64,000 bases of DNA from Neocallimastix lanati (nom. inval.) (Eukaryota; Neocallimastigomycota; Neocallimastigomycetes; Neocallimastigales; Neocallimastigaceae), in contig JACVTC010000038.1 of the NCBI GenBank assembly GCA_016946835.1, forward strand, positions 1,305,001 to 1,369,000, read 5' to 3'. Each line of letters opens with the position of its first letter. The stretch's first letter is position 1. The notes under the pieces are model-generated. The model did not search any database and had not been told where the DNA came from. It saw only the letters and a list, made by a program, of their open reading frames with translations. The translations under genes and the position numbers were made by a program. Below are positions 1 to 64,000 of the stretch, one piece after another.

Positions 1-1925
1 TAAAGTTTCAAATAAACAATCCGAAAGAACATCTAAAACTTCAATATGCGTGACAACTGCCCCACCACCGTTTTTAATAATATTGGATAAAATATAGATT
101 ATATTGGTTTGAACAGCAAGATCATGACTATAATCTTTCAAATGTTTTAATGAGTATAAAACCAATAAATATCTATATTGTGGATTCATTCCCTTTGTAA
201 ATATTTTAAATAATTTTAATAAATAATTTTTATTTAACATATGATTGTTACTTTCCAAATACCTATATTAATTTATTTTAAATATTTATTTTAAAAAAAA
301 AAAATTAATAATAATAAAATAAAATTAAATAAATAGTTTATTAATTTTAAAATACAATTTTTTTTTTAAAAAAAAAAAAAAAATTTCATTTGAATACATA
401 AATATAATCTACATATAAATTTATAATATATAATAGATTTTGTTTTTGTTTTTGTTTTTTTTTTTGTTTTTTTTTTATTTATACTCACTTATAAATTGGG
501 TTAAATACTTTATCAAACGTCACTGGATTAATACGTTGCATGATTTCATTAATACTTTGAATAGCTAAATTGTCCATATCAACATCACTTATATCCGTAT
601 TAGATAATGAACGATAAAGTTTAACGCCAGTAGTCTTTTTTTCTTGAATATTAGCTAATAATGCTGGTATAACATGTTCTAAAAATTCATCTATTTTTGG
701 TGATTTTAAAAAAGTATCATTAGAAACAATGGCATATAATGCTCTTACGGAAGAAATCTTCTTTTTATTTTGAATTTCTGGATCTTCATTACTTTCTTGA
801 ACATTTTGACAAAGAATTTTAAGAATTTTTAAATATGGAACAACAAATGCTGAATCAACATCAAGAATAACATGATTATGATGTGCTGAAAATGAAATAA
901 TCTTTTTTTATAAAAAATATAATTACAATTTTTTTTTTTTTTTTAGTATCTAATATTTTTACCATTTATTAATTTTATTATATACTATTAACTTACGGTT
1001 GAAGAAATTTGTTCAATAATTTCAGTGTTTAATGGACTTTCAAGCATCTTTGCTAAAATATTAACAACTGAAACTAAAAATAAATCCAAATTTTCTTTAC
1101 ATTTTGAACCTACCAACACAGTTAATATAGTTAAGGTAACCTTTAGATTTCTAATATTATTATTATTTTATTTATTTATTTATATAGAATAATAATAAAA
1201 TAAAAATAAAAAAAAAAAAATAAATAAATAAATAAATAATATTTAATATTAATATTTCCTATTTAACTATATGTTAATATAATACTTTATACACTAATTG
1301 TATATATATAACAAAACAATATTTCCTTCATTACTGTTTTATATATTATATATAATAAATATTTTCTATTCAAATAGTATATATAATACTTTCTAAATAA
1401 ATAATATTATAAAAAAATATTTTTTCCAGATAAACTGTTACAACAAAATAGCTATATAACTGATATAATTAAAAATTCTTATTTTAATTTTAACTACTTA
1501 TATAATAATATAATAAATTAATAATTCTTATTTCTTTTAAAAATTGTTTAATATATAATATGTTTTAAATATTTCTTATTTTAATTACATTCATAATAAT
1601 ATAATACTCTCTACACTAAATATATATAATAAAAATAATTTTTTCTACAGCATATATAATAAAATAATAACGAAATAACTAATATAAAAATAGCTTTAAA
1701 CGAAAGGGTAAAATATTTAAATAATTACTCAATTTTTGAATAACTAATATCTCTTGCTGTTCTTTTTTCTAAATAAGCACCGATTTTGGTTAATTTTTGT
1801 GGTCTTGATTCTGCATAGAATACCAAAAACGATAAATTATTAGCCTTTGCTCCAGTTTCCCCTGGTTGAGAAGGATAAACATTATTAATTAAAGATACAT
1901 GATTATAGCAGCTTGAGCACCACAT
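1..1925 (-). CDS. EFR3: EFR3 homologue, N-terminal part (runs off left edge)
   Basis: Plasma-membrane scaffold that, in yeast and animals, recruits the PI4-kinase Stt4/PI4KA complex (with Ypp1/TTC7) to make PI4P. Exons on the minus strand: 1729-1925, 997-1150, 489-901 and 1-262 (incomplete), giving 342 residues; phases close at all three junctions. The protein starts MWCSSCYNH; the N-terminal cysteines fit the palmitoylated cysteine patch of the family. Residues about 35-65 carry the family pattern (FYAESRPQKLTKIGAYLEKR), followed by helical HEAT/ARM-like repeats, including HVIPALLANIQEKK, comparable to the animal IVPSLLFNM segment. Intron 1 is about 580 nt, unusually long here, and contains nothing recognisable. 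The start was chosen as the only ATG that puts the Cys patch at the N-terminus. Identification is from remembered family motifs, not a search. The C-terminal half lies outside the window. Confidence 0.82.
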
Positions 1926-4186
1926 TTTTTTTTTTATTTTGGTTTATTTTATATTTTCTTATTAAAATTAATTATATTTTAATTGGTTCTCTTTTTTGTT
2001 TTGGTTTGTTTTTTTTTTTTCGTTTTTATATCTCAATATCTAAAATTTATTTCTGCTTGTTGTTAATTTATTTTTTTTTTCTTTATTATGTTATTATTAT
2101 GATTTAATATTACTTTATTATTATTATTTTCTGTTCGTTATTTTTTGTTTTTTGTTTTTGTTTTGGTTTTGGTTTTATGTTTTGTTTTATTTTATTTTAA
2201 TTTCCTTAAGGTTATTTTATATATGAACTGAATTTGACATGTATTATTTAATTTAATTGAACTTTATATTATTTTTAACTTCGTCTATTAAATATATATA
2301 TATATTTTTTATATTTATTATATTTTTTATATTTGTATTTTATATTAAATATCTTCTGGTAAAATTGTCTTATGAAACATTTATATATGTATTATGATAT
2401 TCGAATTATTCTTTTTATTCTATATGCTTTTCTAATTTAAATTTTTTATGTTATATTATACAAAAATGAAATTATAAAATATATAGTTATATATATATAT
2501 TTTTTACTGGTTAATATTATATATAAAAATATTATTAATAATTTTTATATTTTTATATTATGTAAATATATTTTTCATTAAGTGTTTTTTTTTTTTTTCT
2601 TAATTCTTTAAACCTTTTTTAATTATATTTTATTTTGTATTTTTTTTCCTTATTTAAAAAGGAAAAAGACAAAAAAAAATAAAAGAAAATAAATAGCCTT
2701 TCTTTAATTTACTTTATTAAAAAATTTTATTATTTGGAAAAAAAAAAAAATAAACAAATAAATAAAATAAAAAAATAAAAATATGAATAAAGAATAAAAC
2801 AAATATAATTATTATTTATTATTTATTATTTATTATTTTTATTATTTATTATTATAATTATATTATTATTATTTATTATAATTATTATTAATAATTATTA
2901 TATTTTGTGATAATAATAAATATTAATTATATAATTAATACTTTATTTTAAAAATTTTAATAAACATTTATGAAAAGTTATTTGTTAAAAGGGAAAAGTC
3001 ATAAAATATAATAATTCTTATATTGTTATTATAAAATATTTATGATATAAAAAACAAAAAAAGAAAGATATTAATAATATAAAATTATGTAATTATATAT
3101 AGATGATATATTAATAAATAAATAAATTTGATATATAAAATAGTAAATTCATATAATAATCAAAATAAAATAATATAAAAAAAAAAAAAGATAAATAATA
3201 ATAATAATGAAATTAATAATATCTATCATTTATATTAATGGTTTTGATTAATGTTTAAAAATAAAAATAAATAGATTGCAATTATTAGTTGTTTTAATAT
3301 AAATTTAAATTCAAATTATAAAAACTATATATTATTGTTTATTTTAATATATGACATGCATCATTGTATAAAGTTTCTTTAATAATAAATTTTAATTCAA
3401 TCAATTTTTAATATATATTAGAGTATTTCATCCAATATATTAGTTTATAATATAATATATTGCTAATATATTTTTTAATTTTATTTCAGCGAATGGTTTA
3501 AATGACCATGGATTTAAAAAAATAATAATAATAATAATAATTAATTATTGAATAAAGTGTATTATAAAATAAATATATTTATATATATATCTTATTTTTA
3601 ATTATTAATTATTAATTATATATTATTAATGATTGTTTATTAATTAATACTTATTAAAATTAATAAATAGAGTTAAAAATTCAAAAGAATTTTAATTTAT
3701 ATTAATTTTATTTATCCATATTTAATAATGACTAAAATTTTACAATAAATTTAATATGGTTAATAAATTTTTTTTGGTAATTCAAATGACAAATTCTTTT
3801 AGTTTCTTTAAACTTCCCTAAACTCTCTCTTCCTCTGAATATCTCTGAATATGAATTTTTTTAACCTAACAATGCAAATACAAAAGATAAAGTATAAGAA
3901 AAAAAAAGTTTAGTTAATTTAGTTAATAATGTTTAAAAACTTTTTTTATAGCATAATAGAAATTTAAATTTTACTTATTTTACTTTTATTAATTTAAATT
4001 AAATAGTAATAATTATTACTATTAAAAATTAATTTCCAAAAATAAACTCGACATTTAAAATTTTATGTACTTATCAGTTTTATTTGATTTTAACATTGAT
4101 AACATGCAAAAGCAAATATTACTAAAAAAGTTAATAAATCCTTGTAAAAAATTAAATAAATTTTTATTTTATTTTATTATTTAATA

Positions 4187-4220
<34 letters not shown>

Positions 4221-5981
4221 TTTATAATAAAGTAAATAAATAAATTTATTATAAAAGCTTTTTTTTTTTGAACTGTTCACATTTTATTTATATTATTATA
4301 GATTCTATTAATAGTTTATGATTTTTAAAGATGAGCAGCAAAAAAAAAAACTTTATTATTACGTATGAATTTTCTTACGCAGCAATGAAGTATTTATATT
4401 GATTGATTTTTAGTTTTAATTAATATGTAGGATGATTATTATAAATATAATTATACTTTAAAGTTATCATTTTATATGATATTTATTATATCAAAGTTTA
4501 TATATCATTTTACTATTAGTCATGATATCTTTTAGAAAAAAAAGAAAGTAAAACAATTGATTGATTACATAGTAATATTCATAATTATATAAAAATATAA
4601 CTTAAGGTTTAATTCTATATAATATCTTAGTCATAATCTTAAAATAAAGGTATAATTTTTATTTTGTATTGGCTTAAAGAAAGTCAAAAAAATTCTATTA
4701 AATCACATTAAGTTTAATTATGATGGACATCATTTACAAAAAAAAAAAAAAAAAAAAAAAAAGTGAATTAATCTTTAAAACAAATTTTGAAATAATAATA
4801 TAAACATAAATTTTAATATGAAAATTATTAATTATAGGATACTTATAAAAATTTATTTCTATGTTAGTATTATATTATGATATATATTTTTTTGTTCATC
4901 ACTTTCATATATTTAAATTTATTTATAATATATATATATATATATATAATTAATAATTATAAGGCATATATCCATATATTAAATTTATTTTATAATTTTA
5001 AATTCTTTTATTTTCCTTATTATGTTTATTAATTAATTATTAACCATTACTCTATTTATAAATTTTACAATTATTCATTAGTCAAGCCTCAAATTTAAAT
5101 AAATTATTTTATGTGGCTTAATATTCATACAATATAATTGCACTACCTAAAAACTTTAAAAACTTTAAATTTAATTTAAATGAAAATTTTTAGATTTATT
5201 TTTGTTTTTTTGTTTTTTTTAAAAAAAAAATAAAAAAATTAAGCTTTACATATTTTATATTATATATATATATATATATATTTTTTTTAATTATAAACTT
5301 TTTTTTTTTTTTTTTTGTTATGATTGATAACTAATAATTAAATTTTAGATTTAACACTAGATTTTTTAACACTATATATTACAATAAAATAAAGTTTTTA
5401 TAATAAAAATAATTTCTTTAAAAACAGGAAAACGTTTATAAAAAATTATAAACAAAATAATAAATTACAATTTTCGAACTTTTTTTTAAAAATTTTAATA
5501 ATTTTAAATAATATAAATATTTATTATTATTTAAAAACTCGATATATAAAATTAACTTTATTTTATATATTTTTTATTAAATTTTTATTATAAAAATAAA
5601 AAAAAAATAAAAAAAAAAAAAAAATACATATTATATTATAAAAATGGTATACAAATAAAAATTATTATAATATAATAAACATTAATAGAAATAGTAAAAA
5701 AATTTTATTTTTGTCAATTTCTTAAATTGATTTAAAATTATTATAATATTCATAATAAAAAAAAATTTTAAAAAAAAAAAAAAAAAAACTAAAATTAAAT
5801 TATAATTTAAAAATATCTGGTTGATTGTAAAACATTAATTGTCTTTCTCAGATTAATACTTTTCTCTTTAATTACTATTAATGTTTTTTTTATCTTAATT
5901 TATATATATATATTTTTTTATTCTTCTTCATTATGTATTGGTATAATATTAATTCACCATTAGTTTCATTTTAACTTCAAT
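1926..5981. other. intergenic AT-rich DNA, about 4 kb
   Basis: Upstream of EFR3 and downstream of the TSNAXIP1-like gene. It is almost entirely A/T with homopolymer runs and short TA, TTA and TAA repeats. I find no exon-like stretch with coherent splice phases. The only structured item is the hairpin at 4207-4269. Confidence 0.7.
4207..4269. repeat. perfect inverted repeat, 25-bp stem with 13-nt loop
   Basis: Left arm 4207-4231 (poly-A then AAGCTTTTATAATAAA) is the exact reverse complement of right arm 4245-4269. It lies alone in intergenic DNA, more than 2 kb from either gene. About 16 bp of each arm is non-homopolymeric, so it is more than an A-run facing a T-run. It may be a miniature element remnant or a fixed cruciform-forming sequence; its function is unknown. 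Confidence 0.8.
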
Positions 5982-7643
5982 CTAGATTACATTAATAGAA
6001 CTTTTATTATTGATATCATTATTCTTTTCACTCTCAATGTTATTATTGCCTTTTGGATTTGTATTTTCATTATTTATACCTTTATTATCTGCATCATTTT
6101 TATTCTCTGTGATATTAATATTATTGCCATTGTCTATTTTCTTATCAATGGTATTTTCATTAATAATATTTTCTTGATTTATATTAATACCTTTATTATC
6201 TGTATCATTTTTATTTTCTGTGATATTAATATTATTGTCATTGTCTATTTTCTTTTCAATGGTATTTTCATTAATAATATTTTCTTGATTTCCATTATGA
6301 TCTTTATTATCATTTCTATTATTATTTTCATTATTTTCATTATTAATTGAATTAGTATTTTCATTATTATCATTATTAATTGAATTAGTATTTTTATTAT
6401 TATTATTAGTTTCGTTATTATTATTATTATTGTTGTTGTTGTTGTTGTTGTTGTCATCATCTTCTTCTTCTTTCAATAATGCCAAAGTCGAAAATGACAA
6501 ATTATGAGCAGGGCTGATACTAAAATTGTCACTAAACTCATATTCTTCTATATCCATAACCTCTTCTTGTTCTTTTTCTGGTTTTTGATCATCTATTACG
6601 ATAGTTTTAACATTAGGATCTTCTTCACTACCAAATTTAACAACACCCTTTGATAAATTCTATATTTTAATATTATTAAAATAAGTGACAAAAAAAAAAA
6701 AAATAAAAAATAAAAAAATTAATATTCAATTAATTAATTAATACTATATTTATAATTTTTTCTAACCTTAATAAATATTTCTTTATCAATCATTTGTCGT
6801 AAATTGACATCTGATAATGTATTATAACCTCTTTTGATATATTCGAGGATTTCCTATTATTTGTTATTAATATTAGTGTTATTAGTATTATTATTTATAA
6901 ATTATTATTATTATTATTTACTATTTATTATTTATTATTTATTATTTATTATTTATTATTTATTATTTATTATTTATTATTTATTATTTATTATTTATTA
7001 TTTATTATTTATTATTTATTATTTATTATTTATTATTTATTATTTATTATTTATTATTAATTGTTTTTCATCTATTCTACCTTTTTTGTTTTAAGAGTAT
7101 CATATTGACACATAACCTAAAAAAAAAAAAAAAAAAAAAAAATATCAAATATAAATTTTTAAATAATTATTTATTTATTAAAAATTTAATATTTTTATAT
7201 ATTATATATAATTAACATTGTATATTACTCTTAATAGATCAGTTCCGATAATCTTTTGATCTGAAGAAACTGACTTTAATTCACTCTACATAAAAAAATA
7301 AAAATAAAGTAATAAAAGTAAAATATATGATAAATAAATGATACATTATTAATATACTCTTACTAATAAAAAGAAAAATAATAATTATTCATATATATTA
7401 AAATCAATAATAAAAAATATTTACCAATAATCCATCTAAATATTCTTTTCTATCTTCCATTTCTTGAGATAGTATTCTATTTACTGTTGGATATTCATAA
7501 TAACTATTATACATGAAGTATTGATAATTATACTATATAATAATAAAATATTTTATTTTTAATTTAATATAATATAATATATTCATTAAAAATAATAATT
7601 CATCATATAATTATATGCTATTAAAAGCCTATATATACACACA

Positions 7644-7682
<39 letters not shown>

Positions 7683-8155
7683 CATTTCTTCGGGTTGTTC
7701 TGACTCTACACACTAAGATGAATAATAGATAAACAAAATATACAAATTAATATATACATATATATATATATATATATTCTATATAATTTATGAATATTAT
7801 ATTACAAACCTTTAATAATACTTTTATTCTACTATCACTTTTATTTGGCCAATATTGTTGGAAAACTTGTTTACAAACCTTCTTCGATACATATCCTTTA
7901 ATTTCATTTCCATTTTGTTGACGATCATAATGAATAAATACTTTTTTTAACTTATTCAATACTTCAATTAAATAATAGTAAACTTCCTCATTGCATTCAT
8001 CTATTAAATTACATATAATAATTAATATTATTAGTTTTAATAATAATAATTTTAATGAAAAGAATTAAAAAAAAAATAAATATTATAAATCATAAAATCA
8101 TATGTACTCTATTTTATTATATATTATAATATAATATTTTATTAAAATTTATTCC

Positions 8156-8195
<40 letters not shown>

Positions 8196-8954
8196 ATATA
8201 TTATAATATTTACCATTTAAAATTTTTAAAAATATATTGCATATAACATTATTTTCACCATAAATTCTACAAGCATCATGAATATTATATCCCCATTCAG
8301 CTATAATTTTCTTTGCTCCAAAACGCTTTTTCAAATATAAATATAAAAATTCAGACAAAGTTATCTTTTATATTATTATTGTAGTTATTAATATTTTTAT
8401 TTTTAACATATTTAAATATATATGGATGTTTGCACGTGTGTGTGTGATTAGAATAACAAAATTATATAGTTTTAAAAAATAAAATTTGATCAATAAAATT
8501 ATTTATGTTACTTTTATATATTTATTTATGAAAGTATTTATTTTGTATTACTTTTTTAGAAATTTCTTTAAGAGAATCACTTTTCTTTTGAGATATATCA
8601 TATAAAGTTTTAGCTTTCCATATATCATTTATTATCATGATTAAACTCCTTCTATTAATCATTCTATTTACAACTTTTCCTTCATATCTTATTTTTTTTT
8701 ATTAAATAAAATAAAGATATAGTTAGTTTAAATATTTATTTATTATAATTATATTATGATATAGAATTATTAAAGTTTAGTATAATTGTGTTCTTTATAT
8801 ATTTATAATTATATATACCTTAAATATTTTGGTATATCTGATTGAAAACCTAAGCCAGTGAAATAATAAGATGAATCTAATATGAACGTATTATTATCAT
8901 TATCATTTTCCTTTTCTTCTTCTGTATTTTCTTTCTATATTTGATTATTTAATA

Positions 8955-8985
<31 letters not shown>

Positions 8986-9724
8986 ACATATTTATTAACA
9001 TTAATAATATTGATAATTAATTATAATATATATATATATAATGTAATTATTAATTTATTTTATCTTATTATTATTTTTGTTTTATGTTTTATGTTTTTTT
9101 TTTATTATTATTTTATTTTATTTTATTCTTTATTAAATATGTACTTTTTTTCAAATACCTTTTCTATTTTATTAATGAAAAATGAAACCGTTCTATTAAT
9201 ATCAAGATTATCCACATTTTTCTTATATTCTATAATATTTGCACCAGGGCATAAGGTTCTAACTAAACCCCAATCAATTTCAAAGTTATTAAATCCATAT
9301 CCATGATAAGATGATCTATAAGACATACTTTCTCTTTTTATATTTTGCATGATCTTTATTATTTCATAAAATATATATATTTATATATATTTATATATAT
9401 TTATATATTAAATTAAATTAAATAAAAAATTATTAATATCAATCAATATATATATAATATTATATATAATATTATATACCATTTTTTCATTAAAAGTTTT
9501 AAGATCTTGAAGTTCATCTTCACATTTTTCCAATCTTATTTGAATATCATTATATAATTCTTTTGGAACCATCTTAAATATATATTATTAATTTAATTAA
9601 ATATATATTAGTAATTATTATTAAATAGATTAGATTACTAATAAAAAAAATTTTTTTCTAAAAGATAGTTATTATTATGGTGATAATTATTATTATTATT
9701 AGTAGTAGTAGTAGTAGTACTATT

Positions 9725-9763
<39 letters not shown>

Positions 9764-10888
9764 TTATATCAATAAATATATATACTTTTTCAATAGTTTT
9801 GTTTAAATCTGTATTTAATTCTGTTAATTCACATATTTTTATATCCACTAAATGTATCAAATAAAAAAAAATTTTAATTGAATATAAAAAAATATGAATT
9901 ATTAATTATATATAGCTATACCGATATATTTTCTTTCTAATAATATATATCATCATTAATAATAATATATATATAATTTATCTAATAATTACTATTTTTA
10001 ACATTATCATGTAATCTTTCTAGTTCTGCATCCTTTTGTTGTATTAATTCTGAACAATATTTGTTTGTACGCTCAAGTTCTTGCTCTAAATGGTATACTC
10101 TATTTGTTAAACGTTCCTATCATTTCATATACAAAATAAAATTAAAAATTTTATAAAAATAAATTAAATAAACCAAATATGTAAATATATATATATAATA
10201 AATATAAAAATAGTATAAAATATATTTTAATTAATAATATTATTAATTTAATATTTAATATCTTACATCATTAATTTCAGCAATTTCAAATTTATCTATT
10301 TTATCTTCTAATACTTCTTTATCATTATTTAATTCTTTTACAATCATTTTATATCTTTCTATTTCTCTATTTAAACCATTACTTATATATGTTTTACATT
10401 TTAAATATACATTATAATAAAAAAAAAATAATGAAGGAATAAACAAAACAAAAATAATTAAATTAATAAATAAATATATATATATTTGTTTTTTTTTTTA
10501 AAAAAAATAATAAAATAAAATAAAATAAAATAAAAATATAAAATATAAAATATAAAATAAAATAAAGAAAAGATAAAAAATTATAATAATATTAATAATA
10601 AATTATTATAATACATTTCATCTTCATATTCACTTCTTGTTAATTGTTTTAATTCCTCAATTTGTTTTCCTGCTTGATATTTTAATATGGAATATTTACT
10701 TTTTATCAAATGAGTTTTTATTATAAAAAAAAATTAAAATAAAATAAAATAATAATTAAGGATTTTAACAAATTCAAAATAAATAGTACTATTATTTTTT
10801 TTTTTGGTTTGCTTTATATGATTTTTTTTTCGTTTTTGCTATATATTGTAAATATTATTATTGTTATTATTATTATTATTATTATTAT

Positions 10889-10923
<35 letters not shown>

Positions 10924-11051
10924 TTAATTATATAAATAAAAAAGGATATTATTCATCTTCCATTTTCATAGCATTTCGTAAATTTATTTCATATTCATTT
11001 TTAATATCACTTAAAATAGGTCTATATGTTTTAAATTCATCCATAAAGAAA

Positions 11052-11086
<35 letters not shown>

Positions 11087-11691
11087 ATATTATTAATATG
11101 AATTAACACAAAAATGTAAAATTATAAAAGTTTAGTTCATATTATAATATATAAAATTATTAATATTTAATAAATTAAAATAAAAAAAAATATAAAATAA
11201 TAATAATAATGAAATAAAAAAAAAAAAAAATTAAGAAGTAATGTATTATTTTTTTTTTCAACTACTTACCAAATACAGTTTTATAAACCTGTAATCTTTC
11301 CATACATCCAGGTTTTGTACTTTTATATATATAAAAGAACATATAATTATAATTATATATATGAATATTTAAAAGTGGAATTTTAGGTATCACCTAATAT
11401 ATTACAATTAATTTTTAATTTAATAAATATCAATTACTTCTCAATTCCAAGTTCTTCAAATTCTCTTTTAATGTATGACATCATCTGAGCTAAAAATTTT
11501 GGTTTTGTTGAATTTCTATCCGGATAGATATTTTCTTTAAAGGTATGAATTGATTCAAATTTTACATTATTTCTAATATCTGTTTTTGAATAATTTGCTA
11601 CTGGAATTGCTGTTTTACTCGATAAAAATAAATCCCTATCATGTAACCTGTATTAAATAAGGAAGTTAATGATATTATAATGATATAATTT

Positions 11692-11726
<35 letters not shown>

Positions 11727-12287
11727 TAATTTTTAATTATTTAATAATATAATTAATACAAATTATTTTTTATATATAGATATATATATATAATATTTAT
11801 TATTTTTTATTTAGTTTACAGTGTTCTAAAAGATCCTTTTTCATTTTGTCTTGTATTTATATAATTGGCAGATTGTACTCTTGATTTATTATCTTTTATT
11901 ATTAATATCATTTAATAATACAAATTTAAATATATATATTAGATTTTAACTGATCATATAAAATAATTTTTTAAATTTTTTTAATCAATATGTTTTTTAT
12001 TAGTATTAGTATTATTATTACTTATTGAACTGTTAGCAGAATTTATCCTTGACTTTCTACCTGTAAAACATTATTATATATTATTATTTATTATTAAAGT
12101 TTATTATATTGGATTTTTTATAATATGGCAATGAAAATTTCTTTATTTGAATTAATTTTAATATATATATATTTCTTTTTTTTTTTTTGTTTTTTTTGTT
12201 TTTTTTGTTTTTGTAATATTTTATTAAAAATGGACTTGTACCAATTGTATAAGCAGAATTTATTCTTGATTTTTTAGCAGCAATCAT
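5982..12287 (-). CDS. TSNAXIP1: TSNAXIP1-like coiled-coil protein, 22 exons
   Basis: Probable cilium/flagellum-associated protein. Exons: 12242-12287, 12022-12060, 11820-11892, 11438-11647, 11270-11319, 10950-11052, 10615-10713, 10267-10381, 9993-10116, 9786-9847, 9480-9572, 9159-9353, 8819-8934, 8552-8687, 8214-8364, 7810-8000, 7683-7712, 7425-7532, 7229-7285, 7081-7116, 6767-6853, 5982-6659; 932 residues, all phases consistent. The N-terminal TSNAXIP1 domain (residues about 100-175) shows KPGCMERLQVYKTVF and TYRPILSDIKNEYE. A long coiled coil follows, then a second conserved block near residue 430 (GLGFQSDIPKYLRYEG) resembling animal TSNAXIP1. A divergent EF-hand-like segment lies near 560, and the last 190 residues are Asn-rich. 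Intron 6 lacks a GT donor and looks AT-AC. Residues 1-50 carry a short motif, KSRxxSA, three times. Family assignment is from memory; a search would settle it. Confidence 0.85.
6922..7058. repeat. (TTATTTA)n heptamer satellite in an intron
   Basis: About 19 tandem copies of a 7-bp unit fill most of the intron between the exons at 6767-6853 and 7081-7116 of the TSNAXIP1-like gene. The same unit, in one orientation or the other, recurs at 12928-13095, 36793-37056 and 38256-38372. Confidence 0.9.
10714..10949 (-). other. candidate U12-type AT-AC intron (intron 6 of the TSNAXIP1-like gene)
   Basis: On the minus strand the intron opens with ATATCCTTT, the full consensus of AT-AC minor-spliceosome donors, and ends in AC at 10714. 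A TCCTTAAT stretch (10755-10762) matches the U12 branch-site consensus. The upstream exon ends in phase 2 and the downstream exon resumes in the correct frame (MEDEY then HLIKSKYS), while no GT occurs after the conserved NEYE segment before the in-frame stop. The branch site to AC distance is about 43 nt, longer than typical, but no AG or AC lies between them. Splice signals are seen directly; use of the minor spliceosome is inferred. Confidence 0.75.
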
Positions 12288-12372
12288 GATTATATTGTAT
12301 AATTTTTATGTATAAAGTTCAATATTATATTAAATTTATATTAATATTACATATTACAAAAATTCATTGAAG

Positions 12373-12415
<43 letters not shown>

Positions 12416-12645
12416 AAAATCAAGAATTAATATATAATAAAATATATTATGTTATTTTTTATTTATTTATTTAATAATAATAAAGTTTTCAAACAAGTTT
12501 TCTTTCTTTAATCTTTTTTCTTATTATGATTGTTAAGTTTTAAATAAAATCTTTGAATAAAAAATTGAAAATCAATAAAAGTTAAAAAATTTAATGAATA
12601 ATATTATTATATAAAATTTGAATTCTCATATATCTTAATTATCTT

Positions 12646-12682
<37 letters not shown>

Positions 12683-13437
12683 AAATTTGTTCATCTTTCA
12701 ATGTTTTACTTCTCAATAAAATATCTTTTAATGATAAACAATATAATATTTTTCATATAATATATTTTGAATAATATTAAAATTCTATATTATAAATGTT
12801 TCAAAACTTTTTTTTTTTTTTGTTCATCTTATTTTTGAATAAAAAATTAATAGTAATATTTTATATTTAATATTATTTATTTTTTTTTTTTTTCAAGTCA
12901 TTTTTAGTTTGTATACTTATTTTATACTTATTATTTATTATTTATTATTTATTATTTATTATTTATTATTTATTATTTATTATTTATTATTTATTATTTA
13001 TTATTTATTATTTATTATTTATTATTTATTATTTATTATTTATTATTTATTATTTATTATTTATTATTTATTATTTATTATTTATTATTTATTATTAATA
13101 TTTTTAATTACTTGTTTTTCTAATTGTTAATATTATAATTATATAACCATATTATTACAAAAATATAAAATTTATTAAACCATTTGTTATTAACTAAAAA
13201 TTTATGGAATTTTCGAAAATATAATTAAAATTGTTTGATTTTTTAAAAAAAAAAGAAAAAAATTCAAAATTTCAAAAATCTGTATTATTTTATTTAACTC
13301 TTCTCTTCTTACATTAGGATTTTTGGTTATAATTATATCTTATTTAATTTTTATTGTATTAATAACTCGTAATTAATTAAAAAAAAAAAAAAAAAAAAAA
13401 AAAGGAAAAAATATATATACAAATATAATTTTTAATA
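12288..13437. other. divergent intergenic region between the TSNAXIP1-like gene and REXO4
   Basis: About 1.15 kb separating two divergent start codons, so both promoters should lie here. It holds long A and T runs and the heptamer satellite at 12928-13095. I see no defined promoter motif or additional exon. Confidence 0.6.
12928..13095. repeat. (TTATTTA)n heptamer satellite
   Basis: Near-perfect tandem 7-bp units in the divergent intergenic region, about 340 bp upstream of the REXO4 start. Read as protein it would give a hydrophobic YYLLFII repeat, but there is no sign that it is translated. Confidence 0.9.
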
Positions 13438-13809
13438 ATGGAAAAGATTTTAAGTGAGGATAAAAGTTCAAATAATTTAAAACATTTAAATAAAGTAATT
13501 AATTTTTTTTTTTTTTTCTATAAAATTAAAAACTTTATATATTTAATAATTAATTATAAATTACATTGATTGTTTTATCATATTTCATATAAAAGAATCA
13601 AATGAAAGAAGAGGAAGAAAATAAAAAAAGGAAACTTGAATATGTTAATAATCTATCAAATAAAAAGCAAAAGACAATCAAGAAGAGAGTTAAAGAAATT
13701 TCAAAAGAACATTATGAAGAAGATAAAAAAATTAGTAATAATGAAATTGAAAAAATCGATAAAAAGAAGTAAATTTTAAATTTAATTTCCATTTAAATGA
13801 GAAAAAAAT

Positions 13810-13841
<32 letters not shown>

Positions 13842-14413
13842 TAAAAATTCAATTAACAAAAACTGAATTTCTAAAATTTAATTTTTTAAATTTCAAATTA
13901 AATCAATTAAAAGAAATTCAAATAAGTAATTATTAAAAGTATTAAAAGTTAATAATTTATATATAATTAATATTTGTTTTACTATTATACCTATTTTTAT
14001 TATTTATTTTTAAACTTAATAGTAACGCTGATACCGAAAAAAAAGATAAATGTATAACTTCCAAAGATTTAAATACTATAGATTCATTATTCAATGAAAT
14101 AAATGAAAAAGAAGAAAAAACTAACCATGAAAAAATAAATAAAGAGGAAGATAAGAAAATAATATATGATAATATTGATAAACTACCTTCTCTAATAGAA
14201 AATGATAGTACTTACAAAGAAAAGTAATTTATAAATTTTTAAATGGATAAAAATTTAATTTTTGCTTCAATCGAAAATTAATAATTAATTACATTTATAG
14301 AATCATTAATTCAAGCAATAATAAAATATAATATATAATAATATACAATACATAATATAGAATATAAAATATATAAAAATTAATATTTTAATATTTAATA
14401 TAATAATATATCC

Positions 14414-14472
<59 letters not shown>

Positions 14473-14847
14473 TATATATATATATATATGTATAGATTTG
14501 ATAACTATGTTTCAATAGATTGTGAAATGGTAGGTGTTGGTCCGGAAGGAAAAGAATCTGCATTAGCAAGAGTTAGTATTGTTAATTATTATGGAAATGT
14601 CATTTTAGATAAATTTGTTTTACCTAGAGAAAAAGTAGTAGATTATAGAACACATGTTAGTGGTATTACCAAAGAAATTTTAAAAGATGGTAATTTTTAT
14701 AATATAAAAAAAAAAAAATTTTTTTAATTTTTTTTTTTTCTTAAAATAATTAAATATTAATAATTATTAATATTTAACAATATTGTTTTATATTTATATA
14801 TATTCCTTTTTTTTTTTTTTTTTATTTTTTAATTTTTTATTTTTTAT

Positions 14848-14879
<32 letters not shown>

Positions 14880-15231
14880 TTATTTGTTTTGTGTTTTGTT
14901 TTATATTGTTTTTATTTTCTAATTTTATATATATATATATATATAATTTAATATATTTAGCTGAGCCATTCTTAGAGGTACAAAAAGAAGTTGCTGATAT
15001 ATTAAAAAATAAACTAGTTATTGGACATTCTTTAGAACATGATTTCAATGCTTTATTATTAGATCATCCCTCTAAATTAATTCGTGATACATCACATTAC
15101 AAACCATTTAGAAAAATTACAAATGGTAGTACCCCAAGTTTAAAAAAATTAACTAAAGCTATTTTAGGATTAGATGTACAGGCGGGAGAACACTCTTCTG
15201 TAAGAGGAAAAATCATATAAATATAATTATT

Positions 15232-15266
<35 letters not shown>

Positions 15267-15440
15267 ATTATATATTTTTATTAATAATTTTATTATAACT
15301 TATTAAAATATTAGGTTGAAGATGCTCAAGCGACAATGTTATTATACCGTAAAGTTAGAAATGAATGGGAGAATGAATTAAAAAGAATGGATAAGAACAA
15401 TGAAAAGCCTATTATAAATAAAAATTCTAATAATATTTAA
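13438..15440 (+). CDS. REX4: REXO4/Rex4-type RNA exonuclease
   Basis: DEDDh 3'-5' exonuclease of the Rex4/REXO4 family, nucleolar and linked in yeast to pre-rRNA (ITS1) processing. Six exons: 13438-13494, 13596-13768, 14023-14223, 14496-14689, 14961-15199, 15315-15440; 329 residues with consistent phases. Residues 1-144 are a lysine-rich, low-complexity tail, as usual in the family. The catalytic domain starts at [20 protein letters not shown] (Exo I, with the D and E metal ligands), continues with the substrate-loop region [12 protein letters not shown], Exo II in [13 protein letters not shown], and Exo III in [14 protein letters not shown] (the H and D of DEDDh). All four acidic residues and the histidine are present, so the enzyme should be active. 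The HSS/VEDAQA motif is split by the last intron. Introns carry T runs and one A run of more than 40. Confidence 0.93.
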
Positions 15441-15540
15441 TTTTTAAATTCATAAAATTATAGAAAAATATAATCATGATGATAATATGATAATAATTGA
15501 ATGATTTATATTGTATATTTAGTTAGTTAATTAGTTATGT

Positions 15541-15542
15541 AT

Positions 15543-15633
<91 letters not shown>

Positions 15634-15700
15634 TTTGTTTGTTTGTTTGTTTGTTTGTTTGTTTGTTTGTTTGTTTGTTTGTTTGTTTGTTTGTTTGTTT
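15541..15700. repeat. compound microsatellite (ATTT)n then (GTTT)n
   Basis: About 24 ATTT units pass directly into about 16 GTTT units, 100 bp downstream of the REXO4 stop codon. The sharp switch suggests an A-to-G variant unit that expanded by itself. Confidence 0.95.
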
Positions 15701-16439
15701 TATATATAATATTTAAAAATACAACAAAAAAAGATATCATTTCGATAGTATTAACATATATCTATTTTTTTTTTTTACTATTTTAATACTTAAATATTAT
15801 TTGTCTAAAGTCATTGAATAAAAATAAAATAAATAAATAATAATAATAATAATAATAATAGTAATATACCAGAAAAAAGAAGAAAAAAAAATTTTTTACT
15901 TTTTTTATTATACGTTGAATTATTGAGAAAATATTTAATTTATATTATTTTATGTCTATGTAATAATATACTATATTATTATTGCTTTTTTTTTTTTTTT
16001 TTTTTTATTTATAATAATTTATTTCTTCTTAAAAATTACAAAAAAAAAAATTTTTTTTAATCCTTGATTATATTTCTTTTTTTTTTTTTTATTTACAATT
16101 TTTTATCAAATTTATTTAGGAATTGTTTCCAACTTATAATAATTAATTTCAGTATTTATATTTAATACTCTTTCTCCACATTCTAATAATCTTTATGAAT
16201 ATACAAGTGTCGTTAGAATTCATGAAGTCCATAGAGATCCCATAAAGATTTGAACTGTATATATGATACTCTCTTTATTAATATTTCAATTGGTAGAGCA
16301 AAATAGGCTTTTTTTATAAACTTAGAGAATAACTTTATTTAATTTATAATAATAATAATAAAATTGAATGATTTAAATGAAAAAAATAAAATACATGAAA
16401 TAAATTATTATATATTATATAAATTATAAAAGTGCGTTA
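15701..16439. other. intergenic, no gene seen
   Basis: AT-rich with T runs. Around 16115-16320 is a slightly more complex stretch with a few G/C-containing words (for example CATAGAGATCCCATAAAG) that may be old transposon debris, but I cannot assign it. Confidence 0.5.
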
Positions 16440-16680
16440 GAAGCCATAGTCTCTAACTTTTCCCATTCCTCGATGATAACACACTACGTCCGTTATCGCG
16501 AGTAATAATTAGTATTATCAAACAAATCTGTATCAGATCTTTCACAGGGAGGTGAAAATCCATGCCTTATCATTTCGACGTCGACGCTCCAAGCAACGGT
16601 AGATTCAACGAAATACCATTTCATCATCAATCTAAAAAGATCGACAGATTAATGGTATTACGTTTGTTAGAAGTTTTATC
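16440..16680 (-). pseudogene. relic related to the 3' end of the neighbouring LINE ORF
   Basis: A GC-richer patch. Read on the minus strand, it has a short open segment containing SVDVEMIRHG. The same reading in the adjacent LINE fragment gives SVDVILIRHN, and the nucleotide match is a 20-odd-base near-identity around GACGTCGACGCTC (about 16562-16592 versus 17053-17080). This suggests a diverged copy of the same retroelement family's C-terminal region, without an intact frame. Confidence 0.5.
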
Positions 16681-17973
16681 CCTAAACCCACGAAAACTTT
16701 CTTTCTTTTTTTTTTTTTTTTAGACAGGGAAGAGAATACACTTCCAAAACTTTATTAATTTTATTTTAAAAAAATACATGTAGGTGAAAAGTACATTTGA
16801 AATTAAAAATAAAAAAAAAAAATTTAAAAAATAAAAAATAAAAAGCTCGAAAATACTATGTATTTCGGCAAGTTGTACTATGCGGGAATTTTTCCCTTCC
16901 TAACAAATAAAAAAGAAATAAAACCTAGAAGTAACATCTTTAAAATAGATAGTGTGGTGTCCACTAAACTCTCCCCGGATTCATCATTTATTGAACTACT
17001 AAGGCAAGATTCATCCTTCGTAGAAATAGATGACGATCCTGTATTATCATTATGCCTTATCAGTATGACGTCGACGCTCTTGGAAAAGTTTGGTATTTTG
17101 CAATACCTATCAAATAATAGCTCAAACGAACTACTAATGATAGGTATTGCACTTGTTAAGAATTCCGCCAAGCCCACAATTTTTAGAACAGGTGACTCAG
17201 ATGAACCTTTGAAAAGTAGTTCATTTAATTGTCTCTGTTCCCCACTATCGAAATGTAGCTCATTTAAAACTAAAGTCCCACCAAGAAGGAACAAGTATAT
17301 ATAATGATTGATATAATCTTCAAAATTAGAAATAGAGTCATAGGAAGAAAGAGGATTAAACACTCCAATCTTCCTAAGGAATAAAACATAGAGATCATCG
17401 ATGAAATTTAAAGAATTCCATCTAAAAGATGCAAGAGCATCGCATTTAAAAATCCAATGTTCAAAAGATTGTTTATCTTCGCCACAACAGGGGCAATACT
17501 TGGGAAAATCTTCTGAAACTCTACCCATTCTAATAGCAATAGTAGTATTGTATTTATAACCACAGCGTAAACGAATAATCCACGAAAACCCTAAGTTGAA
17601 TTGGGGATATTTTAAACTAAGCATAATTATAGCTTTATTGTTTGAGAACTTATTACAATCGTAATTTTGACCTTTAATACAACTGATTTCCAGTAACGTT
17701 CTAAAATATAGTCATATTTTTCACATTTATATTTTTTGATTTTTTTATACAGTGTTCTAGATTCTTTAGTCCAGGAATAATGATGCATTTTGGGAATAGA
17801 TTTAATAAGATCCTTTATAATACAGTTTGATTTACTCCATTTTGCAAATGATTTAATCTGTAAGGCTGCGCAGACACCAGCAATAGGAGGAATGCTTAGA
17901 TCTCGAGATAAAGCATAAGTACTCATAGTAGAATTATGTCTAATATAGTCCTAAACCCACGAAAACTTTCTTT
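16681..17973 (-). mobile_element. 5'-truncated non-LTR retrotransposon (LINE) copy with target-site duplications
   Basis: The element lies between two identical 24-bp direct repeats starting CCTAAACCCACGAAAAC (16681-16704 and 17950-17973). Its 3' end, on the minus strand, finishes in a poly-A tail (T run, about 16705-16722) against one repeat, and its 5' end is cut off inside the coding region. This is the classic product of target-primed reverse transcription. Only the region after the reverse transcriptase survives: an IPPI-GVCAALQ segment, IIKDLIKSIPKMHHYSWTKE, then a CPCCGEDKQSFEHWIFKC zinc-knuckle typical of LINE C-termini. One frameshift near 17660 separates the two halves. The 5' repeat is also preceded by A's, so the insertion may have used a pre-existing A-rich site. 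Confidence 0.82.
16878..17949 (-). pseudogene. LINE ORF remnant (C-terminal zinc knuckle region)
   Basis: Two overlapping frames, about 17627-17949 and 16878-17680, together represent the C-terminal third of a non-LTR retrotransposon polyprotein. The first holds the helical thumb/linker part; the second holds CPCC-x12-H-x4-C, a variant of the zf-RVT knuckle seen after many reverse transcriptases. The frameshift near 17660 and the missing N-terminal endonuclease and reverse transcriptase make it dead on arrival. The base composition is clearly less AT-rich than its surroundings, as expected for a recent insertion. Confidence 0.78.
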
Positions 17974-17989
17974 TTTTTTTTTTTTTTTA

Positions 17990-18929
17990 AACTCATATAC
18001 TTTATATTAACTAATTTCTAATCCTCATAATTAAAATAAAGTAAATTAATTATTAAATAAAGTTAATAAAAATTTATAAATACTATTAAACTAAACAATA
18101 ACTTCCATTAAAGAATAAAAATGCGTAAAAAATTACATTTATTTCAAAACTTTTCTTCTTAAACTTACACTATTTAAAGACTCTTTATATACAATTACCT
18201 CTAATATTCTTTAAAAAAAAATTAATACATTATTTTAATTTTCATAACTTATGATTGATAAATATGAAATAAATAAAAACTATAATAACTATTCCATTGT
18301 TAGAAACTCCATTCAAACAATAAAACTTATTTTCTTTATTATGAAACTTAAAATTTTAATTTAAAATTAAAGAATAATTTCAAAAAGTATTAAATATAAA
18401 TCAATATTTATAAATTTATATTTATTCATTTTTAATTATTCTGAATATAATTATCCAAAAGTATAATTCTTACGAAATTATTGTTATAAATATTTATTGT
18501 AATATTAAAAATATACAAACAATATTTATTTTAAACTTCAATTTAAATCATTATATTAATCTGAATTTAGCCTACTATATTCATTGACATTCATAAAAAT
18601 TCCATTTTCATTTATTATACTTTTTTTCAACTCCTGTAAATACTTCACTTTATAAAGCAAAATAGTATTGTAAAAATATTCACATTACACCACTCTCATT
18701 GTTATTGATACAAAATTCCTTATTTTATTATAAAATATAAATAATTGACTTTATATATGTAGCAATTAATGCTACAAAAATATTTATATTGTGATCTTTG
18801 TAAACTTTATTTTTATTCCCTTACACACCAAAATTTCAAACAAAACCTCTATTTTTTTATTTTTTTATAAAGGGTTTTCTTTATTAATATTTGATTATCC
18901 AAAATTAATTGGTTAATTCATTGTTTAAC
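17990..18929. other. intergenic, no gene seen
   Basis: AT-rich sequence with scattered C's, downstream of the eL24 gene and beside the LINE insertion. No coherent exon, tRNA or repeat array was found. Confidence 0.6.
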
Positions 18930-20045
18930 TTAACGAGAAGTTGGGAGGATCTTTTGGGCAGCACCACGAGCTTGTTGCTTACTAATCTTTTGTTTTGGAC
19001 CACCACGAGCGACGTTCTATTTTTTCATTTACATATATATTTTTATTTTTATTATTACATTATTTATACATTTATATTAATTTTTAATAATTCTTACCTT
19101 GGCCTTTTCAGCCTTCTTGGCAGCTTGAGCTTCTCTCTTCTTTTCCTTGTTTTGTCTGATAGCTTGTTGACGTTGAGCAGCTCTGACTTCTGGCTTTTGC
19201 ATACGCTTAGCCTTAATAACTTCCCAGGAGGCACCAACAACACCACGTTGGTGTTTAACAGTACGACGAGTTCTCTTCTTAGCAACTTCTTCACTAATAC
19301 CCTTCTTGTGAAGACGACGGAAAACAACAGTCCAGTCGAGCTTAGATGGCTTTAAGTGTTGAAGGAAGTAAGATTCACACTTACCGTTGATAAAACGGAA
19401 GGTCTTACTGTCTGATCTGACAAAAATCTTACCACGACCTGGGTAGATCTAATTATTAAATAATAATAATATTATTTTTAAAAAACAAATTCTAAAGATA
19501 CATTTATTACATTTCATATTTAATATTAATATTTACCTTGAAGCCTATTTAACATTATATTTTTATTTTTTTTAAAAAATTATATATTATAAAACATTAT
19601 AAAATATTATAAATAATTAGTCTATTGTATCTAAAAAAAATTAATATTTATGCAAAGTTTTTTTTTCATTTTTATGATACGTGCCACTGAAGTTACATAA
19701 TTCGATCCTATTTAATTATAATAAAATCAAAATTATTGTTAAAACTTTATATTCATTTTAAATATTTTTTCTTATAAAACTTAAATATAAATAATAATTT
19801 TTAGTAACATAAGTCATGCTAAATATAAATATATTAACATTTTATTATACATTTATTTTCCATTTACCCATCCATCATTATTTCTTTAATAATTTATCAT
19901 CTACACATTTTCACACAAATTAATTTAGCATAACATTATCCATTTTTCACACAAAATAAAAAGAAAAAAAAGAATAAAAAAAAATGAAAATAAAAAGCAT
20001 TCACTAATAACACCCATTTCATTCATCACTAAAAACTTACTTCAT
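18930..20045 (-). CDS. RPL24: 60S ribosomal protein eL24
   Basis: Component of the large ribosomal subunit. Five coding exons on the minus strand: 20041-20045 (ATGAA), 19685-19707, 19537-19544 (8 nt), 19098-19448, 18930-19016; 157 residues, the usual eukaryotic length. The protein begins [19 protein letters not shown] and continues with [41 protein letters not shown] and [16 protein letters not shown], the eL24 signature, ending in a basic Lys/Ala/Gln-rich tail. The zinc-binding cysteine arrangement of archaeal L24e is not retained, as in other eukaryotes. The intron after exon 2 has no GT in the frame that preserves FSGFK; it would start GCACGT, that is, a GC-AG intron. Codons are rich in C/G third positions (GCC, AAG, ATC), unlike neighbouring genes, as expected for high expression. 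Confidence 0.95.
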
Positions 20046-21059
20046 GGTGAATAAATATTTAGACTGTTATTGCAAAAAAGAAGGAATAAAAAGTATTCCT
20101 GTAAATTCATTATTCTTAATTCAGGTTATTTGTTGTCATATATATGATTGGTCTAAATTAATTTGTAAAGGATTTTCAACTTATAAAAATACTTCTAAAT
20201 ATATTGTGTTTAGAATTTCATAATATATTAATTCAAAAAATTGTACATTAATGTAATAGAAATTTTTTATTAAAAATAATATTATCTACTTATTTGAAAA
20301 ATAAATATCAAATATCAAATATACTAAAACTATATATTTATTATTATAAAAAATAAATAATTTAATTTTTAAAAGACGAGCAGTCCAAATCTGTATAATA
20401 TTTTATTAAAAAATTATATAGTCCTATTAAAATATAGACTTTTATCTATATCAAATTATGCTTATATAAAATTATATAATAGATGTGTATATATAATTTT
20501 TCATTTTATTTCTTCAATAATTAAAAATATACTAAATTATATTTTTATGAAATTATATAATATATATATAATTTTTAATTTTATTTTTTGAATAATTAAA
20601 ATTATCTATATTAAATTATATACATATAAAATTATGTAGTAGATATATATATAATTTTTCATTTTATTTTAGTATTTAATTTTATTAATAAAGAAAATAT
20701 TCCTTGTTATTTGATTTTTATTAATCATTCGGTTAATAAGTTTTATTTTATATCAAAAAAAAATTATTACCGAAATAATTAATTTATATATATATTTTTA
20801 AGGATTAATATTATTAATTTAAAATTTTATACATATCTGTAACTTTAACTTTATTTTTTTTTTCCATTTTACTTTTATGTATAATTATCGAAATAAGTAT
20901 AAATTATATTTTTATTATTTTTTATATATTATTTTTAATAATATATATTAATACTAATTAAATAGAAAAATAATAAATTTTTAAGGAAATATAAAAATTT
21001 TTATTTTTATTTTTAATTTATTTTAAATTACATGTTGATAAAAAAAAGAGAAAGTTAAA
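20046..21059. other. divergent intergenic region between eL24 and the C2orf81-like gene
   Basis: About 1 kb separates the two start codons. It contains several similar AT stretches of the form AAATTATATA-ATATA-TTTTTCATTTTATTT (about 20448-20510, 20560-20590 and 20625-20670), suggesting a diverged local duplication. No defined TATA or initiator element can be singled out in this composition. Confidence 0.5.
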
Positions 21060-21737
21060 ATGAATAAACTTAAAGGAGCATTAAAAGCAAAAATTGCTTT
21101 CAATAATATTCAAGCTGTTAATAATAATATAAATAATAACAATAATGATGGAGGTCAAGTTAATTCCAATGAAAAGGAAGGAGAACAAGAAAATGAGAAT
21201 ATCATTGAATGTATGAATGTATTAAATAAACAAGAAGAAGCCGAGCAATTTGTATTTTCATTATTAGAAGAAATAATTTGGAATGCTGAAACTTTATTAT
21301 TTGAAAAATATATTGAAAAGCAAACCATTCCTTTTACATTAAATTTCCTCGAAAATAAAATAATGGAAATTATTGATGTATGTTAACAAAAAAAAAAAAA
21401 TGGAATAATAAATATAGCAAATTAAAATAAAAAATAACAATATGTTTATGATTAAATAATAAATAGCAAAAAAAAAAAAAAAAAAAAAAAAGCCTTATAA
21501 TATTATTATAATAATTATTATATATATTTTAAGATATTGATATTGAAATATTAAATATTCAATTTTTATTCAAATTTATTACAACTAAAATAATTTATAT
21601 AAATAATATTTATGATAATAACAATAAAATAATATTTTTTCAAAGTGGAATTTTTTTAAATATGATAATGGAATAATAAATAAAGATGAATGGTTACCTG
21701 ACATTGGTTAGAATGAAATATATATATATTTTTTTTA

Positions 21738-21778
<41 letters not shown>

Positions 21779-21948
21779 TATTAATTATATATATATATAT
21801 ATAATAAATATAGAATTAGAACCAATAATTAATGATTCATGGGCTCGAGGAGCTATTCCTGTAAAACATATTCCAAAAAAAAGCATAATCGAAAATAGCA
21901 GTCAAGCTACGTTAGTACATTATAAATTTATAAATTTAATTATTCAGG

Positions 21949-21998
<50 letters not shown>

Positions 21999-23834
21999 AA
22001 GATAAAAAAGCATCCAAAATTAATAATATTTTAAAATTATAATATTATTAATTTATATTCAAAAAAAAAAAATGAATAATAGCTTAAAATTGCAAGAATC
22101 TTCATTTTCAGTCAACGAAACTGTTTGCATTATATATAAATTTCTTTCTTTTCTTTTCTTTTTTAATTCCTAATTATTTATATTTATATTTATATATATA
22201 TTATTTTTTTTTTAAATAATAACATTATCAAGAAAAAGAATCCATCGAAGAAAACTATATTAAGTAAAACAAAAACTAAAAAACTCAAGAAAGATATAAA
22301 TAATAATTCTGTACAAAGGAGCAATAAAACCATATTAACTAAAAAAGAAAATGTTACAAGAGTTTCTGAGGTAAAACAAGATAAGAAAAACAAAAATATT
22401 ATCAACTCATCAATTCAAAATAAAAAAATTGATAAGGCTCTTAATGTTAAAGAAAAACAATTAGCATATATAAGTAAATTGAAAAATAAACCAAAAATTA
22501 GTGATTTAATAAATGTTAGTATGAACTTTATATAAATTTATAAAATATATATATATAATACTAAAATATGTACCTTAATATATCCATAATATATATATAT
22601 TAATTAAGAATAAACAATCAACAATTCAAATACAAATGAACAAAGATGGTTGGAAGATAGATAATATATATAATTATACTGGTAATCTAATATCTACTAT
22701 TAAAACTTCTCCTGATAAACAAATGGAACAAAAGTAAATTATCCATTATTTATATATATTACAAATATTAGTATTATTCCATTATTTTCAATTATTTATT
22801 TATCTTACTAATGCTATTGTTATTCTATTATTTTATATTATTAATTATTATTTAATAATTTAATAAAAAAATTTAAATAATGTGAAATACAAAAACTTAT
22901 ATGTATTATAGGGTAAAAGCACATATCATTGAACCGATAAAGTCAAAGTCAAAACAAAAACTAGATGATAAAAAACAATTACAATACATTTATGATAAAA
23001 ATAATGATGATAAAGAAACTATTAATTTATCAGCATTGCATAACCATAACAATGATTTGAATAATGACATAGAAAAATTGCAAAATGATATTAATAATCT
23101 TAACAACTTTATAAAGCAAAAGCAATCCATATCATCAGAAGTAAAAAGAACATTACATAATAAAAGTGTTACAAATTCTCGAAGATCATTACATTCACCA
23201 AAAATTAAAAAGAATGTTAAAAATAATAAACTTGATCCATTATTAAATTATAATAAGAAAGATATTAATTATAATTATGAAAAATATATCGAAGATAACT
23301 CATTAGAAATACCTTCTTTAGTATATATCATAATTTACTCATCAATTAATGGATAGATAAAATATAATTATTAAATATATATTTTTATCACTATTAAATA
23401 TTGAATATAAAACATTTTTATATTTTATTTTATTTTATTTTATTTTTTTATAATAAAGATGAATTCAATTAATATAGCACCAGGTGTTAAATTATACGAA
23501 GGAAATACATATAAATCTGGACCATCGTTATATGTAAGATTAACCGAAAAATACATAAAATTTTTAAAAAATATAAATTATTCTTTAAATTATAAATTAT
23601 TCATAAACTAATAATGTATATAATTTCTTCCATATATATGTATATATATCATGTCATTAATAATAATACAATTACAATATATAGCCAAATAATCTAGAAG
23701 AAAATGGCGATCCAGAAGTATTACTTCTAAAGAAAGGAAACCAAAATAATATAAGTAACAAAGAAACTCTGATAAACAATGAATTATTAAAAGAAATTAT
23801 ATTAAAAACTAATCCCTCTTTAAGATCTAATTAA
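21060..23834 (+). CDS. C2orf81-like protein (flagellum-lineage family)
   Basis: Homologue of the animal C2orf81 family, which has no proven biochemical function and a distribution fitting ciliated organisms. Nine exons: 21060-21377, 21646-21706, 21814-21910, 22083-22122, 22233-22514, 22609-22733, 22912-23320, 23459-23533, 23685-23834; 518 residues with consistent phases. Residues about 55-105 carry the conserved helical block (EQFVFSLLEEIIWNAE, then QTIPFTLNFLENKIMEI), then WNFFKYDNG, and the short motif INDSWARGAIPVKH, which corresponds to DSWAQGSVPV in the animal protein. Later exons are Lys/Asn-rich and poorly conserved, except a C-terminal IAPGVKLYEG. The start ATG lies after an A-rich leader and opens the first conserved exon. 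Assignment rests on remembered motifs and is good for the N-terminal third, weak beyond it. Confidence 0.72.
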
Positions 23835-25442
23835 TGAATAATAAACCAAAAATTCTATAAATAAATGATACAATCAAATAGAATTTTCATAGCAATATAT
23901 ATATTTTTTTTTATTTTTTTTTTACATATAATGAATAATTCAAGTAATCATGGGAATAACACAAGAAATCATGGAAATAAAATGATATTTAATAAATTAA
24001 TTTATTAATTAAGTTTACTTTATCATCAATTATGTTTTATGATTTAGTTTTATTCTTGTTTTTCAATCATATATATTATTTATTTAAAATAGAAACATTG
24101 TTTTTAGTCACAAAATATGATAAAATAATAAAATAATTTATATAAATATTTTATTTATTATTGATAAATCTTGTACGATTAAATATTGTATAATATATTA
24201 TAATAATAACAAATGTATAATTCCTAATTTATTATTTTACATATTTTATATTATATATATTCAATAATTTATGTACAGGTTTTTTTTGTTTTTTGTTTTT
24301 TGTTTTTTGTTTTTTTTATCTTTATTATTATTCAAATTTTATTCAATTTCTTTAAAAAAAGTTAAATTTACAACTATAAAACAAATTTTGTATATTAATA
24401 TATTACATATAAAAATTAAAATTTAAAAATAAAAAATAAAAATAAAAAAAAAGTCATCTGTATTTTATATATATATATATCAAAGTTTCATTAAATTTAA
24501 TTTCACTAGAAATTTATGGACATAAATAGTTTTCATGAAATTACATAAATATATTGTTTTATTGTTTTACTTTACTATCATTACTTAAGTAATTCAAACT
24601 TTAATAATCATTAGAATTATTAATATTACATTTAATTCAACCATAACCATTTATTCAAATTAATAAATTGAATTTTTCCATATATATGGTTCATATTAAC
24701 CTTGAATAAGAGAAAATAATTATAAATCTGTTTCTATAAACATTTAAAAACCTACTACAAATGAATCCATAATCATATATAATAAAACTACTTAATAATT
24801 ATTTTTTTTTTTATTATGAAAAATAATTTATTGATTTCTATTTTTTATGCTTTTTTTTTGACTTTCCAATATTCGGATATTTAATTTAACATTATTATTT
24901 ATTACATTTACTATTGACAATAATAGTAATGATATATTAGTATAATGAATTTATACACTAAATAATATTATTGAATAAAAAATATTTAATGAAAGATTGT
25001 ATTTATATTTATCATTTAACTTTATATCAAGTATTATATATATATAATATATATAAATCTTTTACTATATTAAGTTTAGCGTTCTATTTATTTATTGACT
25101 TATAACATTGTTATTTTTTATTATTATTTCATTGACTTTTACTTAAAAGAATCTTTCAAATTTAATAATTACAACGCTATTTAGAAATGTTGAAAAAATG
25201 AAGACTGGTGAAGAGAAACTTTTATCAGAGACGGATATTTTTATTTTTTTTTTAATGTTTTTATAAATAAATAACTTTTTAAATAAAAATTAAATTTTAT
25301 ATATAATTAAAAAAAATAAAAAAAAATAAAAAATTTATAATCAAAAACTTTCAAAATATTATAATATATTTTATCATTTTAAAAAATTAAAAACCTAAAT
25401 TATGAATTAATCTTGTCGCAATCAGTATTGACTTAAGTATTT

Positions 25443-25473
<31 letters not shown>

Positions 25474-26607
25474 TGTTAACTCTTACATTATTAGTATTTG
25501 TTCTTTTTTTTTTTTTAATTTTTAAATTATAAATTATTAATGAAGACTTATTAAATATTGAAGTTATAATTTATCTAATAGTTTTCTCTTCTTTTAAATA
25601 TAATGAACAATAATTAATTATATAAAATTAATAAAAAAAAATAGGTTACTCTTATTTTTTTTTTTTTTTTTTAATAAATAATATTCATATTGAATCAAAT
25701 AAATTTTATATAATATTTATTATAATGAAATAACGTTTAAAATTTTATATGATTTAATGACATTAAATAAAATAAATAAAAGATTGCATAAACACAAACT
25801 ATATGGAATACTCCAATAATAAATTATTTTTATAGGAAGTAATATAATTGTTTTCTTAAAGCCAGTGTATAATAATAAAAATCTGATTTATGAAATACAT
25901 TTAAACATTATAAAATAATATATATTTATATATTTTATTAATTAGATAACAAATAAATTATAGAAAAAAATATAGTCTAAAAAAATAATAATCTAAAAAA
26001 ATAATAATAATAAAGATAAATATTAAAATTTATGGATTTCAATATATTAAAATTATAGTTTTAAAACTTAATTTTTATTATTTCAAATAATAAAAATTTA
26101 AAAAAAAAAAAAAAAATTGTGTAACCTGTATCATTCTAATATTAATTTTTATAAAGTAAAACTTTATTTTATAGTAAATTTTTTTTTTTTGTTCTTGAGA
26201 GTCATCATTATATTTTTGAAGTATTTAAAATATAATATAGTATTTCATAATTATTAATCTACTATATAGTATAAAAATTATTAATTCTTAATTTTACATT
26301 TATTTTAAGTACCTATTATAATTCAATTCTTTTTATATATTAGTGATTTATAAAAAATAAATATTATTATAATTACTATTATCTTAATTATTATAAATAT
26401 TATTATAATTATTATTATCATTATTAGTATTAGAATTAGTACTAGTATTATTAATATTTTTAGTATTATTAGTATTACTATTATTATTATTATTTCATAA
26501 CATTTATTATATGTAATTTATTTTAAAATTATAATTTAATAAAAAAATAATAAGACATTCAATAAATTTTAAATTTGTACAAATACTTATTTATTTTATC
26601 TTTTTAT

Positions 26608-26905
26608 TATACTTATTTTATTTTATTTTATTTTATTTTATTTTATTTTATTTTATTTTATTTTATTTTATTTTATTTTATTTTATTTTATTTTATTTTA
26701 TTTTATTTTATTTTATTTTATTTTATTTTATTTTATTTTATTTTATTTTATTTTATTTTATTTTATTTTATTTTATATTTTTTTATTTTTATTTTATTGT
26801 ATTATATTTTATTTTATTTTATTTTATTTTATTTTATTTTATATTTTTTTATTTTTATTTTATTGTATTATATTTTATTTTATTTTATTTTATTTTATTA
26901 CTATC
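26608..26905. repeat. (TTTTA)n pentamer array with a duplicated interruption
   Basis: A pure TTTTA array to about 26776, then two copies of a unit containing ATATTTTTTTATTTTTATTTTATTG (from about 26775 and from about 26840), each followed by more TTTTA. The same pentamer forms the arrays inside the MULE at 57.4-59.1 kb. Confidence 0.92.
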
Positions 26906-26955
26906 ATATTATATTTATATACCTGTATTCACCCAATTATCTCCCTTAGAATTAC

Positions 26956-26994
26956 AAAAAAGTTAATAAAATATTTATTTTTATTAACTTTTTT
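26956..26994. repeat. 16-bp perfect inverted repeat
   Basis: AAAAAAGTTAATAAAA (26956-26971) pairs with its exact reverse complement at 26979-26994 across a 7-nt loop. It lies about 280 bp upstream of the ArfGAP start codon, so it falls in the promoter/5'-leader region; any role is unknown. Confidence 0.75.
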
Positions 26995-27183
26995 GAATAA
27001 AATATATATTTTAATATCAGAAATGTTTTATTAATTAAATTTTAAAATATTAAACTTTAAATAATAATGTTGTTTTATAAACACTATAATATTCAATGTA
27101 TTCCATAATTACTCATTAATTTTATAAATAATGTTGTCATATTAAAACATTCACGAATTAAATATATTATTTTTTTTTTTTTT

Positions 27184-27224
<41 letters not shown>

Positions 27225-27274
27225 TAAAACCATTTTCAATTATAATAAATTGTGTTTAAACAGTTGAAATAAAA

Positions 27275-30691
<3,417 letters not shown>

Positions 30692-31735
30692 TTTGAATGT
30701 ATATCATAATTTGAAATATATTAATATTTCTTTTAAGTATAATAATGTTTTTAAATATACTAATATTATTTTTTAATATGAATTTATATAATAATTTTAT
30801 ATATAGCGATTATAAAAAGTTAATTTCTTTTTTTTTTCTCTTAAAAATTGTTTAATTATTATAATTTTTATATATAAATAATTTTTCTTTAATATTTTTT
30901 TTAATTTTTAAAATTATATATATATATATTATTTATTTTATTAATAATATCTATAATTACTTTTTTTTTTTTTTTCTTTCTTTCTTCTTTAAAAAAGTAT
31001 GAAGGAGTTATTAATATTTTTATATTTACTTTTTTTTTTTTTCTTTTAAAAAATATTAATAACTCCTTCATATAACTGATATTTTAAATAAATATAACAA
31101 ACATTATAATAAAAACATATATAATAAGGTAGTTAAAATATAATAATAATAATGAAATATTTAAATTATGTTATAAATTATAGAATATAAATTTAAAGTA
31201 TTTATTGATAGTTCATATAAAATTTTTTTTAAATACAAAATATTAAAAATTATATTAATTGACTAATATTTATAAAAAAATTTTTACTTTATATTTTATT
31301 ATTTAATATAATATTTTTATATTTAGTTTTTTATATTTTTTTAATATATTTAAAAATGTGTATATTCATATTAACTTATAATAAAGTACTATTTTTTTAT
31401 TTTATTGAATATACAGTTTAAAAAACAAAAAATAAAAAAAAAAAAAATGAAAAAGATATATTAAATTAACAAATTAAACTTTATATAAATACAAATTAAA
31501 TATATAAATCTGTTAACATTTTTTTTACTTTTTTTTTTTTTTTTTGTATAATAACATTATAATTTTAAATTTAATAATATATATACATAATATATAAAGT
31601 TTATGGGAACTTATTAATATATTATATATTTTTTATTATTATAAATAATACAGATCTTTTAGTAAACTTTATAATTAATAAAATGTTTATATAATTAATA
31701 AGAATAAGAATAAATAAAGATAAATAAATAAATAA

Positions 31736-31772
<37 letters not shown>

Positions 31773-33832
31773 TTAAAAAATAATCCTAAAACAATTTAAT
31801 TATTCTCTTTTATACTAAAAAAAATATTATTAATATTTAATGTAAAAATATTTTACTAAAAAGACTTTTCCGTTTAATAAAATTTTTATAAAAGAAAAAC
31901 AAATATATTGAAAAAATTACAAAAAAAAAAAAAAATTAAAATATAAAGCTAACAATGGCTAATACTTAATAGTTATTATAAGGATTATTAATATATGGAT
32001 TACAATACTTTTTGAAAATATAATCAATTGACTCAATTTTATTTTATTATGTAAAAAAATAATAAAATATTTTAAAAAACGAAAAAATAAAAATAAAAAA
32101 AAAATGTATATTGAATTCTTATTTAAGTTTAAACGGAAAATTTCTGTATAATATTAATTTTGGATTATTATAATCATAATTAGTAAATAAGTAATATTAT
32201 CATTAGATTAAGATTTATAATATATAAAAAATATGAATAATAGTCTTTAATTTTTTTTTTTTTTTAAATTTAAATTGTTAAATTTAAAAATTATTAATTT
32301 TTTTAAACAAGTTTTTTTTATTTGAATTTTTTATTTTTTATTTTATATGGAATATATCTAAATAATTATAATAATAAATATTAAAAAATTATTATAATTA
32401 AAATTTTTAAATTGCATTAAAACAACCTAATATGTATATAAATATATAGTTTATAGAAATTATATATATAAATATAGGGTTATGTTATTTAATGAAACTA
32501 ACCTTTATCAGTTTTAATAATAATAGATTTTAAAAATTATTAAAAAATAATTTAAAAAAAAAAATTTTTTTTTTCTTTTAAAAATTATTATTATTAAATA
32601 AGATTTATATGTTTTATTATAAGACACTATATTATTATTTTATTAAAATTATTATTTATTCTTAATATTAAAATTAAAATTTAGTAATATTAATTTCTTT
32701 TATATTATAATAATTAAAAAAAAAAATAAAAAAAAAAAAGTTATTCCTTACAATTTCATTTTGTTGTATATTGGGGCATGTTTTACCTGAATTTAAAAAT
32801 TGAAGGTATTTTCAATCGTACTAATTAAAATTTGTTATTTTTTAAAGTCTTACATAGATTGAATTATGTTATATTAAATTCTTTTTATCATTTAAAAAAA
32901 AAAATTAGAATAAATTCTATCATTTTAATTTTATTTTATTTTAATAAATACATTTAAAATAATGAATGACATTATATGTTTCTTGTTATGTTTCTTGTTT
33001 CTATCTATCCTCTATTTATAATGAAGTCAATATATATAATATATTTAACTAATATATATATATATATTTTTGATATGTAGTTTTGATGAATATTATTGAT
33101 TCAATTGTAAATAATAATATTTTATAATACTAATTAAAATGAATAGATTTTTTTATATAATAATATTTTATAATATTGATTAAAATAAATTGATATTTTT
33201 TTTTTTAAAAAAAAAAAAAACTATTATTATGTATTGTAATAATTTTGATCAAAGTATATATATATATTTTTATTTTGATATTGTGAAGTAATACTTGAAT
33301 TTATTCATTTTATATTTAAAATACAGTTGATAATTATTCTTTTTAAATAAAGTTTATTCAATTTAAATTTAATTATAATATAGAACTTTAAAATATAAAT
33401 ATTTTTAAACTTTGATATTTATATTTCCATTTTCTTTTCTTTTATTATTTAAAATTAAAAAACTATTATTATTAGTATTACTATTATATTTTAAAACTGT
33501 AAAATATTCATTATATATATATATAATAAGTTAAGAATTTAAAAATAAAGTGAAATATATATTTAATATATATTTTAAAAATTTTTGTTTTGAAGAATGA
33601 TGTAGTAAATTAAATATATATTTATATATATATATAATATTATTATTAATTGAAAATATATAATTTCAGAATCTGAAAAATTTTCATTCAGATATTTAAT
33701 AAAAAAAAAAAAAAGGGATTAGCGTTATTGTATAATATAATCCTGTAGATTTATGAACTTGGTTATAAAATAATATAATTTCACTATTTGTTTATTATTG
33801 AATTAAATATATATTTAGAAATATTGTTTTTC

Positions 33833-33873
<41 letters not shown>

Positions 33874-34150
33874 AATAGATAAAAAAAATAAAAATAAAAA
33901 TAAAAAGGTAAAAGTAATAATTTAATTATTATTATTATTATTATAATTGATTCCGTTTTTCAAAACATAACAAGTATATATATATATATATATTTAAAGT
34001 GAAAATGATAATTCACACTCATGCATAAATTCATATGAAAATAAAATTTTATTTTAAAATTAATATTATAACATATTTTATATATATATATAAAAAAAAG
34101 AATCATAATAATAATATAAATATAATTATTTTTTATTTGTATATTTTTCA

Positions 34151-34186
<36 letters not shown>

Positions 34187-34348
34187 TTCAATATTTATTA
34201 TTTTTTTTAAGGAAAGAAAGAATTTTTAATAAAAATAAAAAGCTATTATTTAAAAATTTATTATATTTCTATAAAATAATATCTCATTATTATATTAATT
34301 ACATAAAATATGTAATTGTAAAATAGCTTCTTTATTATAAAATAACAT

Positions 34349-34395
<47 letters not shown>

Positions 34396-34404
34396 AAAAA
34401 ATAT
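30692..34404. other. intergenic, 3.7 kb, no gene seen
   Basis: Very AT-rich with many T/A runs. It contains the strong hairpin at 30998-31072. No exon series or RNA gene is recognised. Confidence 0.65.
30998..31072. repeat. perfect 24-bp inverted repeat (hairpin)
   Basis: TATGAAGGAGTTATTAATAT plus four T's (30998-31021) is the exact reverse complement of 31049-31072, with a 27-nt T-rich loop. It lies 307 bp after the ArfGAP stop codon. The stem has mixed composition, so chance is unlikely. It could be a 3'-end processing structure, a small foldback element, or a miniature element remnant. Confidence 0.85.
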
Positions 34405-36015
34405 ATGGAAAAAGAAAACGTTTTAGTTATGAGTGAAACAAATAGTAATAATGATTTCAATAACGACAACGATAATATTAAGAATAGTGATGAAATAAAT
34501 AATAAATATAATAATAATAACAGTAATGATGATGATACCAGTATTATGGATAATGATGATAATAAAATTAAAGATAAGAAAAAATCTGTTAATAAAGATT
34601 TTGCAATAGAAGTTATACCATCAAAGTTGGAGTATAGAGATGATAATGATGTATATTCTTCATATGAGAGTAATGAAATGATTGATTATTCAAATGCTTC
34701 TCTTGCGACAACTCAAGGTTCATCGGGTTCAACTTTATGTGTACATAATAATAAAGTTAACCCTTTGGATGATCCAATCATTCAAGAAATGTTTAAACAG
34801 CGAACTGTTGAAATGGATAAAGTTGAAGAAGAACGGAGAATTCGTATGTACACAATGATGCGTTATAGTAAAAAGTATAAACATTTATTAATAGAAAGGG
34901 CAAATATTAAATGGGATAAACATACTGTTGAAGATAATAATGATGTGGAGAAATCTCTGACAGATGTAACGAACGATGAGGAAAATGAATATGAATGTCA
35001 AGATAATTGTGATGAAGAGTTTAAATCTAACTTGTATGGAAGTAGTCAATTAGATGATCAAAAGAATTTAAAACAAAAACGTCTTTCAAGTAATTTTGGT
35101 ATTGATTTACATGATCTTGATTTAATTGATATGGAATTGAATAATGATCATAATAATAATAGTGAAAATAATAATGAAGAAATAATGAGATCTTCTACCC
35201 ATAATGAAAATGAAGAAATTATTACTAATCCGGATATTCAAGTTTATAATAATAATAAAAATAACAATAATAATATAAATTATAATTCAATTTTAAAATC
35301 AAATTCTAAAAATAGTAGTAGTAGTAGTAGTAGTAGTGAACATAGCCCTGGAGAACTTGATGAAAACAATAATAGTAATGATAATAATGAGAAACTAAAT
35401 TCATTCTCTAAAAATTATAAATTACAAGTCAATAATTTTTTTGATTCAAAAGATATATCTTACAACAATAATGATATTCAAATTTATCAACAGAATAATT
35501 ATGCGATAAATAATTTACAAGATAAAAATATGAAAAAACATAAGAAACTAAAACTCTTTAGATTAAGTTATAATCATAAAACAAAGAATAAAATGGAAAT
35601 AGAGGATACTAATTCTTTTAAAACGGTGAATTTTATTAGTAGCAATAGTCTTAATAGTAGTACAGGTGGGAGTAATAATAAACTATATAATTATTCTCAA
35701 TCAAATATATATTCTAGTACATCATTAAGTTCAAGTACTAATGATGATAATTCTAGTAATTTTATACCAAAATCTGATGAAAAGAAAGCAAAACATTATG
35801 GATTCATTAAATTCTTTGTAAATAAAAAACATTCAAAGGTAATTAATTTAATACCTTAAAAAAATTTATATTTTATATAGTTTATGATATATAAACTAAA
35901 AAAAAACTAATAAAAAAAAAATGATATTATTATTATAGTCAAATAATGAACCGGAAAATAAGGGTATTGTTATCAAAAAATTGAGTAGTCCAAATGAATA
36001 TAATAATAAAATTAC

Positions 36016-36086
<71 letters not shown>

Positions 36087-36166
36087 TTAATATTAATTGC
36101 AAGAAAGATGAATTTAAAAAGACTAAATCAATAAGGTTTTCTGATTCAGTAAATATTATCCCATAA
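34405..36166 (+). CDS. Asn/Ser-rich protein of unknown function
   Basis: Two exons, 34405-35838 and 35939-36166, encoding 553 residues. No known domain is recognised. Residues about 62-175 are the least repetitive part: KDFAIEVIPSKLEYRDDNDV, then EMFKQRTVEMDKVEEERRIR and MYTMMRYSKKYKHLLIERAN, a probable amphipathic helix. The rest is acidic and Asn/Ser-rich with runs of N and S. The second exon carries about 29 consecutive Asn and ends in a basic segment, KKTKSIRFSDSVNIIP. KSIRF fits the RVxF docking motif for protein phosphatase 1, and a comparable KIKF segment occurs in the gene at 42528. The ATG follows a long A run with no upstream ATG in frame. It may be a signalling or regulatory scaffold, but this is speculation. 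Confidence 0.75.
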
Positions 36167-36185
36167 ATTTACTATATTTATTAAT

Positions 36186-36221
<36 letters not shown>

Positions 36222-36792
36222 TAAATCAAGGATTATTTATTTTATTTATCCTTTTTTTTTTTTTTTATTAAGTTATTAAAAAAAAAAAAAAAAAAAAAAA
36301 AAAGAAAAGAAAAGTTGAAATTCTATATTAAAGATAAATTAGATAAATAATGTTTTTTTATTCTTTAATATACTATAGTATTCTAATTAATATATTGTAC
36401 TGTTTTATTTTATTACTATTATTTTTTTTAATCAATATATTAATTTTGATTCTATTAATGAAATTATTAAACTTCAATAATTATTTATACATTAATAAGT
36501 AAATAAACTGAAGTTTAATAGTAAACATATGTAACATATGTTACAGAATATTTAACAAATAAAAATAAAAATACTGTTGTAGTATTATAAATAAACATAG
36601 CAAATGATGTTTAAAAAATATAACAGTATTAAAAAACAATTTATAAATGTTTTATATTATATAATATTTTATATTAAATTATAATTTTACATAACTATTT
36701 ACAATTCTCATATTTAATAATGCTAATATCGATAAAACTACCGACTTTATTAATAAGTTGCTATAAATATTGTTATGGTCAATATTTATTAC
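36167..36792. other. intergenic with small palindromes
   Basis: T/A runs after the Asn-rich gene, then an 11-bp inverted repeat (ATTAAACTTCA at about 36465, TGAAGTTTAAT at about 36509) and a short palindrome ACATATGTAACATATGT near 36525. No gene seen. Confidence 0.55.
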
Positions 36793-37056
36793 AATAAATA
36801 ATAAATAATAAATAATAAATAATAAATAATAAATAATAAATAATAAATAATAAATAATAAATAATAAATAATAAATAATAAATAATAAATAATAAATAAT
36901 AAATAATAAATAATAAATAATAAATAATAAATAATAAATAATAAATAATAAATAATAAATAATAAATAATAAATAATAAATAATAAATAATAAATAATAA
37001 ATAATAATAATAATAATAAATAATAAATAATAAATAATAAATAATAAATAATAAAT
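36793..37056. repeat. (AATAAAT)n heptamer satellite
   Basis: About 37 tandem 7-bp units, the reverse complement of the TTATTTA satellite elsewhere, with one brief switch to AAT trimers near 37004-37018. Confidence 0.93.
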
Positions 37057-37214
37057 GTTAATAGTCAGAAATTTAGGCTTTGTAATTATGTCAACTTAAT
37101 AATATACTTAATTATTTTAAATTAAATGTGTTAATATTGTATTGTGGGCTTGTACATAATTTATATTACAATATGTTTCAGTACATATGATGCTTATTTT
37201 TCATATATTTCACA

Positions 37215-37450
37215 TTTTCTGATAGATTTGCACATAATGGATAACCATCTCCCAATATGGCCATACAGTTATTAATTAACTGTAAGGTGATGAGTTATTG
37301 GCATACTGTAACAGCTTCGCCGCTCTCAATCGTCGTTACACACTGCCCGGAGATGCATTCCTAACGTTACTACATATATCTCCATTGACCACGAGCATCA
37401 GAACGGAATCATTAACTCCTCCCTAGTGGGTGTAATCATTCACATTTTCT
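37215..37450. other. GC-richer insertion-like island
   Basis: A block of about 220 bp with near 45% G+C in a surrounding of roughly 15%. It is flanked by near-identical copies of TTCACATTTTCT (about 37208-37219 and 37439-37450), which look like a target-site duplication of about 12 bp. Inside is an imperfect palindrome ACAGTTATTAATTAACTGT (37265-37283). No open frame of note and no recognised RNA. A SINE-like or other non-autonomous insertion is the best guess. Confidence 0.5.
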
Positions 37451-38255
37451 AATAATGAATAATAAAATATAATAATAACTTTCTAGTTTATTGAATAATA
37501 TTAATATTTAAGATTTCAACAACAACAAAAAAAAAATATGCGTATAATTAAATTTTAATCATTATTGAAAATGGAATTATAATCATTAGAACAAAAACCA
37601 TAGAGGAATTTTACTTCTTGAAATTGGGATCTAGAATGTGTTGCATTTCGGAACGTAACTTATAAGTACAGATTAAATTCGTAATTTAACTATACTATTA
37701 TTATAAATATACTAAGTAATATAAAAGAGATACTGTCCTAACTATGGGCCTGAGAGGGTTGCGCAGGTACTGTCAATTTAATATATTTACAAGGAAATTT
37801 ATATTTGAGTATATGATTTCATATGTCCATGTAGAAGTGTTCTACTTAGTGATGTAGATATTCTACTAAATTTCAATCTTTCTGATGTTGATGCAATTAC
37901 CAAATGAGTTAAAGTATGGGGAATTTCGCCAAGTTGCATTTCGCCAATTTTTTGAAAGTATATGGCGTATTAATTTTTTTTGCATTTCACCAATTGAAAA
38001 CTATTAAATGAATAAGTGAATAAAATTAAATATTATTAATATTGATATATGAATATGCATTATTACTTTATTTATTTATTTATTTATTATTTATTTATTT
38101 ATTACGCACTTGTGCATTTCGGATTGTGGCTTAATTACTTTTTATTAATTGCCACATTATATTTTTTTAATCAATAAATAAATAATTAAATAAATAAAAA
38201 AAATCATTTTTGAAATAAGTAAAGTCTTTAAATATTTTATATAAAATATTTTTAA

Positions 38256-38372
38256 ATAAATAAATAATAAATAATAAATAATAAATAATAAATAATAAAT
38301 AATAAATAATAAATAATAAATAATAAATAATAAATAATAAATAATAAATAATAAATAATAAATAATAAATAT
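38256..38372. repeat. (AATAAAT)n heptamer satellite
   Basis: Tandem 7-bp units between the element ends at 38110 and 38905, followed by degenerate AAATAAATAA sequence to about 38430. Confidence 0.9.
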
Positions 38373-38582
38373 AACAAATAATTATTAAATAATAAATAAA
38401 AAATAAATAATAAATAATAAATAAAGAAACAATATTTATTTAAATATTTATTTTTTAAAAATATTTTAAGCCACATTTTGCGAATTGAATCCCTTGATTT
38501 ATATATATATTTAAAGTAAATATTTAAATATTAATTTTTTTTTCACATATAGATTTATTTAAACAGATATCTAGATATTTGT

Positions 38583-38615
<33 letters not shown>

Positions 38616-39345
38616 AAATAATTGATAAATAATAAATAGTAAAATAAATAATAATATAAAAATTAGAGTAATAGTTATAAAAGGATTGTCATTAATAATA
38701 ATAATGATGATGATGATTAAAATTATAAATAATAATAATTATTATTTACAAATATAAATAAATGAATTAATAAAAATATTATTTAAGTACTTTGAAAAGC
38801 ATAAAAAAGTTTTTCTTAACTGCATTTTATGTTGTAAATTATAATAAATAATAAATAATAAATAAATAGTATAAATGTAACAATAATTACAGAACAGACT
38901 GTTGCATTTCGGAATGTAACTTATAAATAAAATTTAATTCATAATTTAATGCTCATTTTTTCTTTTTTAAATAATTGTAAATAAATAAATAAATAAAAAC
39001 AGAATATAAACATTATTATTTCTTTAACAAAAAATAATAAAATATGATATATCTTTATAGTTAAATATATTTTAATATATTTTCATAATTAAATATTATA
39101 AATTATTATTTTATTATTATTTTACAAAATATTAAAATATATCTTTATAATTAAATATATTTTTATAAATAATTATTTTACAAAATATTAAAAATATATT
39201 ATTTGTAAAAATAATATTAAAACAATATTGATTATTAAATATATATTATAAAAAAGTTTTTTTAAAAAAAAAACATTTTTTGAATTTTTATTTATTCATA
39301 TATTCATTTATATCATTATGTCACTTGACGAAATGCAACTCTCTC

Positions 39346-39600
39346 CTTCTACGTATCTCCATGGGTTAGGTTATAATAACCTCCCTTCAAAAAGAAAATT
39401 AGGAACTGGAGTAGCACTCCGAGAAAAAGCGTACACACACTAAAATTCTTAGCAATAATATATATATCAGAGTTCCAATGATGAATACTCAGTAAGGTCG
39501 TCCAGTAGGAACAATTCTGCCTATGGAAGTGTTGTGAGTACCTTAATATTCCTACTTCCACTGAAGGGAGGCTGAAACCAAAGGTGATACACACCAAAAA
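39346..39600. other. GC-richer non-coding patch between element ends
   Basis: About 250 bp of higher G+C beginning just after a MITE right end. It contains the near-perfect palindrome AGGTTATAATAACCT (about 39366-39380). The minus strand has an 82-codon open frame with no recognisable features. Probably transposon-derived filler. Confidence 0.4.
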
Positions 39601-39770
39601 TAAAAAAGAAAAAAAAATAAAAAAACAAAAAATTAAAAAAAGTGAAACAAATAGAGAAAAAAGAACAATTTATTATAAATGAAAAATATTGAAATACACC
39701 TTTAAAATTAAATTGTATTAAATATTTTATTATTATTTTAACAAAAATGTTTAAAATATATCTTAAAAAT

Positions 39771-40088
39771 GGGAGAGTTGCATTTCTCCAAATTGCATTT
39801 CGCCAGGTTGTATTTCGACAAGTGGCGTAGTATTAAAATGTTGCATTTCCCCAAGTTGCTTTTCGCCAGGTTGCATTTCGACAAGTAGAGTATTGATATA
39901 AATAAATAAATAAATAAATAAATATTAATTCAAAATATATTTTTTTTAAAATTGTTTTTATGCGATATTAATAATATTTAATTTTATTTATTGATTTATT
40001 TATTTATTTAATAATTTTCAATTTGGCGAAATGACACATTTTTAATACGCCACATGCTTTCAAAAAAATTGGCGAAATGCCACACCCC
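39771..40088. mobile_element. complete 318-bp MITE with 8-bp target-site duplication
   Basis: Begins GGGAGAGTTGCATTTCTCCA and ends (reverse complement) GGGGTGTGGCATTTCGCCAA. It is flanked by TTAAAAAT on both sides (39763-39770 and 40089-40096). The interior is an AT-rich core with AAATA repeats. Near its 5' end the terminal word is iterated (about six TTGCATTTCG-like copies in 120 bp). It is clearly homologous, in reverse orientation, to the copy at 53884-54181, and its ends resemble those of the MULE at 57197-60414. An 8-bp duplication fits Mutator-like or hAT elements; the shared ends favour Mutator-like. Confidence 0.85.
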
Positions 40089-40258
40089 TTAAAAATTAAA
40101 TACTATTAAATATTATTGTATTATTATTTTAACCTAAAATATTATAATATTTCTTTATTTATTTAATAAAAATTTAAGCCACATTTATATAAACAATTTA
40201 AGTACGCCACTTTCTATATAATGACATATAATGACACATTCCGAAATGCAACATACCT

Positions 40259-42527
40259 GGGATTTATATCATTTTCATTTATAATCCGCTTTATAGTTTA
40301 TTGTTAACTTTTAATAAATTTAAAAAATGTTCATATAATGAATAAAAAAATTTTAAATATATTATCAAATTATATTTTATCTCTTCTGAACCAATCATTA
40401 CGATGAATTTGGATTAATTTCAGATTAAGCTCTCATTTATTTATGATATATTTTATTATTTAATAAAAAAAAAAAAAAGTTGTACAACTGTTACTAAAAA
40501 TGTAAAAATGTAAAAAGAAAATGTAAATAATAAATATATATAACAATATTATTAAATGTATTATTTATTTCTACCAAAGATGAATTGATGTTATATTAAA
40601 AGATAATAAAGATGATTATTACTTAAAAAGTCTTTTTATTTAACAGAACAATTTTCTCATATAGTAACCTTAAATAAGATGTGAAATAAGAAAATTATGC
40701 TAGATGAATTCTGGTTATGCTAACTACTGATTCATTATCTATTACTAGATAATAGATAATGAATCAACAAGACTTTTCTGTATTATGAAGTCTCTATTTT
40801 GTATAAATTGTGAAAAGTTTACAGTATATAGAATATTTTTATTATTTGTTATTCTTTATATATAGAGTATTTATATTATTTGTTATTCTTTATATATAGA
40901 GTATTTATATTATTGTATTATTCAATATATTCAATATATTCATTATATATAATTTTTATTTTTTTATTTATGTTAATTTTTTTAAATTTTAAATTTTTTT
41001 TTATTTTTTTTATTTATGTTAATTCCTTTTTATTTATTTATTTAATTATTTATTTATTTATTTGATACAGTTTATCCTATTTAATATTTAATATTTAATA
41101 TATAATTTAATATTATTCTTGCCTTAATATATAATATATTAAATTATATTGCAATATATAATCAAATATATTAAAGTTTAATTTGTTTCAAAACTTTTTT
41201 AATTTTTTTTTAAAATTTTATTTTAACATTATTAATTATTTATTTTATTATTTATTTATTTATTATTTATTTATTTATTTATTTTATTATTTATTTATTT
41301 ATTTTATTATTTATTTATTTATTTTATTATTTATTTATTATTATTATTTATTTATTTTATTATTTATTTATTTATTTTATTATTTATTTATTTATTTTAT
41401 TATTTATTTATTATTATTATTTATTTATTATTTATTATTTACTATTTATTTTATTATTTTTTTTAAAAATATTATAGAATATTACACAGAAAAAATTTTT
41501 TTCTTTTAATAATTCTTATATTAATATTAAATTAAAATTTATTTATATTAATTTTTTTTTTATATTTTATTTTTTATAATTATATGAATATATATTTGTC
41601 ATTTGTTTCATTATTTTTTTTTATTAAAATATAAATATAAATATTATTCAAAAAGATTATATTTTTATTTTGTAAAAAAAATAAAAAAAATATAATTAGC
41701 ATAAATATATATTTATTTAAATATATAATAATATACATTTTGATTTTACAAATATATATAATATTTTTTTTTTAAAAAAAAAGCAGGATTATTATTAAAG
41801 GACAAAATTATTTATCATTAAAAAAATATTATAACTATATGTTTAATACGTAACAATAGTTTAATCTAATTCTTTTCTTTTTAATTTTTCTTTTTATTTT
41901 TATGTAAATTAAAATTAAAATTTTAAAAATTTTAAATTTCAATTATTATTTTAAAATTTGATTAATATTAATTTATCATTTAATATTTAAGGAATTATTT
42001 ATTTTTCATTTGAAATAAAATTATTGTTTCGTGATGTCATCTAAAATAATATCAGTGATATGTTTTCTAAAATAAAATAAAAGATATTAATAACCATTTT
42101 TTTTTTTTTTTTTTAAAAAAAAAATAGTAAAATTTAATTTATAAATATTTTGATAAGGAGATAATATACCTTTTATTCTTTTATATTTATTATTTTTTAT
42201 CATTAAAGAAATATAGGAAATATTATATTCATAAATAATAAAAACGAGAACTAACATCAATTCAGAAATAAATACAAAAAATAATAAAGCAACAATAAAA
42301 TTAAAAAAAAAAAGAGAAAATTTAAAAAAGAAGTTGAAATATTTTATTTCTATATATATAATATATATTTATATATTTTATTTTAAATAAAATTTCTATA
42401 AAAGATATATTAATAAATTACTATTAATCATATATACGTTGTATAGAAATTTTTATTTTTATTTTATTTTTTTTAACTTTTGTATAAATTTATAAATTAT
42501 TTTTATATTACATTATAAAAATTATCA
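40259..42527. other. intergenic, no gene seen
   Basis: AT-rich region with a short duplicated unit (TTTATATTATTTGTTATTCTTTATATATAGAG, about 40838-40905), ATTT/TTA mixed arrays at 41230-41450, and the hairpin at 40728-40766. Confidence 0.6.
40728..40766. repeat. 17-bp perfect hairpin
   Basis: TGATTCATTATCTATTA (40728-40744) pairs with TAATAGATAATGAATCA (40750-40766) across the 5-nt loop CTAGA. The mixed composition makes it notable. It lies far from any recognised gene. Confidence 0.85.
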
Positions 42528-43416
42528 ATGTCACAAATAGATAATTATCAAGAAATGGGTGGATTTATGAGAAAAAATTTCGATGTAATTATTATAGCTT
42601 TAATAATAATATGTATATTATTATTATTTTGTTGTATAATATTGCTATATATGGTGTTTTTGTATAGGAAGGAATTAAAACAAAATAAAAATAAAAGAGC
42701 GATAACCAATAATAATAATAATAATAGTGAGAATAAAAATGAAATAATTAATATTTCATCACCTGAAGTAGTAGATATTATTTCTAATCCAAACAATTTA
42801 AAAGTATTACCTATTACACCAGCAACACCTGTAACCAATGTAGCATCAGTAAATATTTTAGAAAATGAGAGCATAAATGATATTACTATGTATAATTCAT
42901 ATAATTCAAAAAGTTATAATAAAAAGTTTGTTTCTATTAATAGTGAAGATAATATTCTTTCAAATTATGAACAAACATCGAGACAGACATTTGATACCTC
43001 TTCAAATATAAATGATTATCTTTCTCATAGTTATAGCTATAATAATGATAAAGCAAGAAAACATCAATATCATCATCGTAAAAATAATTCATTATTCGTT
43101 AATAGTAGTAATAAAAGATTTCCTTCAATAAGAAAACCAAAACCATTATACGAACGTCAACGTCAAAGTAGTATATCATCTACAATTGGTTCCGTAAAAA
43201 GTATGATTAAAAGACATTATTCAATTCGTTCAAAAAATCATACAAGGCATCACTCTTCTTCAAATTCAAAGGTACATTATAGATTTTATTTATTATTCTA
43301 TATTATAAATTATTAATAATATATTAGATATACTGTTATATGAATGATAGAAAATATAATGTTTAATAATTATAATAATTATAATAATAATAATAATAAT
43401 AACAAAAATAATAATT

Positions 43417-43447
<31 letters not shown>

Positions 43448-43556
43448 TAACAAAAATAAAAATAATAATAATAATAATAATAACAATAATAACAACAATA
43501 ATAATAATAACAATAATAATAATAATAACAAAAATAATAGCAATAATAATAATAGC

Positions 43557-43590
<34 letters not shown>

Positions 43591-44295
43591 TATTATTTTA
43601 TTTTGTTCTATTTTGTTTTGAATTATATATTATTATTTTTTTTTAAATAGATACCCAGTATTCTTATACAAAATAATATACCATTACATTTTATTAATGA
43701 AGAATTGGATAATAAGGCCTCATCACTAAATGAATATTGTCAATCAGTAAATTCATCCATTACGGATAACAATCAAGCTTCAAAACCAAAATTAAATTAT
43801 TTATCAACCTCATCAAATAAAATAAAATTTGATGAAGATTTACCTATCACCGACGTATTAATTCCATCTTCTTCATATTCGTTTTCTTCGAATACTTTAT
43901 TTTGTAATAATTCCTATGAAAATTATCTTTATAATGATGCAAAAAATGAAAATTTTATAAATACTGTAAATAATATTGAACTTAATAATATGTGCAATGA
44001 AAATGATGAAAACGATGAAAACAATGATGACTTAGAAAAATTATATAAAATGGGATATAATACGTGTAATGCTAAGAAACCAGAAGAATCTATTTATTCA
44101 GTACCGTCATATTCTAATTATTCTGATAATTTATCTTATCATGTTGGTAATTTAGTAGAAGAACCAAATCCAATTACTGAAGATTATCAATCCACTAATA
44201 AAGATTATGATGTAAATGCAACTAATTTAGAGAAAATGAATATGAGATCATTAGATATTTCAAATTTAGATATAGAATATAAAAAGGAAGAATAA
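42528..44295 (+). CDS. single-pass membrane protein with long Asn/Ser-rich cytoplasmic tail
   Basis: Two exons, 42528-43271 and 43651-44295; 462 residues. The first 17 residues are polar, followed by one strong transmembrane segment (about 18-47: IIIALIIICILLLFCCIILL within it) and a basic stop-transfer sequence (YRKELKQNKNKR). This suggests a short outside N-terminus and a large cytoplasmic tail. The tail has proline/threonine residues (ITPATPVT), a His/Arg/Ser-rich basic region (about 180-248) that may contact membrane lipids or nucleic acid, and an acidic C-terminal half with KIKFDEDLPITDVLIP. The overall plan resembles small fungal cell-surface sensors or polarity proteins, but no family is recognised. 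The 379-nt intron consists largely of AAY repeats. Confidence 0.75.
43360..43595. repeat. AAT/AAC/AAA codon-like array inside an intron
   Basis: Most of the intron of the preceding gene is a mixture of AAT, AAC, AAA, TAT and AGC triplets kept in one phase, which would read as poly-Asn with Lys, Tyr and Ser. Simple slippage gives pure AAT, so the mixed third positions look like decayed or optional coding sequence. Confidence 0.7.
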
Positions 44296-44337
44296 CTATA
44301 AAAGAAAAAAAAAATTTTTTTTTTTTTTTATTATTTT

Positions 44338-44450
44338 TATAACAATAACATTATTATTATTATTTTACTACTCATCTTATTGACTAACTATTTTTTATAA
44401 CAATAATAATATTATTAATATTTTACCACCCATCTTATTGACTAACTATC
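44338..44450. repeat. tandem duplication, two copies of about 56 bp, in the 3' region
   Basis: ATAACAATAA...CATCTTATTGACTAACTAT occurs at 44338-44393 and 44397-44450 with minor differences, just after the stop codon of the membrane-protein gene. It probably lies in the 3'-UTR. Confidence 0.75.
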
Positions 44451-44596
44451 ATTAAATTATTAAAATATATACATATTATTTATCTTTAAATATTATACTA
44501 AAGCCATAACTAAAATATTTATAAACATAACTAAAAAAAAAAAAAAAATTTTTTTTTTCTTTTTTTTTCTGAAATTTAAATATAATAAAAATATTT

Positions 44597-44627
<31 letters not shown>

Positions 44628-44741
44628 TAAAAGAATATAGAAAATTAGAAAACCATAAAAAAAAAATAATATATATCTATATCTATATACAATAAATACA
44701 TGTATTAACCTTATTTATAAATTCCTTTTTTTTTTTTTTTT

Positions 44742-44776
<35 letters not shown>

Positions 44777-44899
44777 ATCATATTTATTATTTATTATTTA
44801 TATATTTATTTATTATTTATAATTATTTATAATTATTTATTTACTTTTAAAAATATACTAAATTATAATATTATACATATTATATAGGTATATATTTCT

Positions 44900-44950
<51 letters not shown>

Positions 44951-46356
44951 TTTTTATTCCGTCATCATATATTATAAATATTAGCACAATTTTTTTTTTT
45001 TTTTTTTTAAAAAAAAAAATATAAATATAAAAATAAAAATAAAAATAAAAAATAATAAAAAAAAAAATAAATAAAAAAATTAAAATAAAAATAAAAATAA
45101 AAATAATAATAATAATAATAATAAAAAAAAGTATAGTTCATTTTTTAAAATATAACAATAACAATAATTAAAAAAACAAAACAAAACAGAACAAAAAAAA
45201 AAAAATTTTTTTTTTGAATTTTTTTTTTTGAATTTTTTGGCCTACCTAATTTTTTTTTTTTTTTTTAAATTATAAAAATATAAATAACCCCGTATTTTTT
45301 CAGATCATTAATTTTAATATTAATAATAATATTATTATTATTGTTATTGTTAGAATAATGTGAAATAATGAGAAATAAACTTCAAATATATTGGAAATAT
45401 ATTGTATAATAAATTAATGAATAAACCACATTGTAAAAAGTAAATATATATAAAGAAAAACATGTTAATTTGTGTTATTATAATTTAATCTTTTATAACA
45501 CACTCTCTTTATTTATCATAAAAACATAGTAATAAAGCTGATATAAAAGTGGTTAAACTCAAATTTTTAACGACTCCTAACCGATTAGATTCGCATAAAC
45601 TCTTACAAAAAAAAAAAAAAAAAAAAAAAGGATATCTTAAAAAAGGTTTTATTCTTTTAGTCGGACATAAATCAAAGTCAAACAAACTAATTATAATTTA
45701 AAATGACAGAAACCAAAGAAAAATTAGTCATAAATAATAAATGATTATTGTAAAACCTAACGAGTAACGGAGTATTCAATCAAAATTAATTAATTAAAAA
45801 AACTTGAATATTAAAAATTACCTAAAAATTACCTATTAATAATAATGGTGCATTCATTAATCCACAAAATATCAAATATCAAAATACAAAATACAAGGTT
45901 ATATCTAGTTAAAATATTAAATCAAAAAAAAAAATATATATATATATATACAAAGTATAAATAAATATAAAATATACAATTAATATAATAAAGAATATAT
46001 TTAAGAAATATTCTTAGGATAAAAAGATAAAATTCAGATAATCTATAAATTTAGTAATAATATAATATATATATTCACCTAGCAAAACCAAATTATATTC
46101 AGAGTGAAAATGATTAGGTTTGAAGAGGAATGTTTGAATATATGTGAAATAATGAGAAATAAACTTCAAATGCATTAGAAATATATTGCGTATACGTAAA
46201 TTAATGTATAAACCATATCGTGAAAGTATAAAAAAAAAAAAAAAAAACATGTAAATTTGTGTTAATAATTTAATCTTTTATAACTCTTTTATCATAAAAA
46301 CATAGTAGTAAAGTTGATATAAAATTATTAAACCCATATTTTCACGACTCTTAACA

Positions 46357-46431
<75 letters not shown>

Positions 46432-47819
46432 TTTATTATTTTTTTATCTTTTTTTCTTTTTTTTCTCTTTTTTAAAATGTATAATTCGAAAATAGAATTA
46501 TTGTATAACCGATGGACAATTATTTAAAAGATATATATAATTAAATTATATGATGATGATGATGTATTATTTATTGGATTTTTTATATTAATATATTTAT
46601 TATATTAATTTAAAAAATTGTATTTCATCATTTTTTTTAAAGAATATTAAGTATTAAACTAAAATGTAAAAAAACAAAAACAAAAAAAAATATTAAAAAA
46701 TATATATAAAAAAAAATACATTATATATTTCCATAAATAAATAAAAAAAATATATATATATATATATAAATATTTATATTATTTATTATTTATTAATTAT
46801 CAATAAAAGGGAAAACAATTATGGGACCTGGTTCAGATATTATTATTTTTATTATTATTATTATTATTATTATTGTTATTATTATTATTATTATTGTTGT
46901 TGTTGTTACTGTTATTGTTATATATTAACTAATATAAATGTTATTTAAATTTCTATAATAGATAAAATATTATTTTTTTAAATGAGATCTGAATTCTTAA
47001 AATAATGAGTCTATATCTTAGAACTTCTATGTATTATTCTTTCATTAATATCGATTTATGAAAGGAAATCTATGTATACATTTAATAGCTTTGGATTTTA
47101 GATGTTAAAAATTTTTTTTTTTTTTTTTGAATAGGAATGAATTAAAACTAAAATAAATATAGAATATAAAGGATTTAATTTACTGTTGATGATGTAATGA
47201 AAGAATTAGATTATGAACCGTATGAAAAGCTCTTGTATATTATATGAAATTAGTTAATAATATTGATATAATATAAATATTTATATTAATAATTAAATAA
47301 TCATTACGGTTATTACTTAATTTTTCATATAAAAAAAAACTTTTTTTAAGAAGATAATGAAATGATATATTCATTATGCTATATATATTATTCAATTTAA
47401 TAACATTACTATATCATAAATAGTATTTACATGAATATTTAATATAAAGTGTCAAACTGAATTATATATATATATTTATATTCTTTTTTTTTTTTTTTTT
47501 TTTTTTAATTATAAAAAATATTACTTAAACTTTACAGCCATTTCATTGAAAATATATCAAGAATTTTTTCTGAAATTTTATGTGTTACATCAGCAATGAT
47601 TCAGTTGAAAATCTCATATATCAAATCTATTCATGTAGATTAAATAAAAAATTTTAAATAATCAAGAGATTTTGAAAGAGTCTCTATAACACTAATATTC
47701 ATACAATGTATAAATATATATATATATATATATATATTTATAAATATTTAAAAGTATATTCCTCATTTTTAACTTAAGATATTAAAAATACAAAACGATT
47801 GTTCAACTTGATTGCTCCA

Positions 47820-47862
<43 letters not shown>

Positions 47863-47938
47863 TTTTGAAGTAATTATATTATATCTATTTATTATTGATG
47901 ATGATGATAATAATAATAAATATGGTCACTTTTTTTTA

Positions 47939-47993
<55 letters not shown>

Positions 47994-48710
47994 ATTAGAT
48001 ATAACTGATGAAAATTAAATTATGTATATTTTAGCGCAAGTGGATTGTTTAATATAGTATAGTGAAATTTTAAATATTAAAATAAAGATTATACTGAAGA
48101 TTATGATTAATGAAGCTTAATATTTATATTTAAAAAATTTAAAATATATATATATATATAAATATATTTAAAAAAATGATAGTTACTATTATAAAGGTAA
48201 AAATAATGATTAATGAAGTTTATTATTTGTAATTAAATATATATATATATATATATATATTTAAAAAAATGATAGTTACTATTAAAAAAAATACTTAAAG
48301 AAATGTTGAAAATAATAATATTAAATAATACTTATTTATTATTTGTATTATTGAAGTTAGATTGAAAGATTAATATATATATATATATATTTTTTTTAAA
48401 AAAAAAATAAAAATAAAAATAAAAATAAATTTCAAATGAATTTTAATTTTTAAATGTCAATAAATATATAAATAATCTCCAAATAAATTAAATAGATTAA
48501 CTTTAATTCTTGAATTTTTATTTTACTTTACATATGACTTTATTTATTTATAAGATAAAAATTAAAGATGGATTGTAAATTACAATAATTATTAGGATTT
48601 ATATATTACTAAATATTAGTTATGAAATTTAATATTGTGTATTATTATTTATTATTATTTATTTGAATTAAATTAAAAATATTTATTTATAAATGTATGA
48701 TAAATTAAGT

Positions 48711-48768
<58 letters not shown>

Positions 48769-48812
48769 TAGAATATTAATATATATATATATATTTATTT
48801 TTATTTTTTCCT
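44451..48812. other. intergenic, 4.4 kb, repeats only
   Basis: A/T homopolymers (a T run of about 49 at 44908-44948, T47 near 47942-47990, T55 near 48713-48767), ATT arrays at 46352-46430 and 47820-47860, the direct repeats at 45359-46356, and an imperfect tandem duplication at about 48095-48290 (GATTAATGAAG...GATAGTTACTATT). No gene is recognised. Confidence 0.6.
45359..46356. repeat. pair of about 220-bp direct repeats 784 bp apart
   Basis: TGTGAAATAATGAGAAATAA... at 45359-45583 recurs at 46143-46356 with small indels and substitutions. Both copies contain CATAAAAACATAGTA and end near ACGACTC(C/T)TAAC. The unit starts with TG and the spacer has no gene, so this could be a degenerate short LTR element (TRIM) or a segmental tandem duplication. 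A primer-binding site could not be identified. Confidence 0.65.
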
Positions 48813-49064
48813 TTAATTTTTCTTATTAGTTTTTGAAATTTCATTTAAATCATGAGCTAAATTATGTATCTTTGCTTTGAAATTAAGTTCTCCATCAAGT
48901 ATTTTTTCATGGTGGGTAATATATTGTATAATTCTCTCAAAGGATGTTCCACTATCTAAACAATTTAAATTGTTTGAATTTAGATTGGTATTTATTTTAT
49001 CAAAAAGTTCATTGAGTTTTTTTATTTTTTCTAATGGTAAAGATTGATATATTAGAAAATTATA

Positions 49065-49100
<36 letters not shown>

Positions 49101-49191
49101 ATATATATATATAAATATTTTATTGAAACATATATTAAGAAATTCATATAGTAATATATTTAGAAAAAAAAAAAATATATTATCATTATGA

Positions 49192-49234
<43 letters not shown>

Positions 49235-49270
49235 TTATTATATAAAAAAGCATAAAAAATATAGATATGA

Positions 49271-49337
<67 letters not shown>

Positions 49338-49771
49338 ATAATACCTTTCATTCTTTCTTTTATGATAGGATTTTGAGTTGATTCTTTTCTAAAAATTATT
49401 TTAATTTAGTAATTTCAAATTTTATATATAAATGATAATTTGAATTTTAAATTAATAATTTAATGATAGAGATATAATTTGATAATAATAGAGAAATAAT
49501 TAAATTATAGAGAAATAATTAAATAATAATTATAATATATAAATTATTAATTTGGAATCCATTTCTTTTAATTTTTATTATTTTATTATTTTATTATTAT
49601 TATTATTTTATTTTATTTTTATTTCTTTCTTTCTTTCTTTTTTTTTTTTTTTTTTTTTTTTTTTGCTTACATATCCTTTATTATGATATTGCCTTGTTCT
49701 TCTAATTGAACTAGTAAATCTAATAGCTTTTCAACTACTTCAACCGTAATGATATTAGTATTATTACTCAT
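48813..49771 (-). CDS. small helical protein, 120 residues, unidentified
   Basis: Three exons on the minus strand: 49671-49771, 49345-49388 and 48813-49030; phases close and the frame ends in TAA. The protein begins MSNNTNIITVEVVEKLLDLL and is predicted almost wholly helical: a first helix with QLEEQGNIIIKDI, a charged middle (ERMKEKIKKLNELFDKINTN), a short Asn-rich linker, and a final helix around GTSFERIIQYITHHEKIL. Size and helix pattern recall small subunits of Mediator, BLOC/BORC or kinetochore assemblies, but no specific family can be named. The start follows an A-rich stretch; introns contain long T runs and an ATT array. Splice agreement and length make a real gene likely. Confidence 0.7.
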
Positions 49772-50235
49772 TTTTTTTATTTATTTTATTTTGATTATTT
49801 ACGTCAACAATAAGAAAAGAAAAAATATATATATATAAATTATAAAATATAAAATAATTTAAAAAACTTTTTTTTTTTTTTTTCTATGTATATATGAATT
49901 TTTATTCTATTAAATATTTTATTTTTCAATAAAAAAAAAATAAAATAAAATATTAAAATAATAAATACTTTTCACTTATTTTATTTTTCAATAAAAAAAA
50001 AAAATAAAATATTAAAATAATAAATATTTTTCACTTAAATATTCACTTCCCTCTTACATGTACACCTACTTCCACTTAAAACAACATAAATTTAATTTCT
50101 AGAACAATTATTATTCATAATTTGTATTTACTATTTTTATACACACATAAATTTTCAACAATATACTATTAAATAACTCCTCTTATTTTTTTTTTTTTTT
50201 TGAATTCTAAAAAAATTTATTAAATTTTTTTATTT

Positions 50236-50270
<35 letters not shown>

Positions 50271-50478
50271 TTTTGTTTATAAATTCTCATAATTTTTCTT
50301 TCATTTTAAGAAAAATTTCTTTTCTTGTTTATTATTTTCTTTTGTTCATATTTTTTCTTTTTTATTACTAATTTAAAAATTTTTAAATAACTTTTAAACT
50401 ATTATAATAATAATTAAAAAAATATTTCTAATTTATAAAATATTTTTTCATTTTATAAATGCTTTTCGTTAAATGCAT
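49772..50478. other. intergenic between the small helical protein and TCTP
   Basis: About 700 bp, T-rich. It contains a near-exact direct repeat of about 70 bp (TATTTTATTTTTCAATAAAAAAA...ATTTTTCACTTA, about 49915-49980 and 49978-50040) and a C-containing stretch CACTTCCCTCTTACATGTACACC near 50045. The latter is probably the promoter or leader of the small helical gene or the 3'-UTR of TCTP. Confidence 0.5.
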
Positions 50479-51283
50479 CTATAACTTTTCAATCTTAAGA
50501 CCATCCTTGAAAATAGTGAAGTATGGAGTAACACCATCTTCTCTGTAGTTAAGAAGAAGGACAGCACCATCTGGGTCCATGGATTCACCAACGTAGAATT
50601 CGTAATCCTTGAAGTTAGCAAGAATCTTCTTGAAAAGAATAACAGCTTCCTTTTCGAAGTCTGGAACACGTTCTGGGTTGTTTTCTTGAAGGTACTTTCT
50701 AATACTCTTCATGTAACCCTTCATGTAAACCTTGTAAGAAGCTTTGTCGAATTGAGTTTCTTGGAGACGGAAAGAGTAAACGACATTGTTAACAACTTGG
50801 GCATCTTCTGGGATTGGACCATCTTCTTCATCTTCAGCAGATGGGTTGGCACCAATATCGTAATCATCGTTACCACTGACAGTAATCATCTTTTATAAAA
50901 TATTATTTATAATAATATATTTATTAAAATAATGATTAATACCTATGTTTTCCCATTTTTTAAACACCATATATATAATTTTTCCCTTCTATCTTTTTTT
51001 TACTTTAGAGTACTTACTTTACAGTCGACTTCAATGGCAATACCATTACCGATTTCAGTGATCTTGTAAGCGTCAGAGACGATTTCATCACCTTTTAATT
51101 TAAATTTTAAATATTAATAATACATTAATTATATTATTATTATCATAATTTTATACATTATCTTTTTTTCACTTTTTATATTCTACATTCTACATTAATC
51201 CCAACACATTCTTAAAATTATTTATGTATCTTTTTAATTCTCCTTTACTACATACCAGAGATAACGTCACGATAAAGAATCAT
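50479..51283 (-). CDS. TCTP: translationally controlled tumour protein (TCTP)
   Basis: Abundant, conserved cytosolic protein (Tma19 in yeast) associated with ribosomes and stress responses. Exons: 51256-51283, 51018-51091, 50479-50889; 170 residues, close to the usual 167-172. The start MILYRDVISGDEIVSDAY matches the family. The body contains IGANPSAEDEE, QETQFDKASYKVYMKGYMKS (a TCTP signature region), NPERVPDFE, ILANFKDYEFYVGESMDPDG and LLNYREDGVTPYFTIFKDGL, ending EKL. As with eL24, codon choice favours C/G-ending codons (GGT, ATC, AAG, TTC), standing out from the surrounding AT-rich genes and indicating high expression. Both introns are short and end in canonical AG. Confidence 0.97.
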
Positions 51284-52200
51284 GTTGATTAAAAATTATT
51301 ATTATACTAATTTAAAATTTTTAAAAGCGTGAATATAAAATTTAAAAAATTTTGAATTATATTTATATGAATTTTCTAACCAATAATAAGTCAAAAGAAA
51401 ATATAAAAAAAAAAAACAGCAGCCAATAAAATTTCTATCTCAAAGCCATATATAATCAAAAAGACTATTAATTATTTGGGATATATTGTATTATAAAAAT
51501 AAATTATGATTTAATTAGAAATAAAAAATATATATATAATTATATAAAATCTATTAATTTAATTGATTTATATAATCTTATTATTATTTGTTTAAATAAA
51601 TAGTCATTTAATATATTAAAAGTATTAAAATTTTTAAAAGTGCAATATAAAAAACTATATACTAATAAACATGTACAATAAATAATAAGTATTACATTAT
51701 GTAATAAATAAAAATTCTGTGTTACCATTAATTTAATTCCATAAAAATGAAAAAGTCATTTTTTTTTTTTATTTTGGATTTTGTTGTTGTAAATATATTA
51801 AAAATGTTTATGTTTTTTTTTTTATATACAAAATAAGAAAAGACAAAAAATAAAAAAAATAAAAAAGAGTATCTATTTAATTATCTAAATTATTATAATA
51901 TTCTGTGGATTTTATATATTTTATATATTTATATTTTATATTTTATATTTTATATTTTATATTTTATATTTTATATTTTATATTTTATATTTTATATTTT
52001 ATATTTTATATTTTATATTTTATATTTTATATTTTATATTTTATATTTTATATTTTATATTTTATATTTTATATTTTTATATTTCTATATTATATTTCTA
52101 TATTTTATATTTTTATATTTTATATTTTATATTTTATATTTTATATCATTAAATAATATGTAATAAGAAATATAATTTATCGATTATGAAATAATACTAT
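51284..52200. other. intergenic with heptamer satellite
   Basis: AT-rich promoter side of TCTP, followed by the TATTTTA satellite at 51929-52146. No gene seen. Confidence 0.6.
51929..52146. repeat. (TATTTTA)n heptamer satellite
   Basis: About 21 near-perfect 7-bp units to about 52075, then degenerate copies. It is a different heptamer from the TTATTTA family but has the same unit length. Confidence 0.9.
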
Positions 52201-52226
52201 TTTAAATAATTATATTTATATTTCTT

Positions 52227-52860
52227 ATAACATCAACACCAACAAATAATTACCAATGTAATTAAAAAAAACAAAGGGAAAATAAAATTAAACATTATAT
52301 ATACACTTTCTGGATTAGAAGGACCGCCTGTTCGAATCCAACAAGTATTACTTTCACATTCTTTAGAAGAACATTCATCGTTAGTTTTACATGAATCTCC
52401 ATATGGTTTACCACAATGCATATATGAACCTCTAATAGAGATAAGTGAAGTTTGTTTATAGTAAGAATCACAACGAACTATTGGATTCTCATCATTAAAC
52501 ACACGATATTTGTTAAAACATTTATTCGACAAACATTCATAATCATTTTCACAACTAGCATGTTGACATTTATCAATTTTAATTTTTTCATAGGTATACA
52601 AGTATTACAATTATGTTTAGTTATATTTCCATTTTTATTTAGAATTTCAATATAATCATTACTATATTCATAATCAGATTCAACACAAATATCATCTTTA
52701 CAAAAAAAAACTAAGATAATATTTATTTTTAATTTTTAATACTTCTTCTTTTGATAATACTTTATTTTTATCATCAATATGAAGATTGAATGAAGTAATA
52801 TTCTCATGGATATGAATATTTTCTTCATTTGTTTGTAAACTTCTTTCAAAAAAATTGTGT
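52227..52860 (-). pseudogene. broken Cys-rich surface-protein gene with C-terminal hydrophobic segment
   Basis: The longest open part, about 52233-52601, has repeated C-x(3-8)-C knots: CENDYECLSNKC, CGKPYGDSCKTNDECSSKEC and ESNTCWIRTGG. It ends in a hydrophobic helix and CWC, as in many membrane-anchored cysteine-rich proteins of gut fungi and similar to dickkopf-like disulfide motifs. Upstream, CKDDICVESD continues the pattern in another frame (about 52620-52700), and an N-terminal segment near 52740-52860 lies in a third frame. The breaks coincide with A/T homopolymers (about 52578, 52700 and 52850) and have no plausible splice sites. It is therefore read as a pseudogene; sequencing error in homopolymers is the alternative. 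Confidence 0.6.
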
Positions 52861-53700
52861 TACCATTAACAGATAAAAAATAATATATATATTTACATGG
52901 AATATTTGAAAAATATTATTACATATTCTTGTTAAATCATGTAATGTAATTTTATTATTCATTATAAAATTTCTAGTAATATTTGAAAATATCAATAAAG
53001 TTAAGTAATAAAATTATTTTATTAGTAAATATTTTTATTTTGGAATATTTAATTTTTAGTTAAAGAGATTATAAACTATTAAAATCAATTTATAAAACAT
53101 TTAAATATCATGAAATTATAAATAATTTCAATGTTCTAAAATTATGATTATAGAATTAATTTAATTATGATAGTATTATTTAATATTATTTATAACATAA
53201 TTATCGTAAATATTATTATCTGATTTATTTAAAAATTTTTGTTATTGTAATTGATATAAAATGAAATATTCAAACCTTAATTAATATAAAATAGTTTATA
53301 TTATTCAAACATAAATTAATGTCATAAATCAAATTTAAATAATTTTACAACAATTTTTAATGTGTGGCTTGATTTTATATATTAATTATATTTATAATTA
53401 ATAATAAATTTTATAGCATAAATCAATGTTTTAATTATATTCTTATCATTTTATATTTATATTTATATAGTTATTAAATATTTCCTTAAATAATAATTAT
53501 TAATAGTTTATTTTAATCACAAGAACAATTAATTAAATAGTTATTATAACTAAATAACATAAAAATAAAGCATTTCTCTGAATTAAGAGAAGTTAAGAAA
53601 AGTTAAGAAGTTATGTTGTGTTTAGTAATGGTAAGTTAGTTAGTAATTAAAAGTATAAGAAAGTTGTTAAATATCTTTTTAAATATATGTAGTTTTAAAA

Positions 53701-53734
<34 letters not shown>

Positions 53735-53883
53735 AAACTAATAAATTTAATAAATAAATCCCAACAAAAGTACATCAAACTTTTGAGTTGTATATCATAT
53801 ATATATATATTATATTTAGATAATTTATTTAAAATACCCTATTTTTGTATTTATTTTTACCCTTGTAATATCAATGTTTTAAC
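52861..53883. other. intergenic, no gene seen
   Basis: AT-rich, with a G-containing short repeat AAGAGAAGTTAAGAAAAGTTAAGAAGTT (about 53583-53612) and an AAAT array near 53700. Nothing else is recognised. Confidence 0.55.
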
Positions 53884-54181
53884 GGGAGTGGTGCATTTCG
53901 CCAAATTGCATTTCTCCAGGTTGCATTTCGCCATTTTTGAAAGCATGTGGCGTATTAAAAAAATGTGGCATTTCGCCAAGTTGAAAATTATTAAATAAAT
54001 AAATAAATAAATAAAATTAAATATTATTAATATTGAATAAAAACAATTTTAAAGAAAATTATTATGAATTAAAATTTATTTATTTATTCATTTATTTATA
54101 TCAATATTCCACTTGTCGAAATGCATCCTGGTGAAATGTAACATTTTAATACTACGCCATTTGGCGAAATGCAACTCTCCC
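53884..54181. mobile_element. 298-bp MITE of the same TIR family
   Basis: Starts GGGAGTGGTGCATTTCGCCA and ends (reverse complement) GGGAGAGTTGCATTTCGCCA. The core, from TTGAAAGCATGTGGCGTATT through TTATTAATATTG to CACTTGTCGAAATGCA, is colinear with the reverse complement of 39771-40088. The flanking duplication is degenerate (TGTTTTAA against TATTTTAT). The terminal word is iterated three to four times inside the left end. It has no coding capacity and was presumably mobilised by the MULE transposase family. Confidence 0.82.
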
Positions 54182-55057
54182 GTATTTTATATTATTATTA
54201 CATATATTTTATAATATTATTTTTATTACTAACAATCTTAATCCAACTTATTTTGTTAGACCATAATAAATTATATATTAGTAATTATAACGGATTCCTA
54301 TATTTATAACATTATTATTACTTTAATATTTAAGTAATATTTAAACAAATTTAAAAATAATTATTTATTATTTGAATATAAAATTTTTTATTAGTTGTAT
54401 CAAATAAAAATTTAAATAAATTATTTTAAATAATAATATTATTTAAAATTATGTTATGAAATAATAAATTAATATTTCAATAGTTAATACGACGAAGAAT
54501 CTGTTTTTATTAATTGGGTTATTTTTTTGTAGGATTAACACATTCTAATCTAATTATCAATTTATCAATTCCTTTCTTTCACGAAAAAAAAAAATATTTA
54601 TTTTATTATTTAAACCTAACCCATAAATCTTTTACTTATAATAAATTATACTATAAAATCATCAAGTTATTTGTTTAATTGAATCGAGACTTCTTTTTAA
54701 AAAATATATATTTAAAATTAAATAATTCATAAAGTATAAAACTTTTCTATATTTTGAATTAAAGTAATTTAAATAAGCAATTATTTAAATATATATTAAA
54801 AAATAAAACTATTTGTATTATAATTATTACATGTATTCTAGGATAATTAAACATAATATAAATAGATATTTTAGAATTATTATGATTATGAATAATTTCG
54901 TTTATAAATAATATAAATTAAAATATAAATAATATTAGTTTGAAAATCTTTACGATATAGTTAGTTTTTATAATCATAATGATATTTATTTATTTTCATA
55001 ATGTCGTATCTTTAATTTATATTTCATAATTAGTTAGTCTCGTTTGAATGTGAAAAT
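54182..55057. other. intergenic, no gene seen
   Basis: AT-rich sequence without recognisable exons or arrays. It separates the MITE from the capping-enzyme relic. Confidence 0.55.
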
Positions 55058-55174
55058 TTAATAACCTTCAAATAAGAAAATATATAAATTTTGAGATGGA
55101 TTAAGAAATGAAAATGGTTTTATTGAATATTGACTAATTATTATTAAATTTATATTTTTCAAATATTTTATATT

Positions 55175-55223
<49 letters not shown>

Positions 55224-56400
55224 CCACTATTGATTGCATTTTCATAATGTTCTGTTAAATTTGGAATTTTCAACATTTACAAAACATTATATTATCACAT
55301 TCTTTATGCACATATCGTAAATTACCAAAATAAATAAACCGGTGATTCTTTGTCTTAATGAATCTAAAGAATTTATTTTTATGTGTATCAATACGTTGTC
55401 GATATTTTATGCAAGGAGAATCGATATCACCATTAAAATAAGCTATTATCCATAAAAAGAATAATAAATATTTTTCCATTAACATTTTGGCTAATATTGT
55501 TCAAGATACTTTTCAACGTCACTATAACTGAAATCATTAAGGGCAAAAAAAAAGCACATAGCAATATTAAAGGAGTCTTTTTAATTTAATGTTTTGAATA
55601 ACATTTGGATAAATGGTGATACAATTCTTAATATCTGATTTTTTAAATTCTTTCCTTTAAATTTTTTTTAAATTTCACGTAATCGGGTTCAACAACACAT
55701 GCAATTTTTTCGGAATTGTTTCCATTTATGAATATCACCACCATTCCCAAAACCTATATCAAGTAAGTTTCCTTTATATTCATTAAGTATATTTTTTTTT
55801 TATTCTATTATGATATTTACGCATTAGGGTATTAGAGTCCAGTGAAAAATATTTCAATAAATAATTTTTATTGAAAAGAAGCAAGAACTATACTATTAAA
55901 AGTATTTAAACTATTTGATGTCCATTTATCTTCTCGTTTTTTTCACAAATACGCCTTTATCAATATCAAATTCAATAATAAAAAGGAATTTTCTTTTCTT
56001 TCACCAATTGATAGTAAACAATACGTTTATTGAACGGAATATCATTGATAATATCCACTTTTTTTTTTTACGGTAATACGTAATACTTTTATTTTTATCA
56101 CGATTTAACTTTTTATATTGATGATACTTTAAACATATTTTTATCGCGATTTTACTTTTTATGTTGATGATACTTTAAACATATTTTTTTTTTTTTTTTT
56201 TAAATTCCACTAATGTCAATTTTAGATTCGATTTTTTAATTGAATGTTGATTAGTGTAAAAATAACTGACCATCAAATCGAAGATCAACCGTGTTCCTTG
56301 TTTTAAATATTATAAACTCTAATTATCTTCAACTCTATGGCTATCAAAAGGAATAATATTTTGCAAAAGTATAAGTAGAAAGCACCATCCGTAATAATAA
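55058..56400 (-). pseudogene. decayed mRNA-capping-enzyme relic, possibly from a large DNA virus
   Basis: On the minus strand, several frames carry pieces of an mRNA cap-synthesis protein. At about 55700-55790 is LLDIGFGNGGDIHKW, matching the S-adenosylmethionine motif (GxGxGGDxxKW) typical of cap guanine-N7 methyltransferases. About 150 nt upstream, in other frames, are IIEFDIDKGVFVKK (near 55940) and EDKWTSNSLNTF (near 55920), resembling the OB-fold end of a guanylyltransferase (RxDKxxPNS). Near 56250-56310 is NTVDLRFDG, like the DF-containing nucleotidyltransferase motif. At least four frame breaks, in-frame stops and an internal duplication of about 48 bp (56092-56136 and 56137-56182) show it is dead. 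Guanylyltransferase and methyltransferase on one chain is the plan of nucleocytoplasmic large DNA viruses, not of fungal Ceg1/Abd1. Viral origin is inferred. The region 55058-55490 may be its 3' part. Confidence 0.6.
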
Positions 56401-56824
56401 TACCATTATTTGGCACCAAATGGTACATATCTCAATGTGGCGTATTTATATATGTGGCTTGTTTTAATAATCAAATAAATAATAAATAAAAAATAATTAA
56501 ATAAATAATAAATATTCTTTTTATATATATAATTTATTAATATTCAATTATAAAAATAATTTTTTATAATTCTTTTTTAATAGAATATATTATTATTTCT
56601 TTTGAAATAGTTATTTAATAATATTTAATTGATAAAATATATTATTATTTCTTTTAGAATAATAATTATTTATATATTTATTTATGATTGTATAGAATAT
56701 CTTAAAATGTATGGCTTTATTTAAAAATATTATAAGCTACATTGCAAAATGCAAGATCCACATATTTATAACTTGAAAAGAAAATGCAAAATTACAATAT
56801 GTACGTAATTTAAAATAACAAAAA

Positions 56825-56855
<31 letters not shown>

Positions 56856-57113
56856 TATTTTATGTCTATCGTACTATTTATTTATTTATTTATTTATTTA
56901 TTTTTTTTTTTCAATATTTCAATGAACTGTCAAAAAAAAATTTTTTTTCATATTAATCCAATTAAATAGAATAGTTAAAAATTATGAAAATATAATCTTT
57001 TTTTATACTTTTTTCTTTATAATCAATATATATTAATACTTTTATAAAAGAAAATTGAAAAAAAAAAAAAAAAATAAAAAAAAAAATAAAAAAAATAAAA
57101 ACATCACATAGTT

Positions 57114-57147
<34 letters not shown>

Positions 57148-57196
57148 TTATTTATTTGTTTTTTTTGGTACAGAAAATATTAAAACTATTATTCAT
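56401..57196. other. intergenic with diverged TIR-like sequence
   Basis: TGTGGCGTATTTATATATGTGGCTTG (about 56436-56461) and, 280 bp on, TATAAGCTACATTGCAAAATGCAAG (about 56729-56753) look like badly diverged ends of the TIR family. In between is a partial tandem duplication (AATATATTATTATTTCTTTT, twice). A/T runs fill the remainder. Confidence 0.45.
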
Positions 57197-57379
57197 GAAT
57201 GTGGTTCATTTCGCCAATTTTTATAATACAAATTTTCAATACGCCATTTATTTTTAATGGCTTGTAAAATTTTTTGTTGACGCCATAAAAATTTTAATAA
57301 AATTATATGTAAAAAAAAATAAATGTATAAATAAATAAACAAACAAATAAATAAATAAACAAAGAATGTAATAAGTATA

Positions 57380-59073
57380 TAAAATAAAATAAATAGTAGA
57401 AATATGAATATAAAGTACAGATTTAATAAAATAAAATAAAATAAATAATTGAAATATGAATATAAAGTACAGATTTAATAAAATAAAATAAAATAAAATA
57501 AATAGTAGAACTATGAATATAAAGTACAGATTTAATAAAATAAAATAAAATAAAATAAAATAAAATAAAATAAAATAAAATAAAATAAAATAAAATAAAA
57601 TAAAATAAAATAAAATAAAATAAAATAAAATAAAATAAAATAAAATAAAATAAAATAAAATAAAATAAAATAAAATAAAATAAAATAAAATAAAATAAAA
57701 TAAAATAAAATAAAATAAAATAAAATAAAATAAAATAAAATAAAATAAAATAAAATAAAATAAAATAAAATAAAATAAAATAAAATAAAATAAAATAAAT
57801 AGTAGAACTATGAATATAAAGTACAGATTTAATAAAATAAAATAAAATAAAATAAAATAAATAGTAGAATATAAATATAAGTACAGATTGAATAAAATAA
57901 AATAAATAGTTGAAATATAAATATAAAGTACAAATTGAATAAAATAAAATAAAATAAAATAAATAGTAAAAATATGAATATAAAGTACAGATTTAATAAA
58001 ATAAAATAAATAGTAGAAATATGAATATAAAGTACAGATTTAATAAAATAAAATAAAATAAAATAAAATAAAATAAAATAAAATAAAATAAATAGTAGAA
58101 TATTAAATATAAAGTACAGATTGAATAAAATAAAATAAAATAAAATAAAATAAATAATAGAATATAAATATAAGTACAGATTGAATAAAATAAAATAAAA
58201 TAAATAGTTGAAATATAAATATAAAGTACAGATTGAATAAAATAAAATAAAATAAATATCTAATAATTTTTTATTAAAGAATATTACAGATCAATGTTTT
58301 AGAAATGAAATTTTTTTACATTTTTATTGTATTCAATTGATGATGTAATTTAATATATAAAACAATATTATTGATTGTTAATAATCTCATTAAATATAAA
58401 TGATTTTTTTACTTTCTAACATATATAATTAAATAAAACATTTTATTTTTAAAAATAAATCGTCTTTAATATTCTTTAATAAAAAATAATGATAAATATT
58501 TATTTTATTTTATATATTAGTACTTTTATATTATTATATTCAATATTTATTTTATTTTATTTTATTACTTGTACTTTTATATTATTACATTCAATATTTA
58601 TTTAATTTTATTTTATTTTATTTTATTCAATCTGTACTTTATATTTAATATTCAACTATTTATTTTATTTTATTTTATTTTATTTTATTTTATTTTATTT
58701 TATTTTATTTTATTTTATTCAATCTGTACTTTATATTTAATATTCTACTATTTATTTTATTTTATTTTATTTTATTTTATTTTATTTTATTTTATTTTAT
58801 TTTATTTTATTTTATTTTATTTTATTTTATTTTATTTTATTTTATTTTATTTTATTTTATTTTATTCAATCTGTACTTTATATTTATATTCTACTATTTA
58901 TTTATTTATTTTATTTTATTTTATTTATTTATTTATTTTATTTTATTTTATTTTATTTTATTTTATTTTATTTTATTTTATTTTATTTTATTTTATTTTA
59001 TTTTATTTTATTTTATTTTATTTTATTTTATTTTATTTTATTTTATTTTATTTTATTTTATTTTATTTTAAAT
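57380..59073. repeat. inverted minisatellite: (TAAAA)n with a 35-bp unit, mirrored as (TTTTA)n
   Basis: The left arm (57380-58256) is a TAAAA array interrupted by about 11 copies of a unit like AATAGTAGAA-TATGAATATAAAG-TACAGATTTAAT. The right arm (about 58500-59073) is the reverse complement: TTTTA arrays with three clear copies of ATTCAATCTGTACTTTATAT followed by TTAATATTCTACTATTT, plus two degenerate ones. The 240-bp centre is itself flanked by inverted copies of TAATATTCTTTAATAAAAAATTATTA (about 58260-58290 and 58465-58490). The element interior is thus a giant imperfect palindrome, and its right arm runs straight into the FLYWCH coding relic. Confidence 0.88.
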
Positions 59074-59967
59074 AAATGTAAATCTTTTATTATTTTAAAT
59101 GATAAGAAAGAAATCTTAAAATATGATAGTTCACATAATCATCCTGAAAAAGAATACGATGTATCTCTATCTATAATGAAACATAAAATTAAAGATGGAA
59201 TTGAAAAAAAGTTCAATTCCATGGTATAAAAATAAAACCCCTATATAATAAAATTTCTAAGGAAATGTGATTTATATGTTCAGAAGATAATTCAATTAAA
59301 TCCCAAATATCAAGAAATTTAAATAAAAACTACCATCCAATGTAACAACATTTACTGAAATTTCTAATGAATCTGAATATTATAAAACAAAGTGAGGTGA
59401 AAATTTTATGATATTCAAAAAATATTAATTTAATAATTTTTCAATCTCCTTTTCAAGTAAAATTATTTAAGGAATATAATGATGATATATTTGTTGATGG
59501 TACATTTTTTATTGCCCCTAAATTTAGTTATCAAATATTTATTACAAGAACTTACGCTAAAGAATTAGATAGTTTTTACACTACTTCTTTTGCAATATTA
59601 TAAAATAAAGAACAAGAAATATATAAAATATTTAAAAAATTAAAAAAAAAGCTAGTATATGTAACAATAATATTATAATTGCAGAATCAATAGTTATTTA
59701 AATAATTTATTTCTAACAATACCATCTTATTATAAATTAAAAGATAAATTAAATGAACTTGAACATTTGCCATATTATGATTATCAAAGAAAAATAAGAG
59801 GAATTTAGAAAATAAAAAAAAGAGCAATAAATAAAGCTAATGAAATCAGTGTCTTAATTGAACGCTACAAAAATATTGAAACCAAGTTAATTGATACTAA
59901 ATGTGATAGAAATAATACTATTAATTTGTGGTTTGATTGTTTAACTGATTTAAATAATATAATATAA
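59074..59967 (+). pseudogene. FLYWCH / MULE transposase remnant
   Basis: The reading starts at the junction with the TTTTA array: KCKSFIILNDKKEILKYDS then HNHPEKEYDV, the second half of a FLYWCH zinc finger (C...HxH), found before many MULE transposases. After a stop near 59227 and frame changes, the region near 59480-59600 reads YNDDIFVDGTFFIAPKFSYQ then IFITRTYAKELDSFY, the start of the DDE/MULE catalytic domain with its first aspartate (VDGTF). Further on, LPYYDYQRKIRGI and LWFDCLTDLNN (59768-59967) look like the C-terminal tail. At least five stops or frameshifts are present. The N-terminal half of the FLYWCH finger seems replaced by the satellite. Confidence 0.8.
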
Positions 59968-60414
59968 ATATTTTTTTATAATAAAAAATTAAAAAATGAG
60001 GAATAACCAAACGAAATAATCAGAATTCTGTCATTCAAAAATTTAATTTATAAAGCTTATTAAATTTATACAGTTTAAATAAATATTCAAATACGTCTCT
60101 ATAATTATTAATTTTATCATTATAACTATTATTTTTTTAATAACATTTAAATAAAAGAATTATTATTAATAATATTTATATTTTTAATAACATTTATATT
60201 TTTATATAATTTTTTTTATTAATAGCATTTAAATAAAAGAATTAAAATCATAAAATCTAACCATTATATGATTTATTTAATTACTCACTTAATAATTAAT
60301 TTAAAATTTGAAATAACAAAATAATACAATAAAATAATATTATGTAGCATAAAATATCTATAGCCACAAATTTATATATATCACGTGAAAAAATTGGCGT
60401 AATGCAACCTCCCC

Positions 60415-60489
60415 ATTATTCATTTTATGCTACTCAAGTGTATTTTTATTTTTTTATTTTTTATTTAATTTGCAATTTATTATTAAATT

Positions 60490-60539
<50 letters not shown>

Positions 60540-62477
60540 TTAAATTTTATAATTGAATATATCATAAAAAATAAAATTTATATTCTTTTATTATAGAAGA
60601 GAATGATATTTAAATATCTTTCTATTATCTTTTATTGAATTACTTTTTTTTTTTTTTTTTTTTTTTAAAAAAAAAGAATTTATATTAATATAAAAAATTA
60701 AATAAATATTATATGATTATCTAAATGATGACATTTCATAGTATTATTGTTTTTTTTTCTTTTTCCTGTTCATAACTAATAAATAAAATATATAATAATT
60801 ATATTTATATAAATATATACAAATAAGAAGTTTAATTATTATTTATCTTTTTCATTATTTATTTATTCATTCATATTTCAAATTTCAATGGCTTTAGGTA
60901 AAATTATAAAAAAAAAAATTTTTTTAATAAATGTCATTTTTCATTTTTCATACTATTTTTAATATTTATTTTAATTTTAATATTTATTTTATATATAATT
61001 TTCAATTTAAAATAAAAAAAAAAAAAAAAGAATTTCTAATATTAAAAAAAAAAAAATTCTAAAATAAATAATTATTTGTTATTATATTACATTATATTAT
61101 AATATATTTACATTAAATTTTATATGCATTTAATTTTTTTGCATTCCAAAATTTAGTAAAATATTAATAAAAATAAAATATAATAAAGTAAATAGTACAT
61201 TAGAATATAAAAGAAGGAAGTATTAATGAAAATAAAATAAAAGAAATCGTTAGCAGGATATAAAAAGAGTGAAGTATTAATAAAATCAAGTTCAAATTCA
61301 AATTCTTTGAGGTTCTGTTCCATTAAATGAACATTTGGTGGTTTAAATAATTAAAAAACTTAAAGACTGTCTAATCCTTATATATTAAAGTTTGAATATT
61401 GAATAAATCGATAAAGAATAGAATTTCATTAATTCATCTAATTAAATAATATATTGTATTTAATTATGTTGTAATTTAATTAAATTTTTTTACTTTCATA
61501 TGGAATATAGTTTTTTAATTATGAATAAATTTTTTAGATATTTTATTATTAAAATATATATTATCAATAATATAAAATAATATGAAATAATATAATTATA
61601 AATATATATTATAGATAATATTTAATATAAAATAATATGACATAATATAATATATATATATATTATAATATAAAAAATGATATATAAAAAAAAATTAAAT
61701 AAATGGTACAATTATAATTAATAATAATTAATATGTTATGTTATTGAAATTATTAAAAATAAATAAATAGATAAATAAATAAATAAATAGATAAATAAAT
61801 AAATAAATAGATAAATAAATAAATAAATAAATAAATAGATAAATAAATAAATAGATAAAGATAATTTTAATAATTTGACATCATAACACAATACATAAAC
61901 TATAAAAAAAAAAAAAAGAAAAAAAGATTTTTTCTTGTATTAACTTAAAAATACAGAAACAAAATAAAAAAAAAAAGAGAAATTGAAATAAAAAAAGTGC
62001 TTTTTTTTTTTTTTCTTTTTTTTTATATTTTGATTTATTTATCATTAAATTTAAATTACATTTTTGTATACAATTTTTTTTTTTTTTTTTGGTTTTCGGA
62101 TTTTTCATAGACATTTAAAATTAATAAAAATTAAATAGAGAAGAAAAAATAATAATAATTAGTAGATAAACTTACATTAATAATTATATTATTAGCTTAT
62201 TCAATTTATATTAAATTATTTATAACATAATTTCAATAAGAACACATATACACAAAAAAAAAAAAGTAATTCATAAGATATTTATATAATTATATATTTC
62301 AAATGAATAATATATAAAATTTATATTAATAATAAAGTTAGATAGAAATAAAGGAAAGGAAAAAAGTTCTGTACAAAAGAAAAAAAAAAAAAAGTAAAAA
62401 ACCTTTTTTTTTTTTTTATAAAATTATTTAAAATATTCAATATAACACATAAATTTTAAATTTTTATTAAGTAAAAA
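60415..62477. other. intergenic, 2 kb upstream of the flippase gene
   Basis: AT-rich with a T run at about 60494-60536, an (AAAT)/(AGAT) mixed tetramer array at 61758-61860, and A/T tracts close to the flippase start codon. A short ATG GCT TTA G-GTAAAA at 60889 mimics a tiny first exon, but no partner exon was found. Confidence 0.55.
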
Positions 62478-63862
<1,385 letters not shown>

Positions 63863-64000
63863 GTAAATAATAATTAATTATTCTATTGATATTAATAGCG
63901 TAAAAAAAAAAAAAAAAGAAAAGAAAAGAAACATTATTATAGTTTTTATTTGAAATTATGTTATTTTATATTAATATTATTTATTAATAAAAAAAAAAGT

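Follow-up and report, generated by a model that had tools for sequence, protein, structure and literature searches.

Does a likely flagellar gene of the gut fungus Neocallimastix lanati carry an intron that would be removed by the minor rather than the major spliceosome, and does the genome encode the parts that such removal would need? We examined this in a 64-kb window (the whole stretch of DNA analyzed, to which the positions below refer) and across the genome assembly.

The AT-AC intron and its host gene

The modelled part of a TSNAXIP1_N-domain gene lies on the minus strand at 8552..11647 and comprises 11 exons and 10 introns. Nine of the ten introns are GT-AG, and the tenth is AT-AC. The 434-residue modelled product matched TSNAXIP1_N (PF15739) at 51.4 bits (cut-off 27) and was 65% identical to a 672-aa Piromyces finnis protein (P0002), the alignment running for ~300 residues beyond the AT-AC junction. 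A flagellar role is likely, judging by family relatives: Chlamydomonas FAP145, which has a TSNAXIP1 domain, is described as present in the axoneme salt extract (PMC11151096). The alignment search for further TSNAXIP1 relatives returned P0002 and a second N. lanati protein (P0003, below) only. Upstream of the gene, at 11820-12290 on the minus strand, three consecutive short open stretches contain KSRINSA, KSRINSA and KSRVQSA, and these are perhaps alternative or duplicated first exons.

The AT-AC intron occupies 10714..10949 on the minus strand (236 nt, phase 2). Read directly on this strand, the upstream exon (10950..11052), which encodes DFFMDEFKTYRPILSDIKNEYEINLRNAMKMEDE and leads into a Y, ends with GAAGATGAATA at 10950, and the intron starts with ATATCCTTTTTT at 10949; the intron ends with AATAAAAAC at 10714 and is followed from 10713 by TCATTTG, the start of the downstream exon (10615..10713), which continues from the same Y into HLIKSKYSILKYQAGKQIEELKQL. 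The 5' splice site, ATATCCTTT (10941..10949), is identical to the U12 AT-AC consensus, while the branch motif, TCCTTAAT (10755..10762), lies within AAAATCCTTAAT in both copies of the gene, and the terminal AC (10714..10715) is the first AC or AG past the branch motif. Counting both strands, the 64-kb window contains a single TCCTTAAT and four copies of ATATCCTTT. Under a third-order Markov model, the chance of such a donor with TCCTTRAY within the last 60 nt was ~3e-6, a post hoc figure that allows for 60 offsets. The predicted duplex between AAAAUCCUUAAUUAUU and the genome's own U12 had an energy of -9.6 kcal/mol.

In a paralogue on another contig (C543), the same codon is interrupted, also in phase 2, by an intron of 204 nt, which keeps ATATCCTTT, AAAATCCTTAAT and a final AAAAAC followed by TC, the remaining intron having diverged with indels. 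The paralogous piece matched PF15739 at 35.9 bits, and the two copies are 76% identical on either side of the junction. We then scored every stop-free donor/acceptor pair over the offsets tried (n = 3,211) against the P. finnis orthologue. The AT-AC junction 10949/10714 came out on top with 293, the next reaching 284, and the alignment to P. finnis was gapless around it. Could the interval instead be a GT-AG intron of the major class whose boundaries lie elsewhere, the AT-AC fit being coincidental? The other nine introns of the gene are GT-AG and the upstream exon does hold a GT, but it is a single one; the five stop-free GT-AG junctions that use it scored at most 91 and the two stop-free GC-AG junctions at most 140, one of the five GT-AG junctions swapped 36 residues for one and lowered the PF15739 match from 51.4 to 33.0 bits, and the paralogue repeats the donor, the branch motif and the AC. 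We therefore rejected a GT-AG or GC-AG re-reading on the junction scores, and consider it exceedingly improbable.

Intron retention was the second alternative. The unspliced frame runs into a TAA at 10949..10951, which would leave a short protein ending in KMEDE, and the public protein of the paralogue (H8356DRAFT_945808; P0003, 147 aa) ends in KVEDE, exactly at the TAA of its unspliced AT-AC intron. The truncated form also still matches PF15739, at 53.0 bits compared with 51.4 for the spliced form, so the profile has no preference for splicing. However, dN and dS were 0.145 and 0.45 upstream and 0.144 and 0.49 downstream of the junction (254 codons modelled in both copies), and the same dN and dS on both sides make the downstream exons look translated; the alignment to P. 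finnis, moreover, continues far past the junction. The truncation of H8356DRAFT_945808 is probably an annotation error, possibly one recurring at other AT-AC introns, which gene finders, by our own inference, overlook. On the P. finnis alignment and the dN and dS values, we rejected retention as a very improbable reading.

We consider it very probable, from these sequence comparisons, that 10949-10714 on the minus strand is a U12-type AT-AC intron, whose predicted removal by the minor spliceosome would join GAATA to TCATT within the TSNAXIP1_N domain of a likely flagellar protein. The first-pass annotation had described an intron unable to use GT-AG, with a donor identical to the AT-AC minor consensus, a branch-like site, a terminal AC, and a reading frame and protein conservation that close across it, and on all these points our analysis agrees. 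Its placement of the junction just after NEYE was inaccurate, the actual site being the codon of the 13th residue past NEYE (the Y after MEDE).

The 5' splice site and the branch motif have been described as the defining features of U12-type introns, with a short branch-to-3' splice site gap as a characteristic one and 11-13 nt as its optimum (PMC3584512). The window intron has the RTATCCTTT donor, the TCCTTRAY branch motif and coupled AT-AC termini. Its gap, 41 nt from the last base of TCCTTAAT, and that of the paralogue, 27 nt, are well over this optimum and count against the U12-type reading.

Elsewhere in the window, Rfam at gathering cut-offs gave no matches and ARAGORN found no tRNAs across the 64 kb. 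Where the window is richest in GC, a 277-aa open frame at 16878-17711 on the minus strand contains a CPCC...H...C stretch that resembles the terminal part of a retrotransposon reverse transcriptase. Open frames at 28173-30691 on the plus strand have, by eye, two UBA-like stretches and then a long N/Q/M-rich tail, and 57254-59229 holds long TTTTA-type repeat arrays, with F/I/L/Y runs in several frames.

Candidate minor snRNA and protein genes

Since the first-pass annotation had taken the intron to imply a functional minor spliceosome, and had proposed a genome search for U11, U12, U4atac and U6atac and for minor-specific proteins, we searched the assembly for both. All four snRNAs were matched: U12 at 56.8 bits (Rfam cut-off 53), U11 at 40.5 bits, barely above its cut-off of 39, two U6atac genes at 57.4 and 56.4 bits (RF00619, cut-off 33), and U4atac at 47.2 bits, which is below its cut-off of 53, though the match is full length. 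None of the 14 control genomes gave a match above cut-off for any of these four, although at E values up to 10 the minor snRNA models matched weakly in 3 to 11 of the 14. The U11, U12 and U4atac candidates contain Sm-like AUUUUUG sites and U6atac terminates in a T run, features that we take to be signs of snRNA genes.

The U6atac stretch GAUAAGGACG is fully complementary to CGUCCUUAUC in U4atac, and one pair in this stem, C-G in the Rfam consensus, is U-A here, changed on both strands. Full complementarity with a matched change argues that the U6atac and U4atac candidates work together. The second stem, UGGCA/UGCCA, was seen by inspection only; an unconstrained U6atac-U4atac duplex calculation kept the long stem and paired CAGUUGG away from the expected second one.

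The search for minor-specific proteins covered two, U11-48K and CENATAC, and matched both. U11-48K was matched by its CHHC finger (33.9 bits), and a hand-joined set of its exons matched PDB 8r7n_F at 2.2e-9; the PF05253 search also gave a match above cut-off in one of 14 prokaryote control genomes. A gene for CENATAC, which has been reported to promote the splicing of AT-AN introns (PMC8280824), was matched as well, with two of three collinear exons above the Pfam cut-off, compared with none of the 14 controls. The CENATAC query matched PDB 8y6o_R ('Centrosomal AT-AC splicing factor') at 2.1e-5, its two matched stretches being individually weak. The candidate snRNA genes, U11-48K, CENATAC and the further minor introns described below thus lend support to the idea that a functional minor spliceosome would be present.

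Other candidate minor introns and their 3' ends

To look beyond the TSNAXIP1 pair, we ran three whole-genome patterns, each consisting of the donor RTATCCTTT, a gap and TCCTTRAY. These gave 14, 32 and 9 hits, compared with 10, 32 and 6 for the reversed-pattern control, so that the forward counts are not clearly above the control and prove nothing alone. We read 53 of the 55 hits (14/14, 30/32 and 9/9), judging the frame across the junction by eye and unblinded. By coding frame across the junction, 21 of the 53, both TSNAXIP1 copies included, were read as minor introns, 10 GT-AG and 11 AT-AC, with the intron ends forming part of how the others were read. The remaining 32 were dropped, as no frame was found across the junction by eye or by a script restricted in flanks and acceptors; some genuine introns may have been lost in this way. 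One candidate, GTATCCTTT, was rejected because it looked antisense to a coding frame (L009).

The GT-AG introns lie in two CCT chaperonin copies, a MAPK-like kinase, a methyltransferase, OST3/6, a glucan branching enzyme (matched as Alpha-amylase_C), PP2A B55, an LSM5-like gene and two prefoldin-3 copies, while the AT-AC introns lie in the two TSNAXIP1 copies, a tectonic-like, an Urb2-like and a TTL-family gene, EFL1, a Cor1-like coiled coil, a PLC-like gene and three others; the names LSM5, MAPK, PLC and glucan branching enzyme are our reading of the translations. For 17 of the 21, a Pfam or PDB match, their own or their paralogue's, spans the junction (e.g., EFL1, 2.9e-24; PP2A B55, 1.4e-53; prefoldin-3, 4.2e-20), two of these (L020 and L055) being below Pfam cut-offs; the other four (L035, L048, L056 and L062) are supported by the reading frame alone. 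Phases 0/1/2 numbered 1/13/7, with three paralogue pairs counted twice, the same order (1 > 2 > 0) as that published for minor introns (PMC10639083).

The AT-AC introns include one in the tectonic-like gene (L041) and one in the tubulin-tyrosine-ligase-family gene (L059). Both families are linked to cilia. With AT-AC introns in TSNAXIP1, tectonic-like and TTL-family genes, some likely ciliary genes would depend on minor splicing.

We next measured how far the intron end lies past the last base of TCCTTRAY. As read, this gap ranged from 10 to 187 nt, with a median of 31 (n = 21). The GT-AG introns had gaps of 23, 25, 29, 31, 48, 50, 63, 75, 84 and 187 nt, and the AT-AC introns of 10, 10, 10, 12, 13, 14, 27, 31, 41, 74 and 83 nt. 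The 3' splice site as read was the first AG past the motif in all 10 GT-AG introns and the first AC in all 11 AT-AC introns, a pattern that is partly circular, since a later in-frame AG or AC existed in several and the first was chosen; one AT-AC intron has an AG only 4 nt past the branch motif. Gapless or near-gapless family alignments backed the first AG or AC in 10 of the 21, namely CCT (2), OST3/6, PP2A B55, prefoldin-3 (2), LSM, TTL and TSNAXIP1 (2). The two prefoldin-3 copies differ in their gaps: one (L070, C13:980172-) has a T/A-rich gap of 187 nt in which the first AG is the 3' splice site, and the other (L074) a gap of 48 nt.

The long gaps in the GT-AG set might also come from major-class introns with chance motifs, as pattern counts so near the reversed control would allow. 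We hold this to be quite unlikely, however, since both CCT and both prefoldin-3 copies match the pattern at the same codon, gaps of 27-83 nt are found in five of the 11 AT-AC introns too, and the phases are distributed as in minor introns.

Long gaps bear on how such introns are surveyed. In earlier screens the region scored for branch sites ran from -40 to -5 (PMC2846911) or, in intronIC as of 2020, from -55 to -5 (PMC7367187); the motif start falls outside the former region in 9 and outside the latter in 8 of the 21 introns. With 8 of 21 motifs outside the intronIC region and one public model cut at an AT-AC intron, gut-fungal minor introns are probably under-counted in surveys.

The U6atac box and its possible consequences

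Both U6atac copies (L005, C246:1236632-1236780; L006, C588:485025-485170) carry A12G, A13C and G14C relative to the Rfam consensus, i.e., GCC for AAG at nt 12-14, so that the box expected to read AAGGA at the 5' splice site reads GCCGA. Placed in register with the donor, the GCC box pairs at +4, +5, +8 (wobble) and +9 only, and the median energy of pairing between the genome's own U6atac and the donors was -2.8 kcal/mol, compared with -7.1 for the Rfam-consensus box. For the called U11 5' end (AGAAUAGGC), the donor comparison gave -2.7 vs -6.1; this weaker match is less firm because of the low U11 score and the uncertain 5' end. The poor pairing of the genome's own U6atac and U11 with the donors counts against the U12-type reading. 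Pairing by U6atac is reportedly required in human cells, a result that goes back to Incorvaia and Padgett in 1998. Suppressor mutants place G14 of human U6atac opposite intron C6 and G15 opposite C5 (PMC4980772), the assignment of partners being our reading. A two-base CC bulge may, to judge from the sequence, let A16, G15, G12, A11 and G10 pair with +4 to +8. As the search pattern demanded CCTTT in the donor, the 21 introns are uninformative on variation at +6/+7.

The two GCC copies are recent duplicates that share several hundred bases of flank, and the introns keep a CCTTT (demanded, again, by the pattern) that a GCC box reads poorly; both facts would suit a canonical U6atac lying outside the assembly, with the GCC copies divergent or non-functional. 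We think this unlikely, while leaving it an appreciable chance. A whole-genome U6atac pattern with the box left free and three mismatches allowed returned only the two GCC copies, their long U4atac stem is preserved, and the assembly (199 Mb, 762 contigs) holds four U6 genes above cut-off, of which the three that were read all have ACAGAGA. Two look-alikes under the Rfam cut-off (L067 and L068, on C79 and C61), one of them a near-palindromic U6 relic, were rejected as U6atac, as they match U6 below its cut-off and do not match U6atac.

The U12 candidate has GUAAGGAUAA in place of the GUAAGGAAAA of the Rfam consensus. An A precedes TCCTTRAY in 13 of the 21 introns, and it fits the AAGGAU of the genome's own U12 better than it would AAGGAA; as A is common in this genome, the fit is no more than suggestive.

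How might these introns be spliced, all steps being predicted from sequence? U11/U12 would recognize the donor and the branch motif, with U12 pairing to AUCCUUAAU and leaving one A unpaired. The catalytic core would then use whichever AC comes first downstream, or whichever AG in GT-AG introns, and in an AT-rich genome that dinucleotide can be a long way from the branch. With GCC rather than AAG in its 5' splice site box, U6atac would read the donor through pairs that are fewer than elsewhere or differently arranged. On this basis we tentatively propose, at somewhat short of an even chance, a rewired gut-fungal minor spliceosome, in which U6atac would work without canonical CCUUU pairing, U11-48K/U11 together with further contacts would decide the choice of donor, and scanning from the branch would stop at whichever AG or AC comes first, as much as 187 nt away, with no short-distance rule of the kind that holds for other minor introns.

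Reading of the 5' splice site by U6atac and short branch-to-3' splice site spacing are treated as strong constraints on the minor spliceosome. If the proposal is true, a lineage that kept its donors while its U6atac box changed and its 3' splice sites drifted far downstream would offer a natural test of which contacts are really needed. What merits follow-up is the altered box of U6atac together with the relaxed 3' end.

Minor introns and, by Rfam models, minor snRNAs have been published for Neocallimastigomycetes, including N. californiae and P. finnis (Larue and Roy 2023, PMC10639083); their retention by these fungi is thus not new in itself, and the window intron is a new member of the minor introns already reported from the phylum. 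That survey covers the same fungal class and used annotated introns, and U6atac box changes and gap length are absent from the portion of its text examined. The U6atac box change and the long gap look like two new features: in the mostly open-access main texts and listings searched, we found no prior mention of either in fungi. Compared with animal, plant and Rhizophagus U12-type introns, as described in PMC3584512 and PMC10639083, the introns found here are alike in the RTATCCTTT donor, in TCCTTRAY, in AT going with AC and GT with AG, and in the scarcity of phase 0. They differ in the gap (about 11-13 nt there, 10-187 nt with a median of 31 here) and in the A before the branch motif in 13 of 21, which the U12 AAGGAU could pair. 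The U6atac candidates, for their part, share with RF00619 the UCCCCU and AAGGA core, the long U4atac stem and the terminal T run, whereas relative to human U6atac (numbering as in PMC4980772) they have GCC for AAG at nt 12-14 and have lost the G14-C6 pair.
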